Virus record (IMG/VR): IMGVR_UViG_3300018077_000004
Location: 1-36,783 of that record
Origin: a virus
Direction: 5' to 3' (one strand)
Length of the DNA stretch: 36,783 nt
In this document: in pieces, positions 1 to 36,783 of the stretch
How the letters are laid out: each line of letters begins with the position of its first letter
Numbering within the stretch: the first letter of the stretch is position 1
Program-made: the position numbers and the translations under genes
The notes under the pieces: model-generated
The model's database searches: none
What the model was told of the DNA's origin: nothing
Seen by the model: only the letters and a program-made list of their open reading frames with translations

Positions 1-111
1 ACGGTTCGGGCCGCCCTGCGTCTGCTGCGGGATGGCCCGACCTATACCCGCTCTGTCTCAACCGCCCTGACGCTGGACGGCGAGACTCTCCGCCGTCTGC
101 CGCCCCTATGA
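1..111 (+). CDS. 3' end of the zinc-ribbon/ribbon-helix-helix protein (continues from 36493)
   Basis: This is the last 36 codons and stop of the gene that starts at 36493 and is cut by the window end. It encodes the end of the second RHH helix and a C-terminal tail (ends TLRRLPPL). See the entry at 36493-36771 for the whole protein. Its TGA overlaps the ATG of the next gene at 108 (ATGA). Confidence 0.85.
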   Translation, partial: TVRAALRLLRDGPTYTRSVSTALTLDGETLRRLPPL

Positions 112-123
112 ACCGCGCCGCGC
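1..123. repeat. Terminal direct repeat, left copy
   Basis: Bases 1-123 are identical to bases 36661-36783. A perfect match that stops exactly at both window ends is the usual mark of a circular or terminally redundant molecule assembled as a linear contig. The repeat holds the 3' end of the RHH gene and the first codons of the next gene, so it is coding sequence and not a special terminus. It shows the genome is complete, with about 36,660 unique bases. Confidence 0.95.
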
Positions 124-566
124 TCTCCCTCTGGCAGGCGTCGCTGGAGGCCGAGACGCCCCGCCGCCTGACCGTCACCGCCCCGCCGGTCACCCGCACC
201 GTCACCGCCCGCTACGAGGTCATCGAAGAGGAGGAGCCAGGCAGCCGGGTCGGCCTCTCGCTGTCCTCCGAGATGGTGCGCCTGCTCGGCCACCACGAGG
301 GCTACGGCCTAGCCTTCCCCGTCCGCCGCGCCCTGGCCGAATGGAACCGCTACTGCCGCAGCCACCACCAACGCTGGCCGGACCACGCGACCCGCCCGGT
401 CTGTGCCGAGCTGGCCTACGCGGTCATCCGCAACCGCTACTCGCTGCGCTGGGCGGCGGAGCACAGCGGCGTGTCGTACCTGCGGGCCGAGCGGCTGCTG
501 ATCGGGGCCTGCCGTCAGATGGCGGAGTATCAGGAAGCGTGGATAGCGCGTAGTGTGGCGTCGTGA
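108..566 (+). CDS. Putative HTH DNA-binding protein of the late early-operon
   Basis: A protein of 152 residues that I do not recognise as a named family. The N-terminal third is Thr/Val/Glu-rich. The C-terminal half (about residues 100-135, around AVIRNRYSLRWAAEHSGVS) has helix-turn-helix spacing and a basic-aromatic character, so DNA binding is inferred. The ATG overlaps the stop of the RHH gene (ATGA) and its own stop overlaps the GTG of the next gene, which indicates translational coupling. Its first 17 residues are almost repeated in the micro-ORF at 36440, on the other side of the RHH gene, which points to a local duplication. A terminase-like or sigma-like role cannot be excluded. Confidence 0.7.
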   Translation: MNRAALSLWQASLEAETPRRLTVTAPPVTRTVTARYEVIEEEEPGSRVGLSLSSEMVRLLGHHEGYGLAFPVRRALAEWNRYCRSHHQRWPDHATRPVCAELAYAVIRNRYSLRWAAEHSGVSYLRAERLLIGACRQMAEYQEAWIARSVAS

Positions 567-916
567 GTGAGTCGCGAACGGCTGCAGGACGGGCGCTGCC
601 TTCGTGCCGACACGACCGCTACCGAGTGCTCATGGGGGAGGCAGGGATTGAGAGTTTTGTCTGCTCGATGTGCGGTAAACAGGCTAGATTCGGGCCCGCG
701 CAGCAGTCGGGAGACGATGAGGCGTTCATCCGCGAACTGTCCAAAGTCAACATCGAGAACGCCTACCGGCCCCGCGATGAGTTCGACGTGGATGTTGACC
801 CCGAATCCCTACGCGGGCAGATTCTAGCGATGCACGACGCCTATGCCGCCCTCCCATGGTGGCTCCGGGCCCTCGCCCGGATCATGGCGTGGAGGCCGTG
901 GCGTAGGAGCCCTTGA
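563..916 (+). CDS. Small protein with CxxC motif; shares N-terminal module with two paralogs
   Basis: 117 residues from a GTG that overlaps the previous stop (GTGA). The N-terminus SESRTAAGRALP matches the starts of the proteins at 34733 and 35497 (RTAAGRAL), and the DNA repeats as well. A CSMCGK motif near residue 36 gives a zinc-knuckle look, though a second Cys pair is not seen. The C-terminus is Trp/Arg-rich (WWLRALARIMAWRPWRR), perhaps amphipathic. It is the last gene of the early operon: its TGA lies inside a TTGACG that could be a -35 box. Function unknown. Confidence 0.7.
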   Translation: MSESRTAAGRALPSCRHDRYRVLMGEAGIESFVCSMCGKQARFGPAQQSGDDEAFIRELSKVNIENAYRPRDEFDVDVDPESLRGQILAMHDAYAALPWWLRALARIMAWRPWRRSP

Positions 917-939
917 CGCGTCCCACGTTGTAGTACGAT
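913..939 (+). promoter_or_regulatory. Possible sigma70-type promoter before the lysis region
   Basis: TTGACG at 913-918 and TACGAT at 934-939, 15 bp apart, resemble -35 and -10 boxes with a short spacer. The site overlaps the stop codon of the preceding gene and lies in the first true intergenic gap before the lysis genes. The hairpin terminator at 1038 lies between this promoter and the first lysis gene, so transcripts may be attenuated. The call rests on motif matching only. Confidence 0.35.
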
Positions 940-1035
940 GGCGGGCGCACACCTGAGCGTCACGGTGCCCGAAGGCACGGCCACTCCGAAGTCAGGCACC
1001 CGGTAACCCTCGGGTATCGCTATCTCCTGAAACAC

Positions 1036-1061
1036 CCGCCGCCCCCAGGGCGGCCTTTCTG
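1036..1061 (+). terminator. Rho-independent terminator
   Basis: A 7-bp stem (GCCGCCC at 1038-1044, GGGCGGC at 1048-1054) with a 3-base loop is followed by CTTTCT. It stands between the end of the early operon (916) and the first lysis gene (1083). It probably stops early-operon transcripts or attenuates a short leader RNA. The rest of the gap 917-1082 shows no ORF with a convincing start. Confidence 0.6.
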
Positions 1062-1082
1062 TACCCGCCTGGAGGAGCCTCG

Positions 1083-1286
1083 TTGACCTCCGATCAGCTC
1101 CTCCCGCTGCTCATCGGCCCCTACGGAGCGTTGGTCCTCTCGCTGGTCGTGACGTGGTTCGTCTACCGGCTCTTCAGAGAAGAGCGCCAGGACGGACGGG
1201 AGGATCGGGCGGCGATGCTGAAGATGACCGGCGTGGTCGAAGAGCTGGTCCGCGAAGTTCGGGCGCTGCGGGAGGACCGGCGGTGA
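1083..1286 (+). CDS. Small membrane protein with cytoplasmic charged tail
   Basis: 67 residues from TTG 1083. GGAGG at 1071-1075, 7 bases upstream, decides this start. One hydrophobic segment (about residues 8-28, LLIGPYGALVLSLVVTWFVY) is followed by a highly charged, probably coiled-coil tail (RLFREERQDGREDRAAM). The position just ahead of the endolysin suggests a holin-like or lysis accessory role, but no family signature is present. The stop overlaps the next GTG. Confidence 0.65.
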   Translation: MTSDQLLPLLIGPYGALVLSLVVTWFVYRLFREERQDGREDRAAMLKMTGVVEELVREVRALREDRR

Positions 1287-1465
1287 TTGGCTGGCTCCGT
1301 GCTCTGCTTGACAACGGTGAGAAGGCCGAGCGTGAAGCGGTCAAGGCACAGGTCAAGCATGCGCTCGAAGCGGCGCAAACCGAACTGAAGACTTCGCAGG
1401 GAGCGCGCCTCGAACGATTGGCCGATCGGTACGACCAGATCAAGCTTCGACCGAAGAAGCGATGA
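1283..1465 (+). CDS. Small charged alpha-helical protein
   Basis: 60 residues from GTG 1283, which overlaps the previous stop (GTGA) and follows GGGAGGA. The protein is almost entirely Ala/Glu/Lys/Arg helix (AEREAVKAQVKHALEAAQ), likely a coiled coil, with a basic end (RPKKR). The open frame extends further upstream, but that part is out-of-frame shadow of the membrane-protein gene. Function unknown. It sits within the coupled chain of small genes before the endolysin. Confidence 0.6.
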   Translation: MIGWLRALLDNGEKAEREAVKAQVKHALEAAQTELKTSQGARLERLADRYDQIKLRPKKR

Positions 1466-1767
1466 TCGAAACCATCGGCGCGATCCTGCTCGTTGCCCTC
1501 GTTCCGGTGGCGATCGCCGACTGGTATAGCGCGGGCATCCTGACCCGCGCCTCGCGTGAGAATGGCGAGGCGCTGCGGGAACGGCGGAATGTGGCGATCG
1601 TGTCATCGGTGGCGGTGACGCTGTACTTCGTGGTCGGGGTCAACACAGTCTTCGGCTTCCCGTGGTTCGAGGTTCCGGTGGCCTCAATCATCAACCGCAG
1701 CCTGCTGCTCCTGGTCGGGATCCTCCCGCTCCGGTTCATTTGGCTGTATTGGAAAGGGAGGCTGTAG
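1462..1767 (+). CDS. Three-segment membrane protein, holin-like
   Basis: 101 residues. The ATG overlaps the previous stop (ATGA). Hydrophobic stretches at about 4-20 (IGAILLVALVPVAIAD), 44-63 (NVAIVSSVAVTLYFVVG) and 78-95 (INRSLLLLVGILPLRFIW) suggest three membrane passes with a basic loop between the first two. Small multi-pass proteins next to an endolysin are often holins, and a better holin candidate also exists at 3499. Either could be the holin and the other an antiholin. No family-specific motif was found. Confidence 0.65.
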   Translation: MIETIGAILLVALVPVAIADWYSAGILTRASRENGEALRERRNVAIVSSVAVTLYFVVGVNTVFGFPWFEVPVASIINRSLLLLVGILPLRFIWLYWKGRL

Positions 1768-2099
1768 CCATCTACGAGTATCGCGCTCGCGTTGTGACTG
1801 TGGTGGATGGCGACACCGTGCGGACCGAGGTCGATCTCGGCTGCGATGTCCGCATTCGGCTCACGATCAGGCTCCTGGGTCTGAACGCTCCCGAGCTCCC
1901 GACCGAGGAGGGGAAGGCGGCCCGCGACCATCTGATCTCTCTCATTCCGTCGGACCAACTTGTTGTGCTCGAGACAGTGAAGGACCGACGGGAGAAGTAC
2001 GGGCGCTATCTGGGCACCCTGCGCGATCCGACCGAGCCTTCGCCGTCACTCAATGACCGGATGATCGCCGACGGCTACGCGGTGGAGTACATACCGTGA
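1749..2099 (+). CDS. Staphylococcal-nuclease-like (thermonuclease) protein
   Basis: Contains the SNase/TNase (OB-fold) core: VVDGDTVRTEVDLG, IRLLGLNAPE and the catalytic-type segment RREKYGRYLGTL, with a C-terminal NDRMIADGYAVEY. Such nucleases are calcium-dependent and cut DNA or RNA. In phages they are found near lysis or replication genes. The start is uncertain. TTG 1749 is the nearest standard start but has no Shine-Dalgarno. GGGAGG at 1755-1760 is ideally placed for ATC 1770, where family members typically have the Met before Y-E-Y-R. About 110 residues, so only the catalytic domain. The stop overlaps the endolysin GTG. Confidence 0.85.
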   Translation: MEREAVAIYEYRARVVTVVDGDTVRTEVDLGCDVRIRLTIRLLGLNAPELPTEEGKAARDHLISLIPSDQLVVLETVKDRREKYGRYLGTLRDPTEPSPSLNDRMIADGYAVEYIP

Positions 2100-3109
2100 C
2101 CGACGTCTTTCCCGGTGCGACCCTGACTCAACTCAATGAGTGGGGCTATCCAATGGGGTCTCCCCGACCCACGCCGACGCCAGCCCTCGCGTTCTCGGTC
2201 ATTCACATAACCGCGAATACGGCCTCAGCGCAGAACGAGGTCGCATGGCGGCTGAACGACCCGGCGCTACAGAACAGCGCCTCGTTCTTCGTCAACCCTG
2301 ATGGCTCAGTCGTCCAGGCCCTCGCCGACCCGCTCCACATGGATCCCTGGACCAATGGGGATATGCAGAACCCCGACCTGAGCAACCCGCGCATCGCCGC
2401 CATGGTCCGCGATGGGGTAAACGCCAACGAGCGGTCGTTGGTGACCATCGAGAACGTGGGCCGCGAGCCAGGCAACCCGATAACGCCGGCCCAGGTGGCG
2501 ACCAACGGCCGGATCCTTGCCTACTACCACGCCAAGGCCGCCATGCCGGTCAACCGGGTGACGGTCATCGGGCATTACCAGATCAACAGCGTCAACCGCC
2601 CCAACTGCCCATCGGTCGACAAGAGCGTCATCGACCGCATCGTGGCAGCCGCAGCAGGAGGAGACGACATGACCATCGTGTACGCGGTCAAGTTCCTCAA
2701 CGCCGCTGGCAAGCCTGAGAACCGCCCGGTGGACTTCCTCGCTGGTACGCACACCGGCTGGCACCTGGATGGCACCTACCAGGAGTTCACGATCGGGGCC
2801 GGCGGATCATTCGCCCGTGCCACCGCTCGCTGCAAGCTCACCCGGACGGGTGGCGCGAATCCCTCCGGTGAGCCGTTCGTGGACATGGTGGATGGCATCT
2901 TCGCCCAGGGTGCCCCGTGGTACGTCGTTGAGGATGGGACGAAGGTCAAGGCCCACCCTGACCCGTTACCAAGCGGTGGGTTCACTCAGGCCCAACTCGA
3001 CGCGGCGGTGGCGAAGGCCGCGATGGACGCCAAGGTGATTGCCGCTAAGGCTGGCGCGGAAGGGGCGGCGGCGGCGGCCGTGAGTTACGCCAAGTCACTA
3101 CCCGAATAG
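2096..3109 (+). CDS. Endolysin, PGRP/Amidase_2-type N-acetylmuramoyl-L-alanine amidase
   Basis: 337 residues from GTG 2096 (overlaps the nuclease stop). Residues about 10-190 form the amidase domain: zinc ligands H37 (FSVIHITAN), H160 (VIGHYQ) and C171 (PNCPS), with NEVAWRLND and NSASFFVNPDGSVVQ between them. It cleaves the bond between muramic acid and L-alanine in peptidoglycan. The C-terminal region (from about 192) is probably the wall-binding part and ends in an Ala-rich helix. An AGGAGG and in-frame ATG at 2669 could make that part separately. No signal peptide, so release depends on a holin. Confidence 0.92.
   Translation: MTDVFPGATLTQLNEWGYPMGSPRPTPTPALAFSVIHITANTASAQNEVAWRLNDPALQNSASFFVNPDGSVVQALADPLHMDPWTNGDMQNPDLSNPRIAAMVRDGVNANERSLVTIENVGREPGNPITPAQVATNGRILAYYHAKAAMPVNRVTVIGHYQINSVNRPNCPSVDKSVIDRIVAAAAGGDDMTIVYAVKFLNAAGKPENRPVDFLAGTHTGWHLDGTYQEFTIGAGGSFARATARCKLTRTGGANPSGEPFVDMVDGIFAQGAPWYVVEDGTKVKAHPDPLPSGGFTQAQLDAAVAKAAMDAKVIAAKAGAEGAAAAAVSYAKSLPE
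2656..2671 (+). promoter_or_regulatory. Internal ribosome-binding site and start inside the endolysin
   Basis: AGGAGG at 2656-2661 lies 7 bases before ATG 2669-2671, in frame with the amidase (codon 192), exactly at the boundary after the Ala/Gly-rich linker. Translation from here would give a 146-residue C-terminal product without the catalytic domain. Independent expression of wall-binding domains is known in several phage endolysins. Here it is inferred from sequence only. Confidence 0.6.
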
Positions 3110-3118
3110 GAGGCTGAC

Positions 3119-3220
3119 ATGGAAGACGAGTTGACCACCCCGCCGGAGGAGCCGGAGGCACCGGCTGAACCGGCTCCGGCTGAGTCTGAGTCCGATGAGG
3201 ATGAGGAGGCGGTTGAGTGA
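3119..3220 (+). CDS. 33-residue acidic, proline-rich peptide
   Basis: ATG 3119 follows AGGAGG at 3107-3113, and the stop at 3218-3220 overlaps the GTG of the next gene (GTGA). The peptide is almost only Glu, Pro, Ala, Asp and Ser (PEEPEAPAEPAPAESESDED). Strong RBS and perfect tiling support that it is translated. No known family. The position directly between endolysin and holin suggests a lysis-related or regulatory role, which is inference. Confidence 0.55.
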   Translation: MEDELTTPPEEPEAPAEPAPAESESDEDEEAVE

Positions 3221-3488
3221 GCTTGCGCTTCCGCATCCTCTCTGGTCTTCACCCGCTGTTCCATCGGCGCGGGAGCATGGATGCCTGCTGGATTTGCCGC
3301 GATATATGGCGGCGGCTTGAGGCTATCCCCGGATTCAATGAGTCTATGGCTCAGGGACTCGCTGAGGAAGACACCGGCCGCGAACCGATGTGGCGAAGCC
3401 CGCCCGCCTTCAGACCTACGGGAACCTGTGGCGGACTTTCCCCGATACCGCCAACGTCCCGAGCTTCACCATCTCACCGAAGCACTAG
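3217..3488 (+). CDS. Small Cys-containing protein read in two frames (apparent frameshift near 3388)
   Basis: From GTG 3217 (GTGA overlap) the frame encodes a basic N-terminus and DACWICRDIWRRLEAIPGF, a plausible Cys-x-x-Cys protein, as far as about 3388. Past that point the same frame becomes low-quality Ser/Pro/Arg sequence, while the -1 frame reads VAKPARLQTYGNLWRTFPD and ends at TAG 3486-3488, just before the holin RBS. Codon third positions also favour the -1 frame there. Either the gene carries a one-base indel, or two small genes overlap, or a programmed shift occurs. No classical slippery heptamer is visible. Function unknown. Confidence 0.45.
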
Positions 3489-3498
3489 GAGAACGCCC

Positions 3499-3771
3499 AT
3501 GGGACTCACTGATCTACTCACCCTCGCTGGACTCTCGCTGGCGGTAGCCGCCGTGTTTGAGGTTGGCAAGAAGGTGGTGAAGCCGAGCCCGGAGCACCTC
3601 GACCGCTTCGGTGCCCTGGCCGCCATCCTGCTCGGTGTGACAATCGGCGGCGGCGCGGCGGCATTGCAGGGCGCGGACATCGCAGCCGCCGTGACTAACG
3701 GCGTTCTGGCCGGCCTCTCGGCGGTGGGACTGTACAAGGTGGCAGCCGCCAGCCCGTTGCCCATCGGCTAG
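3499..3771 (+). CDS. Putative holin
   Basis: 90 residues from ATG 3499, chosen because AGGAG at 3487-3491 lies 7 bases upstream and overlaps the stop of the previous reading frame. The open frame continues upstream but that part is not this gene. Hydrophobic segments at about 5-20 (LLTLAGLSLAVAAVFEVG), 34-52 (LAAILLGVTIGGGAAALQG) and 58-80 make a small three-pass membrane protein with a polar loop KKVVKPSPEHLDR. Holins open the cytoplasmic membrane and let the endolysin out. The last gene of the lysis region. Confidence 0.7.
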   Translation: MGLTDLLTLAGLSLAVAAVFEVGKKVVKPSPEHLDRFGALAAILLGVTIGGGAAALQGADIAAAVTNGVLAGLSAVGLYKVAAASPLPIG

Positions 3772-4086
3772 TGCTCCGTCCCTGGGCGTAGTAGAAGGGG
3801 CCGGGCTGAACACAGCGACCGACCCCAGACCTGATTGCTCAGGTAACGGCTTATAAGCGCCGTCATTGTCGCCCGGCCTACTGACCGGTCTTCCACGGGC
3901 GGCATGCCCGTTCGGCATCGTTCGGCGGTACTTGGGCGAACTGAGGTCAGAGTAGCAGAGTGGCAGGCCTGTCTATCCGCGCTCCGGCACTGGTCGGTCT
4001 TCCACCGGCTACGACACCGATTCGACTCCCGCCGCCTAGGTGAGCAAACGTTAGACAGAGTCCCTGCCGGTATGAGGCTACCACGG
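3772..4086 (+). other. Noncoding hairpin-rich region before the packaging genes (candidate cos/packaging and regulatory region)
   Basis: No convincing gene is seen here. There are several inverted repeats: ACCTGA-TTGC-TCAGGT (3829-3844), the palindrome GCTTATAAGC (3849-3858), and ATGCC-CGTTC-GGCAT (3903-3917). A 17-bp motif ACTG-NN-CGGTCTTCCAC occurs twice with two mismatches, at 3880-3896 and 3989-4005, 109 bp apart. In phages with an HNH packaging protein, cos usually lies just upstream of the HNH and terminase genes, so this is the best place for cos. A T-loop-like TTCGACT at 4021 is not backed by a tRNA fold. Confidence 0.4.
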
Positions 4087-4254
4087 ATGAGCGCGACCGA
4101 TAGGTTTCGGCGTTATGTTGAACATCGACTCATTCAGATGATCTTCCTGCGTCGCTGGGGTGTGACCATTCCACCCGGCATCTATCTGATCCGACGGGCC
4201 GACGGTGTTTACCTCCTCCTCGCTGGTTTTGGTTCTGGCGTCTGGGCGGCCTGA
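4087..4254 (+). CDS. Small basic protein upstream of HNH
   Basis: 55 residues from ATG 4087 (an in-frame ATG at 4072 is also possible). The open frame reaches back to 3904 but crosses the noncoding region. The sequence is basic at the start (SATDRFRRYVEHRLIQ), then has a moderately hydrophobic IPPGIYLIRRADGVYLLLAG. Its stop overlaps the HNH start as TGATG, which supports translation. Not recognised. Confidence 0.5.
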   Translation: MSATDRFRRYVEHRLIQMIFLRRWGVTIPPGIYLIRRADGVYLLLAGFGSGVWAA

Positions 4255-4562
4255 TGCTCCGCCCCTGTCTCGAATCGAACTGTTCCCACCTGACGCGCAG
4301 GACACGCTGCGTTGGCCACGAGGCAGAGCGGAACCGCCGACGCAACGCTGACCCCCAGCGAGTTGCGCTGTATGGCGGGGACTGGCAACGGACCAGCCGC
4401 CGGATACGGGAGGAGCAGCCCAACTGCGTCGTGTGCGGGACGGACCGCGACACCACGGTGGACCACCCCACTGGTGACACGCTCTGCCTTCGCTGTCACG
4501 GTCGGCGTGAAGCGCAGCGACGCGACCTGATGGGCAGGGGGCATTCAATCTCTGACGGCTGA
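4254..4562 (+). CDS. HNH endonuclease, packaging-associated
   Basis: 102 residues. Cys pairs and the HNH core are visible: CVVCGTDRDTTVDHPTGD followed by LCLRCHGRRE, with a distal N-terminal Cys/His cluster (CLESNC...RCVGHEAERNRRR). The arrangement YGGDWQRTSRRIREEQPNC is typical of the small HNH proteins encoded just before terminase genes. In known cos phages (e.g. HK97) such proteins help the terminase cut cos. The gene stands at the same place here, 67 bp before the small terminase gene. It lacks the features of free-standing homing HNH genes. Confidence 0.88.
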   Translation: MLRPCLESNCSHLTRRTRCVGHEAERNRRRNADPQRVALYGGDWQRTSRRIREEQPNCVVCGTDRDTTVDHPTGDTLCLRCHGRREAQRRDLMGRGHSISDG

Positions 4563-4628
4563 GAAGCCCAATACCCCGGCCTACCTCGCTCGCATTGTTT
4601 CGGAGTCTGGAGCTGCTAGGAGTCTCAG

Positions 4629-5066
4629 ATGGCCGGTCGCGGTCCAGCCCCCAAACCGAAACGCCGAAACGCGTCTGACAAGCCGATTCGCGGTGAGTGG
4701 AAGCCCACCGCTATGACCGGCTGGCAGCACGGGAAACTCCCAGTTCCGCCCGATGGTCTGATGCCCGCTAGCGTCATAGCCTGGGACACATGGCTCAACG
4801 CATGGTGGGCTGCCCACTGGTCACCTGATGACGTGCCCGCTCTCCGCCAACTGATCCGTCTGTATGACCAGGTTGAGCGTGGGGAGTTCCAGCGTGCTAC
4901 TGAACTGCGGCTCGGCATGGACACCTACGGCATCAGCCCCAAGGGTCAGCAGGACCGCCGCTGGATCCGACCTGAACGCGAGGAGGCCGCGCCATCGTCA
5001 TCGCCACGCGGCAAGTCCCGCGCAAGCGCCGACCATTACGCCCATCTACGCGTGGTCAACGAGTAA
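4629..5066 (+). CDS. terS: Terminase small subunit
   Basis: 145 residues from ATG 4629 with AGGAGT upstream. The start AGRGPAPKPKRRNASD is characteristic of P27-like small terminase subunits. A helical middle (ALRQLIRLYDQVERGEFQRA) and a basic, Ser-rich C-terminus follow. The protein recognises phage DNA (cos) and regulates the large subunit during packaging. Its 3' end overlaps in another frame with the likely N-terminal extension of the large subunit (AGGAGG at 4981-4986). Confidence 0.85.
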   Translation: MAGRGPAPKPKRRNASDKPIRGEWKPTAMTGWQHGKLPVPPDGLMPASVIAWDTWLNAWWAAHWSPDDVPALRQLIRLYDQVERGEFQRATELRLGMDTYGISPKGQQDRRWIRPEREEAAPSSSPRGKSRASADHYAHLRVVNE

Positions 5067-5101
5067 GCCCTCCAAGCCTCGGCTGGACGGGCCTGCAATG
5101 G

Positions 5102-6619
5102 TTGGCGGCCTACCTGCCTTCGCCGACCGATGAGCGTGCCCCGCTCATTCTGACTGATGAGCAGGCTCGCTTCCTCATCGCGTGGTATACGCTCGACAAC
5201 CGCGGGTTCTTCCCGAACCGTCGGGGCCAGATCGAAATGGCCAAGGGTTGGGGGAAGTCTCCACTCGCGGGCTGGCTGTCCATCCTTGAGTTCGGAGGCC
5301 CAGTCTGCTTCGACGGTTGGGATGCCGACGGCGAACCCGTAGGCGTGCCCTGGGGCACGGGTGAACGCCCACCGCCGCTGGTACAGATCGCGGCCGTGTC
5401 TGAGGATCAGACCCACAACACCTACGGCGCCATCTTTCAGGCGCTGACTGCACGCAAGGGCACGGTAGCGGACAACATCGGGGTGGATCTGGGGCGCACC
5501 CGCCTCTATCTCAAGGACCGCCCCGGTGAACTGCATCCTGTCACCGCATCTGCCGGCTCACGGGAAGGCCAGCGCCTTACCTACGGCAACCTTGACGAGA
5601 CGCACTTGTGGAACCGGCAGAACGGCGGCGTGCGTCTGGCCGACACCATGCGGCGCAACGCCGCCAAGATGGGCGGTCGGACCCTCGAGACCACGAACGC
5701 GCCCATGCTGGGCGGGAAGTCGGTTGCCGAGCGCACGGGCCATGACGCTGACCGTGGCTTCGCGGGCATTCTCCGTCTCGTCCGCACGCCAAAGCCTGAA
5801 CCGCAGCCGGATTGGTCCGACGCGCAACTGCTTGAGGCGCTGGACTTCACCTACGGCGACGCCTACTGGATCGACCGCAAGCGCCTCCTGCATGAGATCC
5901 GCGACCCAGCGACGGATTGGGACGACGCCCTCCGGTTTTACTTCAACACCCGCGCTGCTGGCACTGGGCGGGCGGTCGACCCTCGCCGTTGGGACGAGTT
6001 GGCGAAGCCGATCGAGGTTCCGGCGGGAACTGAGATCGGTGCTGGCTTTGACGGCAGCGTCAGCCTGGACGAGACATGGCTGGTGGGCTGCACACGGCAG
6101 GGCTACAGCTTCAAGATCGGACGTTGGTTCCGCCCGGCCGGCTCCACGACGTGGACGGTCCCTCGCTCGGAGGTCATGGCCAAGGTCGAGTGGATGTTTG
6201 GCTACTACCGTGTCGGCCGGTTTCAGTTCGATCCGCCGAAATGGTGGACCGAAGGAGAGCAGTGGGTAACGGCCTGGCCCGAGATCGCCGTCGCGCTCGA
6301 TACGAACCAGCCCCGCCGCTTCGCGCCAGCCGTCGACCGATGGCTGGTGGGGATCCGCGAGGGCACCCACACCCACGACGGCGACCCAGACCTGGCAGAC
6401 CATGTAAAGGCGGCCCAGTTGCGAAAGGTCCACCTCAATGCTGCCGAGGATGACGGGCGCACCAAGTACGTCATCGTCAAGGGCGAGGACCGCCGCAAGT
6501 TTGACGGGGCGGTGGCCGATGTTCTGGCTTACGACGCCGCCATGGGGATGCCGGAATCCGTGCCCTTCCGCTCCGCCTACGAAGACGAGGGGCTCACCTT
6601 TCTAGGGCCTGCGAGGTAG
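5102..6619 (+). CDS. terL: Terminase large subunit
   Basis: 505 residues from TTG 5102. ATPase domain first: a Walker A-like AKGWGKSPLAG near residue 50 and a Walker B LDETH at about 164-168. The nuclease domain starts at GFDGSVSLDETW (about 315), with FDPPKWW and KFDGAVADVLAYDAA as later acidic motifs. It cuts concatemers and drives DNA into the prohead. The real start is probably upstream: the frame is open and reads PSLGWTGLQW before residue 1, as expected for this family. AGGAGG at 4981-4986 precedes an in-frame ATC at 4994, with no ATG/GTG/TTG in between until 5102. Confidence 0.93.
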   Translation: MAAYLPSPTDERAPLILTDEQARFLIAWYTLDNRGFFPNRRGQIEMAKGWGKSPLAGWLSILEFGGPVCFDGWDADGEPVGVPWGTGERPPPLVQIAAVSEDQTHNTYGAIFQALTARKGTVADNIGVDLGRTRLYLKDRPGELHPVTASAGSREGQRLTYGNLDETHLWNRQNGGVRLADTMRRNAAKMGGRTLETTNAPMLGGKSVAERTGHDADRGFAGILRLVRTPKPEPQPDWSDAQLLEALDFTYGDAYWIDRKRLLHEIRDPATDWDDALRFYFNTRAAGTGRAVDPRRWDELAKPIEVPAGTEIGAGFDGSVSLDETWLVGCTRQGYSFKIGRWFRPAGSTTWTVPRSEVMAKVEWMFGYYRVGRFQFDPPKWWTEGEQWVTAWPEIAVALDTNQPRRFAPAVDRWLVGIREGTHTHDGDPDLADHVKAAQLRKVHLNAAEDDGRTKYVIVKGEDRRKFDGAVADVLAYDAAMGMPESVPFRSAYEDEGLTFLGPAR

Positions 6620-6622
6620 CAC

Positions 6623-6808
6623 ATGACGCGTCTGCTCCGGGCTCTGCGGCGGATTGACGCCACCGATATCGCTCTCATGGGCGGCCTTGTTCTGCTGGGG
6701 TACGGCGTCGCCCAGTTCTCGCAGGCGTTGGCCGCCATCGTGGTCGGCGGGCTGGTGTTGCTGTACGGCGCCCTGCCGCTCCTGGCGACACTCCGGCGGC
6801 CCCGCTGA
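6623..6808 (+). CDS. Small two-pass membrane protein
   Basis: 61 residues with two hydrophobic segments (IALMGGLVLLGYGVAQF and ALAAIVVGGLVLLYGALPLLA) and basic ends (TRLLRALRR, TLRRPR). It lies between large terminase and portal, and its stop overlaps the portal start (TGATG). Similar tiny membrane proteins occur at this place in other siphoviruses, with unknown role. Confidence 0.7.
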   Translation: MTRLLRALRRIDATDIALMGGLVLLGYGVAQFSQALAAIVVGGLVLLYGALPLLATLRRPR

Positions 6809-8163
6809 TGGGCCTCCTCGTCCATAGCGTCAAGGCACAGATCGGCTGGCCGGCCTCCGGCTGGGAGCCGACTCCTGGCTCGACTACTTCGATCACCGAT
6901 ATCCTCGTCAACAACGACACCGCGATGACGGTGAGTGCCTTCCATGCCGGTGTGCGGCTGATCGCCGAGGACATCGCAGGTCTGCCGCTCGCTATCTTTG
7001 AGAAGGTCGGCGACGCCCGCATCGCCCGGCCCACTCACCCGTCATATCCCGCCCTCCACAACGCACCGAACCCCGAGATGACGGCGATGGTGTGGCGCGA
7101 GACGATGATCGGTCACCTGTTGACCTGGGGGAACTGCTACTCCGAAAAGGAGTTCAATGGTCAGGGGCAGACCGTCCGTCTGTGGCCGCTGCTTCCGAGC
7201 CGCATGAAGGTCGAGCGCGACAAGGTATCGGGCCGGCGCATCTACAAGTACCGCTTGAAGGATGGTACTGGCGTTGTCCTCCCGAACCGCAACGTCTTCC
7301 ACGTTCCTGGGTTTGGCTTCGATGGTCTGATCGGGTACTCGCGGATCTCGATGGCCCGCCGTTCGCTGGAGTCCGCGATCGCCCTTGAGGAGTACGGGCT
7401 TCGGACCTTCGCCGAAGGTGCCAATCCCGGCGTGGTCATCAAGCACAAGGCGCAACTGAGCAAGGACGCCAAACGGCATCTGCGTGAGAGCTGGGATGAG
7501 GGCCACAAAGGTCTCTCGAACGCTCAGCGGACGGCTGTTCTGGACGAGGATATGAGCCTCGAAAAGATCAGCTTCCCACCTGAGGACGCCCAGTTTCTGG
7601 CCTCACAACAGTTCTCAGTCGAGGTCATCGCCCGCTGGCTCCGCCTGGCGCCGACCAAGCTCTCGGACTTCACCCACGCGACGTACAGCAACCTTGAAGA
7701 AACGAGTGTTGACCATGTGGTCAGCGCCTTGATGCCGACCACCAATCGCTTCGAGCAGCAGTACGACAAGGACATCGTTGCCCCGCCGTTCTATACCAAG
7801 CACACCCTGTCAGCTCTCATGCGCGGCAAGAGCAAGGACCGGGCCGAGTTCTACCAGATCATGCGCCAGAACGGTGTGTACACCGATGACGAGATCCGGG
7901 CCTTTGAGGACCAGAACCCACTGACGAACGAGGATCGCGCGAAGGTGCTTTGGCCCCTCAACAGCGTTCCAGCCTCGGCCTACGACGCCAACGGGATGAC
8001 CTTCCAGAACCGCGTGGATGCGGTGGGCGTGCTGGTCCGCGCTGGATATGACCCCACCGGCGCGCTCGTCGCCCTGAACCTGTCCCCCATTGAGCACACC
8101 GGCCTCGTTCCGGTGACGGTGACCCTAGACCCGCAGACGGTGGGCAACGGGGCTCGACCCTAG
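6808..8163 (+). CDS. Portal protein, HK97 family
   Basis: 451 residues. Typical HK97-type portal features: an N-terminal wing (VSAFHAGVRLIAEDIAGLPL), the segment LLTWGNCYSEKE, the stem-associated HVPGFGFDGLIGYS, and FASQQFSVEVIARWLRLAPTKLSDF-type sequence in the clip region (positions about 265-290). Twelve copies form the ring through which DNA enters and leaves the head and to which the connector binds. ATG 6808 overlaps the previous stop. The gene is full length. Confidence 0.93.
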   Translation: MGLLVHSVKAQIGWPASGWEPTPGSTTSITDILVNNDTAMTVSAFHAGVRLIAEDIAGLPLAIFEKVGDARIARPTHPSYPALHNAPNPEMTAMVWRETMIGHLLTWGNCYSEKEFNGQGQTVRLWPLLPSRMKVERDKVSGRRIYKYRLKDGTGVVLPNRNVFHVPGFGFDGLIGYSRISMARRSLESAIALEEYGLRTFAEGANPGVVIKHKAQLSKDAKRHLRESWDEGHKGLSNAQRTAVLDEDMSLEKISFPPEDAQFLASQQFSVEVIARWLRLAPTKLSDFTHATYSNLEETSVDHVVSALMPTTNRFEQQYDKDIVAPPFYTKHTLSALMRGKSKDRAEFYQIMRQNGVYTDDEIRAFEDQNPLTNEDRAKVLWPLNSVPASAYDANGMTFQNRVDAVGVLVRAGYDPTGALVALNLSPIEHTGLVPVTVTLDPQTVGNGARP

Positions 8164-8178
8164 GAGCGTCATGGCTGA
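8164..8178 (+). other. Stranded ribosome-binding site and start codon of the prohead protease
   Basis: Right after the portal stop the sequence GGAGCGTC-ATG-GCTGA looks like an intact Shine-Dalgarno and start (ATG 8171), encoding Met-Ala-Asp. The protease proper starts 520 bp later with GTG-GCAGAG, encoding Met-Ala-Glu. The ORF from 8171 is only shadow of the antisense HNH gene. The layout suggests that the HNH gene was inserted at the original protease start. Confidence 0.5.
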
Positions 8179-8646
8179 TTACGACTTGGATCTGCTTCGG
8201 GTCCCGTTGGGATTTAGCCCGCCGCGTAGGGCGACGTGTCGAGCGACATGGCACTTCTTGCATACCAGCACGAGGTTGTCAGCTCGATTGGCTCGGCCGC
8301 TGACATGATGGGTCTCAAGGTAGCGGTGGCCTCCGCAGTCAACGCACTTACCGCCGTCTCGATCCCAGACTTGGTCCCGCAGGGTGTCCATGCTTGTGCT
8401 GTTCTCTCGGTAGTAGCGGGCCTTGCAGGCTCGGTCGCAGAAGCGCAGTCGATAGCGGCCAGTCTCGTGACGCCAGACACGGACAGGCTTCTCGCACGCC
8501 GAGCACGGCACCATGTGGCTGCCCACTCTCGGGCGAATGCTGAGTCCGTATCTAGCGGTGCAGGATCGGGAACAAAACCGGGCTTGGCCAGCCTGTTGCT
8601 TCGAGCGATGGCATCGTTGTCCGCACCATTCGCAGGTGAACTCCAC
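8179..8646 (-). CDS. HNH homing-type endonuclease, antisense insertion
   Basis: About 155 residues on the minus strand. An N-terminal pair of Cys clusters (FTCEWCGQRC, FCSRSCTARYG, PCSACEKPV, FCDRACKARYY) is followed by an HNH nuclease core (WDRDGGKCVDCGG, LETHHVSG, NLVLVCKKCHVARHV). The start is unclear. GTG at 8646-8644 is the first in-frame standard start, and the open frame runs further upstream through the protease gene. It is the only minus-strand gene in the head operon and separates portal from protease, as a mobile homing endonuclease would. No promoter was seen. Confidence 0.75.
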   Translation of the reverse strand: MEFTCEWCGQRCHRSKQQAGQARFCSRSCTARYGLSIRPRVGSHMVPCSACEKPVRVWRHETGRYRLRFCDRACKARYYRENSTSMDTLRDQVWDRDGGKCVDCGGHRYLETHHVSGRANRADNLVLVCKKCHVARHVALRGGLNPNGTRSRSKS

Positions 8647-8690
8647 ATAGGTCGTACTGCGCTTCGGCCAACTCAGGGGAGGTACCTCTA

Positions 8691-9701
8691 GTGGCAGAGT
8701 GGACGGCTGACTACGTGGGTAGTCTACCCGACCGCGCGTTCGCGTGCATCGACGGTGGAGGTGAACTAGACGATGCGGGAAGGACCGTCCCGCGATCCCT
8801 CCGCCACTACCCGCATCACAACGCGGCGGGTGATCTCGACCTTCCCCATCTTCGCAACGCCCTGTCGCGCGTCGCCCAAGAGGACACCACATCGTGCGGG
8901 GTTTCACATCTCCGCGAGCATGCAGAGGAGCAAGGCGTGGGAAAGACCGCCCAACCCGAGTACAAGCAGTTCACTCCTCACGAGTTCAAGCTGTCGGAGA
9001 CTGGCGATGTCACCGTGGCGTTTAGCCGCTTCAACGTCATCGACAGCGATACGGACGTGACGTTCCCCGGCTCCATGCCAGCGGGCAAGGCCGTCCCGAT
9101 GTCCGCCTATGGGCACACGAGCTGGGATGGTGCACTGCCGACAGGCAAGGGGACCATTCGCGAGACGGGTGACCTGGGCATCTTCGATGGCTCGTTCTTC
9201 ATGGAGACCGACCAAGGGCGAAACGCCTACCACACTACGAAGGCGATGGCTGATCTCCAGGAATGGAGCTATGGCTACGCCATCCTAGATGGGGGTCCTG
9301 GCATGTTCGACGGTAAGCGGGTGCGTGAGCTCCGTAAGGTCGACGTGCTTGAGGTCTCCCCTGTTCTCAAAGGTGCCGGTATTGGCACCCACACCATGGC
9401 AATCAAGAGCGGCGTGCCGGGATCCGATGCGCCGATGGCCGATCTCCTCTCTTGGTACTCCGAGGCGGAGACGGCAGTTCTGGATCGGTTCGAGAGCCAT
9501 GCGGTCGCTCGTGCCAGTGAGAGTCGCAAGCTCTCGCGGGCCGATCGGGCGTTCCTCGAGGACAACGCCGAATCTGTCGGCGAGTACCTCGTCAAGCTCC
9601 TGAACATGATCGAAGCGGACGACCCGCCCCTCAAGCGTGTCGATCCCGTGACCCTGGAAGTCATGCTCGGGTTGGCCCGAGTCAATGGCGTCTCCGTGTA
9701 G
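8691..9701 (+). CDS. Prohead protease, HK97/S78 type, with long N- and C-terminal extensions
   Basis: 336 residues from GTG 8691 with GGGGAGG 8 bases upstream. Residues 1-80 (WTADYVGSLPDRAF, HYPHHNAAGDLDLPHL) are the N-terminal domain found in many actinophage-type proteases. The protease domain follows (FSRFNVIDSDTDVTFPGS), with the catalytic His in YGHTSWDG (H142) and the Ser in QEWSYGYAI (S193). The C-terminal 100 residues are helical and may act as scaffold. It matures the prohead by cutting the capsid delta domain. The start region seems rebuilt by the HNH insertion. Confidence 0.9.
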   Translation: MAEWTADYVGSLPDRAFACIDGGGELDDAGRTVPRSLRHYPHHNAAGDLDLPHLRNALSRVAQEDTTSCGVSHLREHAEEQGVGKTAQPEYKQFTPHEFKLSETGDVTVAFSRFNVIDSDTDVTFPGSMPAGKAVPMSAYGHTSWDGALPTGKGTIRETGDLGIFDGSFFMETDQGRNAYHTTKAMADLQEWSYGYAILDGGPGMFDGKRVRELRKVDVLEVSPVLKGAGIGTHTMAIKSGVPGSDAPMADLLSWYSEAETAVLDRFESHAVARASESRKLSRADRAFLEDNAESVGEYLVKLLNMIEADDPPLKRVDPVTLEVMLGLARVNGVSV

Positions 9702-9728
9702 ACGCCCCCTCCCGTCCATCCCCATCCG

Positions 9729-9751
9729 GCTCCGCAGCGCGGGGCCTTTCT
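9729..9751 (+). terminator. Terminator-like hairpin before the capsid gene
   Basis: GCTCCGC (9729-9735) and GCGGGGC (9739-9745) pair with one G.T and a 3-base loop, followed by CTTTCT. It stands 15 bp before the capsid gene start. It may partly stop transcription or act as an mRNA processing or stabilising hairpin at the 5' end of the capsid message. Confidence 0.45.
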
Positions 9752-9765
9752 AGTGGAGTACCCCA

Positions 9766-10998
9766 ATGGCTACCTCTGCCGAAATCGGCCAGAAGCTGAC
9801 TGACAAGCGTCAGGAGCACGGCGTCTGGCTGGCCCAATACAAGAAGGACGGCGGCTACGACATGCCGACCGATCAGGTGGTCGAGTTCAACACTCGGAAC
9901 GAAGAGCTGACCAAGCTCCAGGCCGAGTACGAGACCGCTCTGAAGGTCGAGAAGTCAGCCGCCGAGAATGAGGCGAAGCTCGGTCCCCAGGGCCGGCTCG
10001 TCAAGGATGCCGACGACCCCGAGACTAAGGACGTGCCCGCCGGCATCTCGACCAAGGCGCAGCTCAATGCTGCGTTCAAGTCGGCGTTTGAGAAGAATGC
10101 GTCTGCTCTTGACGCGATTGCCAAGGGTGGCCGCGGCTCGGTCAGCTTCGACCTGAACATGAGCCTGAAGACTCTGCTCGACACCACTGTCCATGCCCCG
10201 CAGGCGGACCGACTGGGAACCTTCCCATCGGCGCTCTACTACGGGAGCGTGGAAGACCTGTTCATGCATGGCGTCACCGACTCGAAGTCGGTGGACTACT
10301 TCATCCAGACGACCGACACCGACAACGCGGCCGCTGTGGCGGAAGGAGTTGCCCCCACCGATTCGGCGTTCGCCTGGACGCTGACGACCGATCCGGTTGA
10401 GACCGTCTCGACCTGGATTCCGATGACTCACGAGTCGGTGGCCGACAATCCTGGACTCCAGTCCACGGTTGAGGGCATGCTGGCGCTTCGGCTTCAGAAG
10501 AAGTCCGAGAACACAATGCTGGCCGGCAGCGGTGTAACCCCGATCCCGACCGGCGTGTTCATTCGGACCGGCTTTCAGACTCAGGCCAAGGGTGCCGACC
10601 CGGCCTTCGACGCCATCCACAAGGCCATCACCAAGGTGGAGGTCACCGGCGATGCGATCGTCGATGCCGTCACAATCCACCCGACCGACTGGCAGAATCT
10701 GAGGCTGACCCGGACGACCGATGGCGTCTACATTCTCGGCAATCCCGCCGATTCGGCACCGCTGAATCTATGGGGTTTGCCGGTGCGAAAGACGACCGGC
10801 ATCGGTGCCGCCGGCACTGCGGGTGTTGGTGCGTTCCGCACCTTCGCTGAGATCCGCGAGCGCGAAGGCCTGGTGGTCGAAATCTCCACCGAGCATTCGA
10901 CCTTCTTCACCGAGCGCAAGGTCGCGCTTCTGCTGTATCGGCGCTTCGCGGTGGCTGACTATCGGCCCAGCGCGTTCGCGACGATCACCGGCCTGTAA
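9766..10998 (+). CDS. Major capsid protein, HK97 fold
   Basis: 410 residues. The N-terminal about 100 residues are charged coiled coil (delta domain: IGQKLTDKRQEHGVW, EELTKLQAEYETALKVEKS) that is normally removed by the protease. The mature part has the usual P22/HK97 landmarks: GSVEDLFMHGVTDSKSVDY, VAEGVAPTDSAF, ESVADNPGLQSTVEGML, LAGSGVTPIPTG, and the C-terminal HSTFFTERKVALLLYRRFAVADYRPSAF. It builds the icosahedral shell. The RBS (GGAG) and ATG 9766 are clear. No separate scaffold gene is seen. Confidence 0.95.
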   Translation: MATSAEIGQKLTDKRQEHGVWLAQYKKDGGYDMPTDQVVEFNTRNEELTKLQAEYETALKVEKSAAENEAKLGPQGRLVKDADDPETKDVPAGISTKAQLNAAFKSAFEKNASALDAIAKGGRGSVSFDLNMSLKTLLDTTVHAPQADRLGTFPSALYYGSVEDLFMHGVTDSKSVDYFIQTTDTDNAAAVAEGVAPTDSAFAWTLTTDPVETVSTWIPMTHESVADNPGLQSTVEGMLALRLQKKSENTMLAGSGVTPIPTGVFIRTGFQTQAKGADPAFDAIHKAITKVEVTGDAIVDAVTIHPTDWQNLRLTRTTDGVYILGNPADSAPLNLWGLPVRKTTGIGAAGTAGVGAFRTFAEIREREGLVVEISTEHSTFFTERKVALLLYRRFAVADYRPSAFATITGL

Positions 10999-11025
10999 AC
11001 GGCCTAGCCGAGAAAGGAGACAGGC

Positions 11026-11493
11026 ATGCCTGTCATCTCCGGCGGGGTTGTTTCGCAGCCCGGCCAACTCCTGTACGAGACGGTGTTGTTCACCGAGACC
11101 ACCGGAGCCGGTACTTATACCGGCTCCGTCACGGTCCCGGGCAACTCACTGATCCACGACATCAAGGTCTGGTCTACGGCCGTCTGGACGGCGACTACCA
11201 CAGCCCTCATGGATGTGGGCGATGTCGCCGACCCGGACGGCTGGTATACCCAGATCGACCTCAAGGCCACCGATCTGGTGGTGGGTGAGCAGATCCGGTT
11301 CCAGTCCGCTGGTGGCCAGGAAGGCGCGTACTACGTCGCCGCCACTGGCGAGCTCGAAACGGCCTTCTCTGCCACGGCGCGAGTCATCTCGGGCATCGTC
11401 ATCACCGTGGGAGCTGCCGGCAGCGCCGGTCGCACCTACATGCAAGTGATCTACACCGACCCGACCAGCTTCGCTGCTGCCACCAAGGCGTAG
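11026..11493 (+). CDS. Putative capsid decoration or head protein
   Basis: 155 residues with AAGGAGA before ATG 11026. It is rich in Thr, Val and Gly with alternating polar-hydrophobic strands (GAGTYTGSVTVPGNSLIHDI, ARVISGIVITVGAAG), so a beta-sandwich is likely. Its place directly after the major capsid gene is where head decoration or accessory proteins are commonly encoded. No family recognised. Confidence 0.65.
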   Translation: MPVISGGVVSQPGQLLYETVLFTETTGAGTYTGSVTVPGNSLIHDIKVWSTAVWTATTTALMDVGDVADPDGWYTQIDLKATDLVVGEQIRFQSAGGQEGAYYVAATGELETAFSATARVISGIVITVGAAGSAGRTYMQVIYTDPTSFAAATKA

Positions 11494-11501
11494 GAGGAAC
11501 T

Positions 11502-11744
11502 GTGACCGAACCCCTGTTCGTCAATGCGGACTGGTCGGCCCTCGTGCTGGCCGGTTCGCCAGAGGCGGCCTACGGCATCCAGCCGAAGGACGCCAAGCGA
11601 CTCGGGCTTCTGGCCAAGGAGCCGGGCGAGGTGATCCCTGAACCGGAGATCCTCGTCTCGGCCAATCCCGCTCCTGAGCCTGAACTGGTCAAGGAAGCGA
11701 AGAAGCCTGCTGACAAGTCGGCCCGCAAGCCGAAGACCAAGTAA
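11502..11744 (+). CDS. Small virion-operon protein with Pro/Lys-rich tail
   Basis: 80 residues from GTG 11502 (AGGAGG upstream). The first half (LFVNADWSALVLAGSPEAA, YGIQPKDAKRLGL) may fold. The second half is Pro/Glu then Lys-rich and ends KSARKPKTK, likely disordered. Comparable short proteins appear behind capsid genes in siphoviruses and may link head genes to connector genes. Function unknown. Followed by the strong hairpin at 11752. Confidence 0.6.
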   Translation: MTEPLFVNADWSALVLAGSPEAAYGIQPKDAKRLGLLAKEPGEVIPEPEILVSANPAPEPELVKEAKKPADKSARKPKTK

Positions 11745-11751
11745 ATCCTCA

Positions 11752-11783
11752 GAGCCCCGGCTGGCCCTCCCTGGCCGGGGCTC
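11752..11783 (+). terminator. Strong 10-bp hairpin without T-tract
   Basis: GAGCCCCGGC (11752-11761) and GCCGGGGCTC (11774-11783) are perfect complements with a 12-base loop. No run of T follows, so it is a weak intrinsic terminator at best. It lies in the gap between two virion genes and may act as an mRNA processing or stability element. Confidence 0.5.
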
Positions 11784-11803
11784 CACCCCACTAGGAGCCG
11801 CCC

Positions 11804-12172
11804 ATGGCCACCATCCAAAGTAATCCGGGTGAAGCGGTCACGCTCGGCACCGCCCAAACCGGCAATGTGGATACCACGAACACCGCCTACCGTGGCAATC
11901 GCACGGGCGGCGGAGCGGTCGTCGTAACGTCAGCCATCGGTGCTACCCCGACGGTCACGGTCAATATCCGGGGGTCGGTCGATGACACAAACTGGTTCAA
12001 CATCCCCTACTCGCTGGTGGCCACGCCGCGGACGTTTGTCCTGACCGCGATCACGATCACGACTGCAGTGACGACCACCTACCTGCTTCAGGAGTTGGTC
12101 TTCTGGCGGTACCTGAAGCTCGTCTACTCGGCCAATACCAACGTGACCCTGACGGCCACGGCTTATGTGTAG
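11804..12172 (+). CDS. Beta-rich virion-operon protein
   Basis: 122 residues from ATG 11804 (GGAG upstream). The sequence is dominated by Thr, Val, Ala and Asn in beta-strand patterns (TPTVTVNIRGSVDDTNWFNI, TFVLTAITITTAVTTTYLL, LTATAYV) with few charges, as in phage structural beta-sandwiches. Not recognised. Its 3' end overlaps the next mini gene by 8 bp. Confidence 0.65.
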   Translation: MATIQSNPGEAVTLGTAQTGNVDTTNTAYRGNRTGGGAVVVTSAIGATPTVTVNIRGSVDDTNWFNIPYSLVATPRTFVLTAITITTAVTTTYLLQELVFWRYLKLVYSANTNVTLTATAYV

Positions 12173-12260
12173 CGCCGGCTTCCTCAAGGTGGCCACTACC
12201 AGCACCAACGACATCACCGTCATTCATAGCGGCACGCTGCCGTCGACGATCGCGCTGTGA
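12165..12260 (+). CDS. 31-residue peptide
   Basis: ATG 12165 lies inside the end of the previous gene, and the stop 12258-12260 overlaps a GTG (GTGA). The peptide CSAGFLKVATTSTNDITVI is followed by a short tail. It reads like a beta-strand piece of a larger virion protein. There is no own RBS, so translation would depend on coupling. Tentative. Confidence 0.4.
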   Translation: MCSAGFLKVATTSTNDITVIHSGTLPSTIAL

Positions 12261-12367
12261 CCGTCCTCATTCAGCCCACCCGCCACTGGACGTGTCCCAA
12301 CTGCACGACCGAATCGGTGACCCTCGTGGCCGCCTCCGACATCACCATCAGCGCCCAGCCCTACTAA
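12257..12367 (+). CDS. 36-residue zinc-knuckle peptide
   Basis: GTG 12257 overlaps the previous stop, and the stop TAA is followed by GGAG and the next ATG. It contains HWTCPNCTTESVTL, half of the CxxC..CxxC zinc ribbon seen in somewhat larger small proteins of the same place in related phages. The second Cys pair is missing, so this may be a shortened relic. Confidence 0.45.
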   Translation: MTVLIQPTRHWTCPNCTTESVTLVAASDITISAQPY

Positions 12368-12377
12368 GGAGACCCCG

Positions 12378-13187
12378 ATGAACCTGCTCCACCTAGCGAG
12401 AATCCGGCCGCAGATGCACGCCACGCCACTCGCGGATGGAGCTCGCTTGCATCTCGTTCGTGGCCACCAGTTGTCCGAGCTGGTTCGGCTCGGTCCTAAC
12501 GAATGGCACGCGCTGGTCATCCACCCCGATGGGACGGTTGACGATCTGGGCGTGAGCCACAACCTGCTGACCAACACCGGCCGCGACCTGTGGGACGCGG
12601 GCTGGGGTGCCGCTGGCGTGAACAACGGCGCCAACGTGGCGACCGGCGCCACCGCCACCTCTCTGACCGACACCGGCGAAGCCTGGACAACGGACCAGTT
12701 CAAGGGCTGGACGGTGATCGCCGAGGAGACGACCAACACCCCGGTCTTCGGCAACATCGGCTCCAACACCGCAACCGTGCTGACCATCGATGCCTGGCGC
12801 AATGCCGATGACTCGGCTGGCACGACACCGGCCGCGACCGCCAACTACAGCATCTACCCAACGATCAAGCCGCGTCACATGGCGCTGACCGAGAATGCGG
12901 CGGCGGCGGCGGCCACCGACACGCTGCTGACCGGCGAGCTCACGACTGGCGGAGCCGGTCGGGCTCTGGCCACCTACGCTCACACCGGCGGGACAAGCAC
13001 CTACACTCAAGCAAAGTCATTCAGCATAACCGCGTCGTTTCCTGCCATCCACAAGGGCGCTCTCTTCACAGCATCCAACCCAACGGCCGCCGGCGTAATG
13101 CCTCTGGTCGCAGTACTCAATGCAGATGCAAACGTGATTTCAGGCGACACTTTGAGCGTCACAGCCACAATAACTACCACGGGCTGA
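12378..13187 (+). CDS. Virion-associated protein with divergent C-terminus
   Basis: 269 residues from ATG 12378 with AGGAG upstream. The N-terminus HLARIRPQMHATPLADGARL and VDDLGVSHNLLTNTGRDLW is followed by a long Thr/Ala/Asn beta-rich region. The last 60 codons (about 13000-13187) use visibly more A and T than the rest and lead directly into an endonuclease VII remnant. The C-terminus may have been exchanged by recombination. Possible tail or head fibre or decoration protein. No family recognised. Confidence 0.65.
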   Translation: MNLLHLARIRPQMHATPLADGARLHLVRGHQLSELVRLGPNEWHALVIHPDGTVDDLGVSHNLLTNTGRDLWDAGWGAAGVNNGANVATGATATSLTDTGEAWTTDQFKGWTVIAEETTNTPVFGNIGSNTATVLTIDAWRNADDSAGTTPAATANYSIYPTIKPRHMALTENAAAAAATDTLLTGELTTGGAGRALATYAHTGGTSTYTQAKSFSITASFPAIHKGALFTASNPTAAGVMPLVAVLNADANVISGDTLSVTATITTTG

Positions 13188-13308
13188 CGAACTATGCGAG
13201 AGGTCACTGCTTTGCAACCAGTGCAACGTCATCCTGGCCTTTGCTCTGGAAGACCCAGCTCTGCTTCGAGCGGCGGCGGATTACCTCGATAAGCACAACA
13301 CCGGCTAA
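13174..13308 (+). pseudogene. C-terminal remnant of a recombination endonuclease VII-like HNH gene
   Basis: The frame after the stop at 13171 reads a Cys-rich piece (RSLLCNQCNVILAFALED) and PALLRAAADYLDKHNTG, then TAA at 13306. This matches the conserved end of phage endonuclease VII/HNH proteins (LLCNxCNxxLGxxxDDPxLLRxAxxYL). No ATG, GTG or TTG start with an RBS is available and the catalytic His part is missing, so it is a truncated relic. Its neighbours are structural genes, so it probably arrived as a mobile endonuclease. Confidence 0.7.
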
Positions 13309-13320
13309 CAGGAGCCTCAC

Positions 13321-13680
13321 ATGCCGAACCTGACCAAGGACACGATGATGCTGGCCGATCTCCCGAAGGGGCGAGATCCGGGCGAGTTCCTGAACGACGC
13401 TGACCTCGCCGCGCTCTACGAGCGGGAACTGGCCAGCCTCCCTGCCAAGGATCCGAAGCGTCCAGCGCTTGAGGCCAAGGTGGCCAGCGCCAAGTTCGCA
13501 GCCGTGTCGACAGCTACCGTCCAGGCAAAGGCGATGGCCGCTGCCGAGGTTGCCGCCGCCGAGCGTCAGGCGCGCGCCAAGGACGAGCAGGATCTGTTCG
13601 ACAAGCTCGTTCAGGGAAAGACGCTGACGGCAGAGGAGTACGAACGCGCCAAGGCATACCGCGACGCCCACAAGGAGTGA
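13321..13680 (+). CDS. Helical Ala/Lys-rich protein
   Basis: 119 residues from ATG 13321 with AGGAG upstream. Residues about 40-110 are a continuous Ala/Lys/Glu helix (KAMAAAEVAAAERQARAKDEQ), likely coiled coil, with DLFDKLVQGKTLTAEEYERAK near the end. It might be a virion morphogenesis or scaffolding-like protein. No family is recognised. Confidence 0.6.
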   Translation: MPNLTKDTMMLADLPKGRDPGEFLNDADLAALYERELASLPAKDPKRPALEAKVASAKFAAVSTATVQAKAMAAAEVAAAERQARAKDEQDLFDKLVQGKTLTAEEYERAKAYRDAHKE

Positions 13681-13850
13681 ACTTGCTCCGGTTGGTCCTA
13701 CCCAAGCCGCAGGAGTCGCAGTGCTCCCGGTGCGGCCGGCCGCTGCGTGAGCGGTGGCGAAAGCCCTGTCCGACCTGTGGTGATCGTCATCGCACACTCA
13801 TCAGAGGCTTGGACATGACCCGTGCTGCCGCCCAGGATGAGATGGGGTGA
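13677..13850 (+). CDS. Small zinc-ribbon protein
   Basis: 57 residues from GTG 13677 that overlaps the previous stop (GTGA); the stop 13848-13850 overlaps the next GTG. Two Cys pairs, CSRCGRPL and CPTCGDR, about 17 residues apart form a classical zinc ribbon. No partner domain, so the role is unknown. A small structural-operon DNA- or RNA-binding protein is possible. Confidence 0.6.
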   Translation: MNLLRLVLPKPQESQCSRCGRPLRERWRKPCPTCGDRHRTLIRGLDMTRAAAQDEMG

Positions 13851-14416
13851 AACGTCCCCTCGCCGCAGCCATCGGGCTCGCCCTCACGGCGGGCCTTTTG
13901 ATTACCCCGGTGCTGGCCGCCAACCCGAACCGCGATCCGCTGCATCTCAACAAGCACACCGGCGGCATGGGGTATCCCCCGCCCTATGGCCTGACCTACT
14001 GCTACGACGAGGACGACTTCGAGGAGTGGTGGTACCTGGGCTGGATGCAGCCCGGCGAGACATTCACCGCCTCACTGCGCTTCTGCGACGGTCAGGACGC
14101 GGGCGACTACTACGTCCGCGAATCCGACGGCAAGGTCATGTGGATCGACGACGGCAACACGATGTTCTTCCTGTCGGTGAAAGGGAAGAACGCGCACTAC
14201 GCCATCAGCTTCGAGGGGTCCAGCCTGCCCGACGATCCCGACTACCCGCTGTATGCCGCCGAGGTTGGCGACCGGCCCTATGAGCTGTGGCAGTCCTGTC
14301 ATCCCGCGCCGGGTGCGTGGGTCACCTTCACGATCACCTACATCGGAGAGCGCTCCGCCGAGACCTCGCTGCGCTTCGGTTCGACACACTACACGGCAAC
14401 GTCGTGGTGCCCCTAG
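13847..14416 (+). CDS. Secreted protein with Sec signal peptide
   Basis: 189 residues from GTG 13847 (GGGG just upstream, GTGA overlap). The first 25 residues are a classical signal peptide: KRP, a hydrophobic core (LAAAIGLALTAGLLITPVLA) and an A-x-A cleavage site before ANPNR. The mature part is rich in Tyr, Trp and Asp (YCYDEDDFEEWWYLGWM) with four Cys and a beta-sandwich look. A secreted protein amid virion genes is odd: it might be a lysogenic conversion factor, an exclusion protein, or a virion protein exported by mistake of context. Function unknown. Confidence 0.7.
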   Translation: MKRPLAAAIGLALTAGLLITPVLAANPNRDPLHLNKHTGGMGYPPPYGLTYCYDEDDFEEWWYLGWMQPGETFTASLRFCDGQDAGDYYVRESDGKVMWIDDGNTMFFLSVKGKNAHYAISFEGSSLPDDPDYPLYAAEVGDRPYELWQSCHPAPGAWVTFTITYIGERSAETSLRFGSTHYTATSWCP

Positions 14417-14650
14417 ATGGCGAGTTGGGAGCGCGTCGTCACTCAAGACGGCATCGAGACGATCGTCTCGTACCCGCCGTTCGACGGGACCGAGGTCGAG
14501 GCCCGGGCCTGGCTGGATTGGAAGATCGAATCGCACGCTGCTGAGAAGGGCTGGGTCATCGCGAGGGACGGGGATGTGGCGACCATCACGAAGGTCTACA
14601 GCCTCGAGCGCACCAAGCAGCGCGTCATCCTGATCCGGTCGGTGGCCTGA
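14417..14650 (+). CDS. Small hypothetical protein
   Basis: 77 residues. ATG 14417 follows the previous stop directly with no gap, and the stop overlaps ATG 14650 (TGATG). A mixed alpha/beta sequence (WERVVTQDGIETIVSYPPF, WVIARDGDVATITKVYSLE). No family recognised. Coupling on both sides supports translation. Confidence 0.6.
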   Translation: MASWERVVTQDGIETIVSYPPFDGTEVEARAWLDWKIESHAAEKGWVIARDGDVATITKVYSLERTKQRVILIRSVA

Positions 14651-15366
14651 TGGCCGTCAGTCATGCGGGGTCCACTGAATCGCATACCGGCGCGATCGGT
14701 TCGATCAGTGAAGCCTCATTCACTTGGACCGGCCCTGTTGGTGCGCCACCTCATGAGGGCGTGCTGATATTTGTCTTCAATCTGGTTTCGGGGGCGAACA
14801 TCGTTTCTTCGGTTACCTACGGCGCTACGTCTGTCCCGCTGGTTGCCGGTGGTGAGGCGATCGATTCCGCTGGCGAGCCGGGTTGGTGCGGGGCGTATTT
14901 CATCGGCTCAGGATTCCCGACCGGCAGCAGTCAGGCCGTTGTGGTCAACCGCACAAACAACACCGACGAGTTGTATGCCACTTGCACTCTCCTCCAGGCC
15001 CTAGGAGATACGGAGGTCTATACCGCCGGAATAGTTCTTCTTCAGGGCGATGGCACGCTCGCCGAGCAGAGCGTAGACGACGGCTCGCCCGGAACGGATA
15101 GCGAGCGATATGCGGGCACTTTCTCGGGCTTGGCCTCCGTGCCGGGGCCTGGTATCAATACCTCCGCCCTTTTGAGCTTCGATACCGGCCAACAGACGGC
15201 AGCCGTCGTCCGCGAGGCGAACACCGGCCAGGGCAGCCGACTGGTCGGGTTCGCGTCTGGCACCTCTGATGACCGGGCAGCGGTGCATCTCGCGGTCCGT
15301 GAAGCTGCTGCCGCTGCTGAGCGCGTCCCGCGCTTCTCGCCCTACCCGCAAATCCTGGCTCACTGA
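14650..15366 (+). CDS. Beta-rich virion-operon protein
   Basis: 238 residues from ATG 14650. Long stretches of Ser/Thr/Gly with beta-strand pattern (ASFTWTGPVGAPPHEGVLIF, SVTYGATSVPLVAGGEAI, FSGLASVPGPGINTSALLSF) resemble jelly-roll or lectin-like virion domains. Proteins of this kind are often surface decorations or fibres. No motif identifies a ligand. Confidence 0.6.
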   Translation: MAVSHAGSTESHTGAIGSISEASFTWTGPVGAPPHEGVLIFVFNLVSGANIVSSVTYGATSVPLVAGGEAIDSAGEPGWCGAYFIGSGFPTGSSQAVVVNRTNNTDELYATCTLLQALGDTEVYTAGIVLLQGDGTLAEQSVDDGSPGTDSERYAGTFSGLASVPGPGINTSALLSFDTGQQTAAVVREANTGQGSRLVGFASGTSDDRAAVHLAVREAAAAAERVPRFSPYPQILAH

Positions 15367-15375
15367 GGAGACCCG

Positions 15376-15873
15376 ATGGCTGGACATGTCTACAGCGTTG
15401 TGATGGCAAATCAGACCATCGTGGCCGACGCGACGCTGGTTATCGTCCACGCCGCTGCCGCGGTGGGCACCCGTGCCTCGATCTTGGAGATTCACCGGGC
15501 GTGGTGCAGCCAGATCGGGACCGAAACCTCCGAGCAGTTGGGAATCATCCTCGGCCAGAAGGTGACGGCGTTCGGGACGTACACCTCCACCACACCCGCT
15601 CCGCATCAGACCGGCGGCGCTGCGTCGGGCATCGCGGGCGGGACGGCGGGTGCCGCGGCGACGGCAGGCACCGACGCCTCGGCCGAGGGAGCGGGTGCCG
15701 TCACTGTCACGATCGAGGAAGGCTTCAACAACCTGAACGGCTGGTTGTGGGTGCCGACCCCGGAGGAGCGCCTGATCGTCGGGCCGGACATTGCCATCAT
15801 CGTCAAGATGGTGGGCACCCCGACCACACTGACCGGCTGGACGGCCGGTCTGACCTACCAAGAGATCAACTAG
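15376..15873 (+). CDS. Beta-rich virion-operon protein
   Basis: 165 residues with GAGGAGA upstream. It starts GHVYSVVMANQTIVADATL, has an Ala/Gly/Thr-rich loop at about 80-110 (GGAASGIAGGTAGAAATAG), and ends in strands around GWLWVPTPEERLIVGPDIAI. The pattern suggests a structural protein. Not recognised. Confidence 0.6.
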   Translation: MAGHVYSVVMANQTIVADATLVIVHAAAAVGTRASILEIHRAWCSQIGTETSEQLGIILGQKVTAFGTYTSTTPAPHQTGGAASGIAGGTAGAAATAGTDASAEGAGAVTVTIEEGFNNLNGWLWVPTPEERLIVGPDIAIIVKMVGTPTTLTGWTAGLTYQEIN

Positions 15874-15882
15874 AGGCCGGCC

Positions 15883-16914
15883 ATGCCCGGCCTGTTCCGA
15901 CGACCCCCCCAACCCCAGCAGCGTCTTCCGAAAGCCGCACCGCCATCAGCGCCGGCACCCATCGAGCGGACGCTGACCGAGGCGGTCACGTCCGCCGATG
16001 CGTGGGCGCGGGTGTTCACCGGCTCACGGACACTCACCGAAGCGGTAGCCCAAGCCGACGCCTGGACCCGGACCGGCACCTTCCTGCGGACCATGACCGA
16101 GAGTGTCACAAGTTCGGATGCCTGGACGCGAGTGGCGACGTTCGCGCGGACCTGGACCGAGGCCGCCACTCAGGCCGACGCCTGGACGCGGGCAGGAACC
16201 TTCAACCGCACGCTGACTGAATCGGTCACCAGCTCCGATGTCTGGATTCGGGTCGGAACGTTCATCCGAACACTCACCGAAGCAGTCACCTCATCCGATG
16301 CCTGGGTCGCCTCCAAGATCATCGCCCGGACGTTCACTGAGGCGGTGATGAGTTCGGACGCATGGACGCGGAGCGGGACGTTCCTCCGCACGTTGACCGA
16401 GGCTGTGAGCCAAGGCGATGTCTGGACTCGCAGCGTGACCCTCGCCCGCTCCTTCACCGATGCCGTAACGAGCGCCGATGCGTGGACGCGAACGGGAACA
16501 TTCATTCGGACCCTGACTGAGGCAGTCGCCCAGAGCGACGCTTGGGTCGCGCTCAAGCTCATTGTGCGGACGTGGACTGAAGCGGTGAACCAGTCCGATG
16601 CCTGGCTCCGGCAGGGCACCTTCCTGCGATCCACGGCTGAGGCTGTCAGCCAATCGGATGTCTGGGTGCGGAGCGTCACCCTCGTTCGAACCCTGATCGA
16701 AACCGTCACCCAATCTGATGCATGGGTCCGAACCGTTACCTTGGTCCGTTCCCTCATCGAGGCGGTGGTGCAGTCAGATGCGTGGGCTGCGATCGTCAGC
16801 GTTACAGGTATTGGCGCCGTCGGCGGCAAGCCCGGTGGTTCGGTGACGACGGTCAGTCAGCCCGGTGGCACCGTCGACCTGCCCATCCCGGGCGGTTCTG
16901 TGAGCGAGGACTGA
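15883..16914 (+). CDS. Repeat protein with fourteen 20-residue repeats
   Basis: 343 residues from ATG 15883. After a Pro-rich leader (28 residues, PGLFRRPPQPQQ) come fourteen tandem 20-residue units with consensus R-T-L-T-E-A-V-T-x-S-D-A-W-T-R-x-G-T-F-x (residues 29-308). The last 35 residues are Gly/Pro/Val-rich (GIGAVGGKPGGSVTT). The invariant DAW/DVW and the T-E-A-V pattern suggest short beta-strands, so a fibrous or solenoid structure is likely. It sits between virion genes and the connector, so a head or tail fibre or decoration role is inferred. DNA repeats are diverged at third positions, so the repeat is kept by protein selection. Confidence 0.75.
   Translation: MPGLFRRPPQPQQRLPKAAPPSAPAPIERTLTEAVTSADAWARVFTGSRTLTEAVAQADAWTRTGTFLRTMTESVTSSDAWTRVATFARTWTEAATQADAWTRAGTFNRTLTESVTSSDVWIRVGTFIRTLTEAVTSSDAWVASKIIARTFTEAVMSSDAWTRSGTFLRTLTEAVSQGDVWTRSVTLARSFTDAVTSADAWTRTGTFIRTLTEAVAQSDAWVALKLIVRTWTEAVNQSDAWLRQGTFLRSTAEAVSQSDVWVRSVTLVRTLIETVTQSDAWVRTVTLVRSLIEAVVQSDAWAAIVSVTGIGAVGGKPGGSVTTVSQPGGTVDLPIPGGSVSED
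15967..16806 (+). repeat. Fourteen 60-bp tandem repeats inside the repeat-protein gene
   Basis: The period is exactly 60 bp with no indel over 840 bp. Units begin at a CGG/CGC/CGA Arg codon. The copies differ mostly at silent positions and in the last five residues, which alternate between x-R-x-G-T-F, R-S-V-T-L and variants such as A-S-K-I-I. Two unit types alternate irregularly. Confidence 0.85.
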
Positions 16915-16915
16915 T

Positions 16916-17821
16916 ATGCCCATCGTGAAGCCGACGATCGAAAACCCAGACGAGCTGCTGGCTTGGCCGGCGGCCGAGGGTCCGATCAACCGGATTCAGA
17001 TCGAGCGCAGCGATACCGGCGGCGGGGCCGGTTACGCCAACATCGGCTCGGCCACAATCCTGGCTGCCACCCGGTCCTACACCTTCTACGATGTGGGCGG
17101 CGACCTAGCTGACTGGTACCGCTGGTACGTCTCGAACGCGGCCAACACCTTCCCCTCCAGCACCAACCGTTCGTACAGCACCGAGCAGCAACCAGGCCCC
17201 GAAGAGGGCGGGTTGCTGTGTAGCTTGTATGACGTCAAGCAGCGCATCGGCGGCGGTGCATTGGCGACCGCCTTGGCGGATGAGGACATTCTCGAACACA
17301 TCCGCCAGGTCAGCACCGACATCCTCGGTCACACCGGGCGTCAATTCGTCCCCGATCCACTCAGCGGGACGAAGACGTACCGCATCCATACCCGAGCTGG
17401 GTACGTCCTTCGAGTGCCGAAAGGCATTCGGTCCATTACCACCCTCGGCATTGCCGTTGACGATCAGCCGACGTCGGGCGGCACATACACGACGGCCACG
17501 GCAACCGATTACTACCTCGATCCACCAGAGTTTGAGCGCGATTATGGCTGGCCGCCGACACGGATCATCTGTCGGCGGAACGCGAGCTCTCGCTTCTATG
17601 ACGCCAGCTACGGTGCGGAGATCACCGGCGCTTTCGGCTGGGTATCTGTGCCTGCGGACATTCAGGGCATCGCTGCTAACGCCTCAGTCCGGCGCTGGCA
17701 GGGGCGTGGCTCGGGCACCTACGCGATCGCCACCGAGGAGTTCGCGTCTCGTCTTCTGCGCTGGACGAGCCCCGAGGAGATGGAGAAGCTCAACTGGTAT
17801 CGCCAGCTGCAGGCGGCGTGA
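16916..17821 (+). CDS. Head-tail connector protein with N-terminal fibronectin-like domain
   Basis: 301 residues. Residues about 1-95 look like an FN3-type domain (INRIQIERSDTGGGAGY, SYTFYDVGG, WYRWYVSNAANTFPSS). Residues from about 105 (CSLYDVKQRIGGGALA, EDILEHIRQVSTDILG, YRIHTRAGYVLRVPKGI, DASYGAEITGAFGW, VRRWQGRGSGTYAI) follow the gp6-like head-tail adaptor pattern. It should attach to the portal and open to the tail. FN3-like additions on virion proteins are thought to aid cell-surface binding. Confidence 0.7.
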   Translation: MPIVKPTIENPDELLAWPAAEGPINRIQIERSDTGGGAGYANIGSATILAATRSYTFYDVGGDLADWYRWYVSNAANTFPSSTNRSYSTEQQPGPEEGGLLCSLYDVKQRIGGGALATALADEDILEHIRQVSTDILGHTGRQFVPDPLSGTKTYRIHTRAGYVLRVPKGIRSITTLGIAVDDQPTSGGTYTTATATDYYLDPPEFERDYGWPPTRIICRRNASSRFYDASYGAEITGAFGWVSVPADIQGIAANASVRRWQGRGSGTYAIATEEFASRLLRWTSPEEMEKLNWYRQLQAA

Positions 17822-17824
17822 CCG

Positions 17825-18268
17825 ATGGACTACGAAGCCATCGCCGCCGCCTTGGAGACGCGCTTCACGGGCATGACCACGCCGGCCGATGAGCGTCCCG
17901 CGACTGCCACTGATGACCCGCCGAACAGCATCGGACTCACCCCGTTGATCGTGGTCGACCTGCCACCCGACGAGGACCTCCAGTGGGGGCCGTCCAAGAT
18001 CCGATACAGCCAACAGCTGTGGACGGTCTGGGCCCTGTTCGCCCAGGAGGGTGACTACGCCTGGCGCAAGCGCCGCCTGGCCAAGTGGCAGAAGTCCGTG
18101 CTCAACCAGGTCGTCGGCCAGATCCAGCTCGGCCTGGCCTACGTCGACATGGCTGAGATCCGGCGCATCGAGACCACGCAGCCCGACTGGGCGGACATCG
18201 CCTACGACGGACTGCGGATCACCGTCTACGTCCAGACCCATGAAGTCGTGACAGGAGCAGCCGCATGA
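17825..18268 (+). CDS. Tail terminator / neck protein (putative)
   Basis: 147 residues. The start DYEAIAAALETRFTGM and the order (adaptor, this gene, tail tube) fit a tail-terminator/neck protein that caps the tail tube. The body (LTPLIVVDLPPDEDLQWG, WTVWALFAQEGDYAWRKRR, GLRITVYVQTHEVV) has the alpha/beta mix of such proteins. Position is the main evidence. The stop overlaps the next ATG. Confidence 0.6.
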   Translation: MDYEAIAAALETRFTGMTTPADERPATATDDPPNSIGLTPLIVVDLPPDEDLQWGPSKIRYSQQLWTVWALFAQEGDYAWRKRRLAKWQKSVLNQVVGQIQLGLAYVDMAEIRRIETTQPDWADIAYDGLRITVYVQTHEVVTGAAA

Positions 18269-18441
18269 GCAAGTCAAAGGACACCGTCACCGTATTCCCG
18301 GTAGATGGCCACTTCCTGCTCGGCGTGGCCGCCATTCCCCAGGAAGTCAGTTCTGATGAAGCCGAGGCGATGGTCGCCTCGGGGGCCTTCTCGTTCACCC
18401 AGCCCACAGAGCCGGCCGCTGAGGCCGAAGACAAGGAGTAG
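18265..18441 (+). CDS. Small virion-operon protein
   Basis: 58 residues from ATG 18265, which overlaps the previous stop (ATGA). Sequence SKSKDTVTVFPVDGHFLLGV, then VSSDEAEAMVASGAFSF and an acidic Pro/Ala/Glu tail. It looks like the short domain that reads VxVFPxDGxFLxGVPA in phage tail or head operons (position and pattern based). Function unknown. It sits just before the tail tube gene. Confidence 0.55.
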   Translation: MSKSKDTVTVFPVDGHFLLGVAAIPQEVSSDEAEAMVASGAFSFTQPTEPAAEAEDKE

Positions 18442-18450
18442 CTGTCAGCC

Positions 18451-19434
18451 ATGAGCGTGAAGACCCTTCTCTCGGCCCGCGCCATCCTGGAGACCACCCG
18501 TGGCAGCGCCGGCACCCCGACTCGGATCCTCTACTTCGAGGAAGGCACCCACAACCAGGAGATCAGCACGATCCTGCCGCGTGAGCTGCGCAACAGCTAC
18601 TTCCCGAACTTCCGCGCCTACGCGGGGGTCGAGCGCAACGGCTTCGAGTTCAGCGGGGACTGGACCTATAACCAGGCCATCTGGTGGCTGAACCTTCATC
18701 TCAAGGCGGTGGCCGCGGGCACCGGCGCCGGCGCCGATAAGAGCTGGACGTTCGTCCCAACGGCTAGCACCGATGACATCAAATCGGCCCTGATCGAGTA
18801 CGGCTACGCCGATGGCATCGGGGCAACCCAGCCGGCCTGGTCGGTCCCCTACGTGCTCGGCGACGAGTTGACCGTGACGTGGGTCAAGAACGATACGGTC
18901 AAGTTCAACAGCCGACTGATGAGCGCCAAGGGTGCCACCCAGATCAGCGCCTTCACCGGCGCCCTGTCCGATGTAGTCACCATCAGCGCCCTGGGTACCG
19001 CGACCCAGATCTGGGTCGACCCGACCACCATCGGCACCACCCTCGATCCCCAGGTGATTGACGCCTCGTTCACCATGAACAACGGCTTCGTGTATCTCGA
19101 CACGCTGGACAACACCGGCGTCGCCAAGGACCTGAAGCGGCCTCAGCCGCGCCAGTTCAGCCTGGACCTGACTCGGTACTACGCCAACGACAACGAGCTG
19201 GACATCTTTATCAGCAAGGCCGAGCGCAAGATCCGGATCCGGACGGTCGGCCCGGTGCTGGGCGGCTCGTTCTACAGCATCACGCTCGACGTCTACGGCG
19301 TCCTGGACACCTACGAGAAGGCTGAGGTGGATGGGTTGGGCGTGGCGCGCCTGACCTACGTCCCGCTCTACAACGCCACCGCCACCGCGGACTTCTCGTT
19401 CGTCGTCGTCAACGCTGACGCTGCGATCACCTGA
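18451..19434 (+). CDS. Major tail (tube) protein
   Basis: 327 residues from ATG 18451 (GTCAGCC spacer). Beta-strands and N-terminal TLLSARAILETTRGSAGTP fit tail tube proteins, as do the FEFSGDWTYNQAIWW segment and the C-terminal IRIRTVGPVLGGSFYSITLD. The protein polymerises in rings around the tape measure to form the flexible tail. Its place before the chaperones and tape measure supports this. Confidence 0.8.
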   Translation: MSVKTLLSARAILETTRGSAGTPTRILYFEEGTHNQEISTILPRELRNSYFPNFRAYAGVERNGFEFSGDWTYNQAIWWLNLHLKAVAAGTGAGADKSWTFVPTASTDDIKSALIEYGYADGIGATQPAWSVPYVLGDELTVTWVKNDTVKFNSRLMSAKGATQISAFTGALSDVVTISALGTATQIWVDPTTIGTTLDPQVIDASFTMNNGFVYLDTLDNTGVAKDLKRPQPRQFSLDLTRYYANDNELDIFISKAERKIRIRTVGPVLGGSFYSITLDVYGVLDTYEKAEVDGLGVARLTYVPLYNATATADFSFVVVNADAAIT

Positions 19435-19437
19435 GCC

Positions 19438-19893
19438 GTGGCCGGTTTCGATATCGACGTCAGGGTCGAGGGCTTCGACGCGATCGAGAAGTTCCTCAAC
19501 GGCTGGTCGGCATCGGAAGTCGACAAGCGGATGCGGAAGGCCCTCGGCAAGGGCGCTGCGGTCCTGGCGCGGGGGATCCGAGTCGCCGCGCCCATCGGCC
19601 CGACCGGGAATATCCGGCGAGCCGTGCGCTCCCGCATGCTGCGGAACCGGCCCGGCCTCGGTCCAGCGGCTGTCGCCGGCGTCCGCCGCAAGCGCGGGGC
19701 GCGGATCGTGCTGAAGACCGCCCAGGGGCTCCGCCGTCAGGATTGGGCGCCCCATGCCGGCTTGGTTCAGGGCGGGCACCGGACCCGTGGCGGGGGCCAC
19801 GTCAGGCCTAACCGCTTCGTCAATCGCGGCATCGCCGCGACACAAGCAGCTGCCGAAGCAGCGGTTGAACAGGAGCTCGAGCGGGACTTCTAA
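19438..19893 (+). CDS. HK97 gp10-like minor virion protein
   Basis: 151 residues from GTG 19438. The start FDIDVRVEGFDAIEKFLN, the RMRKALGKGAAVLARGIRVAAP segment and the basic RAVRSRMLRNRPG match HK97-gp10-like proteins, which are head-tail joining or tail-completion proteins. The C-terminus (FVNRGIAATQAAAEAAVEQEL) is helical. Its location after the tail tube gene is a variation from the usual order, where it precedes the tube. Confidence 0.7.
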   Translation: MAGFDIDVRVEGFDAIEKFLNGWSASEVDKRMRKALGKGAAVLARGIRVAAPIGPTGNIRRAVRSRMLRNRPGLGPAAVAGVRRKRGARIVLKTAQGLRRQDWAPHAGLVQGGHRTRGGGHVRPNRFVNRGIAATQAAAEAAVEQELERDF

Positions 19894-19897
19894 TCAT

Positions 19898-19925
19898 GGC
19901 CCGGCGAGGTACCTCCCGCCGGGCC
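19898..19925 (+). terminator. Hairpin before the tail chaperone genes
   Basis: GGCCCGGC (19898-19905) and GCCGGGCC (19918-19925) pair perfectly, and GAGGT-ACCTC (19906-19915) pairs further inside, giving an extended stem. It is followed by TTCAGC, without a T run. It stands 18 bp before the ATG at 19943. It may limit transcription between the tail tube and later genes, or stabilise mRNA. Confidence 0.45.
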
Positions 19926-19942
19926 TTCAGCAGGAGGTACAC

Positions 19943-20242
19943 ATGGCCAGAACCAAACCAAAGCCGCCCAAGCGCCGGGAGTACCTCGTGCCCTTCGAGG
20001 GCGTGACGGTCCGCATGCGCGCCATGAGCGGGCGCCAGATCATCGCCCTCCAGCGCGGTGAGATGCAGGAAGGCGACGTGCTGGAGATGACTGGCGGCGC
20101 CATCCTCTACCCGGCTGAGGATCTCGGACTCGATGACCCGCTCGATCTCGATTACGACCAGCTCACCGCCCTCCTCGAGTCCTGGGGCAACGCGATGCGA
20201 GAGAAGGCCCTCCCAAACGCGAACGGCGAGAGCTCAGCTTAG
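19943..20242 (+). CDS. Tail assembly chaperone, short form (G-like)
   Basis: 99 residues from ATG 19943 with AGGAGG upstream. Sequence ARTKPKPPKRREYLVPFEGV, then helical repeats to an acidic middle and a short end ALPNANGESSA. The reading frame contains CCCAAAC at 20212-20218, at which a -1 shift gives the long form. Tail assembly chaperones hold the tape measure protein during tail assembly. Both forms are usually made in a fixed ratio. The next gene but one is the tape measure. Confidence 0.8.
   Translation: MARTKPKPPKRREYLVPFEGVTVRMRAMSGRQIIALQRGEMQEGDVLEMTGGAILYPAEDLGLDDPLDLDYDQLTALLESWGNAMREKALPNANGESSA
20212..20218 (+). promoter_or_regulatory. -1 ribosomal frameshift site CCCAAAC
   Basis: C-CCA-AAC in the frame of the short chaperone is a canonical X-XXY-YYZ slippery heptamer. 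Shifting back one base continues in an open frame through 20463, with high third-position GC. The short frame stops at 20240-20242, eight codons after the slip site. The distance and gene order match the conserved G-GT system of tail chaperones. Confidence 0.75.
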
Positions 20243-20463
20243 CTCTCGCCCAACTCGCCCTCGGGGGGGGGAAGGCCGCCGTCCCGATCACCTACGCGCT
20301 CGACAAGCTCGCCCAACGCTGGGGCGTGCCGCCCTGGGTGATCGAGGACGCCGCCGAGAAGGATCCCACCTGGCTCCTGCGTGGCTTCGCGTTCATGAAC
20401 CTCGAGGCCGCGGTGAAGGTCACCCAGGCGAAGCGGTCCGGTGCCAGGAGCAAACGTGGCTGA
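20218..20463 (+). CDS. Tail assembly chaperone, C-terminal extension made by -1 frameshift (T-like)
   Basis: The extension continues from the slip site at 20212-20218 and ends at TGA 20461. It adds 81 residues to the first 92 codons (about 173 residues in all). It reads SLALAQLALGGGKAAVPITY, ALDKLAQRWGVPPWVIED and FMNLEAAVKVTQAKRSG, typical of the T part. There is no independent start codon with an RBS. The nine-G run at 20263-20271 is a second possible slip site but lies after the short-form stop. Its end overlaps the tape measure start. Confidence 0.75.
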   Translation, partial: RERRELSLALAQLALGGGKAAVPITYALDKLAQRWGVPPWVIEDAAEKDPTWLLRGFAFMNLEAAVKVTQAKRSGARSKRG

Positions 20464-22552
20464 ACGTCAGACCAACTTCATCCTCAAGGCCAAGGACGCC
20501 GCGTCCGGACCGATCGGCAAGGTCGGCCGCGCCCTCCACGACCTGGAGCAGAAAGCCAAGTCGCTCGGCGGGAAGACCCTGGGCGGCGTGGCGTCGGGAA
20601 TCGCCTCCGTAGCCAAGGCTGCGGCTGCGGCTGCGGTCGGTGGCGTGCTCGCGTTGGCCGCTGGATTCACGGCCGCGATCGTCAAGGCCGCCGCCTTTGA
20701 GAAGGCGATGCTGAATGTCAACACCATCGCCAAGGCCACGCCCGCTGAGTTCGAGCACATGCGGCAGGCGGTGTTGGACCTCAGCCGCGACCTTCCCCAG
20801 TCAGCTGAGGAGCTGGCCACCGGCCTCTACAACATCGCGTCGTCGGGCTTCGCCGGCGCGGAAGGGCTGAAGGTTCTGGAAGCTGCCGCGAAGGCCGCCA
20901 GTGCCGGCCTCTCGACTACCGACGAGGCGGCGAAGGGCATCACGGCGGTCCTGAACGCTTATGGCCTCGGTGCCGACCGGGCCGAGTACGTCAGCGACGT
21001 CCTGTTCAAGACTGTCGAGCGCGGCGTCGTGACCTTTAGCGAGCTCGCCCGGCAGATCGGCGATGTCACCGCCATCGCTCCGCTGGTCGGCGTCTCGCTT
21101 GAGGAAGTCGGCGCCGCGATGGCGGTGCTGACCGTCAACGGCATCAACGCGGCTGAGGCGGCCACGTCCCTGTCGTCGTTCATGCGGTCGATCCTCAGCC
21201 CCTCGCAGGAAGCGTTGGACGTCGCCGAAGACCTCGGGATCGAGTGGAACATCGCGGCCCTGCAGGCCAAGGGCCTCGCTGGCTTCCTCGGCGACCTGAC
21301 TGCTGCGGCGGGTGACAACGAAGAGGCGCTGGCGACTCTCGCCGGGGACGCCCGCGCGATCAAGGCCGTGTTCCTTCTGGCCCGCGACGGCGGCGCCGAG
21401 TTCAACGCCGAACTGGCCCTGATGCTCGATGCCGCCGGCGCGACCGACGACGCGCTGTCGATTCAGAAGAAGGGGCTGTCCTACCAGTTCCAGATCCTCA
21501 AGAACAACATCAGCGCCGTGGCGATCACGATCGGCACCGAACTAATTCCGAAGATCACTCCGCTCGTCATGGAGTTGACCGAGTTCGTCCAGGCGCTCTT
21601 CGCCACCGACGAGCCGCTCACCGTCCTTGGTGGTCATATGGCGGACACCGGCGAACAGTCCGATACGCTTCAGGACAAGCTCGCTGAGTGGGGCCCGTTG
21701 GGCCAGATCGTCAGTGATGCGATCGGCTACATCAACCGGACCTGGCAAGACCTTCAGGATCTGTGGATAACGGCTGGGCCTGTCATCGCTGATGTGGTGA
21801 CTGCCTTCATCGGCCCCGGTGGCATCCTCGAATCAGTCCGGGAGGTAGCCGGCCAGATCGCCGACTGGCTCATCCCGAAGCTGACTGCCCTGTGGACAAC
21901 CCTGGTCAACGATGTCGCGCCATCGGTGCTCGCCGTGGTGACACCGATCGCCCAGAAACTGCTCCCCGCCTTCGGGCGGCTGGTGAACGCCCTCTTTGGC
22001 GGGGAAGGTCATCGCGGCCTGATCCCGGCGGTCGGCGACTTGGCGGGCAAGCTGTGGGGTGGCGGCAGCGGCCCGCTGGCGATCGCGGTGAAGGCCATCG
22101 GGCTCGCCCTGGAGGTTCTGTTCGGAACACTCATCGTCATCGCGGATGCCATTGCGGCTGTCGTGGATGCGATCAATGCCGCGTCATCTGCCGCCGCTGC
22201 CTTCTTCAGCACGACGAAGAGCAAGACCTACACACCGCCTGCACCAACTCCGACGTACACGCCGCCCACCACCTATACCGCCCCGACCTACCAGCCCTCG
22301 GGTGGTGGTCGCTACACATTCCAGCACGGCGGCTTCACCAGCGGCACGCACCCGATCCTCGTCGGCGAGAAGGGCCCGGAGGTGTTCGTGCCGGGCGGGC
22401 CGGGGACGGTGATTCCGAATGGGGGTGGGGGGCTCACAGTCAACTTCAACAGCATCTGGCCTCCGACCCTGCAGCAGGCGCGTGAGATCGCCAAGGTCGT
22501 TGATCGCGTCTTGTATTACCAGCGGCCCGGTCTCAGCCGCGTCCCTCGCTAG
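20456..22552 (+). CDS. Tail tape measure protein
   Basis: 698 residues from GTG 20456, with AGGAG at 20446-20450 (a GTG at 20441 is in frame but lacks an RBS). It is the largest gene of the genome. Ala-rich helical repeats and hydrophobic stretches (AAAAAAVGGVLALAAGFTAAI), a segment of TP901-type core (FEKAMLNVNTIAKATPAE, LYNIASSGFAGAEGL), and a Gly-rich end (FQHGGFTSGTHPILVGEKGPE) that resembles known tape measures. The length scales tail length: roughly 1.5 angstrom per residue gives near 100 nm. Confidence 0.9.
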   Translation: MAERQTNFILKAKDAASGPIGKVGRALHDLEQKAKSLGGKTLGGVASGIASVAKAAAAAAVGGVLALAAGFTAAIVKAAAFEKAMLNVNTIAKATPAEFEHMRQAVLDLSRDLPQSAEELATGLYNIASSGFAGAEGLKVLEAAAKAASAGLSTTDEAAKGITAVLNAYGLGADRAEYVSDVLFKTVERGVVTFSELARQIGDVTAIAPLVGVSLEEVGAAMAVLTVNGINAAEAATSLSSFMRSILSPSQEALDVAEDLGIEWNIAALQAKGLAGFLGDLTAAAGDNEEALATLAGDARAIKAVFLLARDGGAEFNAELALMLDAAGATDDALSIQKKGLSYQFQILKNNISAVAITIGTELIPKITPLVMELTEFVQALFATDEPLTVLGGHMADTGEQSDTLQDKLAEWGPLGQIVSDAIGYINRTWQDLQDLWITAGPVIADVVTAFIGPGGILESVREVAGQIADWLIPKLTALWTTLVNDVAPSVLAVVTPIAQKLLPAFGRLVNALFGGEGHRGLIPAVGDLAGKLWGGGSGPLAIAVKAIGLALEVLFGTLIVIADAIAAVVDAINAASSAAAAFFSTTKSKTYTPPAPTPTYTPPTTYTAPTYQPSGGGRYTFQHGGFTSGTHPILVGEKGPEVFVPGGPGTVIPNGGGGLTVNFNSIWPPTLQQAREIAKVVDRVLYYQRPGLSRVPR

Positions 22553-22561
22553 GAGACACCG

Positions 22562-23188
22562 ATGGCTGCCAGTTTCCCTGGGTCCTATGACGCACTGACC
22601 AATCCCACCGCCGGCAGCCTGCTCACATCCCCGTCGCACTCCGGTCAGCACACCGACGCCAACGACGTTCTGGAAGCGATCGAGCAGCGGGTGGGCCTGT
22701 CGGGGTCAGGGTTCCCCGGCACCCCGTCGTCGGGGCAGTTCTTCCACCACACCACGCGGAACCTGGACTACAAATACAACGGCACCCGCTGGCTGACGAC
22801 GTATCTGTACGAGACTCCGATAGGTGTCAGCGATGGGGTTATGCCGTTCAACGCCACCGGGACCGGTAACCGCGTCATGGTGCCTCATGCTGGTGTGTTT
22901 GATCTGTGGATGGAGAACTTTCAGGCGGCATTTTTCGTGGTCGGAGGTACGGCCCTGGGTGCATCGCACAAGTGGGTCTGCACCCTCCGAAAGCTTCCAG
23001 CAGCGACAACCATAGCCACCATCAATATTGACTCCGGGGCATCAGATGTCTGGCGCAACTCGGGCCAGGTGTCTATTACCGCACTGGTCGGGACCACGAA
23101 CTTCGAGCTGGAAGTGATATCTACCAAGACGGGCACACCGGGAACCCTCTTTGTGCTGCCAATGTTCACCCACCGGATGGTCGGCTGA
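22562..23188 (+). CDS. Minor tail / tail-tip protein
   Basis: 208 residues from ATG 22562 (GGAGACACC upstream). N-terminus AASFPGSYDALTNPTAGSLL, GSGFPGTPSSGQFFHHTTRN and a beta-rich second half (VPHAGVFDLWMENFQAAFFV). It looks like the collar or tip proteins encoded after tape measures in high-GC siphoviruses, with a receptor-facing domain possible. Stop overlaps the next ATG. Confidence 0.55.
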   Translation: MAASFPGSYDALTNPTAGSLLTSPSHSGQHTDANDVLEAIEQRVGLSGSGFPGTPSSGQFFHHTTRNLDYKYNGTRWLTTYLYETPIGVSDGVMPFNATGTGNRVMVPHAGVFDLWMENFQAAFFVVGGTALGASHKWVCTLRKLPAATTIATINIDSGASDVWRNSGQVSITALVGTTNFELEVISTKTGTPGTLFVLPMFTHRMVG

Positions 23189-24402
23189 TGGTCGCCACTT
23201 ACAACAACGCCGGCGATACATACGAGGACACCGACTTTCAGTACGAAGGACTCGATCCGGCTCGCCCCCTGAGCGTCTTGATTGGCACCTCCGCCGCGGC
23301 TGCCGATCTCACGGGGGACATCCCGTTGGAGAGCGTCGTTGCCACTGATAATGGGACCACCGGCCGCAGCCTCATAAGCCTCACTATTCAGCAACCGCTT
23401 TCGGCGCTGCCGACCGTCAAAGACCAGGCGGTCGTGAAGATCGTCGATCATGCGCTCAACACCGAAACGCATCGCGCCTTCATTCGGTCACGGCGTCCCA
23501 TTACCGGACTGGAAGCCAGCGTCGAAATCATCGCGGATGACATCGGCGGCCTGCTGGACGACAAGTTCATTGTGTTGGAAGTGCGGCCAGCCGAAACGAT
23601 GCTGGCCCGGATTACGGCCCTGTGGTTCTTCTACCGCCCGAACTTCCTCGATAACGATCTCAGTTTCGTCTCGTCGATCGGCGGGACCCTGCCCGCCCAG
23701 ACCTTCGCCGGCGTGATGCTCCGGGAAGCGATCGAGATGACGATCGCCCAGGCGAGTTCGACGGCCAGCTATCACGTTGACTCGGTGGGGCGTCTGCACG
23801 TCTATACCAGCGAGAGCAACCCGGCGCCGTACAGCGTGATCTTCGGGACCCCGGGCGGCGGCCAGATCGCCCCCGAGGACCTGTCGATCGACTACGACTC
23901 CAACACCTACTTCAATCGGGTCTACGTCCAGGGCGCGAACCCTGACGGATCGGGCTGGTTCCAAGACGATGCGGCCATCGCCACTGTCGGTGGGCTCATC
24001 CGAGAGACCGTCATACAGGCCGCTGATTGTGAGACAGCGGCAATGGCACTGGCCCTTGCTCAGATGTTTCTGGCCGATGCGTCGAGTTCCATCCCACGCG
24101 GCATGTTCACCGCCAGCAGCCCATACGATGGCTGGCGGTCGTCCCAGAATCTCACCGTTACCGAGGCTGACATCGGCCTCAGCGCCGTCAGCTTCCCGAT
24201 TCGGAGCGTGACGATGACGTTCGAGGCGACCAGGACTGGCTTCCGTCGCATCTACGTTGTCGAGTTCGGCGGGCGCCAGGCGGGTGGCCTCGGAGCTCGA
24301 AGCGAAACGCTCGGCTCAGGCCAGCTCGTGTACGGCAACCTCGGTGGCCAGTCGAATGTCTACATCACCAGCGATGGCGTCACCGTGACGGACGGGTTGT
24401 GA
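23188..24402 (+). CDS. Tail protein, baseplate hub/Tal-like (putative)
   Basis: 404 residues from ATG 23188. Beta-strands with VHVYTSESNPAPYSVIFG-like and VRVYVQGANPDGSG-like segments in the middle third, and a C-terminal LGGQSNVYITSDGVTVTDG. Proteins with this position and architecture form the tail-tip hub. No cell-wall enzyme motif is seen, so a purely structural role is more likely. Confidence 0.6.
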   Translation: MVATYNNAGDTYEDTDFQYEGLDPARPLSVLIGTSAAAADLTGDIPLESVVATDNGTTGRSLISLTIQQPLSALPTVKDQAVVKIVDHALNTETHRAFIRSRRPITGLEASVEIIADDIGGLLDDKFIVLEVRPAETMLARITALWFFYRPNFLDNDLSFVSSIGGTLPAQTFAGVMLREAIEMTIAQASSTASYHVDSVGRLHVYTSESNPAPYSVIFGTPGGGQIAPEDLSIDYDSNTYFNRVYVQGANPDGSGWFQDDAAIATVGGLIRETVIQAADCETAAMALALAQMFLADASSSIPRGMFTASSPYDGWRSSQNLTVTEADIGLSAVSFPIRSVTMTFEATRTGFRRIYVVEFGGRQAGGLGARSETLGSGQLVYGNLGGQSNVYITSDGVTVTDGL

Positions 24403-24403
24403 T

Positions 24404-24967
24404 GTGGACCGCCGGACCTTCCTCGCCCGCTTCTTCGGCGGCATCCTTGGCGTTGGGGTTGGTGCTCTGATGACGACCCGCGTACACATGGGCCGCCTGG
24501 ACGCGATCACCGGCGGGACCGATCAATTCGGCCTCTACGTCTCCGGGCCGGATGGGACGGCGATCATCGACGGCACCAGTAACGTCTTCAAGATTACAGC
24601 CACTGGAACTCTAAGCGGAACGCAGGCCACAGGTTCTGATGGGGCTGTTGAGAGCATCACACTGACCGGATTGGGAATACAAACGGAAATCCCAGCGCAC
24701 ACCTCATTCGGCGGAACGGACTCTGCCGTAACCAATCCGCGCATTATTGGCAGTACAGCCCTAAATCGTCTGGACTTGTGGGCAGCTCCATCGTCAGGAG
24801 CCAGCCCAACCACTCAGTTCATAGCCTTTCGATCATGGGAGCGTGTCTTAGTGGAGCTGGATGCTTCGCCTGGTTACATTCAGTTGAGCTTGTGGATAAA
24901 AAATGTCACCGGGGGTAATAGCAGCGCTCATGCTCGCTTCTACACCTTCTTGGAGGTTGGAGGATGA
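24404..24967 (+). CDS. Tail-region protein with twin-arginine-like N-terminus
   Basis: 187 residues from GTG 24404. The start DRRTFLARFFGGILGVGVGA has RR-x-F-L followed by a short hydrophobic run, like a Tat signal. The rest is beta-rich (FGLYVSGPDGTAIIDGTSN) with low-GC third positions after about 24600. The Tat-like start is unusual for a virion protein. It could be a membrane-anchored or fibre-associated protein of the tail tip. Not recognised. Confidence 0.6.
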   Translation: MDRRTFLARFFGGILGVGVGALMTTRVHMGRLDAITGGTDQFGLYVSGPDGTAIIDGTSNVFKITATGTLSGTQATGSDGAVESITLTGLGIQTEIPAHTSFGGTDSAVTNPRIIGSTALNRLDLWAAPSSGASPTTQFIAFRSWERVLVELDASPGYIQLSLWIKNVTGGNSSAHARFYTFLEVGG

Positions 24968-25446
24968 CGTTATCCCTTTCCATGCTCGTCGCCTATGACG
25001 CTGCTGGATCCGTCATCGCCACCCTCGACCACATGGTGTCCCGCAACGAGGCGGGGCAGGTCGTCGGCCTCGTGGACTTCGCCACCCAGGAAACGCAGGG
25101 CGAGCTGACTGACGTGTGGAACGTCGAGAACGCCGCCGGCTCCGGCACCTGGCCCGAATGGCTGGGCAGCCGCGCCCACGACTTCACCGTCGAGCGCTCC
25201 AACGGACGCATCAGCGCGCTCGTTCACAAGGCCAGCGGCCATCGCCGGGAGCGGGCGAAGATCGAGGCGGCTATCGCCAAGCGGGTCAAGGAATCGAAGG
25301 AAGCCGGTGAGAAGGCGACTGACCTACGGGATCTTGTCGGCGGACCGGACCGGCCGCTGCTGCTGGACGACGAGGGTCGGACGAAGAAGCGTGAGCTGGT
25401 GACCCGGCCCAACCTGCCAATCATCGGACTGGTCAACGCGGGCTGA
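24964..25446 (+). CDS. Last rightward virion gene, hypothetical
   Basis: 160 residues from ATG 24964, which overlaps the previous stop. It begins LSLSMLVAYDAAGSVIATLD and has a helical, basic second half (SGHRRERAKIEAAIAKRVKE) that ends NLPIIGLVNAG. It may be a tail-tip or fibre-associated protein. Its 3' end overlaps the convergent lipoprotein gene by 14 bp. Confidence 0.6.
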   Translation: MTLSLSMLVAYDAAGSVIATLDHMVSRNEAGQVVGLVDFATQETQGELTDVWNVENAAGSGTWPEWLGSRAHDFTVERSNGRISALVHKASGHRRERAKIEAAIAKRVKESKEAGEKATDLRDLVGGPDRPLLLDDEGRTKKRELVTRPNLPIIGLVNAG

Positions 25447-25867
25447 TGGTGACGGTCCAGTCGCCGCAGCTGTAGACGTCGAGGGCATAGCGGCCGCCGT
25501 CGAGCCGCGTGGTATCCGACCCGCTGTCGGGTGAAGCGCCGGCCATATAGATCAGGACGAACTCCTCGTGTCCGATCGGCACTAGGTCGACCGAATAGAA
25601 GCACCCATCGCGGCCGCCGGTCATCTCCCACGTCACCAGGTAGTCCCCCGCCGCGAGCTCGAAGACCTCCGTACTCTGCTGGCCAGAGCCGGTGAAGGTG
25701 AGGCCCGCAGTGGGTGTGGCCGCCGCCGTGGGTGTCGCCTCCGGAGGCGATGGCGTGGCCGCTACGGACGCCGCGGCCGCGCGCGATGGCAGGGGCTCAT
25801 TCGACACGATCAGAGGCGCTGGGGGCGCGCAGCCCGCCAGTAGCAGGGCCACCAGGACGAATCGCAT
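25433..25867 (-). CDS. Phage-encoded lipoprotein (lysogeny island)
   Basis: 144 residues on the minus strand. ATG 25867 (with GGAGAGGGG upstream on that strand) starts a signal peptide RFVLVALLLAG-C with a lipobox Cys at position 13. A Pro/Thr/Ala-rich linker (EATPTAAATPTAGLTFTG) leads to a beta-sandwich-like domain (EVFELAAGDYLVTWEMTGG) with Cys residues (GRDGCFYS, YSCGDW). Its partner on the same strand is the repressor, about 170 bp upstream. Surface lipoproteins expressed from the prophage often exclude superinfecting phage; that role is inferred. Confidence 0.8.
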   Translation of the reverse strand: MRFVLVALLLAGCAPPAPLIVSNEPLPSRAAAASVAATPSPPEATPTAAATPTAGLTFTGSGQQSTEVFELAAGDYLVTWEMTGGRDGCFYSVDLVPIGHEEFVLIYMAGASPDSGSDTTRLDGGRYALDVYSCGDWTVTISPR

Positions 25868-25878
25868 AACCCCTCTCC

Positions 25879-25902
25879 GCCCCGCTTCGGCGGGGCTTTT
25901 CT
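25879..25902 (+). terminator. Strong terminator of the rightward structural operon
   Basis: GCCCCGC (25879-25885), tetraloop TTCG, GCGGGGC (25890-25896) and TTTTCTT follow. Stem and T run are those of an efficient intrinsic terminator for rightward transcripts from the tail genes. On the minus strand no T run follows, so leftward lysogeny transcripts from the repressor could pass through to the lipoprotein gene. Confidence 0.8.
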
Positions 25903-26014
25903 TGCTATCTGCGGTGATCGCGCGCACCGGAATCTGAAGCGGAAGACTAGGCATAGCGGGGTGCACGGGCGCACCATCGCCCCGCTGTGCCCGTCAGGGA
26001 GGAGCGCCCGCCTC

Positions 26015-26200
26015 ATGGATCCAGCAATCATCGGCGTCATTATCGACCGCGCCGAGCGCGAAGCCGAGTGGATGGGTGGACCGCTGATGCGGCTACCACC
26101 TCTCGACCGGCGCCATCTCGTGGCTCAGGCTGTTCTGATTGAGTTGCGGCGCGGAACGCTGCCACCTGAGCCTGAGCCGCTGCTAGTTCACGCTCGGTAA
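26015..26200 (+). CDS. Small hypothetical protein antisense to the repressor 3' end
   Basis: 61 residues from ATG 26015 with GGGAGGAG about 10 bases upstream. It reads DPAIIGVIIDRAEREAEWM and LDRRHLVAQAVLIELRRG. It overlaps the last 160 bases of the repressor on the other strand, whose C-terminus there is low-quality sequence. Either gene could be shadow. The RBS makes this one plausible. An antisense role against the repressor mRNA is possible. Confidence 0.4.
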   Translation: MDPAIIGVIIDRAEREAEWMGGPLMRLPPLDRRHLVAQAVLIELRRGTLPPEPEPLLVHAR

Positions 26201-26435
26201 TCCCTGCCCGCTGCTCCAGGGCAAACATCCCCTCGAGCAATCGCTTCACCCATTGCGGCAGCTCGTCCGGGCCGGCGGGGCGTAGGAGCGCCTCAACCTG
26301 GCGCAGACGGTGGGGCGTGACATCTTTGCCCTTTGCCCACCGCGAGGCGGCTGCTCGGCTCACCCCAAGGGCTTCGGCGACCCGTGCGTAGTTGGCGTAG
26401 CGGAGCAGGTCGACCATCCGGTCGGCATCGGTCAC
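26040..26435 (-). CDS. Immunity repressor (HTH, Cro/C1-like)
   Basis: 131 residues on the minus strand from GTG 26435. Helix-turn-helix at about 16-40 (ARVAEALGVSRAAASRWAKGKDV), a helical dimerisation-like part (WVKRLLEGMFALEQRAG), and an Arg-rich tail. It is the only rightward-opposed transcription regulator, next to a divergent Cro-like gene, so it should be the lysogeny repressor. Two palindromic operators (26445, 26513) lie in the divergent gap. Close promoter placement suggests a nearly leaderless message. Confidence 0.75.
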   Translation of the reverse strand: MTDADRMVDLLRYANYARVAEALGVSRAAASRWAKGKDVTPHRLRQVEALLRPAGPDELPQWVKRLLEGMFALEQRAGITERELAAAQAQVAAFRAATQSEQPEPRDGAGREVVAASAVHPSTRLRARRGR

Positions 26436-26444
26436 GCCGCCACT

Positions 26445-26456
26445 TTACCCCGGTAA
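26445..26456. promoter_or_regulatory. Operator 1: TTACC-CC-GGTAA
   Basis: A perfect 5-2-5 palindrome that shares its half-site with 26513-26524. It starts 10 bases upstream of the repressor GTG and overlaps a TAAAGT (minus strand, 26447-26442) that could be its -10 box. This placement suits autoregulation. There is no other exact copy I noticed in the gap. Confidence 0.65.
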
Positions 26457-26490
26457 GTCGCCAGTGGAGCATTCCACCCTGAAATAGTGC

Positions 26491-26519
26491 TTGACATGGG
26501 TTGCGCGGGGCGTTACCGT
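26491..26519 (+). promoter_or_regulatory. Rightward early promoter
   Basis: A perfect -35 TTGACA at 26491-26496 is followed 17 bp later by TACCGT at 26514-26519, which fits TAnnnT. The second operator covers this -10 box, so repressor binding would block the promoter. Transcription should start near 26526, only a few bases before ATG 26529, so the first early mRNA would be almost leaderless. Confidence 0.65.
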
Positions 26520-26524
26520 GGTAA
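26513..26524. promoter_or_regulatory. Operator 2: TTACC-GT-GGTAA
   Basis: Perfect palindrome with the same half-site as 26445-26456, extended to G/C on both sides (26512-26525). It covers the -10 of the rightward early promoter. Distance between the two operators is 68 bp centre to centre, which allows looping or independent control of each promoter. Confidence 0.65.
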
Positions 26525-26528
26525 CCCA

Positions 26529-26690
26529 ATGCAGCCGAGCAATCTCTCTGCTGAGAAGATCCGGGCGGCGCTGATTGCAGCCGATGGCTCACCGAAACGT
26601 GCAGCCGCGATGCTCGGCGTCAGCCGCCAGACCGTCCATGCCTGGATGCGGAAGCACGCAATCCGTGTTGAGCGTCGGGTGGTCCAGTGA
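26529..26690 (+). CDS. Cro-like HTH protein
   Basis: 53 residues from ATG 26529. An in-frame start further upstream (26487) would cover the promoter, so this ATG is preferred, without an RBS. HTH at about 21-45 (PKRAAAMLGVSRQTVHAWMRK). First gene of the rightward early operon and opposite the repressor, so a Cro- or antirepressor-type role is likely. The stop overlaps the next GTG. Confidence 0.7.
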   Translation: MQPSNLSAEKIRAALIAADGSPKRAAAMLGVSRQTVHAWMRKHAIRVERRVVQ

Positions 26691-26977
26691 CCATCGCTAG
26701 CCCTGATCGGCGTTCCACCGATGTCTTCAGTGTCAGCCGACCTCGGGTGGTCCACGATTGGATGGACGTCCAGGCCACCACCTTCGAGGCCCGCCGGGAC
26801 ATCGGCCGTGCCTACGCCGACGTGAAGCGCCAGCGCGACCCGCTCCCCCGCCTGTTCGCCGCAGACCAGCGGCTCCTGCGCCTCTCCGCCTTTGCCCGCC
26901 GTCGAGCGGGTGAAGCGGAGGGGCTGCTTTTCATTTCTCCGGGGCAGCGCCCGTTGTGGGACGGAGACGCCGCGTGA
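26687..26977 (+). CDS. Early hypothetical protein
   Basis: 96 residues from GTG 26687 (GTGA overlap). Basic helical middle (TTFEARRDIGRAYADVKRQR, RLLRLSAFARRRAGEAEG) and a C-terminus ISPGQRPLWDGDAA. Not recognised. Coupling upstream and downstream supports translation. Confidence 0.6.
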   Translation: MTIASPDRRSTDVFSVSRPRVVHDWMDVQATTFEARRDIGRAYADVKRQRDPLPRLFAADQRLLRLSAFARRRAGEAEGLLFISPGQRPLWDGDAA

Positions 26978-27069
26978 ACCTCGCCGCTACCGCGGCCTAC
27001 GTCGCCGGCTGGCTGCTGGTCGGGGCCGCGCTCATCTTTGGCCTTCTCGTGCTTATGAGCGCCGCATGA
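26974..27069 (+). CDS. 31-residue single-pass membrane peptide
   Basis: GTG 26974 overlaps the previous stop; the stop overlaps the next ATG. The peptide is NLAATAAYVAGWLLVGAALI followed by FGLLVLMSAA, one transmembrane helix. Too short for most gene finders but tiled exactly in the operon. Unknown role. Confidence 0.55.
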   Translation: MNLAATAAYVAGWLLVGAALIFGLLVLMSAA

Positions 27070-27140
27070 CCCCCATTCATTCAGTCGCCTCAGCGGCTGA
27101 CGCGGGGGCGGCCGGTGCACATCCCGGTCGTCCCCGATGA
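27066..27140 (+). CDS. 24-residue peptide (coupling step)
   Basis: ATG 27066 and the stop 27138-27140 both make 4-base overlaps with neighbours. The peptide TPIHSVASAADAGAAGA plus a basic end shows no domain. It may serve only to keep ribosomes coupled between the two membrane peptides. Confidence 0.35.
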   Translation: MTPIHSVASAADAGAAGAHPGRPR

Positions 27141-27220
27141 AGGGCATTCTCGTCGCCATCCCGCTGGCGCTCGCCATGTGGGCCCTGCTGTTCATCGTGA
27201 TCATCCTGGTGAACCAGTGA
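27137..27220 (+). CDS. 27-residue single-pass membrane peptide
   Basis: ATG 27137 overlaps the previous stop and the stop overlaps GTG 27217. The peptide (KGILVAIPLALAMWALLFI and a short end) is one hydrophobic helix with a Lys at the start. Second tiny membrane peptide of the operon. Unknown role. Confidence 0.5.
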   Translation: MKGILVAIPLALAMWALLFIVIILVNQ

Positions 27221-27393
27221 CCGGCTACGACCCGGCTCGCAACCTCGTCACGCTGGCCCTCCAGCTCGCTGTCGAAACCGGCGCCCTTGGTCCTGACGAC
27301 ACGACGACCGCGGAGTTCACCGTTGGCTCCACCCGTCTACCGCTGACGGTGGCGAACCTGGCGCTGTTCGTCGAAGTGGCTTGGCATGTCTGA
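27217..27393 (+). CDS. Small early protein
   Basis: 58 residues from GTG 27217; the open frame upstream is shadow. Sequence TGYDPARNLVTLALQLAVE and FTVGSTRLPLTVANLALFVE. Not recognised. Overlaps the next gene by 8 bp. Confidence 0.5.
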   Translation: MTGYDPARNLVTLALQLAVETGALGPDDTTTAEFTVGSTRLPLTVANLALFVEVAWHV

Positions 27394-27652
27394 CACGATT
27401 GAGGGCTACGTCGCTATCGACGGCAGCGGCGAAGGGAACTGGGTGGCGGCGGACACCCGCATCTTCGCCGTCACCGTCGCTATCGAAGCGCCGACCCCTG
27501 ACGAGGCAATCCGCAGCCTGTGCCGGCTGTTGGTCCTGCCGGTCGACGAGCTGGCGGAACGCTGCCAGGTCACCGAGATCATCGGCGACCCGACCCTCGA
27601 TCAGGACTGGACGATGGACGAGCTGCGCGAGGCGCTCGGAGTAGGGGCGTGA
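27386..27652 (+). CDS. Small acidic early protein
   Basis: 88 residues from ATG 27386. Acidic alpha/beta sequence (GYVAIDGSGEGNWVAADTRI, ALCRLLVLPVDELAERCQ-like segment, QDWTMDELREALGVG). Acidic small proteins of this size in phage early operons often bind host regulators, but no homolog is recognised. Confidence 0.55.
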   Translation: MSDTIEGYVAIDGSGEGNWVAADTRIFAVTVAIEAPTPDEAIRSLCRLLVLPVDELAERCQVTEIIGDPTLDQDWTMDELREALGVGA

Positions 27653-28005
27653 ACCTCCACACGATTTCGCGCCTGCCGTCGGCACCCTACGTTATCGACC
27701 GCGCCATCTACGGCCGCCGCTCCACCGTGCCGACCTACGAGCTGGGCGACAAGGTGGTCGCCGCGCTGTGGGACGCCGGCTGGCGGCTTGTGCCAGGTAG
27801 GGCGCCGACGCCACGCGGCCACGAGACAGCGAACCCGCCGCTGGTCGAAGGCGAGATCACCGTGCGGCAGCTTATCGACATGAGCGCCCTTTTCGACGAG
27901 CTGGACGAGGAGCTGTTCACGGCCTCGGACTTCATTGCGTGGATGGCGCCGGACGTGCGTGGGTCGGCTGAATTCCGCTGGTTGGAGAAGAGGCGGCTGG
28001 GATGA
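27649..28005 (+). CDS. Early hypothetical protein
   Basis: 118 residues from GTG 27649 (GTGA overlap); the longer open frame is shadow. Sequence NLHTISRLPSAPYVIDRAIY, YELGDKVVAALWDAGWRLVP and an acidic part ALFDELDEELFTASDF. Not recognised. Confidence 0.55.
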   Translation: MNLHTISRLPSAPYVIDRAIYGRRSTVPTYELGDKVVAALWDAGWRLVPGRAPTPRGHETANPPLVEGEITVRQLIDMSALFDELDEELFTASDFIAWMAPDVRGSAEFRWLEKRRLG

Positions 28006-28187
28006 CCTGCCGGGTTCCGGGTTGCGACGGCGATGCGCGTGCGGAGGGCACCGCCCGAGGCTTCTGTATCAAGCACTACACCAGGGCACGGAAGAACGGG
28101 ATGTGCCAGCACGAGGGCTGCCTATTTCCGGCCACCTCCCACATCGGTATGTGCGAATCCCACACGCCTGCGGGGATATTGGCGTGA
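28002..28187 (+). CDS. Small Cys/His-rich zinc protein
   Basis: 61 residues from ATG 28002. CRVPGCDGDARAEGTARGFC-IKHY and MCQHEGCLFPATSHIGMC-ESH form two repeated C-x4-C-x(n)-C-x2-H zinc modules. This is one of many small zinc proteins of the operon. DNA or RNA binding or protein bridging is inferred. Confidence 0.6.
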   Translation: MTCRVPGCDGDARAEGTARGFCIKHYTRARKNGMCQHEGCLFPATSHIGMCESHTPAGILA

Positions 28188-28593
28188 CCCTCCAACTGCC
28201 GTCGCCCGCCAACCTGGACACCGCGCTCGACGTGCTGACCGATGCCAGCCTGACCATCGAGGACCGGGCGGCGGCCTATGGCGTCATCCATCAGGTGCAA
28301 CTCCGGCTCAACCGCTCACTCAAGAAGGTGCGGGACGAGCTGGTGACCTACCTCATTCAGAACAAGCTCAAGGCGCTCGGTCCCCTCAGCCTCAAGAGCA
28401 CCGCGTTCGACGTGGAAGCGAGTTCGTCCGGCTGGTGCCAGAGCACTACGAGATTCGCACGGCCGAACTCGGAGCCGCCGTGGCGATGGGCGACCCGCTG
28501 GCAATCCAACTCCACCGCGAGCTGAAGGCCCGTGGCTGGCGCACCGAGGGCGGACGCCGAATGTCCCTGGCGGTCAGGGAGGTGAAGCCATGA
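28184..28593 (+). CDS. Early protein with apparent frameshift (near 28415)
   Basis: GTG 28184 (GTGA overlap) starts TLQLPSPANLDTALDVL, an all-helical protein up to SLKSTAFDVE (28417). In that frame nonsense-like sequence follows. The -1 frame continues cleanly as SEFVRLVPEHYEIRTAELG and RELKARGWRTEGGRRMSLA to TGA 28591. The ends fit one gene: the stop overlaps the HNH ATG. So the gene carries an indel, or a shift occurs at GTG-GAA-GCG. Function unknown; helical phage proteins of this type are of no known role. Confidence 0.55.
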
Positions 28594-29024
28594 CGATCCA
28601 CGATCCGACCACGGTTGCTAGGTTCCTGTCCCATTGGCACCGGGAGTCACTTGACCCTGCTGCTTGTTGGCTGTGGGATGCCTACACCAACCGTCCGAAG
28701 CCGTATGGCCGCTTCCGGCTCGATGGGAAGCTGGAGGTCGCACACCGCGTCGCCTACCGGATGTTCGTCGGTCCTATCCCCGATGGGCTGACGCTCGATC
28801 ACCTCTGCCGACGGCCACGCTGCGTCAACCCGTTCCACCTTGAGCCCGTCACGGTCACAGAGAACATCCGCCGCGGAACTCAGGGCTGGAACATGCGGCA
28901 GAGGACGCACTGCCCACGCGGTCACGCCTATGACGCTGCGAACACCTGGACGAGTAAGGCAGGCTCACGCCATTGCCGCACCTGCATCCGAGAGCGAATG
29001 CGGGCACGACGGGCACGAGCATGA
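28590..29024 (+). CDS. HNH homing endonuclease (HNH_3-like)
   Basis: 144 residues. WLWDAYTNRPKPYGRFRLDG, LEVAHRVAYRMFVGPIPDG, LTLDHLCRRPRCVNPFHLEP and the NIRRGTQGWNM segment match the compact HNH homing endonuclease type that is common in phages. It has HNH plus a C-terminal zinc-like CPRGHAYD...CRTC motif. Such genes are mobile. It stands between a frameshifted gene and the ERF gene. Confidence 0.85.
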   Translation: MTIHDPTTVARFLSHWHRESLDPAACWLWDAYTNRPKPYGRFRLDGKLEVAHRVAYRMFVGPIPDGLTLDHLCRRPRCVNPFHLEPVTVTENIRRGTQGWNMRQRTHCPRGHAYDAANTWTSKAGSRHCRTCIRERMRARRARA

Positions 29025-29887
29025 CCGACCAGACACTCGCGGAGTCATGGGCAGAGGTGAGTACCGCTCTGTCGCGTATCGAGAAGCGAGGGACCGCGCC
29101 AGCCGCGATGGGTGGGTTTCCATTCGTCCGTGAGTCGGACGTAATCGAAGCCCTCAAGCCCGAACTCGATACGCGAGGCATCGTTCTGCGCCCTGACGTG
29201 GAACTGCTCCGGCTTGACACCTACCCACGCCAAGGAAAGGACATGCCGACGACCGTGGCGACTGTCGCCTTTGCTCTATGGGCCGTGCGCGGCACCGAAG
29301 AGCACCTGATTGGTCGCACGCTCGGGCAGGGTGCAGATACACAAGACAAGGCGGTTGGCAAGGCCACGACTGCCGCCAAGAAGCAGTTATTCCTTGTCGC
29401 CTTCGCCATCCCGACGGGCGACGATCCAGACTCACACGCGATCCCTGAGCGGACGCGGCGCGCTGAACCGTATCGGCGGTCGGCCCCCTCCGACGGGCTG
29501 CCAGCGATGCCTATTGATCCGGCGGGTGCCGATGCCGGCGACGGATCGGACGAGCCTGAAAAGGCTGTTACTACACCCGCCGAGGCCGGAGCGGGCGGAG
29601 GCGCATCCCCCGTTCCGGCTCCGGCCGACATCCAAGCCCGCTATGTGTGGGCTGACCGGCTCGGCTGGGACGCGCTGCGCCTTGACGAGGCGGCCGTAGA
29701 CGCCACCGGGCAGACCGTCATGGAGATGGACAGCCCGCAGTGGCAGGCGTTCGCGCTGACCCTGAAGGCTGGAGCACTCGATCCACCCCCGAAGGCTGGG
29801 ACTGATGGTTACAAGCGGCTCCAGCCCACGGATAAGGCGAAGGCCCGCGCTTATTGGCAACGGCAGGCGGTAGAGGCCGTCGAGTGA
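29021..29887 (+). CDS. erf: ERF-family single-strand annealing protein
   Basis: 288 residues from ATG 29021 (ATGA overlap). The ERF core: FPFVRESDVIEALKPEL, VATVAFALWAVRGTEEHLIG, GQGADTQDKAVGKATTAAKK and FLVAFAIPTGDDPD. It anneals complementary single strands in phage recombination and replication restart. The C-terminal half is Pro/Ala-rich and then helical. The annealing protein suits the nearby resolvase and replication protein. Confidence 0.88.
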   Translation: MTDQTLAESWAEVSTALSRIEKRGTAPAAMGGFPFVRESDVIEALKPELDTRGIVLRPDVELLRLDTYPRQGKDMPTTVATVAFALWAVRGTEEHLIGRTLGQGADTQDKAVGKATTAAKKQLFLVAFAIPTGDDPDSHAIPERTRRAEPYRRSAPSDGLPAMPIDPAGADAGDGSDEPEKAVTTPAEAGAGGGASPVPAPADIQARYVWADRLGWDALRLDEAAVDATGQTVMEMDSPQWQAFALTLKAGALDPPPKAGTDGYKRLQPTDKAKARAYWQRQAVEAVE

Positions 29888-30183
29888 CAGTCACGATCCT
29901 CGCCGCCCAGCTCGGCCCGACACCGCGCAGCATCAGCGCCATCGCGGACGCTGTTGGTTGCAGCCGGCGCGAGGTGGAGCAGGCCGTCGAGGAAGCGCGG
30001 CGGGCTGGGTTCCCGCTCGTCGCTGGCCAGCGGGGCGTGTGGGTGGCGACATCAGTGGACGAACTGGTCGACTACGAGCAGCGGCTTCGCAGCCGGGTCC
30101 GCAGCCAGATGGCCGGCGTCCGCGGCGTGCGGCGGGCCATCGCGGCCTGGCGTGGCCAGTTGAAGCTTTGGGACGCGGCGTGA
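29884..30183 (+). CDS. HTH-containing early protein
   Basis: 99 residues from GTG 29884 (GTGA overlap). TPRSISAIADAVGCSRREVEQ followed by AVEEARRAGFPLVAGQRGVW resembles a winged helix-turn-helix. This type often stands next to recombination or replication genes. DNA binding is inferred. Confidence 0.6.
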   Translation: MTVTILAAQLGPTPRSISAIADAVGCSRREVEQAVEEARRAGFPLVAGQRGVWVATSVDELVDYEQRLRSRVRSQMAGVRGVRRAIAAWRGQLKLWDAA

Positions 30184-30353
30184 ACCGCGTTCTCCGAGCC
30201 GGTATCGGGTCGGTTGTGGCCCTCTGCCTGCTAGCGGGCTTACTGACCGTCGGCTATCTCTTGTCCCTGATCCCTGGCAACGGGGGCCTCGTCGTGATCC
30301 TCGTCGTGTTCGTCATGGCCGCCGGTGCGATGGCCGCGTGGGAATCATCGTGA
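30180..30353 (+). CDS. Small two-pass membrane protein
   Basis: 57 residues from GTG 30180. Two hydrophobic stretches, VVALCLLAGLLTVGYLLSLI and LVVILVVFVMAAGAMAAW. Unknown role in the early operon; early membrane proteins may be toxins or exclusion factors. Confidence 0.5.
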   Translation: MNRVLRAGIGSVVALCLLAGLLTVGYLLSLIPGNGGLVVILVVFVMAAGAMAAWESS

Positions 30354-30394
30354 CCCACGCCGATATCATCGCCGCCCTCCGCGATGACCGATGA
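30350..30394 (+). CDS. 14-residue micro-ORF (coupling step)
   Basis: GTG 30350 overlaps the previous stop and its stop overlaps the next ATG (ATGA). The peptide is THADIIAALRDDR. One of several micro-ORFs that bridge gaps with 4-base overlaps on both sides. Its product may not matter. Confidence 0.35.
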   Translation: MTHADIIAALRDDR

Positions 30395-30651
30395 GCCCCG
30401 ACGAACTGTGGCAGCGCGAGTACGACCGCTGGCTGGCGGAGCGCGCCAGAGCCAACGCCCGCCAGGCGTGGCGACTGGCGAACGAGCCGGGCTACCGGGA
30501 GCGGGTCCAAGCGTGGGGCCGAACTTGGCGAGCCGCGCACCGCGAACAGGTCAACGTCAGCAAACGCGAGTGGGCGCGGCGCTATCGGGACACCCAACAC
30601 CGCTGCGTCTGCGGCGAGTGTGGCCGGAAGATGCGGAGGCAGGCGACGTGA
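30391..30651 (+). CDS. Small Arg-rich protein with Cys-x-x-Cys end
   Basis: 86 residues from ATG 30391. Arg/Trp-rich helical repeats (REYDRWLAERARANARQAW) and a C-terminal CVCGECGRKMRR zinc knuckle. Nucleic-acid binding is inferred. Function unknown. Confidence 0.55.
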   Translation: MSPDELWQREYDRWLAERARANARQAWRLANEPGYRERVQAWGRTWRAAHREQVNVSKREWARRYRDTQHRCVCGECGRKMRRQAT

Positions 30652-30734
30652 GCCTCTGCGCCTGCCCCTGCGACCGCTGCCTGACCTTCACCGCCCGGCC
30701 GCGCTGCGAGTTCTGCGAGCGATGGCATGAGTAA
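30648..30734 (+). CDS. 28-residue zinc-knuckle peptide
   Basis: GTG 30648 overlaps the previous stop; overlap with the next gene is 8 bp. SLCACPCDRCLTFTARPRC then EFCERWHE has six Cys and one His, so a zinc fold is likely. Too small for gene finders. Confidence 0.5.
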   Translation: MSLCACPCDRCLTFTARPRCEFCERWHE

Positions 30735-31077
30735 CGAGGCCGAGACGCGGCTAGTGCGGGTCAGCCCGGAAGTGATGGCGGGATGGGCGACACGCACCGA
30801 TGACGGCTATCGCCTCCGGGTCGATTGGGGTGAGGCGGACGCGGATGGGTTCTACAGCCCGACCCTCACGATCGACTACCACGACGACTTGAAGGCCGCC
30901 GAGCGGCGAGCCACGGTGGAGCGGTTGGACCTAGAAGGGCTGCGCGATCACGGATACCAGCCGATGTATAACGGGCGACCGTCCTGTCCGTTCTGTCTCA
31001 ACTTCGTGGATGACGAGGAGACCCATACCGAGGGGTGTGAGTTGGTCGCCATCCTCGACGCCGAGGCCGAACGATGA
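30727..31077 (+). CDS. Small protein with C-terminal zinc site
   Basis: 116 residues from ATG 30727. Acidic, beta-containing N-terminal half (YRLRVDWGEADADGFYSPTL) and a C-terminal RPSCPFCLNFVDDEETHTEGC (C-x2-C...H-x4-C). Zinc binding is inferred; function unknown. The stop overlaps ATG 31074. Confidence 0.6.
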   Translation: MSNEAETRLVRVSPEVMAGWATRTDDGYRLRVDWGEADADGFYSPTLTIDYHDDLKAAERRATVERLDLEGLRDHGYQPMYNGRPSCPFCLNFVDDEETHTEGCELVAILDAEAER

Positions 31078-31517
31078 CCAACGATCTCCAGCTCCTCCAC
31101 GCCGCCCGGAAGGCGAAGCGGCATGAGCATCGGTGGAATGACGAGGGCATCAGTGTTTGCTCTGTGTGTGGCATCCGTTACTTCGATTTCACTGAGCGTC
31201 AGCGCCGCGGCCGCACGGCCCTCCGCGCCGGCAAGGACGCCGAGCGCGCCATAGCGAAACGCTACCCCGGCGCCCGGCGGACGGGAATGTACGGCGGCCC
31301 GGATGACGTCCTGGTCGGCGACCTGTTTGTCGTACAGAGCAAGGCTGGCGGCTGGTTCAGCACTCGCTATTGGAACGAGCTGGCGAAGCTGCCGCGCACC
31401 GGCGGACGGATCCCGACCCTGATCGTGTCGGAGCGGCCTGGGCCCGGCAAGCCGACGCGGCGGCTGGTCATCCGGCTGCTGGAGGACGACGTGGCACTCC
31501 ACGGGGAGAAGCCGTGA
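31074..31517 (+). CDS. PD-(D/E)XK nuclease, Holliday-junction-resolvase-like
   Basis: 147 residues. A short Cys pair (SVCSVCG) near residue 30 is followed by the nuclease fold: RAGKDAERAIAKRYPGARR (E57), MYGGPDDVLVGD (D77/78) and LFVVQSKAGGW (Q88, K90). This is the E-D-(Q/E)xK pattern of resolvases and related nucleases. It should resolve branched DNA before packaging and partners ERF. Coupled to the neighbours on both sides. Confidence 0.75.
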   Translation: MTNDLQLLHAARKAKRHEHRWNDEGISVCSVCGIRYFDFTERQRRGRTALRAGKDAERAIAKRYPGARRTGMYGGPDDVLVGDLFVVQSKAGGWFSTRYWNELAKLPRTGGRIPTLIVSERPGPGKPTRRLVIRLLEDDVALHGEKP

Positions 31518-32005
31518 GAATCCGTCAGATCAAACCCGAGTTCTGGAAGGACGCGAAGCTCGCCAGCCTGACGGAAGGTGCCCGCCTGTTCTTCGTCGGC
31601 ACCTGGAGCCTCGCCGATGACGCCGGTTGGCTGCGTTGGCAAGTCGAGGAGATCGGGGCCGAGTTGTACCCCTTCGAGTCGCGCCGGATGCGGGAGCGGA
31701 GGGTAGTGAAACACGGGGAAGCCTTGGCCGCCATCGGCCGGCTCCACCTCCATGACTGCAGCCACGCGCAGATCCCGAAGATGCCGGCTCATCAGCATTT
31801 GGCGGGGACGACACGTCGCGTGACGACAATCGCGACAGAACACGACAAGTGTGCTCACCCCGCGACTTCCCGCGACTCCCCGCGACTCCCCGCACCGGTA
31901 AGTATCGTTTCGGTTGGTATCGGTTCGGTTCGTGAAGGACTCGAAAACCTCCAACGAGTGGACCCCGACCTCGCTGAGCGGGTTTCGAGAAAGGCTAAGT
32001 CGTGA
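31514..32005 (+). CDS. Replication initiation protein, N-terminal domain type
   Basis: 163 residues from GTG 31514 (the longer frame is shadow). The first 70 residues (IRQIKPEFWKDAKLASLTEG, FFVGTWSLADDAGWLRWQVE, IGAELYPFESRRMRERRV) match the common start of phage replication/DnaD-like proteins that begin MRIRQIKPEFW. The middle is low complexity and encoded by tandem repeats (31861-31932), as in lambda-like initiators with the origin inside the gene. The protein is short for the family, so the C-terminal helicase-loading part may be absent or degenerate. Confidence 0.7.
   Translation: MRIRQIKPEFWKDAKLASLTEGARLFFVGTWSLADDAGWLRWQVEEIGAELYPFESRRMRERRVVKHGEALAAIGRLHLHDCSHAQIPKMPAHQHLAGTTRRVTTIATEHDKCAHPATSRDSPRLPAPVSIVSVGIGSVREGLENLQRVDPDLAERVSRKAKS
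31861..31932 (+). repeat. Iteron-like tandem repeats, candidate replication origin
   Basis: Three 10-bp copies of CGCGACTYCC at 31861-31890, then two 15-bp copies at 31903-31917 and 31918-31932 (TATCG-KTTCGGTT-SG, 13 of 15 bases alike). All lie in the gene of the putative replication initiator, the usual place for lambda-type origins. The second group is AT-richer than the surroundings. Function is inferred. Confidence 0.55.
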
Positions 32006-32229
32006 CGGACCTCATCATGCTCGATGACGCCACCGTTGATCGCATCGCCCGCCGCGTCGCCCACTACCTCCGGCAGGACAACCAAGCGCGGGTGGACCGT
32101 GACCTCGCAGAAGAACACCGCCGTCAGGTTCCTCTCACAGTCATCGAAGCGCAGCCAACTCCAACCACCCGCCACGAAGGCCAGCACGCCGACTGCGATG
32201 TCTGCGCCGCCGTCAAGGGGCCGGCATGA
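32002..32229 (+). CDS. Small hypothetical protein
   Basis: 75 residues from GTG 32002 (GTGA overlap). TVDRIARRVAHYLRQDNQAR is helical, HEGQHADCDVCAAVKG ends the protein with a Cys pair. Unknown role. Overlaps the methyltransferase start (ATGA). Confidence 0.55.
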   Translation: MTDLIMLDDATVDRIARRVAHYLRQDNQARVDRDLAEEHRRQVPLTVIEAQPTPTTRHEGQHADCDVCAAVKGPA

Positions 32230-32828
32230 CGCCTTACTACCAGGACGACGCGGTGACGATCTACCACGGTGACTGCCGGGAGTGGATGCCCGAGGCTGAG
32301 ATCATCGTCACCGACCCGCCCTACGGTATCGGTAAGGCTCCGTGGGACTCCGAGTTCATGCTACCGCCGATTCCCCCATCAGCGCGGGCACTCTGCCTCA
32401 TGCCCGGCGTCTGGAACATCGGGAACTCACCCCAGCAGATTTGGCATCTCACCTACCGCTGGACGCTGGCGGCGCGACTTATCAACGGCATGACCAACGG
32501 GGCAGGTGGCTTCGGTAATTGGATACCGGCGCTGCTCTATTCCGCGACCGGAGTCAGCGTGTATACGCAGGACGGCGACTGCAAGGAGTTCGTGGTAGGC
32601 CGTGAGGCGAAGCCAGACCACCCCAGCCCGAAGCCCCTTGCCCCTGTCCGCTGGTTCGTTCAGCGATGCCCTGACGGCATGATCCTCGATCCCTTTATGG
32701 GTAGCGGGACCACCCTCGTCGCCGCCAAATCGCTGAACCGCCGAGCCATCGGCATCGAGATCGAAGAACGCTACTGCGAGATCGCCGCACTCCGCTGCTC
32801 TCAGGAAGTGCTGGGGCTGGTCGGATGA
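32226..32828 (+). CDS. DNA methyltransferase, N4/N6 type, beta class
   Basis: 200 residues. Motif IV TDPPYGIG (D30-Y33) precedes motif I DPFMGSGTTLVAA (D155), which is the beta-class order, and GIEIEERYCEIA follows. The short middle (HPSPKPLAPVRWFVQ) is typical of small phage enzymes. It methylates adenine or cytosine in DNA with S-adenosylmethionine; which base is not visible. It may protect phage DNA from host restriction. No restriction enzyme gene is nearby, so it is an orphan. Confidence 0.9.
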   Translation: MTPYYQDDAVTIYHGDCREWMPEAEIIVTDPPYGIGKAPWDSEFMLPPIPPSARALCLMPGVWNIGNSPQQIWHLTYRWTLAARLINGMTNGAGGFGNWIPALLYSATGVSVYTQDGDCKEFVVGREAKPDHPSPKPLAPVRWFVQRCPDGMILDPFMGSGTTLVAAKSLNRRAIGIEIEERYCEIAALRCSQEVLGLVG

Positions 32829-33214
32829 CCGCCCCCCTCCTGACCGCCCGTGACGTCGGCGAGATCCTCCACCTTCACGTCAACACGGTGAAGCGATTGG
32901 TCCTGCGCGGCGAGCTGGCCTGCTACCGCTTTGGCACCCGCGGCGACCTGCGATTCTCGATGGACGACGTGGACGCCTACCTCCTACGATCACGGAATGA
33001 GGCGACAGATGGGAACCGGGTCGGTGTATCAGGAGCGGGGCAAGTGGGTGGCGCAGGTGTCGATCGGCCCGCGGAGCCAGCGGCGGTTCGTGCGAAGGAC
33101 ACGGGCAACAAGGCGCGACGCCCTCGCCGCGCTCACCGAGCTAAGAAACTCATCATCGATGCAGCCCTCGTCGCGGCTGACACTTGGGGTTTACCTCACA
33201 AGGTGGGTTTCTGA
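32825..33214 (+). CDS. Excisionase-like MerR/HTH_17 protein with extended 3' overlap
   Basis: 129 residues from ATG 32825. Residues 1-55 are a MerR-type/excisionase HTH domain: LLTARDVGEILHLHVNTVKR and ELACYRFGTRGDLRFS. The rest lies in the start of the integrase gene in another frame and is Arg/Ala-rich with no domain. The frame stays open for 200 bases inside the integrase gene. As it precedes the integrase it may be the directionality factor (Xis). The true end may be earlier if a frameshift exists. Confidence 0.7.
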   Translation: MTAPLLTARDVGEILHLHVNTVKRLVLRGELACYRFGTRGDLRFSMDDVDAYLLRSRNEATDGNRVGVSGAGQVGGAGVDRPAEPAAVRAKDTGNKARRPRRAHRAKKLIIDAALVAADTWGLPHKVGF

Positions 33215-34271
33215 CGTGCGCAACCTCCGGCCCGCCACCCGCCACGCCTACGCCAACGCCATCCGCTACCACCTGGCGCCGACCATTGGCGAGATCCGGC
33301 TGAGCGAGCTCAACCCGATCTATGTCGAGCACATGCTGTCGGTCGTTGGGGAGCGAGTCGGCCCGAAGACGCTCCGCAACGTCCACGCCGTCCTGCGGAG
33401 GGCATTGGCGATGGCCGTCCGTGCTGGCTTGGTGACGCGCAACGTGGCGGCCCGCGAGTTCGTCGACGCTCCTCGAGTACCCGCTCAGGAGCCACGGGCT
33501 CTGTCGGGTGACGAGGTACGCCGGCTGCTCGCCGCCTGTAAGGGCGATCGCCTCGAGGCGCTGTTCATCACCGCCGTCGCCACCGGGCTGCGCCAAGGCG
33601 AGCTGCTGGGGCTAGCGTGGGAAGACTTGGAGTTTGGAGAAGACCATGAGCGAGCTAAGTCCCGAGGAACGGTACGGGCTGAGTCGGGACGCGATGGGGT
33701 TGGAGTGCGACCATCCACTGAGATTCCGGCGCCCGCTACCCAGCCAGAAGGACAGACCCTTCGAGGCGAAGTCTCTGGACCCGAGCGAGTGGGAGTGCGG
33801 CGTCTGTCTGATCTGGCAACTCAACCGCGACTGAGCGTCCGCCGCGAACTCGTCCACCTCAACGGCCGCTACCAGCGGGTCGAGCTGAAGACGCCGCAGT
33901 CGCGCCGCGCCGTGCCGCTGACGCCATCCGTTGTCGATGCCTTGCGGGCGCACCGCGAGCGGGTCATCGCCGCCGGCTTCGTGCCGACGGCGACCGGCCC
34001 GGTGTTCACCACGCCGAAGGGCACCGCACTCAGCGGGAGCTGGCTGACCCACAGGTTCTATCGGCTCTGTGACGCGGCCGGGATCCCGCGGCTGGCGTTC
34101 CACCGGCTGCGGGCGACGTATGCGTCGCGGCTGGCGGAGGCTGGGGTGTCGGAGATGCACGTGGCTCGATTACTAGGACACGCCCGCACGTACACCAGCA
34201 AGCAGCACTATATCGCCCTGAACGACGTTCCCCAAGTTGCCTTGGATAGCATCGAGGAGATGCTCGGATGA
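33009..34271 (+). CDS. int: Tyrosine recombinase (integrase)
   Basis: 420 residues from ATG 33009 with GAGG 6 bases upstream (ATG 32997 is also possible). N-terminal arm-binding domain (GSVYQERGKWVAQVSIGP), SAM-like core-binding domain (RPATRHAYANAIRYHLAP), then catalytic residues R195 (GLRQGE), H365/R368 (HRLRATY), H391 (LGHARTY) and nucleophile Y401 (KQHYIAL). Relative to the usual domain, residues about 210-274 are extra. This stretch is the other-frame reading of a nested small gene (33646-33834). It integrates the phage at a tRNA-Arg gene (attP at 36144). Confidence 0.92.
   Translation: MGTGSVYQERGKWVAQVSIGPRSQRRFVRRTRATRRDALAALTELRNSSSMQPSSRLTLGVYLTRWVSDVRNLRPATRHAYANAIRYHLAPTIGEIRLSELNPIYVEHMLSVVGERVGPKTLRNVHAVLRRALAMAVRAGLVTRNVAAREFVDAPRVPAQEPRALSGDEVRRLLAACKGDRLEALFITAVATGLRQGELLGLAWEDLEFGEDHERAKSRGTVRAESGRDGVGVRPSTEIPAPATQPEGQTLRGEVSGPERVGVRRLSDLATQPRLSVRRELVHLNGRYQRVELKTPQSRRAVPLTPSVVDALRAHRERVIAAGFVPTATGPVFTTPKGTALSGSWLTHRFYRLCDAAGIPRLAFHRLRATYASRLAEAGVSEMHVARLLGHARTYTSKQHYIALNDVPQVALDSIEEMLG
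33646..33834 (+). CDS. Nested zinc-finger gene inside the integrase gene
   Basis: 62 residues from ATG 33646 with GGAG at 33636-33639 six bases upstream (a TTG at 33634 also opens the frame). It lies in the +1 frame of the integrase, within the 195-bp extra segment. SELSPEERYGLSRDAMG, then ECDHPLRF and WECGVCLIWQLN give a C-x-H...C-x2-C zinc-finger. The gene fills the segment that the integrase family lacks, so it was probably inserted into the integrase gene with the reading frame kept open. Expression is not shown. Confidence 0.55.
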   Translation: MSELSPEERYGLSRDAMGLECDHPLRFRRPLPSQKDRPFEAKSLDPSEWECGVCLIWQLNRD

Positions 34272-34501
34272 CCAACGAGATTGGGTGCGTCTGGTGCGGC
34301 TATGAAGGGCAAGCGCCAGACGACTGGTGGCACGTCCCGCTCACTCAGAATATCGGTCTGGGTGGCGTAACCGCCGAGGACCGTATCTGTGATCTCTGCT
34401 GGTCAACGCTCTCGAATACTCCGGGGGGCGCTGGAGACACCATTCGGTCCATGAACTACGTCGGCAATCGCATCCTCGAAGCGCTGCGGGCCGACCGATG
34501 A
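34268..34501 (+). CDS. Small zinc-ribbon protein
   Basis: 77 residues from ATG 34268 (overlaps the integrase stop, ATGA). CVWCGYEGQAPDDWWH and RICDLCWSTL form a zinc ribbon with four Cys. Unknown role; part of the coupled operon. Confidence 0.6.
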   Translation: MTNEIGCVWCGYEGQAPDDWWHVPLTQNIGLGGVTAEDRICDLCWSTLSNTPGGAGDTIRSMNYVGNRILEALRADR

Positions 34502-34539
34502 CCGGCCCCTCCTTCCTCGAAGCGATGGTGTCGGGATGA
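34498..34539 (+). CDS. 13-residue micro-ORF (coupling step)
   Basis: ATG 34498 overlaps the previous stop and the stop overlaps ATG 34536. The peptide is TGPSFLEAMVSG. Like the micro-ORFs at 30350 and 36440 it exactly bridges a gap with 4-base overlaps. It may serve only for translational coupling. Confidence 0.35.
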   Translation: MTGPSFLEAMVSG

Positions 34540-34736
34540 CTGAGCCTGCCTTCGCGGGGAATTGTTGTCTGGCGGCAGCTCCGGCCTCTTTTGCCGTGCC
34601 GCTTCTGAAGCAGTTGGGGTTGTCGGGGTACGACCCCGACCAGATTATCCCTCCCGAACCAGGTACTAACCCTCCATCACATTGCCAGCGGGAACGCTGT
34701 CAGTGGTTCTATCTGTGGGTAGGGGGTGAGTCATGA
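34536..34736 (+). CDS. Small early protein with Cys residues
   Basis: 66 residues from ATG 34536. Sequence TEPAFAGNCCLAAAPASF, LGLSGYDPDQIIPPEPG and HCQRERCQWFYLWVG. Two Cys pairs could bind zinc. Not recognised. Confidence 0.5.
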   Translation: MTEPAFAGNCCLAAAPASFAVPLLKQLGLSGYDPDQIIPPEPGTNPPSHCQRERCQWFYLWVGGES

Positions 34737-35014
34737 GGAGGGTACCGCGCACGGCTGCGGGACGGGCGCTGCTAGTGCTGGCGAAGGCGGCGGAGAAAGA
34801 CCCGAACGTCTGGAACATCGAGGGCTACATGCTGGCCGAGGCTCTACCTAACGCCGTCCTCGCTATCGAGGCCGAGGCGGCGCAGCTCGACGTGGTGGCG
34901 CTGGCGGAGGCGCTTGCGGCTGCTGACCTCAATACCCGAGCGCCCGAAGCCTACCTTCACACGGCAGAGGACTTGGCCGCCGCCTACGCCAAGGTGCAGG
35001 AGGCGGAACGGTGA
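34733..35014 (+). CDS. Mosaic paralog A (RTAAGRAL family)
   Basis: 93 residues from ATG 34733. Helical. It shares three DNA-level blocks with the gene at 35497: RTAAGRAL (34748-34770), EAEAAQLDV (34871-34895) and AAAYAKVQE near the end. Between blocks the two genes differ. The blocks act as exchange points for recombination. Function unknown. Confidence 0.6.
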   Translation: MRRVPRTAAGRALLVLAKAAEKDPNVWNIEGYMLAEALPNAVLAIEAEAAQLDVVALAEALAAADLNTRAPEAYLHTAEDLAAAYAKVQEAER

Positions 35015-35286
35015 TCCAGAGAGGGGTGAATTGGAGACTGCGCTATGTCGATATTCCAGACAATGACTGGGAGGATTGCCGAACCTACTGGGGTTCGCAT
35101 GGCTGTGATCTTCGCCGCGACCACGAAGGGCCATGCGTGTGCCTCTCCTGTTATGACCCTGACGATACCGAGGGGTATGTGGGAGCACCGCCTTATTACG
35201 GACCTGACACTCGCTTCTATGGTGAAGATGCGGCGCGGGGATGTCTATGCGGTAGATGGCGGCTCCATCACTTACGGCGGGTATGA
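35011..35286 (+). CDS. Small Cys/His protein
   Basis: 91 residues from GTG 35011 (GTGA overlap). The first 55 residues (WGSHGCDLRRDHEGPCVCLSC) contain a His/Cys-rich, probable zinc site. A C-terminal piece overlaps the next gene in another frame. The C-terminus may be shadow after an old indel. Confidence 0.5.
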   Translation: MIQRGVNWRLRYVDIPDNDWEDCRTYWGSHGCDLRRDHEGPCVCLSCYDPDDTEGYVGAPPYYGPDTRFYGEDAARGCLCGRWRLHHLRRV

Positions 35287-35500
35287 AGGGCTCAGTCCCT
35301 CGGTGTCGGATGGAGCCGACGCCGCCTTCATCGCCGCCGCTCCCGATGACATCGCTGCCCTGCTGGCGCGGGTGGACGCGCTGGAGGCGGCGCTGGAGGG
35401 CTTGCGCCTTGCCTATCACAAGCCTGACACGACGACGGCTGAACTGGCTGAGGCATGGCTCGCCGCCCGCGCCGCGCTGGCGTCGGAGGGGGAGCCATGA
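35228..35500 (+). CDS. Early protein with coiled-coil half
   Basis: 90 residues from ATG 35228 (an ATG at 35219 is in frame). RRGDVYAVDGGSITYGGYE starts a small beta domain, followed by DAAFIAAAPDDIAALLARVD and a long Leu/Ala helix. It resembles the Ea22/Ead-like early proteins of temperate phages. Its N-terminus appears cut by the preceding gene. Stop overlaps ATG 35497. Confidence 0.5.
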   Translation: MRRGDVYAVDGGSITYGGYEGLSPSVSDGADAAFIAAAPDDIAALLARVDALEAALEGLRLAYHKPDTTTAELAEAWLAARAALASEGEP

Positions 35501-35820
35501 CTGAGCCGCGCACGGCTGCGGGACGGGCGCTGGACGCGCTGATCATGATCATTGCCCAACTCCGTAAGAACAACTACTCGGACTGGCCCGACTGGTTAGA
35601 ACGCGATGTGCTTCCAGTCGTGCGCGAAGCCGAGGCGGCGCAGCTCGACGTGGAGCGGCTGGCGGCGGCGCTGCGGGATGGTGATGGATTTGTGGAGCAC
35701 GAGTCGATTGACTGGGATTCCCCCGCAGTCGGTTTCCATATCGACTCCCCCGATGACTTCGATCTGGCCGCAGAGGTTATCGCCGCCGCCTACGCCAAGG
35801 TGAAGGAGGGTACGGGGTGA
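35497..35820 (+). CDS. Mosaic paralog B (RTAAGRAL family)
   Basis: 107 residues from ATG 35497. TEPRTAAGRALDALIMII, EAEAAQLDVERLAAALRDG and VIAAAYAKVKEG match the gene at 34733 block by block, with different sequences between. The third block is identical over 20 or more bases. Function unknown; its N-terminal module also starts the gene at 563. Confidence 0.6.
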   Translation: MTEPRTAAGRALDALIMIIAQLRKNNYSDWPDWLERDVLPVVREAEAAQLDVERLAAALRDGDGFVEHESIDWDSPAVGFHIDSPDDFDLAAEVIAAAYAKVKEGTG

Positions 35821-35912
35821 GCGCGGTTCAGTCTTGGCGCATCGGTTTCCTCGTTGCCACGATCGCTTGGGTGATGGTGTTCGTCCTATTCGTTGCAGCA
35901 ACAGCGAAGTGA
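35817..35912 (+). CDS. 31-residue single-pass membrane peptide
   Basis: GTG 35817 overlaps the previous stop. SAVQSWRIGFLVATIAWVM then VFVLFVAATAK is one transmembrane helix with a basic start. Third tiny membrane peptide of the early operon. Role unknown. Confidence 0.5.
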   Translation: MSAVQSWRIGFLVATIAWVMVFVLFVAATAK

Positions 35913-35919
35913 GGCTGGA

Positions 35920-36129
35920 GTGAGCGTTGAATGGCAGTGCGGCTGGTGCGGCCGGATCGGCTCAGACGAGGAAGCCGTCAGTTCGCAGCATCCGCACCGC
36001 CCAATGACCACCGAGGGCGACTACGAACTAACCGACCAAGGAAGCGCGCCTTCCCCGAAACTCAACGTGTCACCAACGGGTCACCGGAGTTGTGACGTGG
36101 AGTGTCCAGAAGGTGACTCCTGTGCGTAG
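35920..36129 (+). CDS. Small Cys-containing protein, ends in attP left arm
   Basis: 69 residues from GTG 35920 (GAGG five bases upstream). SVEWQCGWCGRIGSDEEAVS has a zinc-type Cys pair. The C-terminal part (SPTGHRSCDVECPEGDSC) is translated from the left attP arm region. It may therefore be an acquired tail, and the gene might be altered when the phage integrates. Confidence 0.5.
   Translation: MSVEWQCGWCGRIGSDEEAVSSQHPHRPMTTEGDYELTDQGSAPSPKLNVSPTGHRSCDVECPEGDSCA
36064..36085. repeat. attP left arm: two 11-bp integrase arm-type motifs
   Basis: AACGTGTCACC at 36064-36074 and AACGGGTCACC at 36075-36085 are direct tandem copies with one mismatch. The same motif (AACGNGTCACS) appears twice on the other side of the core. 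Repeats of this kind bind the N-terminal arm domain of tyrosine integrases. 58 bases separate them from the core. Confidence 0.7.
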
Positions 36130-36143
36130 TTGTGCTCACGAGA

Positions 36144-36193
36144 TGGCGCGCCGGGCAGGATTCGAACCCGCGGCCTGGTGGTCCGAAGCCATC
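36144..36193 (-). other. attP core: 3' half of a tRNA-Arg (anticodon TCG)
   Basis: Read on the minus strand, 36193-36144 is the 3' half of a tRNA: anticodon stem GATGG, loop CTTCGGA (anticodon TCG), stem CCACC, variable AGGCC, T-stem GCGGG with loop TTCGAAT and CCTGC, acceptor CCGGCGC, G and CCA. No D-arm or 5' half is present, so it is not a complete tRNA gene. Such a half tRNA is the usual attP core for tyrosine integrases and restores the host tRNA after integration. Host site: a tRNA-Arg(TCG) gene. Confidence 0.85.
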
Positions 36194-36218
36194 TGCTTCC
36201 GTGCTTAGAATAGGGGTG

Positions 36219-36241
36219 AACGTGTCACGTAACGAGTCACG
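36219..36241. repeat. attP right arm: two 11-bp integrase arm-type motifs
   Basis: AACGTGTCACG at 36219-36229 and AACGAGTCACG at 36231-36241 match the left-arm motif in orientation and sequence with one base between copies. Together with the left arm, the four sites frame the tRNA core, which fits a typical attP with P and P' arms. The start of the next gene (36252) follows directly. Confidence 0.7.
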
Positions 36242-36251
36242 GGTGACGGGG

Positions 36252-36443
36252 ATGATCAGGTGCCGCTGCCATCCGGCCGATATGTACGCGACGCTCGTTG
36301 AGTGTCCACGGTGCCATCACTGGTCGTTGGACAAAGGCGATGGCTGGGAGGCATGCGAACGGCGGTCCTGTCAGTACGAAGCGGTGTTCAGTTACTCAAT
36401 TTGGGTTACGGAGGATGGGTTGCATTACTCCGTGAAGCCATGA
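36252..36443 (+). CDS. Small zinc-ribbon protein after attP
   Basis: 63 residues from ATG 36252. The longer frame from 36132 crosses the tRNA core and its RAGQDSNPRPGG is a well-known translation of tRNA sequence, so it is rejected. IRCRCHPADMYATLVECPRCHHW and WEACERRSCQYEAV hold several Cys/His and form a likely zinc ribbon. Its stop overlaps the next ATG. Confidence 0.6.
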   Translation: MIRCRCHPADMYATLVECPRCHHWSLDKGDGWEACERRSCQYEAVFSYSIWVTEDGLHYSVKP

Positions 36444-36496
36444 ACGCCCGCGCTCTCTCCCTCTGGCAAGCCTCGCTGGAGGCCGAGACGCAGTGA
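36440..36496 (+). CDS. 18-residue micro-ORF, duplicate of the N-terminus of the 108 gene
   Basis: ATG 36440 overlaps the previous stop; its stop overlaps GTG 36493. The peptide MNARALSLWQASLEAETQ differs from the first 17 residues of the protein at 108 (MNRAALSLWQASLEAET) in only two places. On the circular genome it lies just upstream of the RHH gene that precedes the 108 gene. It looks like a duplicated gene start left after insertion of the RHH gene, or a leader peptide. Confidence 0.45.
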   Translation: MNARALSLWQASLEAETQ

Positions 36497-36771
36497 GCGA
36501 TCCGCTTGTATGTCCCCTCTGTGGGGAAGACCATCACGTCGAACTCGGCGAGGAGGTCCGAAACATCGCGCCTAAACCAACCGGCGCAGTGGTATGCGTT
36601 CGATTGCCCTACGACCTCTTGTCTGTTGTGTCATCAGGTAAGTACGGGACCATGAGCGAGACGGTTCGGGCCGCCCTGCGTCTGCTGCGGGATGGCCCGA
36701 CCTATACCCGCTCTGTCTCAACCGCCCTGACGCTGGACGGCGAGACTCTCCGCCGTCTGCCGCCCCTATGA
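36493..36771 (+). CDS. Zinc-ribbon/ribbon-helix-helix DNA-binding protein (cut by the window ends)
   Basis: 92 residues from GTG 36493 (GTGA overlap). An N-terminal CPLCGEDHH zinc knuckle, then a ribbon-helix-helix core at about 34-66: VVCVRLPYDLLSVVSSGK (strand and first helix) and MSETVRAALRLLRDG (second helix). RHH proteins bind DNA as dimers through the strand. The Cys/His part may add a second binding site. It may regulate the end of the early operon. The window ends repeat its 3' part at 1-111. Confidence 0.75.
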   Translation: MSDPLVCPLCGEDHHVELGEEVRNIAPKPTGAVVCVRLPYDLLSVVSSGKYGTMSETVRAALRLLRDGPTYTRSVSTALTLDGETLRRLPPL

Positions 36772-36783
36772 ACCGCGCCGCGC
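36661..36783. repeat. Terminal direct repeat, right copy
   Basis: Identical to bases 1-123. See the left copy. The unique genome is 36,660 bp when one copy is removed. Confidence 0.95.

Follow-up and report, generated by a model that had tools for sequence, protein, structure and literature searches.

A 20-residue repeat protein of an uncultivated phage, its N-terminal clip and its predicted jelly-roll partner: a candidate capsid fibre with an interchangeable shaft

Within a viral record recovered from IMG/VR, a gene placed close to the capsid genes encodes a protein, here P0001, most of which is made of 20-residue units, and the question raised by this locus is what such a protein may be built for and which of its parts carries the information. 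The window, that is, the whole stretch of DNA analysed, is the entire linear 36,783-base record IMGVR_UViG_3300018077_000004 (features in Table 1). An initial annotation had taken the product for a possible new decoration or fibre of the virion. As judged from sequence comparisons, the most conserved and informative element appears to be an N-terminal clip together with the gene of a partner protein, the repeat itself behaving as an interchangeable part.

Table 1. Features of the window considered in this study.
Feature	Position	Strand	Basis or remark
Major capsid protein (MCP)	9766..10998	+	PF05065 1.8e-28; phrog_10
Partner, proposed base protein, 165 aa	15376..15873	+	Homologue linkage; AF2 TNF/C1q-like jelly-roll
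Repeat (putative fibre) protein P0001	15883..16914	+	ORF, ATG start, 343 aa
N-terminal clip, aa 1-28, Pro-rich, M-P-G-L-F-R-x-P-P-x-P-Q-x-R	15883..15966	+	Common to phages with different repeats
Array, fourteen 20-residue units, aa 29-308	15967..16806	+	Unit alignment, shuffle test, AF2 model
Unit 6, variant sub-type, VASKII, K replacing TRxGTF	16267..16326	+	Unit comparison, relatives
Unit 10, variant sub-type, VALKLI replacing TRxGTF	16507..16566	+	Unit comparison
Gly/Pro-rich tail, aa 309-343	16807..16911	+	AF2 pLDDT mostly <50
Downstream neighbour, probable head-tail connector	16916..17821	+	By position only

The array comprises 14 consecutive units with 0 indels, in agreement with the count, register, coordinates and 840-bp length originally given, but the units are not exact copies, their mean identity being 55% at the amino acid level (range 35-75%) and 59% at the nucleotide level. 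Tandem Repeats Finder recovered only 1.9 copies from the DNA (16645-16760). Agreement between units amounts to 68% at codon positions 1 and 2 versus 42% at position 3, and a different codon is used in 550 of 907 same-residue comparisons between units (61%; Met and Trp left out). Thus, the period is kept at the protein level, as had been proposed. The dN/dS ratios point in the same direction in five pairs of relatives (L122/L126, 0.14; L138/L140, 0.24; L125/L041, 0.29; L124/L135, 0.32; and L151/L153, 0.68, the weakest constraint among the pairs), and the ratio between the window and L005 is 0.32 with a dS of 1.46, close to saturation. The window contains 10 matches to a degenerate two-unit pattern, against none in any of 100 dinucleotide-shuffled versions, which places the array beyond chance. 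Given the codon-position pattern, the silent changes, the homologues described below and the dN/dS ratios, the probability that the array is an accident, a sequencing artefact or a non-coding repeat is practically negligible, and no point in favour of such an origin was found.

The Pro-rich head and the Gly/Pro-rich tail flank the array as initially described. Among the D-A-W and T-E-A-V positions that had been called invariant, D11 and W13 deserve the term, being present, like R1, in 14/14 units each, but E5 and V7 are kept in 13/14, and A12, T4 and A6, together with T2, R15 and T18, in 11/14, so that both motifs are near-invariant. A 40-residue structural period, as would arise from antiparallel packing of neighbouring units, was unsupported when even and odd lags were compared, the even ones being higher in 30 arrays out of 48 (p = 0.33, Wilcoxon test).

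The two-unit pattern was found in 84 stretches of viral contigs and in 8 of prokaryote genomes, five of the latter belonging to Nitrosotalea or other Thaumarchaeota and one each to MAGs of Actinomyces, Sedimentisphaerales and Patescibacteria. The family core reads R..D.....D, with R1 in 81%, D/E5 in 96% and D11 in 94% of 1535 units from 79 arrays, and with hydrophobic residues at positions 3, 7, 9 and 13. W13 occurs in 3% of these units, so that D-A-W and T-E-A-V characterise the window and the relative closest to it rather than the repeat in general. The best lag was 20, 40 or 60 in 79 of the 91 ORFs located at 88 of the 92 pattern stretches (L108-L111 were left out), a proportion to which the search pattern itself contributes by favouring a 20-residue lag. 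Homologues are present in related phages at the matching gene position. Arrays of the family run to 31 units (L098), and length differs even between near-identical phages: the fibre genes of L145 and L122 are all but identical, except for a clean 86-residue deletion in L145 of the last units and a stretch beyond. Counted along the array, the first variant K-unit is number 6 in the window, in L005, L061/L087, L066, L125 and L106, and number 3, 7, 9 or 19 in other arrays; it is thus recurrent, not fixed in place. Long R..D.....D-pattern proteins are encoded by Thaumarchaeota, mostly Nitrosotalea (L112, L114, L115, L116 and L119), and a contig of an Actinomyces sp. MAG (L118, 4145-6725) carries a protein of this pattern whose N-terminal region is a different one, which may offer a lead to a host or to an inducible prophage.

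Searching with the repeat thus uncovered a large family in uncultivated phages, but no match in Pfam, NCBIfam or PDB. P0001 itself matched no PDB sequence at E <= 1 and nothing above cut-off in Pfam or NCBIfam, matches in PHROGs were weak, and none of these four databases linked P0001 by sequence to any head fibre or decoration protein that has been characterised. The family phrog_12240, of unknown function, was matched by the relatives L034, L103 and L084 and not by P0001. The repeat proteins of ten relatives gave no convincing Pfam family, weak matches remaining under the curated cut-off in all cases bar one, Ribosomal_S5_C in L055, which was above it but had no single stretch passing alone. 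Among 50,697 INPHARED phage records, neither P0001 (megablast, tblastn) nor the partner (tblastn) found a match, and no cultured member came to light. A direct P0001 search of viral contigs confirmed 0 of 33 candidate stretches, and, out of five stretches found with a tight repeat pattern, those of L003, L004, L006 and L007 were rejected as chance, L005 alone being real.

More informative evidence came from the N terminus. The clip, formed by the first ~20 residues of P0001 (MPGLFRRPPQPQQR), has a conserved core of ~14 residues, M-x-G-L-F-R-x-P-P-x-P-Q-x-R. Its DNA pattern occurred in 34 stretches of viral contigs, 23 of which are ORF starts: 22 open ORFs of 240 aa or more, each of which has tandem repeats (weakly in L137), and one (L146) opens a 105-aa ORF. 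The remaining 11 were taken as chance (no start codon in reach, or a 27-residue ORF). A homologue of the partner gene adjoins 23/23 clip ORFs versus 0/11 chance stretches. A partner scan that was blind to the clip yielded 35 loci, of which 34 could be judged, L159 ending without downstream DNA. The gene downstream starts with the clip in 26 of them according to a fixed regex and with a clip-like sequence, by eye, in 5 (L157, L158, L173, L174 and L177), so that an adjacency like that of base and projection genes in an HFTV1-type turret is found at 31 of 34 partner genes; the three loci without a clip (L178-L180) have the lowest identity among the full-length matches. Twenty of the 35 contigs were new (15 had already been seen), and in 16 of the 19 informative ones among them the clip or a sequence resembling it is present at this start.

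The distances between clips and those between partners are correlated (Mantel r 0.38, 0/2000 permutations, 38 unique pairs), a signal that linkage of neighbouring genes alone, without contact, can also yield. With gene 12378 held constant, the partial r was 0.52 (4/2000, n = 15); controlling for the partner left 0.06 between the clip and gene 12378 (651/2000). The clip regex of the Mantel set was widened after variants had been seen, and its count of 60/65, in which contigs are counted repeatedly, is not independent of the 34-locus count.

What follows the clip is far more variable, at least five unrelated repeat types being recognised by eye behind it: R..D.....D; AAGTG; a 21-residue ADSLATLTEAV type; 21-residue GSGAGxQ / FSGTATETFG types; and a 22-24-residue type, PTATLTLTTFAPT. 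The window and L008 illustrate this exchange, their partners being 87% identical, their clips nearly the same and their downstream genes 51% identical in the best segment. The two fibre proteins show 21% identity overall, and the L008 array, composed of AAGTGTAY-type repeats of 20 residues, is not alignable with that of the window. Because one clip and partner carries such unrelated repeats, the R..D.....D repeat is swappable. Additional domains are inserted as well, since Pfam assigns a lectin-like domain, Laminin_G_3, to the stretch that separates clip from array in L151 (3.1e-15) and L107 (3.3e-20); L041 and L125, with arrays 87% identical, differ by ~200 extra residues between clip and array, present in L041 only.

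The partner is predicted to be almost all beta (AF2 with 21 sequences, pLDDT 86.2, pTM 0.83), and this model is better founded than that of the shaft discussed below. Foldseek retrieved no PDB match for it at E <= 0.001, and the partner profile found only an unrelated match (E 0.24) among PDB sequences. With VIA-align, the matches included the HFTV1 turret (Z 7.9), the KHP40 trimeric cement protein (7.7), the Pam1 capsid protein (7.1), ExsFA/BxpB (7.0-7.1), TNF/C1q proteins and the capsids of small plant viruses (up to 8.4), for which reason the partner is named a jelly-roll protein. The Z scores, from 8.4 to 6.7 over the 50 matches listed, fall in the "common arrangement" range of the tool and are modest and tied, the HFTV1 turret ranking 2 among those 50 and being tied with many jelly-rolls.

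Concerning genome context, portal, protease, terminase, tape measure and MCP were recognised with Pfam/PHROGs, and the genes are ordered as terminase, portal, protease, MCP, unrecognised genes, the pair formed by partner and P0001, and the probable connector. Named relatives of the MCP are remote, the best-listed one having 31.9% identity. The P0001 ORF ends 1 base short of the downstream gene. Of the initial placement between beta-rich virion proteins and the connector, the head-module location near the MCP gene stands, and it is the location expected for a head fibre, but the connector is assigned by position, its product having no family match in Pfam, PHROGs or NCBIfam. Upstream of the pair, different beta-rich proteins of the window (14650-15366) and of L008 (617-1774) end in a near-identical C-terminal peptide, AAAAAERVPRFxxYPQILAH, which in sequence looks like a second common docking tag. 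Another ORF of the virion gene block (13847-14416, +) starts with an apparent signal peptide (KRPLAAAIGLALTAGLLITPVLAA), and the product of L005 4117-4623 likewise looks secreted.

Seen from the connector side, the association is looser. A scan with the downstream gene gave 21 loci, one of them (L014) without upstream DNA to judge. A periodic ORF, its best lag being between 18 and 24 residues, adjoins the connector gene or lies within ~600 bases of it in 14/20; the other six (the three near-copies L011, L012 and L024, plus L015, L016 and L017) have none, so that the fibre is dispensable. Several of the 14 periodic ORFs have no clip and start with another domain, and in L009, L010, L022, L023, L025 and L027 no partner was found and the repeat protein has another N terminus, which makes the plug one anchoring mode of several. 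This slot thus holds a repeat protein in many phages but not in all, and the clip goes with the partner. Repeat types at this position also include one of 22-24 residues upstream of the connector in L025-L028 (LPTAGALVLTGAVPTV), with a highly conserved C-terminal domain behind it (TEWIP..GY..., GAGVAGAGQP.KGA), and one of 18 residues in L019 (6396-7986; ATLSFVG...).

The vicinity of the connector raises the alternative that P0001 is a tail or neck fibre, the partner forming a collar at the head-tail joint from which the fibres would project as whiskers. The pair abuts the probable connector gene in the window, L008, L018, L066, L106, L122, L126 and L137, and in a remote case, the Manatee Spring podovirus MW202742, a partner-like gene followed by a clip-less repeat protein is flanked by genes annotated as "pectate lyase" and "stabilization protein". 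Nevertheless, the pair lies upstream of the connector, that is, on the capsid side, and the nearest virus folds of the partner are capsid cement and turret proteins, although similar scores are reached by a baseplate cup and by a tail fibre tip. On balance, a tail or neck location is regarded as unlikely.

A capsid fibre is the reading preferred here, with a chance put slightly above even: P0001 would be a virion fibre, most likely on the capsid, with the partner as base, the clip as plug and the repeats as interchangeable shaft. A virion role, whether as decoration or fibre, was already envisaged in the initial annotation, and it fits both the head-module location and the constant partner with its modelled jelly-roll. 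According to this proposal, the partner would sit on the capsid in an oligomeric form, probably trimeric or hexameric, and the clip would dock on it as a plug; the fourteen units would form a regular rod, carrying away from the shell the Gly/Pro-rich C-terminus and, in some relatives, a lectin-like domain, and these parts may establish a first, weak contact with cell-surface sugars.

Such an anchor-plug-shaft design fits the parts and has precedents in the Bacillus exosporium (PMC10470788, PMC11952670) and the HFTV1 turret (PMC12494034). In the HFTV1 turret (PDB 8QPG), two consecutively numbered proteins form base and projection, the head trimer of THP gp31 having its N termini inserted into the base hexamer of TBP gp30 on the capsid (PMC12494034). 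The partner model aligns with a turret chain over 104 residues with an rmsd of 3.4, at the modest Z given above; by contrast, the projecting head of HFTV1 consists of a globular, deacetylase-like domain and not of a repeat rod. In the exosporium, a jelly-roll trimer (BxpB/ExsF) grips the conserved, Pro-rich N-terminal peptide of a repeat-shaft protein (BclA/F-Anchor), and the leader peptide is reported to lie in ExsF trimers in the cleft between subunits (PMC10470788 and PMC11952670). The partner model reaches Z 6.9-7.1 with BxpB, ExsFA and 9H3D. Unlike the phage system, this one belongs to a bacterial spore and combines a collagen GXY shaft, absent from P0001 with its 20-residue R..D.....D units, with another leader motif; there is no evidence of homology, and the exosporium leader TIGR03720 was not among the NCBIfam matches of P0001, L066, L140 and L151.

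The shaft of the adenovirus fibre is a triple beta-spiral with a 15-residue repeat, in contrast with the 20-residue unit of P0001. It resembles the proposed arrangement in joining a conserved N-terminal peptide, which binds a capsid base, to a repeat shaft (PMC12796354). Head fibres such as phi29 gp8.5 and the capsid fibres of phage 7-7-1 are described in PMC7150772 and PMC12796354 as flexible, capsid-borne and aiding attachment; P0001 differs from them in having no PDB sequence match, and the proposed fibre base of 7-7-1 is Ig-like (PMC12796354). The repeat type of P0001 is found in phrog_12240 and the R..D.....D proteins of uncultivated phages and Nitrosotalea. Phage head fibres are thus a known kind of structure. 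The clip, the family of the partner and the exchange of short-repeat shafts at a constant clip were not seen in Pfam, PHROGs, NCBIfam or PDB, nor was any of them, or the repeat, described in the papers that searches of the open-access PMC library listed.

The fold of the shaft is less clear. AF2, run on P0001 with 22 natural arrays, predicted strands in each unit (array pLDDT ~86, pTM 0.67), residues 311-342 having a pLDDT below 50. Foldseek found no PDB match for this model at E <= 0.001, parallel beta-helices with Z 14-17, up to 16.9 (1bhe), were among the matches listed by VIA-align, and the top BFVD matches were mostly uncharacterised phage proteins. Of the "beta-solenoid or fibrous stack" of the initial annotation, a solenoid is what this model gives. 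Nevertheless, AF2 is reported (PMC11795689) to model perfect repeats built from random units, some of them 20 residues long, as confident but unrealistic solenoids. Moreover, the hydrophobicity profile of the family has its maximum at 110 degrees instead of 160-180, and helix and strand have the same mean propensity (1.02). Since this profile does not discriminate between strand and helix and AF2 has a documented bias, the model is to be given reduced weight, and the beta-solenoid is uncertain.

The rod could instead be a helical or trimeric shaft, either a supercoiled helix-turn-helix, as the phi29 head fibre shaft reportedly is, or a triple beta-spiral, and P0001 would still be a fibre. The AF2 bias and the hydrophobicity data are compatible with such a shaft, and the clip-bearing L140, with 21-residue repeats, matches coiled-coil models, though below cut-offs (SpiroCoCo_C 8e-13). 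Against it, AF2 produced strands throughout from natural, diverged arrays, the units diverge from one another (55% mean identity) whereas the test of PMC11795689 used perfect repeats, and their Ser/Thr richness, Gly at position 8 and scattered Pro make poor continuous helices. This alternative is a real contender, even if the chances lie somewhat against it. Considerably less probable is an array that lacks a fixed fold and serves as a flexible linker or display surface rich in Ser and Thr: AF2 alone is untrustworthy for such repeats and the tail is predicted to be disordered, but the period is strict over 14 to 31 units, the charges at R1, D5 and D11 are kept across 79 arrays, dN/dS is low and a variant unit recurs, none of which would be anticipated in a linker. 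Whatever their fold, 20-residue arrays offer natural test cases for the solenoid bias of AF2.

Returning to the capsid fibre, the wider proposal is that tailed phages possess undescribed plug-and-socket fibres, in which a conserved jelly-roll socket and a plug of ~14 residues hold unrelated shafts of 20- to 24-residue units and lectin-like domains that are swapped as in tail fibres, a generalisation put forward tentatively and given a little less than an even chance. If true, many nameless repeat proteins of uncultivated phages would gain a common role and a testable anchor, and the diversification of head fibres with a constant attachment would be explained. Both the clip and the small socket protein lend themselves to production and mixing in vitro, which provides a cheap test, and, if they do bind, the clip would serve as a natural peptide tag with which phage heads could be loaded with cargo.

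Follow-up and report, generated by a model that had tools for sequence, protein, structure and literature searches.

In the attP of phage lambda, a core is accompanied on both sides by distal arm sites that are bound by one bivalent integrase, and in the tyrosine integrases that target tRNA genes the anticodon loop is a usual place of strand exchange. A closely comparable design has been described in the cluster J mycobacteriophages (Omega, BAKA), whose attP lies 3' of the tyrosine integrase gene and whose common-core boundary at the anticodon loop is the same as that described below (PMC3706429). They further share with the present site a common core, of 44 bp, that ends in the tRNA anticodon loop, and two pairs of 10-bp direct repeats, P1-P2 and P3-P4, one on each side (PMC3706429). 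Among the cluster K phages, CrimD likewise has 11-bp arm sites that surround its core as two pairs (PMC3203893). The site at positions 36064-36241 of the window (the whole stretch of viral DNA analysed here, 36,783 bp long) belongs with these systems in that repeated putative arm-type sites flank a tRNA-derived core on both sides as two tandem pairs (Table 1).

Table 1. Features of the window that bear on the reading of the attachment site
Feature	Position	Strand	Remarks
Direct terminal repeat, 123 bp	1..123 = 36661-36783	.	contig circularises
HTH_17 protein, candidate excisionase/directionality factor	32825..33214	+	PF12728, 1.2e-9; overlaps integrase start
Tyrosine integrase, 424 aa	32997..34271 (start probably 32997)	+	catalytic R199 K298 H369 R372 H395 Y405 complete
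In-frame extra ~61 codons in integrase catalytic domain	33643..33833	+	contains overlapping 62-aa ORF (33646-33834) in another frame
Small cargo ORFs between integrase and attP, a block found in this phage only	34272..36063	+	attP flanks non-homologous to L006 (blastn)
Putative arm-type site P1 (AACGTGTCACC)	36064..36074	+	exact AACGNGTCACS match, conserved in relatives
Putative arm-type site P2 (AACGGGTCACC)	36075..36085	+	in tandem with P1 at 11 bp
attP common core, 3' part of tRNA-Arg(TCG) including CCA	36139..36191	-	53-bp exact identity to G167 attB
Inverted core-type half-site CCTGGTGG	36174-36181		adjoins overlap region
Probable 7-bp overlap (strand-exchange) region	36182..36188	.	anticodon loop, CTTCGGA on minus strand; predicted
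Inverted core-type half-site CCATCTGC	36189-36196		adjoins overlap region on the other side
Putative arm-type site P'1 (AACGTGTCACG)	36219..36229	+	offset +71 from 36148, as in L006 and L005
Putative arm-type site P'2 (AACGAGTCACG)	36231..36241	+	in tandem with P'1 at 12 bp; +83 in L006 and L005 too

A preliminary description had read this site as a complete attP, in which two tandem copies of AACGNGTCACS on the left and two on the right surround a core running, on the minus strand, from the anticodon arm of a tRNA-Arg(TCG) to its CCA. The four copies proved to lie where it had placed them: the motif has four matches in the 36,783 bp, all on the plus strand and all inside 36064-36241, against a mean of 0.21 and a maximum of 2 in shuffled sequence. 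The core, which comprises the anticodon stem and loop through the encoded CCA, is a half gene, because neither ARAGORN nor Rfam detects a whole tRNA at this place in the window. Its tRNA identity was borne out by a real tRNA-Arg(TCG) gene in genome G167 (L053) that is identical to window 36139-36191 over 53 bp, and by another in the Chloroflexi MAG nzgw189 (G004; L008/L054) identical to 36143-36191 over 49 bp. A scan of GTDB returned the exact core in only one genome contig, L008, inside a complete tRNA-Arg(TCG) gene; among 177 genomes of the class to which nzgw189 belongs, G167 was the second exact match, with one further genome at one mismatch and nine at three. ARAGORN finds an intact tRNA-Arg(TCG) at every matching locus save one (L044), which is truncated. 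The attB that had been predicted in a host tRNA-Arg gene is thus represented by exact matches to intact genes in two genomes. The identity of attP and attB ends at 36191, three bases 5' of the anticodon loop, and strand exchange probably takes place within the overlap of about 7 bp at that loop, as judged from the sequence.

Beyond the window, the 44-bp core was found in only three other IMG/VR contigs, every one of them with arm motifs. Two of these phages also have an integrase of the window's subfamily: L006 (the same as L002), the nearest relative of the window, with motif offsets identical to those of the window (-84/-73/+71/+83), and L005, with offsets of -73/-62/+71/+83, its left pair being shifted by 11 bp, or about one helical turn. 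The third (L004/L007) has the same core with the motifs re-oriented as two palindromic pairs at -131 and +85. Between the window and L006, an island of 183 bp containing the attP (36063-36245) is 95.6% identical by blastn, with non-homologous flanks on both sides. Non-conservation of the motifs in related phages had been named as grounds for rejecting the attP; they recur around the same core, in palindromic form in one case. The possibility of a chance resemblance to a tRNA 3' end accompanied by coincidental repeats is so slight as to be negligible, being refuted by the 53-bp exact identity, the motif excess and the conservation in independent phages, with nothing in its favour.

In L004 (contig 3300044775_000008), the integrase has been cut down to its last 42 codons, which are fused to a DNA methylase ORF (5001-5126), and the 23-kb contig holds no further integrase although the attP with palindromic arm pairs has been retained. 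A scan for the arm pair alone recovered an attP in L059, where two AACGCGTCAC pairs, the second copy being imperfect on one side, surround the 3' half of a tRNA-Pro(GGG); this phage has its own integrase beside the pairs, which differs from that of the window (27-40% identity in local matches). In L084, whose integrase is 43% identical, GTGACTGTC pairs flank a 3' half resembling tRNA-Arg(GCG). The arm-pair scan also returned L063, which has the overlap and the right-hand arms only: here a half attP (10895-10965), whose homology to the window starts at about 36176, beside the predicted overlap, abuts unrelated phage sequence close to the predicted crossover and may have arisen when the integrase recombined DNA at a secondary site. 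Six other arm-pair matches (L056, L057, L058, L060, L061 and L062) were set aside as att sites, because tblastn gave no integrase relative and the stretches read contain no tRNA, and the palindromic-pair matches L064-L070 likewise lacked an integrase relative or tRNA. A sequence of 42 bp with the micro-ORF MTGPSFLEAMVSG is identical at window 34498-34539, L063 9737-9778 and L007 1666-1707; its surroundings differ among these three phages, and no other viral contig has it.

The direct terminal repeat of 123 bp makes it very probable that the window, which has terminase, portal, major head, tape-measure, Erf-like and integrase genes, is the whole of a circularising phage genome and that the site lies within it as an attP instead of marking the end of a prophage. 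The preliminary description had placed the integrase about 2 kb away and contrasted this with the common adjacent arrangement. The distance stands, at 1.79 kb from the integrase end to the left motif pair, but it does not amount to a different design: the gap is about 230 bp in L002 and shrinks to a few bp in L084, while the left arms of L005 overlap the end of the integrase gene. Because the relatives thus have an attP adjoining the integrase, the separation in the window is a lineage-specific cargo insertion of 1.8 kb into the same design. On the far side, a ParD-like antitoxin ORF (36493-36771) adjoins the attP and extends up to the point where the circle closes onto the first position of the window.

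The terminase region of the window has relatives in genomes of the class containing nzgw189 and G167, and the phage most likely infects Chloroflexota bacteria of that class. A candidate CRISPR-spacer link to G167, a 30-bp match to window 6724-6754, was discarded, as it lies outside any repeat array. The arm pair was absent from 400 Chloroflexota genomes. The search of bacterial genomes proposed in the preliminary description succeeded as to identical tRNA-Arg(TCG) 3' halves and failed as to a prophage ending in one: no tRNA-Arg(TCG) among the genomes searched is occupied by a prophage, which in so sparse a collection is weak evidence.

This failure to find an occupied gene might be taken to mean that the tRNA half is a decayed leftover of a past integration and that the phage no longer integrates there, a reading also favoured by the loss of nearly all of the integrase in L004 and by the insert of 61 codons in the integrase of the window. 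Against it, the core is intact and conserved, as are all four arms, no catalytic residue is missing, and the two halves of the integrase flanking the insert are under purifying selection (dN/dS of 0.12 and 0.26 when the window is compared with L002, each having an insert); such decay is thus highly improbable.

The integrase itself matches PF00589 (1.2e-20), and its overlap with the upstream HTH_17 gene recurs in L005. Its N-terminus matches none of the Pfam arm-binding models; the predicted N-domain consists of strands at residues 7-13, 16-23 and 29-35 and a helix at 39-54, a block with a pLDDT of about 55-78 in a model whose mean of 48 is too poor for a fold search. A Pfam toxin-domain match in the protein was taken as chance, since it falls far under the cut-off and overlaps the core-binding domain. 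The insert lies just ahead of the first strand of the catalytic sheet; in L005, in L084 and in the relatives from the bacterial class, a stretch of 13-19 residues takes its place. The 62-aa ORF within the insert, which has no homologues among viral contigs or phages, is preceded by its own ribosome-binding-like site. At the same position L002 has 73 extra codons (5700-5935), made up mostly of two complete tRNA-Ser genes (GCT and CGA, both with an encoded CCA) that have no near-identical copies in the putative host sequence; no other integrase among more than 70 relatives has an insert here. The reading frame is open through both inserts, for which shuffled inserts give a chance of about 0.08 and 0.065. 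A limited search of the literature found no report of nested genes within int. It is a tentative and rather unlikely proposal that the window integrase comes from a lineage whose int gene became a landing place for nested genes; if the tRNAs are processed from the int mRNA, their production would destroy the integrase message and thereby link the supply of tRNA to the switching-off of integration.

The layout can further be placed among 70 relatives of the integrase from the same bacterial class (L013-L042 and L085-L124), which are about 29-46% identical over the best segment. A tRNA gene within 700 bp with its 3' end toward the integrase accompanies 36 of these 70, the genes involved being those for Lys, Cys, Asn, Pro, Thr, Leu, Ile, Ser, Arg, Met, Tyr and Glu. 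A tandem repeat with a period of 10-13 (p<=0.05 against dinucleotide shuffles) lies between the tRNA and the integrase at 29 of these 36 loci, as against 10 of 128 control stretches. At loci with the 3' end of int toward the tRNA, most repeats begin 74-84 bp from the end of the tRNA gene, and in the window, which has the same orientation, P1 starts 80 bp from it. Integration of relatives elsewhere had been named as a finding that would count against the attP; the distant relatives do use other tRNA genes, and they do so with the same geometry, as expected for such integrases. The repeat sequence varies from one integrase to another (GGTAGCAAC, GGCAGCTTCG and GTGGCTACAGT, among others), and a single arm type is used with several tRNAs (Ile, Cys, Leu, Tyr), so that arm and core specificity look modular. 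Arm similarity correlates with similarity of the integrase N-terminal domain (r 0.57; partial 0.245 given the rest of Int, a value reached in 0 of 2000 permutations) across loci that are not independent, some being near-duplicates, and with relatedness only partly controlled; the correlation is a lead from sequence comparison rather than a proof. The co-variation of the arm repeat with the N-domain, apparently independent of the tRNA target, offers a data set for an arm-recognition code.

These observations also bear on the reading of the site as an attP in which the HTH_17 excisionase candidate or a repressor, instead of the integrase N-domain, binds the AACGNGTCAC pairs. The HTH_17 gene overlaps the start of int, the palindromic sites in L004 would suit a dimeric regulator, and binding of the pairs by the integrase is itself a prediction. 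However, the core has pairs to its left and to its right, as is typical of arm sites, whereas an excisionase normally binds one side only, and the repeat sequence tracks the integrase N-domain across the relatives, so that this assignment appears quite improbable.

Taken together, 36064-36241 is with high confidence the attP of a temperate tailed phage that targets tRNA-Arg(TCG), most likely in a Chloroflexota host, with the arms predicted to be bound by the N-domain of its integrase. From the sequence and its conservation, the attB genes and the family geometry, we infer protein binding, crossover and integration as follows. The integrase N-terminal domain would bind both tandem pairs of arm sites, and the core-binding and catalytic domains would contact the inverted half-sites around the anticodon loop, where strands would be exchanged with the host tRNA-Arg(TCG) gene within the overlap. 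The phage core would restore the tRNA 3' half including the CCA, leaving the host with a working tRNA. One predicted junction would then consist of host DNA downstream of tRNA-Arg(TCG), followed by the tRNA 3' half and CCATCTGCTTCCGTGC, and the other of AACGGGTCACC and the core joined to the tRNA 5' half.

The site indicates which group probably hosts this uncultured phage, and it allows the place of integration to be predicted to the base. Across dozens of prophages, this integrase family keeps the spacing within arm pairs and their distance from the tRNA, while arm sequence and tRNA target change independently, and the relation of arm sequence to N-domain is thereby directly testable. Candidate integrases and attB sites are also made available for a bacterial class represented here chiefly by environmental genomes.

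Compared with the described systems, the site is supported as a tyrosine-integrase attP of the ordinary L5/cluster J/K design, from a host group absent from the papers found. It differs from cluster J in that those phages target a mycobacterial tRNA-Leu and have the arm consensus TGCATAC, with a core about 100 bp from int, versus 1.8 kb in the window (PMC3706429). A parallel might also be struck with cluster K, where close integrases differ in arm sequence and the orientation of the pairs varies between phages, as in L004; the targets there are a tmRNA (T-psi-C) or a tRNA-Lys, and Pixie has six arm sites (PMC3203893). The Pixie-type integrase is only about 29% identical to that of the window. 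The attB of lambda is not a tRNA gene, and the window site is nearer to the design of L5 and cluster J.
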